Part shown: in pieces, positions 1-11,601 of the stretch
How positions within the stretch are numbered: position 1 is the stretch's first letter
Layout of the letters: each line of letters starts with the position of its first letter
DNA from: an archaeon
Lineage (GTDB): Archaea; Hydrothermarchaeota; Hydrothermarchaeia; JALTZZ01; JALUTC01
Assembly (NCBI GenBank): GCA_027051265.1
Contig: JALTZH010000174.1
Coordinates: 1-11,601, forward strand
DNA length: 11,601 nt
Direction of reading: 5' to 3'
The notes under the pieces: model-generated
Database searches by the model: none
Told to the model about the DNA's origin: nothing
The model's input: only the letters and a program-made list of their open reading frames with translations
Translations under genes and position numbers: made by a program

Positions 1-64
1 ACATTATTTTCGCGTTTCGGGGACTTCTTTTATTTCTTCTTCTTACTATGTCTAATTTTAACAT
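1..64 (-). CDS. Possible 5' end of a gene leaving the left edge (weak)
   Basis: Reading the minus strand from an ATG at 64-62 gives about 21 open codons to the window edge, beginning MLKLDIVRRRNKRSPRNAKI. The predicted peptide is strongly basic (arginine and lysine rich), as at the start of many nucleic-acid-binding proteins. The bases at about 8-22 are noticeably richer in G+C than the surroundings. I do not recognise it. The ORF is too short to be convincing, and I see no clear TATA box at the right distance. If real, it is divergent from the histidine kinase with only 14 bases between the two start codons. Confidence 0.25.
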   Translation of the reverse strand, partial: MLKLDIVRRRNKRSPRNAKIM

Positions 65-78
65 AACAAAATTTACGA

Positions 79-867
79 ATGAACAATCTTACATCCCTTA
101 AATGTTTTAAAATGTTTCTATGTATTCTTAAAGATATAACTGATAAGAAAGAATTGTACGAAAAATTGGAGAGCGTTATGAAAAAAATGACGTTGATGAA
201 AAAACTTGTTAAAAGAAAAGTAATTGCAATAGATATAATATCTCATGATATTTTAAATCAAGTTACATCTATAAAGAATTATATACAATTACTAAAAGAA
301 TTTAAACTTGAAGAAAATGTTAAAAAAATCTTGAGAAGAATTGATAAATACGTTGATCGAATAGTAGAAATTCTTCATAATAGTATTAGATTGGCTAAGC
401 TTTACAGTATTGATGAATTCCAAAAAGTTGAGATGAACCTATATGAATTAGTAAGTTCCGCTATTTACTCTCTTGAAACCAAAGCTAGAAAGAAAAATAT
501 AAAGATAAAAAACCTCATAGATAGAAACCTATTGGTTAACGTTAATCCTATATTTATAAACGTTATAGAGAATCTTTTGGATAACGCCATAAAATATTCA
601 TATGAAAATTCTCACGTTATTATAGAGGCTGAGGAGTTGAATGGTAAAGTTAGAATAAAAGTAAAAGATTACGGTGTTGGGATACCGGATGAATATAAGA
701 AAAAGATTTTCGAAAGATTTGAAAGATATTCAAAAGAAGGAATAAAAGGAACAGGACTGGGATTAGCAATTGTAAAAAGAATCGTTGAATTGCATAACGG
801 TGAAGTATGGGTTGAAGATAACAAGCCACGAGGATCAATATTTGTCGTTGAAATTCCAAAGAAGTAA
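79..867 (+). CDS. Soluble histidine kinase, archaeal HDILNQ-type, with truncated PAS-like N-terminus
   Basis: This is a signal-transduction histidine kinase of 262 residues that would autophosphorylate a histidine and pass the phosphate to a response regulator, probably in the cytoplasm. The H-box is around H56 (SHDILNQ), the N-box is N165-LLDNA, the G1 box is D197-YGVG and the G2 box is G224-TGLGL. Together they form complete dimerisation and HATPase domains. The HDILNQ form of the H-box is common in archaeal kinases. Residues about 12-30 (FLCILKDITDKKELYEKLE) look like the last strand and linker helix of a PAS domain, but no PAS core precedes them because an in-frame stop lies at 64-66. No membrane segment is visible and no response regulator gene is in the window. 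The start at 79 is the first in-frame ATG after that stop and has no obvious ribosome binding site. M12 is an alternative. It sits 24 bases upstream of the SDR gene and may be cotranscribed with it. Confidence 0.85.
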   Translation: MNNLTSLKCFKMFLCILKDITDKKELYEKLESVMKKMTLMKKLVKRKVIAIDIISHDILNQVTSIKNYIQLLKEFKLEENVKKILRRIDKYVDRIVEILHNSIRLAKLYSIDEFQKVEMNLYELVSSAIYSLETKARKKNIKIKNLIDRNLLVNVNPIFINVIENLLDNAIKYSYENSHVIIEAEELNGKVRIKVKDYGVGIPDEYKKKIFERFERYSKEGIKGTGLGLAIVKRIVELHNGEVWVEDNKPRGSIFVVEIPKK

Positions 868-879
868 GAGATTTGAGTT

Positions 880-885
880 GGTGAG
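880..885 (+). promoter_or_regulatory. Ribosome binding site for the SDR gene
   Basis: GGTGAG lies 6 bases before the ATG at 892 and matches an archaeal Shine-Dalgarno site. It supports both that start and translation of the gene as the second one on a transcript coming from the histidine kinase. Confidence 0.6.
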
Positions 886-891
886 AATCCA

Positions 892-1770
892 ATGAAATAT
901 AAACGTATATTTCTAGCTGGAGCATCAGGCTTTATAGGTCGAGAGATATACTTTACATTGAAACAGAATAATTATGATGTAGTTTGTTTCTGTAGAGATA
1001 AGAATAAAGCAAAAAAAGTTTTAGGAAATGATGCCAATATAGTTTCCGGTAACATCATAGATAAGACATCCTATTCCAATTTAGAATTTGATGCTGTAAT
1101 ATATTCAATCGGAATAATAAAAGAAAGAGAGCAACGATTTGAAGATGTTCATTACATTGGTGTTAAAAATCTCATAGAGGTTTGTAAAAAGAAAAACGTT
1201 GAACGATTTATTTTAATTTCAGCTTTGGGTGTTGAAAGAAAAGATACAAAATATTTTAGAACAAAGCTTATGGGAGAGAATCTATTAAAAACATCTGGAT
1301 TGATTTATACGATATTCAGACCATCTGTTGTCTTTGGTGAGCATGATCAATCGATAAATCAACTCATAAAACTTGTTGAGAAGTATCCTGTTGTTCCAGT
1401 TTTACCGTCCGGATGTTGGCAACTCATATATGTAAAGGATTTAGCGAAGATCGTAGTAGCATCGATAAACAATAAAAAAACTTTCAATAAGGTATATGAA
1501 GTTTGTGGTAAGAAATGTTATGAAATACGTGAAATTATAGATCTTATAGCAAGGGTACTTGATAAAAAAAGGTTTAAACTTTATATACCAAAGTTTATAT
1601 TTTTCTTAATATGTTATTTATCAGAAAAATTTGGTGGCTTTTTTGACAGAGAAATTTATAGAATGTCAATACGTGACAATAGATGTAAACAAATGGACTT
1701 TCTAAAGGATATAAAAATCGATTTAAAAGATTTTGAAGAATATCTCAAGGAGATATTAAGGAGACATTAA
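892..1770 (+). CDS. NAD(P)-binding extended-SDR protein, NDUFA9-like
   Basis: A 292-residue Rossmann-fold protein of the extended/atypical short-chain dehydrogenase superfamily. The N-terminal nucleotide-binding motif is G10-ASGFIG16. A YxxxK pair is present (Y121-FRT-K125) after the strand RFILISALG, so the catalytic dyad may be intact. The middle part (IFRPSVVFGEHD, then QLIYVKDLAKIV) is characteristic of NDUFA9-like and related nucleoside-diphosphate-sugar epimerase families. The C-terminal part contains a hydrophobic stretch at about 235-250 that could touch the membrane. Substrate cannot be read from sequence: family members include quinone- or sugar-linked enzymes and non-catalytic complex I subunits. 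The start is set by the ribosome binding site just upstream. It probably shares a transcript with the preceding kinase, but nothing shows a functional link. Confidence 0.8.
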   Translation: MKYKRIFLAGASGFIGREIYFTLKQNNYDVVCFCRDKNKAKKVLGNDANIVSGNIIDKTSYSNLEFDAVIYSIGIIKEREQRFEDVHYIGVKNLIEVCKKKNVERFILISALGVERKDTKYFRTKLMGENLLKTSGLIYTIFRPSVVFGEHDQSINQLIKLVEKYPVVPVLPSGCWQLIYVKDLAKIVVASINNKKTFNKVYEVCGKKCYEIREIIDLIARVLDKKRFKLYIPKFIFFLICYLSEKFGGFFDREIYRMSIRDNRCKQMDFLKDIKIDLKDFEEYLKEILRRH

Positions 1771-1780
1771 TATAATTATG

Positions 1781-1790
1781 TTATATATTT
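1781..1790 (+). promoter_or_regulatory. Candidate TATA box upstream of the DUF530-like gene
   Basis: TTATATATTT is centred about 47 bases before the ATG at 1833. An archaeal start site about 25 bases downstream would fall near 1811, giving a short leader. The whole 62-base gap is very AT-rich, so the match could be chance. Confidence 0.35.
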
Positions 1791-1832
1791 CAATAATAAT
1801 TAATGAGGTTAATTTTTTTACGTTAGAATAAT

Positions 1833-3557
1833 ATGAGAGAAGAAATTATTTTAGTAAATGAAGTACGTAATTTCTTAGAGAAATTAGTTGGTTTGAATGA
1901 TAAAATTGATATAGATAGACTTAAACATGATAAGGATTATTTTACTCATATATATAAAATGTTAAAATCCAATTTAATAAAATTAAAAGAATTAAAAAAC
2001 AAGATGGAAGATTATGGTTTTGATTCGACGTTCTTTCCTTTAGATGTTGAAAGATATTCTCCTCTCCAACAGATAAAAAAAGGATTCAAGAGAGAAGATA
2101 TTGAGAATCAAAAAGATGTTGCAAGACATAAAATCATATTGAAAGAATCTGCAATGCTTAAGAAAAGTTTATATGAACAAACAAAGGCTTCGATATCTAG
2201 TCATAACATTGCACTTGGTCATCTAGAGGAATTAGGCTTCGCAGAATGTAAAAGTTGTGGAAAAATCATCAAAGGAAACGATGTGATAAAAGTTATAGAA
2301 AAAAACGATAGGATTATCTGTCCAAAATGTTATAACGAGGATATAATTTTCAAACAAAATCCTGAAAGTATTTATAGGATAGATTTACTTAAATATTTAC
2401 CTTATGATGGAAGAATAGAATACTATATCTCACAACTTGAACCAATTGAAAAGATCGTTTATAGGAAAATAATTAAAATATTGAGAGAAAAGAAAAGAGG
2501 AAATATAAAATCCGTTACGGTAATTTTTAGAATTAAAAGAAATGGTTCTTGGGTATTAAAGAAACAACAAATCTTTCTAGATAAAGATAAAAACTTTGAG
2601 GAAATACTCAGGAAAAAATATAAAGATATAGTAATAGAAAAAGTTAAATATCATTTTAGAAGAAGCCTTTTGGTTAGTGGTAAGTTTAACAGACAGGTTC
2701 TCGTATTAACATATATCAGAATGTTGAGTAAATATCTACAAGATTATATAAACAAGCTTATAAAAAAGCATGGAATTGATATCGAAAAACTCTCAAGATT
2801 TGAAAGAATGAAAAGATCCTTGGATAGAAAATTACTTGCAACAACATATGCTATTGATCAACGAATAATAGATGAACGTGAAGAGTTGCTTAGAAAGTAT
2901 GAGGAAGAACTAAGAAAAGAAGGATTCATAGATGAAAAAGGAAACATCGTTGAAGATTTGGAAAAGGCTTTAGACTTTAAAAGGAAACTCAGAAGATTAG
3001 CTACTAGATTTATCTTGTTCTTAATGGCTTGGGATCTCTTTAAATTCTTCTTAATAAAACCATACAGAGAAAGAAGATACGCTGGAATCTTTCCAGGATT
3101 GCAACCTATACCAGACATATCTATACTCAAAAAGGTATTAAAAGTCCTGTCAAGTAAAACCATACCAAAAGTTCTTGAAAGTTACTTAAACGAAAAATTT
3201 TATACAATAGAAGAGGCGCATGAAGTTATAAGTAAAAAGTTTGAAATCGAAAAATTGCTCGAAAATTATCTTAAAGTAATATCCAGCAGAGCTGTTGGAG
3301 CGACGGTTCTATATCTTTATACAAATCTAAGTTTAAACGATGTTGAACAGGTGTTAAATGTTAAGAAAGATGATATAAAAGATGTCCTAAAAATTATAAT
3401 AAGGCTTGGTAAAAAGGATATAATACCAGAGGAAAAAATCTCAGAACTTGAAGATGTTAAGAACATAAAAGTCTCAGAAAAAGCGTTAGAATTTTTGAAG
3501 TTGGTCAAAACTAGTACAAGAAGAAGAAGGAGAAAATTAAAGGAAACAATTGAATAA
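1833..3557 (+). CDS. DUF530-like archaeal protein with zinc ribbon and possible TFB-like C-terminal repeat
   Basis: A 574-residue, very lysine-rich, mainly helical protein of unknown function. From memory, its size, helical N-terminus and central zinc ribbon match the archaeal family DUF530 (Pfam PF04409), but I could not run a profile search. A zinc ribbon is formed by C139-x2-C142 and C163-x2-C166. A long charged helical region at about 320-390 may form a coiled coil (DEREELLRKYEEELRKEG). Around 483-530 the sequence SSRAVGATVLYLY, then SLNDVEQVLNVKKDDIKDVLK, resembles the second half of a TFB/TFIIB cyclin repeat, with a somewhat shorter loop. The C-terminus ends in a basic run (TRRRRRK at about 562-568), suggesting contact with nucleic acid. 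No signal peptide is seen; a hydrophobic stretch near 395-410 (RFILFLMAWDLFKFFL) is probably buried rather than membrane-spanning. The gene follows the SDR gene by 62 bases with its own candidate promoter. It converges on the next gene with only 5 bases between stops. Confidence 0.7.
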   Translation: MREEIILVNEVRNFLEKLVGLNDKIDIDRLKHDKDYFTHIYKMLKSNLIKLKELKNKMEDYGFDSTFFPLDVERYSPLQQIKKGFKREDIENQKDVARHKIILKESAMLKKSLYEQTKASISSHNIALGHLEELGFAECKSCGKIIKGNDVIKVIEKNDRIICPKCYNEDIIFKQNPESIYRIDLLKYLPYDGRIEYYISQLEPIEKIVYRKIIKILREKKRGNIKSVTVIFRIKRNGSWVLKKQQIFLDKDKNFEEILRKKYKDIVIEKVKYHFRRSLLVSGKFNRQVLVLTYIRMLSKYLQDYINKLIKKHGIDIEKLSRFERMKRSLDRKLLATTYAIDQRIIDEREELLRKYEEELRKEGFIDEKGNIVEDLEKALDFKRKLRRLATRFILFLMAWDLFKFFLIKPYRERRYAGIFPGLQPIPDISILKKVLKVLSSKTIPKVLESYLNEKFYTIEEAHEVISKKFEIEKLLENYLKVISSRAVGATVLYLYTNLSLNDVEQVLNVKKDDIKDVLKIIIRLGKKDIIPEEKISELEDVKNIKVSEKALEFLKLVKTSTRRRRRKLKETIE

Positions 3558-3562
3558 ACGTT

Positions 3563-4065
3563 TCATGGATTCGATTCATAATAAATTCTAAAAGCTTCTT
3601 TAATATCTATAGGAACTTCTATTTCTTTTTCATACTCTTCTTTTTCGCAAAAGAACCTTGAAAATTTTGGACAAATTATAAACACTTGGATTTCAAAATC
3701 TTTGTTGGGGATTAATTCCTTTAATAAATTTTTCACATAAAATTCTAGAGCATCGTTCAACGTTGAGAGATCGAGCAGATACTCTTTTAACAATTCATCA
3801 GGGATTTCTTTCTCGTAATAATAATCGTAATCGTAGGGATATCCGCATAAAAGAGTAGATCCATCATCTATTTCTACAACATGTTCGCAACAATAACAAT
3901 TCTCAAACTCTATGAAAGATTTATGCTCGTTATATCTTACTTTTATCTTCTTCTTACTATTAATGATCTCTCTTTTATGTATCTCTTTGATTTTCTCCAG
4001 AAGTTTTATAATACTTCTTTTCTCACCAATTTTTTCTATTTCTTTAAACAGATTTTTTTGTCCAT
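3563..4065 (-). CDS. Unrecognised cysteine-containing protein, unclear start (possible A7 frameshift)
   Basis: The minus strand is open from 4072 down to the stop at 3565-3563, about 169 codons, far longer than expected by chance here. The product looks protein-like: a charged helical N-terminus (LLEKIKEIHKREI), a cysteine cluster CYCC at 3898-3887 followed by VVEIDDGSTLLCGYPYDYDYYY, then a helical region and a strand with CPKFSRFFC. The clustered cysteines suggest metal binding. No ATG or GTG occurs in frame, and the only in-frame TTG (3793-3791) would remove the cysteine cluster. An ATG at 4065-4063 is one base out of frame: its frame (MDKKICLKK, then stop) joins the long frame if the A7 run at 4058-4052 (minus sense) had eight As. 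So either the start is unusual (ATT or ATA), or the run is a sequencing error or a slippage site. I do not recognise the family. The ABC ATPase lies 148 bases upstream on the same strand. Confidence 0.65.
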
Positions 4066-4213
4066 AAAAAATTTATAGCATTTATTTGTTTGTGATAAAT
4101 CTTTAAGCAATAACAATATTTCCCAAATTAAAAGCAAAGTTACTATTCTGAACAAGTAAACTTCTATAAAACACTTTTTGTATAAATAATGATAACAACA
4201 ACTATGATGCTTT

Positions 4214-4888
4214 TTAAGAGCTCTTTAAAACGGATAGAAGTTCTGTTGAATCTGAACCATAATATGAAACGGTACCATTTTTTAGTAGTAAAAATTTATT
4301 ACATATATTAATTGCATCCCGAATATTGTGCGTCGTTAACAGAATAATACTTTTTCTACGTATTTCTTTTAATATATTTATAACCTGCGTTTTTGTATTA
4401 AAATCTAAACCTGATAATATTTCATCTAAAAGTAATACCTTTGGCTCTTTTATCAATTCCTTTACCAATGTTACAAGTTTTTTCTGACCATATGATAGTT
4501 CCTTAAATTTCTTCATAAGGAAAGGTTTTACATAAGATAATAAATCCGATTTATTCTTTTTATATATATTAAGAAATATCTTTAGATTTTCATATACAGA
4601 TAGTTCTTCATACAAGTTAAAATCATGCATAACATATCCTATAAATTTGCGAATAACTCTACTATCGGACTTTAAGTCATAGTCAAGAATTCTCACATCA
4701 CATATATCAGGTTTTATTATAGTTGCTAATATATTTAATAGGGTTGTTTTTCCAGAACCATTCGGTCCTAGAATTGCAAGAATATCTCCCAATTCAATTT
4801 CAACATCTCGTATTCTTAGTTCAAATTCTCTAAATCTTTTGACTATCTTTTTTATATGAATCGAATGTTCCTTATTTTTTTGTTTCAT
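4214..4888 (-). CDS. ABC transporter-type ATP-binding protein (orphan)
   Basis: A 224-residue ABC ATPase. It has Walker A G41-PNGSGKT48, signature L131-SYGQ, Walker B V151-LLLDE156 followed by a D-loop (SGLD162), and the H-loop histidine in TTH187. The best overall match is to CcmA-like ATPases that pair with a separate membrane permease to move substrates, often outward. Two oddities: the Q-loop position carries histidine (YVMH88), as in some CcmA-like proteins, and only about 42 residues separate it from the signature motif, so the helical domain is shorter than usual. No permease gene is adjacent on either side, so the partner must lie elsewhere, or the protein has a non-transport role. 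The start at 4888 is the first ATG after an in-frame stop at 4894-4892. No ribosome binding site is visible, suggesting a leaderless message. Confidence 0.85.
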   Translation of the reverse strand: MKQKNKEHSIHIKKIVKRFREFELRIRDVEIELGDILAILGPNGSGKTTLLNILATIIKPDICDVRILDYDLKSDSRVIRKFIGYVMHDFNLYEELSVYENLKIFLNIYKKNKSDLLSYVKPFLMKKFKELSYGQKKLVTLVKELIKEPKVLLLDEILSGLDFNTKTQVINILKEIRRKSIILLTTHNIRDAINICNKFLLLKNGTVSYYGSDSTELLSVLKSS

Positions 4889-4926
4889 ACTTTAATTATT
4901 TCAATTTTTAAAAAAGATATTTCTAT

Positions 4927-4948
4927 ACAATACCAAGCATAGTATTGT
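4927..4948. repeat. Inverted repeat upstream of the ABC ATPase gene
   Basis: ACAATAC and GTATTGT form perfect 7-base arms around an 8-base loop, followed on the plus strand by a run of six T's. It sits about 40-60 bases upstream of the ATPase start on the minus strand, so it could be an operator. Read on the plus strand it resembles a weak stem plus U-tract terminator, but there is no plus-strand gene just before it. Confidence 0.4.
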
Positions 4949-4980
4949 TTTTTATTCTACGAGGCATGTCTTATTTGTAG

Positions 4981-4988
4981 TATTAAAT
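4981..4988 (+). promoter_or_regulatory. Candidate TATA box for the short ORF at 5010
   Basis: TATTAAAT is centred about 26 bases before the ATG at 5010, the spacing expected for a leaderless archaeal transcript. The surrounding DNA is so AT-rich that support is modest. Confidence 0.3.
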
Positions 4989-5009
4989 GATAATCTTTTT
5001 ATTATTATT

Positions 5010-5123
5010 ATGATATTTCAGATATTTGATAAAATTAGAGAAAAATTTTTGGTCAAAAAAAGAGTATATAACAAGTTCGAGGATCCACTATATACGTATG
5101 ATTATTATTGGAAAAGAAAGTAG
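5010..5123 (+). CDS. Candidate small protein of 37 residues ending in the tRNA-Gln gene
   Basis: An ATG at 5010 opens 37 codons ending in TAG at 5121-5123. The predicted peptide starts MIFQIFDKIREKF and ends with DPLYTYDYYWKRK. It is hydrophilic, basic and aromatic-rich, with no signal peptide or membrane segment. A TATA-like box lies at leaderless spacing upstream. The last two bases of the stop codon are the first two bases of the tRNA. In DNA of this composition a 37-codon open frame is uncommon but not rare, so length alone does not prove it. It has no family I recognise. If real, transcription through it would produce a tRNA precursor with a coding leader; the tRNA's own TATA-like box lies inside this ORF. 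Confidence 0.4.
   Translation: MIFQIFDKIREKFLVKKRVYNKFEDPLYTYDYYWKRK
5088..5097 (+). promoter_or_regulatory. TATA box of the tRNA-Gln gene
   Basis: ACTATATACG is centred about 29 bases before the tRNA 5' end, matching the usual archaeal TATA-to-start spacing with a start a few bases before the mature end. A second TATA-like site, GTATATAA at 5064-5071, could give a longer precursor. Confidence 0.55.
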
Positions 5124-5195
5124 CCCGGTGGTGTAGCAGGTCAATCATGCGGGGCTTTGGACCCCGTGACGGCGGTTCGAATCCGCCCCGGGCTA
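5122..5195 (+). tRNA. tRNA-Gln (anticodon TTG)
   Basis: A complete cloverleaf. The acceptor arms AGCCCGG (5122-5128) and CCGGGCT (5188-5194) pair fully, with A5195 as discriminator. The anticodon stem CGGGG/CCCCG encloses the loop CTTTGGA (5155-5161), giving anticodon TTG for glutamine codons CAA, and CAG by wobble. The T arm is GGCGG-TTCGAAT-CCGCC (5171-5187). The D arm begins GTGT with GG in the loop (one weak pair). CCA is not encoded. No intron is present. The sequence closely resembles archaeal tRNA-Gln. Its high G+C content against an AT-rich background fits a thermophile. Confidence 0.97.
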
Positions 5196-5208
5196 TATTT
5201 TTTATTTT
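5196..5208 (+). terminator. T-rich terminator after tRNA-Gln
   Basis: The tRNA is followed at once by a T6 run (5198-5203) and a T4 run (5205-5208). Archaeal RNA polymerase typically stops at such oligo-T tracts without needing a hairpin. Confidence 0.55.
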
Positions 5209-5228
5209 AGTTTATTAATAAAACGTTT

Positions 5229-5816
5229 TTAAACATTTTCTTCGATAATACTTTTTATTATGTCTCTTACATTTAACCAATCTTTTAAAATTACATCTTT
5301 CCTTTTAGGATCATATAAACCAGCTGCTGGATGATACATAGGGATTATTGTTATTACGGAATCTATTGAAACAACTTTATAAACTTTTCCATGAATTTTT
5401 GATATTGGTTCATTTTTTAGTTTGAATTTTTTGAATATATAATTTTTTGCAACGTTTCCTAACGTGATAATCAGCTTAGGTTTTATAAGAGTTATTTGTT
5501 TTTCGAGAAATTTACTACACAGTTTTATCTCCTGATCCGTAGGCTCCCTATTGTTTGGAGGTCTACATTTCACAACGTTTGTTATATAAACGTTTTCTCT
5601 CTTAATTCCAACAATTCTAAGTAATTCATCCAAAAATTTACCAGCTGCACCAACAAAAGGTCTTCCTTGCAGATCTTCATGATATCCCGGAGCCTCACCT
5701 ATGAGAATTATTCGTGAGAAAATATTACCCTCACCAGGTACTGCATTTTTTCTATTTTTATATAAGCCACATCTTTTACATAAATGAATTTCCTTCTCTA
5801 ATTCTTCAATTCTCAT
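5229..5816 (-). CDS. udg: Uracil-DNA glycosylase, family 4 (4Fe-4S)
   Basis: A 195-residue family 4 uracil-DNA glycosylase, which removes uracil arising from cytosine deamination and starts base excision repair. The four cysteines for the 4Fe-4S cluster are C13, C16, C84 and C100, with the family's spacing. Motif 1 is G40-EAPG followed by DLQGRPFVG, which forms the uracil pocket. NVVKCRPPNNREP is the typical segment around the third cysteine. The second catalytic-site motif is H162-PAA. Length is normal for the family. The start ATG at 5816 overlaps the stop of rnp3 by 4 bases (ATGA), so it is translationally coupled as the second gene of that unit. Family 4 enzymes are widespread in thermophilic archaea and bacteria, where heat-driven deamination is a burden. 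Confidence 0.95.
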   Translation of the reverse strand: MRIEELEKEIHLCKRCGLYKNRKNAVPGEGNIFSRIILIGEAPGYHEDLQGRPFVGAAGKFLDELLRIVGIKRENVYITNVVKCRPPNNREPTDQEIKLCSKFLEKQITLIKPKLIITLGNVAKNYIFKKFKLKNEPISKIHGKVYKVVSIDSVITIIPMYHPAAGLYDPKRKDVILKDWLNVRDIIKSIIEENV

Positions 5817-6490
5817 AAATATAATTTTTTATTCTGACATTGATTATTTCGGAGAATTCTTACTCCCCTTGAAATTATATAATACTTTCTATGATATTCA
5901 ACGATTTTTTTCGGAACTATTTCCATTGCTTCTTTGATTTCATCTTCCTCAAATCCTATAATTTTTAGCATCGAAGATATATCTGTTGAAGATCTCAATT
6001 CATATATACTTTTTGCTCCAGAGGTAATTATGAGATCGAACTCGTATTTTCTTTTCAATCTCAAAATTTCTTTTATATTTGATAGAACTTTTATTCTCTT
6101 ACTACCTGTAGCCGTTATTAAATCTCTAAGTTTTATTTCTATAGCTATGTTGTTATCTCTACAACTTCTCGCTATATAGTAATCAATATAATGAGGAAAA
6201 GATATTATATCTATTTTATAATTTTCGGAACATTTTCTAATAAGTCTTGGTTCTTTCACATCAACAAGTATGAAATCAAATTCGTTTAAACATTTTTTCA
6301 ACATTTCGTTTAACTCTCTAATATTTTTGGGCTTAATTTCTATACCTGAAATGTATTCCGAATATTTTATACCATCACAGAAACCGAGTTTAATTTTAAG
6401 CATATCTGCAACTCTAAGATAATCTTCTATCTGGTTTTCTCCCGATGAATTTTTAGAATGAACATGTAAATCTATAAACCTTATTTTCAT
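5813..6490 (-). CDS. rnp3: RNase P protein component 3 (Rpp30 homologue)
   Basis: A 225-residue homologue of the Rpp30/Rnp3 subunit of archaeal RNase P, which supports the RNA subunit in 5' maturation of tRNAs. It adopts a PHP-like barrel. The N-terminal FIDLHVHS (H9 and H11) is retained, though the family is not thought to be catalytic by itself. The segments GIEIK, AIEIKLRDL and FDLIITSGAKSIYELRSSTD, then a C-terminal VPKKIVE helix, are hallmarks of the family. Length is normal. It begins at 6490, 18 bases from the divergent manC start. It is followed by udg with a 4-base overlap. The tRNA gene lies just beyond udg on the opposite strand, so an RNase P gene sits near one of its substrates, possibly by chance. 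Confidence 0.93.
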   Translation of the reverse strand: MKIRFIDLHVHSKNSSGENQIEDYLRVADMLKIKLGFCDGIKYSEYISGIEIKPKNIRELNEMLKKCLNEFDFILVDVKEPRLIRKCSENYKIDIISFPHYIDYYIARSCRDNNIAIEIKLRDLITATGSKRIKVLSNIKEILRLKRKYEFDLIITSGAKSIYELRSSTDISSMLKIIGFEEDEIKEAMEIVPKKIVEYHRKYYIISRGVRILRNNQCQNKKLYL

Positions 6491-6526
6491 AAACTTGTAT
6501 TAATTAATATGAAAAAAAATTTAAAG
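6491..6526. promoter_or_regulatory. Divergent start region between rnp3 and manC
   Basis: Only 18 bases (6491-6508) separate the two start codons, so both transcripts are likely leaderless or nearly so. For rnp3 a TATA-like TTTAAA at 6520-6525 sits about 33 bases upstream of its ATG, inside the manC coding sequence. For manC the box would have to lie inside rnp3 near 6480; only a poor match is visible there. No ribosome binding site is seen on either side. Confidence 0.4.
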
Positions 6527-7486
6527 GCGATAATTCTTGCTGGAGGTTATGGTACAAGACTATGGCCTGTTAGTAGAAAGAAAAATCCAAAACAATTTCT
6601 TAAAATTATTGGTAATAAAACATTATTAAAGCTTACGGTTGATAGAATAAGAAAATTAACCGACAAGATTATTATTCTTGGTTCAAAATTTATATACAAA
6701 GGACTTGAGGATTTGGATAATATAAGCATAATAGTAGAACCAAAACCTAAAGGAACAGCCGCTGCGATTGCATATGCGTGTAAGTTTTTAAGCGATGAGG
6801 ATTACGTTGCAATATTTCCATGTGATCACATGGTAGATGAAAAATTTTTGGATTTGGTTAGATATGCCCTAAGATTCGCGGATGATTACATATGTCTATT
6901 TGGTATTAAACCAACATATCCAGAAACGGGATATGGATACATAGAGCTTGGTGAAAAAATTGATGAAAAAGCTTATAAGGTAAAGAGATTCATAGAGAAA
7001 CCGAGCTATGAGGTTGCGAAGAAATTAATTAACAACGCTTTATGGAATTCTGGTATATTTCTATTTAAAATAAGTAAAATTTTAGAAGAATATAGGAGAC
7101 ATGCGCCAGAAATCTTAAATAACTTAAACGATTTTGACAAGATACCAGAAACGTCAATAGATTATGCTATAATGGAGAAAACCGATAAAGCAATAGTTCT
7201 TGAATTTGATGGTTATTGGAGAGATATAGGTAGTTGGAAATCAGTATATGAAGTACTTGAGAAAGATCAATATGGAAACGTTGTTATAAATGAGAAGACA
7301 ATAACTATTAATACAAAAAATTGCTTGATTTATGGATATAATAGACTTATTGCAACTATAGGAGTTGAAGACTTAATAATAATTGATACAGAGGATGCTC
7401 TGCTTGTAATGAAAAGAGAGGATGCAGAAAAAGTTAAAGATGTGGTTAAAATCTTAAGGAAAAAAAACATGGATTATTATTTATGA
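6509..7486 (+). CDS. manC: Mannose-1-phosphate guanylyltransferase (ManC type, no isomerase domain)
   Basis: A 325-residue nucleotidyltransferase that would make GDP-mannose from mannose 1-phosphate and GTP for glycan and S-layer or lipid glycosylation. The N-terminal signature is A11-GGYGTRLWPVSR23 followed by NPKQF. EPKPKGTAAAIAYA and FPCDHMV (divalent metal aspartate), ETGYGYIELG, VKRFIEKP, LWNSGIFLFK and YWRDIGSW are all typical of the GMP-type ManC/AlgA group rather than of glucose-1-phosphate thymidylyltransferases. The C-terminal cupin isomerase domain of bacterial ManC fusions is absent, leaving a short left-handed helix-like tail. Length fits stand-alone enzymes. It is the first gene of the right-hand plus-strand set. 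Its stop overlaps the next start by 4 bases. The exact sugar and nucleotide are inferred. Confidence 0.88.
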   Translation: MKKNLKAIILAGGYGTRLWPVSRKKNPKQFLKIIGNKTLLKLTVDRIRKLTDKIIILGSKFIYKGLEDLDNISIIVEPKPKGTAAAIAYACKFLSDEDYVAIFPCDHMVDEKFLDLVRYALRFADDYICLFGIKPTYPETGYGYIELGEKIDEKAYKVKRFIEKPSYEVAKKLINNALWNSGIFLFKISKILEEYRRHAPEILNNLNDFDKIPETSIDYAIMEKTDKAIVLEFDGYWRDIGSWKSVYEVLEKDQYGNVVINEKTITINTKNCLIYGYNRLIATIGVEDLIIIDTEDALLVMKREDAEKVKDVVKILRKKNMDYYL

Positions 7487-7908
7487 TTGAGGATTATAAT
7501 AATCTTAAAAAGATTTTAAAAGAAACCATATCCATAGCCGTAATAGGTGCATCTAGAAATGAATCAAAACCATCTAATTATGTTCCGAAATATTTAAAGG
7601 AAAAGAGTTATAAAATAATTCCTGTAAATCCATATGCGAGTGAAATTTTAGGAGAAAAATGTTATAAAAATTTATTAGAAATAAAAGAAAGAATAGATCT
7701 TGTTCTTGTTTTTAGACCTAGAGAAGAAATTCCCGAGATTGTAAAGATAGTCGCCGAGAGATATGACAAATGTAAAGATGTTAAATATCTCTGGCTTCAA
7801 GAAGGTATATATTCGGAAGAAAAGGATTTCAAACCTTTACTAGAACGTGGTATTAAAGTAATTCAAAACAAATGCATAATGAAAATACACTCAAAGCTTT
7901 TCAAATAA
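7483..7908 (+). CDS. CoA-binding domain protein (YccU-like, CoA_binding_2)
   Basis: A 141-residue single-domain Rossmann-fold protein of the YccU-like CoA-binding family, which resembles the N-terminal domain of succinyl-CoA synthetase alpha. The nucleotide-loop motif is AVIG22-ASRNESKPS. It is followed by the strand IIPVNPYASEILGEKCY, then LVLVFRPREEIPEIV and WLQEGIYSEE, and ends with GIKVIQNKCIM with the conserved C131. Its physiological role is not known for the family. It starts inside the manC stop (ATGA), so it is translationally coupled. A 22-base T-rich gap follows before the next gene. Confidence 0.88.
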   Translation: MIEDYNNLKKILKETISIAVIGASRNESKPSNYVPKYLKEKSYKIIPVNPYASEILGEKCYKNLLEIKERIDLVLVFRPREEIPEIVKIVAERYDKCKDVKYLWLQEGIYSEEKDFKPLLERGIKVIQNKCIMKIHSKLFK

Positions 7909-7930
7909 ATACATTTTTTAATTTTTCTTT

Positions 7931-8206
7931 ATGAAAGAATTGGTTAAAAATATTATAGAAAAATATAATCGTTATAGATATCCAGAAATAGAAGCAAATT
8001 TACTAAAAATGAACGAAAAAGAAATCGTTGTGGAATTTTTTGGCTATCTTTGCAAAAGTTGTGGACTTTATGACCATTTTGAAGATCTAAAGTATATGTT
8101 GGAAGAGGAAGGAATAAAATCTGAAATTAATGAAATAAAGGATATTGTCGTTGAAGAAAATGGTAAAATAAATATTATATATATAGTAAAGTATAAAATA
8201 TTATGA
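7931..8206 (+). CDS. Small CxxC protein of unknown function
   Basis: A 91-residue acidic protein. An N-terminal helix (ELVKNIIEKYNRYRYPE) is followed by strands and the motif LC41-KSC44-GLYDHFEDL, then another helix and a strand. The alternating helix-strand pattern with CxxC between a strand and a helix recalls thioredoxin-like or ferredoxin-like small proteins, so a redox or metal-binding role is possible. I do not recognise a named family. It begins 22 bases after the CoA-binding gene without a ribosome binding site, and its stop overlaps the queA start by 4 bases, so the two are coupled. Confidence 0.75.
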   Translation: MKELVKNIIEKYNRYRYPEIEANLLKMNEKEIVVEFFGYLCKSCGLYDHFEDLKYMLEEEGIKSEINEIKDIVVEENGKINIIYIVKYKIL

Positions 8207-9192
8207 TAATTAATCTCGGAGTAAAAATTCCTAAAGAACTAATAGCTCAAGAACCAATAGGAAGAGGAAAATCGAGATTAATGGTTATATCTGAGAATAA
8301 AATATATCATAAAAAATTTTCAGAGATTGTGGAGTTTTTGGAGGATGGTGATGTTGTTGTTGTAAACAATTCAAAAGTTATTCCTGCTAGACTTTTCGGT
8401 AGAAAAAAAACTGGTGGAAAAGTTGAAATTCTTCTAATAAAGAAGATCGAAGCCAATACTTGGAGATGTCTTGCTAAAGGAAAACTTAAAAGGAAAGAAA
8501 CGATGATAAAGATTAACGATATCGATGCCAAGCTCATAAGACATGATGGAGAATTCATAATAAAATTTGAGAAAGAAATAGACCTTAATAAGTACGGAAA
8601 AGCTCCATTGCCACCGTATATAAAAAAGGATGTTCCGTTAGAAAAATATCAGACAATCTTTGCAAAAGTTAACGGATCTCTAGCCTGTCCAACAGCAGGA
8701 TTGCATTTCAGTAAAGAAATAGTACAAAACTTGATAAAAAAAGGTGTTAAATTTGTTGAAATAACGTTACACGTTGGGTTGCCGACATTTAAACTTGCAA
8801 AATCTTTAGAAGAATATCAAAAAATATTCAAAGAGGAAGCAGAATATCTTAGAGTAACAAAAGAAGCGGCAGATATAATTAATAATGCAAATAAAAGAGG
8901 TAAACGTATCCTAGCTGTAGGTACTACCAGTGTGAAAGCTTTGGAAACATGTTCGAAAGATGGAAAAGTTTATCCGTATGAAGGATACTCTTCCTTATTT
9001 ATATATCCAGGATACAAATTTAAATCTCCTATAAATTCAATCCTAACAAATTTTCATCTACCGAACTCCAGTAACATATTGCTGGTTGCAGCATTCGCTG
9101 GAATAGATCTTATTAAGAAAGCATATGAAGAAGCTGTAAAGATGAGATATAGGTTTTATTCGTTTGGGGATGCGATGTTGATATTGAAATGA
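8203..9192 (+). CDS. queA: S-adenosylmethionine:tRNA ribosyltransferase-isomerase (QueA-like)
   Basis: A 329-residue QueA homologue. Known QueA enzymes transfer and isomerise the ribosyl part of S-adenosylmethionine onto 7-aminomethyl-7-deazaguanine at position 34 of tRNAs, giving epoxyqueuosine. Diagnostic segments run in order along the whole length: IAQEPIGRGKSRLMV, DVVVVNNSKVIPARLFG, GGKVEILLI, W-RCLAKG, GKAPLPPYIK, YQTIFAKVNGSLACPTAGLHF, VEITLHVGLPTF, GTTSVKALE (from G240), LFIYPGYKF, TNFHLPNSS (N283-F-H285) and YRFYSFGDAMLI. No gap or lost motif is visible, so it should be active. Length is slightly below typical bacterial enzymes. It is fused by ATGA overlaps to the small CxxC gene before it and to cobD after it. 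Codon use looks like that of its neighbours, so any transfer from bacteria would be old. Confidence 0.95.
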   Translation: MIINLGVKIPKELIAQEPIGRGKSRLMVISENKIYHKKFSEIVEFLEDGDVVVVNNSKVIPARLFGRKKTGGKVEILLIKKIEANTWRCLAKGKLKRKETMIKINDIDAKLIRHDGEFIIKFEKEIDLNKYGKAPLPPYIKKDVPLEKYQTIFAKVNGSLACPTAGLHFSKEIVQNLIKKGVKFVEITLHVGLPTFKLAKSLEEYQKIFKEEAEYLRVTKEAADIINNANKRGKRILAVGTTSVKALETCSKDGKVYPYEGYSSLFIYPGYKFKSPINSILTNFHLPNSSNILLVAAFAGIDLIKKAYEEAVKMRYRFYSFGDAMLILK

Positions 9193-10241
9193 GATTTCAT
9201 GGCGGAGGCTACTTAAAGGGGTTTCTAGATTTTAGTTCGAATATTAATCCGTTAGGAGTACCAAAACCTATAGAAGAAGAAATAAGAAGATGTTTAAAAG
9301 AAGAAATTTATAAGTATTATCCAGATAGTAATTATTTAAATATAAAGAGAGCGATTTCATACTTTTATGATGTTGAAGCAGAAAACATCGTTCAAACAAA
9401 TGGAGCTTCTGAGGCATTAAGTCTTATAGTTTTGCTTCTAAAACCAAAATACCTCGTGACGTTTGAACCTTCTTTTGGTGACTATGAATTACTTACAAAA
9501 GCATTAAACGTAAAGCTTATCAAGCATAGATTGAATTTAGTAAACGATAAATTTATCTTTGAGTTCGATTTTGTTAAAAATTTAAAGGAAGAAAAATTGG
9601 GTTTAATAATCATCGTAAATCCTAACAATCCTACTGGTTCATATGTGGATATCGATAAAATAATAGAACTAGCTCATGAAACAAGCAATATAATATTACT
9701 GGATGAAGCTTATTCAGAAGTTAGTGACTACGATACAATACTTAAGAAGCATGAGGATCTCCCGAAAAATGTTGTTGTCGTTAAAAGTTTTACAAAAGTT
9801 TTTTCCATTCCAGGTTTAAGAATTGGATTCATATATTCAAGGAATCGTGAACTCATAGAAAAAATCGATATTATAAGACCTATATGGAATTTGAATTCGA
9901 TAGTTGATTATAGTTTGAGTAAAGCTTTAACTTCGTATAAGAAGGATCTTTGGTCGTTTATTAATCATACAAAAAAATACATAAAAAATGAAAGAAAAAT
10001 GCTAAGCCATAAACTTTCAAATTATTTTCAAGTATATAAATCTTGTACAAATTTTATAATGTTAAAATCAAATTGCTCAGCAAAAGTTATCCATGATATG
10101 CTATTGAAAAGAAGGATAAAGATTCGAACCCTTAACAATTTTGGAAAAGAATATCTAAGAATCTCTGTAAGACGTAGGGAGGATAATGAAGTTCTTATCA
10201 AATCTATTAGAGAAATTTTCAGAAATATTAAAAGGCATTAG
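9189..10241 (+). CDS. cobD: L-threonine-O-3-phosphate decarboxylase (CobD-like aminotransferase fold)
   Basis: A 350-residue PLP enzyme of the fold-type I aminotransferase group. The N-terminal HGGGYLKG then DFSSNINPLG is the usual CobD signature and separates it from histidinol-phosphate aminotransferase (HisC). QTNGASEAL binds the PLP phosphate, NPNNPTGS is the conserved turn, LLDEAYSE carries the PLP aspartate, and SFTK203-VFSIPGLRIG contains the Schiff-base lysine. The C-terminus has YLRISVR with the carboxylate-binding arginine. It would make (R)-1-aminopropan-2-ol phosphate for the cobalamin side chain. HisC remains the alternative, but the start and the adjacent cobS favour CobD. It overlaps queA by 4 bases and cobS by 56 bases. 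Confidence 0.88.
   Translation: MRFHGGGYLKGFLDFSSNINPLGVPKPIEEEIRRCLKEEIYKYYPDSNYLNIKRAISYFYDVEAENIVQTNGASEALSLIVLLLKPKYLVTFEPSFGDYELLTKALNVKLIKHRLNLVNDKFIFEFDFVKNLKEEKLGLIIIVNPNNPTGSYVDIDKIIELAHETSNIILLDEAYSEVSDYDTILKKHEDLPKNVVVVKSFTKVFSIPGLRIGFIYSRNRELIEKIDIIRPIWNLNSIVDYSLSKALTSYKKDLWSFINHTKKYIKNERKMLSHKLSNYFQVYKSCTNFIMLKSNCSAKVIHDMLLKRRIKIRTLNNFGKEYLRISVRRREDNEVLIKSIREIFRNIKRH
10177..10182 (+). promoter_or_regulatory. Possible ribosome binding site for cobS inside cobD
   Basis: GGGAGG lies 3 bases before the ATG at 10186. It is the strongest purine-rich match to the 16S rRNA tail seen in the window, but the spacing is tighter than usual and it also encodes part of CobD. Confidence 0.4.
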
Positions 10242-10956
10242 AGCTTTGGTGTCATTTTTTACAATAATACCAACAGGTATTCATGATATTCACCTTGCAT
10301 CAAGATATTACTTTTTAATCCCATTGGTTGGATTTATAGAAGGAATTGTAATATACTCGTTTTCTTTCTTACCTTTGAATGAAGTTCTAAAAAAGTGTTT
10401 AATTTTTTTAACGTATTATATTATAACTGGCTTTTTACATATGGATGGTTTCATGGACTTTCTCGATGCCATTTTCTCAAAACGAAAGGGATTAGATGCT
10501 TTAAGGATAATGAAACAACAATGTAGAGGATCGATGTCAATAGTATTTACCGTAATTATAACGATAACAACTTTCGTACTAATATTTAATCTGAAGATTT
10601 ATGAAATATTAATACCAATCATTTTACTAGCAAAACAATCCGAGTTTATTTTAGCATATATTTCAAAACCTTCTGGATATAGTAGTTTGGGTAGATTATT
10701 CATATTGCAATCCAAGGATATTAACAAGTTAGTTCTCAATAATTTAATATTTTTTATATTAATAATTATAATTATATATATATTTAAATTGAATGAATAT
10801 CTTTTGTTATTACTTCTATCTGTTACAATTTTGATATCTTATTTTGTAAATCGTTTAGCAAACAATATATTAGGATTTGTAAACGGTGATGTGTTAGGAT
10901 TTTGTTTTGAATCTTCAAGATTTTGTTTACTCTTGATTTCATTCGCTTTTACTTAA
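10186..10956 (+). CDS. cobS: Adenosylcobinamide-GDP ribazoletransferase (cobalamin synthase)
   Basis: A 256-residue integral membrane protein that joins adenosylcobinamide-GDP to alpha-ribazole (phosphate) in the last steps of cobalamin synthesis. The metal-binding motif H85-MDGFMDFLDA is intact (D87, D91, D94), followed by a second conserved segment LRIMKQQCRGSM. Several hydrophobic spans are visible at about 41-60, 69-84, 120-150, 180-200 and 205-220. The N-terminus LKGIRALVSFFTIIPTG fits the family's usual start, but about 14 residues precede it, so translation may begin later than 10186. The only in-frame later candidates are TTG/GTG codons at about 10246-10251. With ATG at 10186 it overlaps cobD by 56 bases. 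It is followed after 6 bases by the CooC-like gene. Confidence 0.92.
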   Translation: MKFLSNLLEKFSEILKGIRALVSFFTIIPTGIHDIHLASRYYFLIPLVGFIEGIVIYSFSFLPLNEVLKKCLIFLTYYIITGFLHMDGFMDFLDAIFSKRKGLDALRIMKQQCRGSMSIVFTVIITITTFVLIFNLKIYEILIPIILLAKQSEFILAYISKPSGYSSLGRLFILQSKDINKLVLNNLIFFILIIIIIYIFKLNEYLLLLLLSVTILISYFVNRLANNILGFVNGDVLGFCFESSRFCLLLISFAFT

Positions 10957-10962
10957 TTTTTT

Positions 10963-11601
10963 ATGAAAAAATTGTCTGTTGTAATTTCTGGAAAAGGGGG
11001 AGTGGGAAAAACAACCGTTGCCTCGTTTTTAGCTAGAGCATTGGCATCATATGGTAAAGTTATACTAATAGACTCAGATCCAAGTATGAACCTAAACACG
11101 ACTTTAGGTATAGAACGTCCAAAACCTATATCAGAACTTAAAGAGTTAATTAGAGAGAGAACTGTTGTTGGTGAAGGGTTATATAAACTAAATCCATACG
11201 TTGATGATATAATAGAAAAATATTCAAAGAGTATTGGAAACATATCGTTACTTGTTTTGGGAACAATAAAAGAAGCTTATTCAGGATGTATTTGTCCAGA
11301 AACCGCATTTCTGAGAGCTCTATTAAGAAAATTGTTGTTAGAAGATTCCCACATAATATTGGATACGGAAGCTGGCTTAGAATTCATAGGTAGAGGATTA
11401 GCTGAGAGATTTAGTCATATGCTTATAATAACTGAACCAAGTCTTAAATCAATTGAAACAAGTAACAGGATATATGAGTTGAGTGTTGATTTAAATATAA
11501 GACGGATTTATTGTATTGCGAATAAGATTAAATCGGAAGAGGATATTGATATAATAAAGAGAGGTATAAAGTTTAAAATTATTGAATATATCCCTTACGA
11601 T
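10963..11601 (+). CDS. cooC: CooC-like nickel-insertion ATPase (cut by right edge)
   Basis: The open frame runs 213 codons from ATG 10963 to the last base without a stop, so the C-terminus is missing. It is a MinD/ParA-type P-loop ATPase with the deviant Walker A G10-KGGVGKTT and switch I LIDSDPSMNLN. The segment LGTIKEAYSGC109-I-C111-PE contains a CxC pair at the position of the metal-binding cysteines of CooC. It is followed by ILDTEAGLEFIGRGLAE, the typical CooC signature, and then LIITEPSLKSIETSNRI. CooC proteins are dimeric ATPases that help insert nickel into the C-cluster of CO dehydrogenase. A CO dehydrogenase/acetyl-CoA synthase would therefore be expected elsewhere in the genome. 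It follows cobS by 6 bases without a ribosome binding site and probably ends the same transcript. Confidence 0.86.
   Translation, partial: MKKLSVVISGKGGVGKTTVASFLARALASYGKVILIDSDPSMNLNTTLGIERPKPISELKELIRERTVVGEGLYKLNPYVDDIIEKYSKSIGNISLLVLGTIKEAYSGCICPETAFLRALLRKLLLEDSHIILDTEAGLEFIGRGLAERFSHMLIITEPSLKSIETSNRIYELSVDLNIRRIYCIANKIKSEEDIDIIKRGIKFKIIEYIPYD

What the first reader, a model, noticed from the sequence alone, without database searches (positions are those of the whole stretch)
8203..9192. An intact QueA in an archaeal genome context
QueA catalyses the step to epoxyqueuosine, a pathway I know only as bacterial; archaea normally make archaeosine at tRNA position 15 with other enzymes. Here a full-length QueA with all diagnostic motifs sits inside a tightly overlapping plus-strand gene set, next to an archaeal RNase P gene and an archaeal tRNA. 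Codon use looks native. Either this lineage makes queuosine, the enzyme uses another 7-deazaguanine-modified RNA, or it has been recruited for a new ribosyl-transfer reaction.
Basis: partly seen in the sequence, partly recalled or inferred. Interest (0 to 1): 0.6.

Follow-up and report, generated by a model that had tools for sequence, protein, structure and literature searches.

The report
Queuosine enzyme inherited by an archaeal class
The gene is an intact enzyme of the "bacterial" queuosine tRNA-modification pathway in a genuinely archaeal genome whose whole class carries the rest of the pathway beside its own archaeosine enzymes, so this archaeon very probably makes queuosine; that some archaea do so was already predicted in 2021 but has, as far as I could find, never been shown chemically.

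Summary
Window 8203-9192 is a full-length QueA in archaeal DNA, above NCBI's equivalog cut-offs. The home genome also encodes, in archaeal neighbourhoods, a bacterial-type tRNA-guanine(34) transglycosylase, QueF and QueH, plus archaeosine TGT. The last part of the queuosine pathway (preQ0 to Q) is therefore complete; QueG is absent.

QueA is in 21 of 23 genomes of this class; the two misses are only 62% complete. All 14 high-quality genomes carry QueA, bacterial-type TGT, archaeal TGT and QueH. Outside the class, 11 of 371 sampled archaea hit QueA, 7 of them full length. In the tree archaeal and bacterial QueA separate on one branch (88/83), and the class's TGT34 is one clade (98/94). This points to old, mainly vertical inheritance, not contamination or recent transfer.

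Best reading: ordinary queuosine synthesis at G34 of GUN tRNAs, alongside archaeosine at position 15. Not categorically new: a 2021 paper (PMC8204110) predicted the pathway in 34 archaeal genomes. New here are its class-wide conservation, the archaeal QueA group, and one gap: five high-quality genomes keep TGT34, QueA and QueH but have neither QueF nor the YhhQ transporter, so their preQ1 source is unknown. The lineage's name was not established.

The parts
8203..9192 (+). [quoted passage not shown]
   Evidence: same-genus orthologue under purifying selection
7931..8206 (+). 91-aa protein of unknown family, overlaps queA by 4 bp; the order orf91-queA-cobD-cobS is kept in the same-genus genome G001
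   Evidence: no Pfam or NCBIfam match; synteny
9189..10241 (+). CobD-like PLP enzyme (threonine-phosphate decarboxylase / HisC family), overlaps queA by 4 bp; neighbour, not a pathway member
   Evidence: TIGR01140 205.8 bits, below its cut-off 290.55
10186..10956 (+). CobS, cobalamin-5'-phosphate synthase; neighbour
   Evidence: PF02654
5813..6490 (-). Archaeal RNase P protein component 3 (p30): marks the contig as archaeal
   Evidence: PF01876, NF046111

Best explanation
The gene is the lineage's own queuosine-pathway enzyme. preQ0 (QueC and other early enzymes, shared with archaeosine) is reduced to preQ1 by QueF. The bacterial-type TGT exchanges preQ1 for G34 of GUN-anticodon tRNAs (Tyr, His, Asn, Asp). 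QueA adds the ribosyl part of S-adenosylmethionine and isomerises it to the epoxycyclopentanediol (epoxyqueuosine). QueH reduces that to queuosine. The archaeal TGT separately puts preQ0 at position 15 for archaeosine, so the same tRNAs would carry both modifications. Shown here: presence, integrity, archaeal setting, class-wide conservation and tree position of the genes. Inferred: the reactions, position 34, and Q in the tRNA.
For: QueA intact. Home genome G000: bacterial-type TGT 418 bits to TIGR00430 (cut-off 306.75), QueF 145.6 bits to TIGR03139 (cut-off 86.9), QueH 238.9 bits to PF02677, and archaeal TgtA 547.9 bits to TIGR00432. Their neighbours read as archaeal: thermosome and Alba-like genes (TGT), uS2, TruD and EF-2 (QueF), Nep1 (QueH) (Nep1 by profile). 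All 14 high-quality class genomes have QueA, TGT34, TgtA and QueH; QueG 0 of 23. Adjacent queA-tgt pairs in G003, G008, G010, G011, G012, G014, G016, G021; tgt-queA-queF together in G016 and G021. TGT34 keeps the catalytic Asp motifs, the Zn Cys cluster and V/I/L (not Gly) at the preQ1-selectivity position. QueA tree: archaea versus bacteria on one branch, 88/83; TGT34: class is one clade 98/94 within an archaeal group 100/97.
Against: No tRNA chemistry exists for this lineage. Only 6 of 23 genomes have QueF and 7 have a YhhQ/QPTR transporter; five high-quality genomes have neither, so the preQ1 supply there is unexplained. The four genes are scattered over four contigs in G000. In the free QueA tree the class is not a single clade, although one clade is not rejected (p-AU 0.315).
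Confidence: 0.85

Rival explanations
1. The enzymes make a variant end product: Q or epoxyQ further modified, or placed at another tRNA position or in another RNA.
For: Archaea have a second TGT in the same cell that acts at position 15; QueA has a lysine where the bacterial sequences aligned have an invariant arginine (window K245; 11 of 20 class members).
Against: TGT34 keeps bacterial active-site and selectivity motifs; QueH is kept throughout, which fits the usual Q end step; R/K245 also varies inside other archaeal QueAs.
Confidence: 0.08
2. QueA has been recruited to another ribosyl-transfer reaction or to 7-deazaguanine DNA modification.
For: G000 has an extra QueC plus a TGT-like 345-aa protein beside an Ogg-type glycosylase on contig C127, so other deazaguanine chemistry may exist in the cell.
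Against: That cluster holds no QueA; QueA travels with TGT34 and QueH across the class; invariant residues are kept.
Confidence: 0.04
3. Bacterial contamination of the bin, misassembly, or a very recent bacterial transfer.
For: Fragmented assembly in 257 contigs.
Against: QueA overlaps its neighbours on an archaeal contig, and orf91-queA-cobD-cobS recurs in G001; 21 of 23 class genomes carry it; archaeal QueAs branch apart from 37 bacterial ones.
Confidence: 0.02

Closest known systems
Bacterial queuosine pathway (QueF, TGT34, QueA, QueH; e.g. Thermotoga maritima, which rings for QueF, QueA and QueH in the control genomes)
   Same: Same four families, same motifs, same queA-tgt gene pair in many class members; QueH rather than QueG closes the pathway.
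   Different: Sits in archaea that also keep archaeosine TGT; genes dispersed in the window's own lineage; archaeal QueA and TGT34 branch apart from bacterial ones.
Queuosine pathway predicted in 34 archaeal genomes, 12 DPANN plus Methanosarcinales (PMC8204110)
   Same: QueA, QueH and bacterial-type Tgt in archaea, sometimes co-localised.
   Different: That paper reports scattered genomes; here the set is universal in the high-quality genomes of one class, with QueF in the window's genome. Whether any of the 34 genomes belongs to this class was not checked.
Archaeosine pathway (TgtA, ArcS)
   Same: Shares preQ0 and the TGT fold; TgtA is present in the same genomes.
   Different: Archaeosine needs neither QueA nor QueH, and acts at position 15.

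Membership tests
QueA (TIGR00113 / PF02547) | Full-length match above the curated equivalog cut-off | tested here: met
   328.6 vs 267.45 bits; NF001140 348.4 vs 324
QueA (TIGR00113 / PF02547) | Residues near-invariant in bacterial QueA retained | tested here: met
   37 of 41 columns in the window; 797 of 820 cells in the class; H207 and R245 are K in the window
QueA (TIGR00113 / PF02547) | SAM-dependent conversion of preQ1-tRNA to epoxyQ-tRNA | not testable with these tools
   needs an enzyme assay
Queuosine pathway | Bacterial-type TGT (guanosine-34) in the same genome | tested here: met
   TIGR00430 418 bits, cut-off 306.75; motifs
Queuosine pathway | Epoxyqueuosine reductase QueG or QueH | tested here: met
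   QueH 238.9 bits in G000, 14 of 14 high-quality class genomes; QueG absent
Queuosine pathway | preQ1 source: QueF, or a precursor transporter | tested here: met
   QueF in G000 above cut-off, with the stretch ELKSLKYY fitting the NADPH motif as recalled, E(S/L)K(S/A)hK(L/Y)(Y/F/W), so not QueF-L. Not met for five other high-quality class genomes, which have neither QueF nor YhhQ
Queuosine pathway | Q at position 34 of GUN tRNAs | not testable with these tools
   needs tRNA mass spectrometry or boronate-gel Northern blots
Archaeosine pathway | TgtA present in the same genome | tested here: met
   TIGR00432 547.9 bits, cut-off 350
Archaeosine pathway | ArcS, or another amidation enzyme | tested here: inconclusive
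   Only a contig-truncated ArcS-like piece in G000 (90.5 bits, below cut-off 440)

The most novel reading that the evidence does not exclude
A whole archaeal class carries both 7-deazaguanine hypermodifications, archaeosine at 15 and queuosine at 34, and has done so since its common ancestor. Members with TGT34, QueA and QueH but neither QueF nor YhhQ use an undiscovered preQ1 synthase or importer.
Probability: 0.4. Interest if true: 0.65.

Novelty: new member of a known kind. Interest (0 to 1): 0.48.

Why it matters
Textbook phylogeny gives queuosine to bacteria and eukaryotes and archaeosine to archaea. A class in which both machineries are fixed makes it directly testable whether archaeal wobble bases carry Q, how two TGTs share a precursor pool in one cell, and whether Q in archaea is old. 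The QueF-less members give a bounded set of genomes in which to look for a missing preQ1 enzyme or transporter.

Tried and rejected
The Altiarchaeum 16S probe SMARCH714 found no rRNA in class genomes. Size, contig number and GC of G003 resemble the Hydrothermarchaeota MAG BMS3Bbin15, and G004 has what reads by eye as a DsrAB pair beside queA (not profile-checked); this is suggestive only, and other genomes did not match, so no name is claimed. The named genome scan returned only three bacteria. The QueF/YhhQ alternation (6 and 7 of 23, never together) looks neat, but zero overlap has a chance of about 0.08 even ignoring relatedness (hand calculation), so it is not claimed as significant. Other paper searches for archaeal queuosine found nothing beyond PMC8204110.

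Full report
Observation. The ORF at 8203-9192 (+) encodes 329 aa and passes NCBI's equivalog cut-offs for QueA. Its closest solved relative by sequence is T. maritima QueA. It overlaps both neighbours by 4 bp. Of 41 columns that are nearly invariant in bacterial QueA the window keeps 37, and the class keeps 797 of 820 cells. The same-genus copy (G001) has 74% identity, with dN/dS near 0.08, dS being close to saturated. The contig is archaeal: RNase P p30, DUF530, type-4 UDG.

Home-genome pathway. G000 (1.46 Mb, 95% complete) has a bacterial-type TGT (418 bits to TIGR00430), QueF (145.6 bits to TIGR03139) and QueH (238.9 bits to PF02677), plus the archaeosine enzyme TgtA (547.9 bits to TIGR00432). 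QueC is also present. QueG is not found. Reading the flanking ORFs, TGT34 lies beside a thermosome subunit, QueF directly between uS2 and TruD upstream of EF-2 and EF-1alpha, and QueH beside the archaeal rRNA methyltransferase Nep1 (Nep1 by profile). The QueF sequence keeps ELKSLKYY, which fits the NADPH motif that I recall as separating QueF from the archaeosine enzyme QueF-L.

Distribution. QueA is in 21 of 23 genomes of the class; the two without are 62% complete. Among the 14 high-quality genomes QueA, TGT34, TgtA and QueH are in all 14 (QueA in G009 and TGT34 in G011 are cut by contig ends). Among 371 other archaea sampled, 11 have a QueA hit, 7 of them full length. All seven have a bacterial-type TGT (one with an internal stop), and six have QueH. 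In a bacterial sample 210 of 242 genomes have QueA.

Trees. With 61 rows, archaeal and bacterial QueA separate on one branch (88/83). In a quick 106-row tree one bacterial sequence (G585) falls among the archaea, so the split is moderate, not strong. The class is not one clade within the archaeal QueA group, but one clade is not rejected (p-AU 0.315). TGT34 gives a clearer picture: the class is one clade (98/94), its same-order members G000 and G002 pair, and family f3 is together; four other archaea are its nearest kin, while two small-genome archaea group with bacteria (only seven bacterial rows). Trees are unrooted, so the direction of transfer between domains is not inferred.

Gene neighbourhoods. 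queA and tgt are adjacent in many class members, and tgt-queA-queF lie together in G016 and G021. In G010 and G012 the pair sits beside what reads by eye as a Hel308-type helicase, and in G003 beside RadA- and RPA-like genes.

Gap. QueF is in G000, G001, G008, G014, G016 and G021; YhhQ in G002, G006, G007, G011, G013, G017 and G018; never both. G003, G004, G005, G009 and G012 are high quality and have neither. At least G003, G004 and G012 have QueC, G004 also a QueE-like gene beside it. The preQ1 source there is unknown; a divergent QueF below the search threshold is not excluded.

Literature. [quoted passage not shown] I found no paper showing Q in archaeal tRNA in the open library; subscription journals are not covered. 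YhhQ as a preQ0/preQ1 transporter and the salvage logic are from PMC5372724.

Conclusion. An ordinary enzyme in an unexpected but already predicted place, here fixed across an archaeal class. Queuosine synthesis is the likely function; the chemistry remains to be shown.

Noticed in passing
G000:C127 (L066:198-2621): Ogg-type DNA glycosylase, a second QueC (154.7 bits) and a 345-aa TGT-like protein in a tight row; may be a 7-deazaguanine DNA-modification set.
   Followed up: partly
G000:C25 (L064:1228-1989): Fusion of a nucleoside 2-deoxyribosyltransferase-like domain with a QueF-like domain whose NADPH motif is altered (EYESLKRY), beside a PP-loop/QueC-like gene.
   Followed up: partly
G003, G004, G005, G009, G012: High-quality genomes with TGT34, QueA and QueH but no QueF and no YhhQ.
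   Followed up: partly
window 7931-8206: 91-aa protein with no Pfam or NCBIfam family, kept directly upstream of queA in G001.
   Followed up: partly
window 8203-9192, residue 245 of QueA: Arginine invariant in the bacterial QueAs aligned is lysine in 11 of 20 class members and 2 of 7 other archaea.
   Followed up: partly
G000:C9 (L062:4907-7033): Genes that read by eye as heme-copper oxidase subunits II and I close to QueH, hinting at oxygen use; not profile-checked.
   Followed up: no
L222 (G038:C19:10431-11507): Bacterial-type TGT beside QueA with an internal TAA in a genome lacking QueH: possibly a decaying pathway.
   Followed up: no
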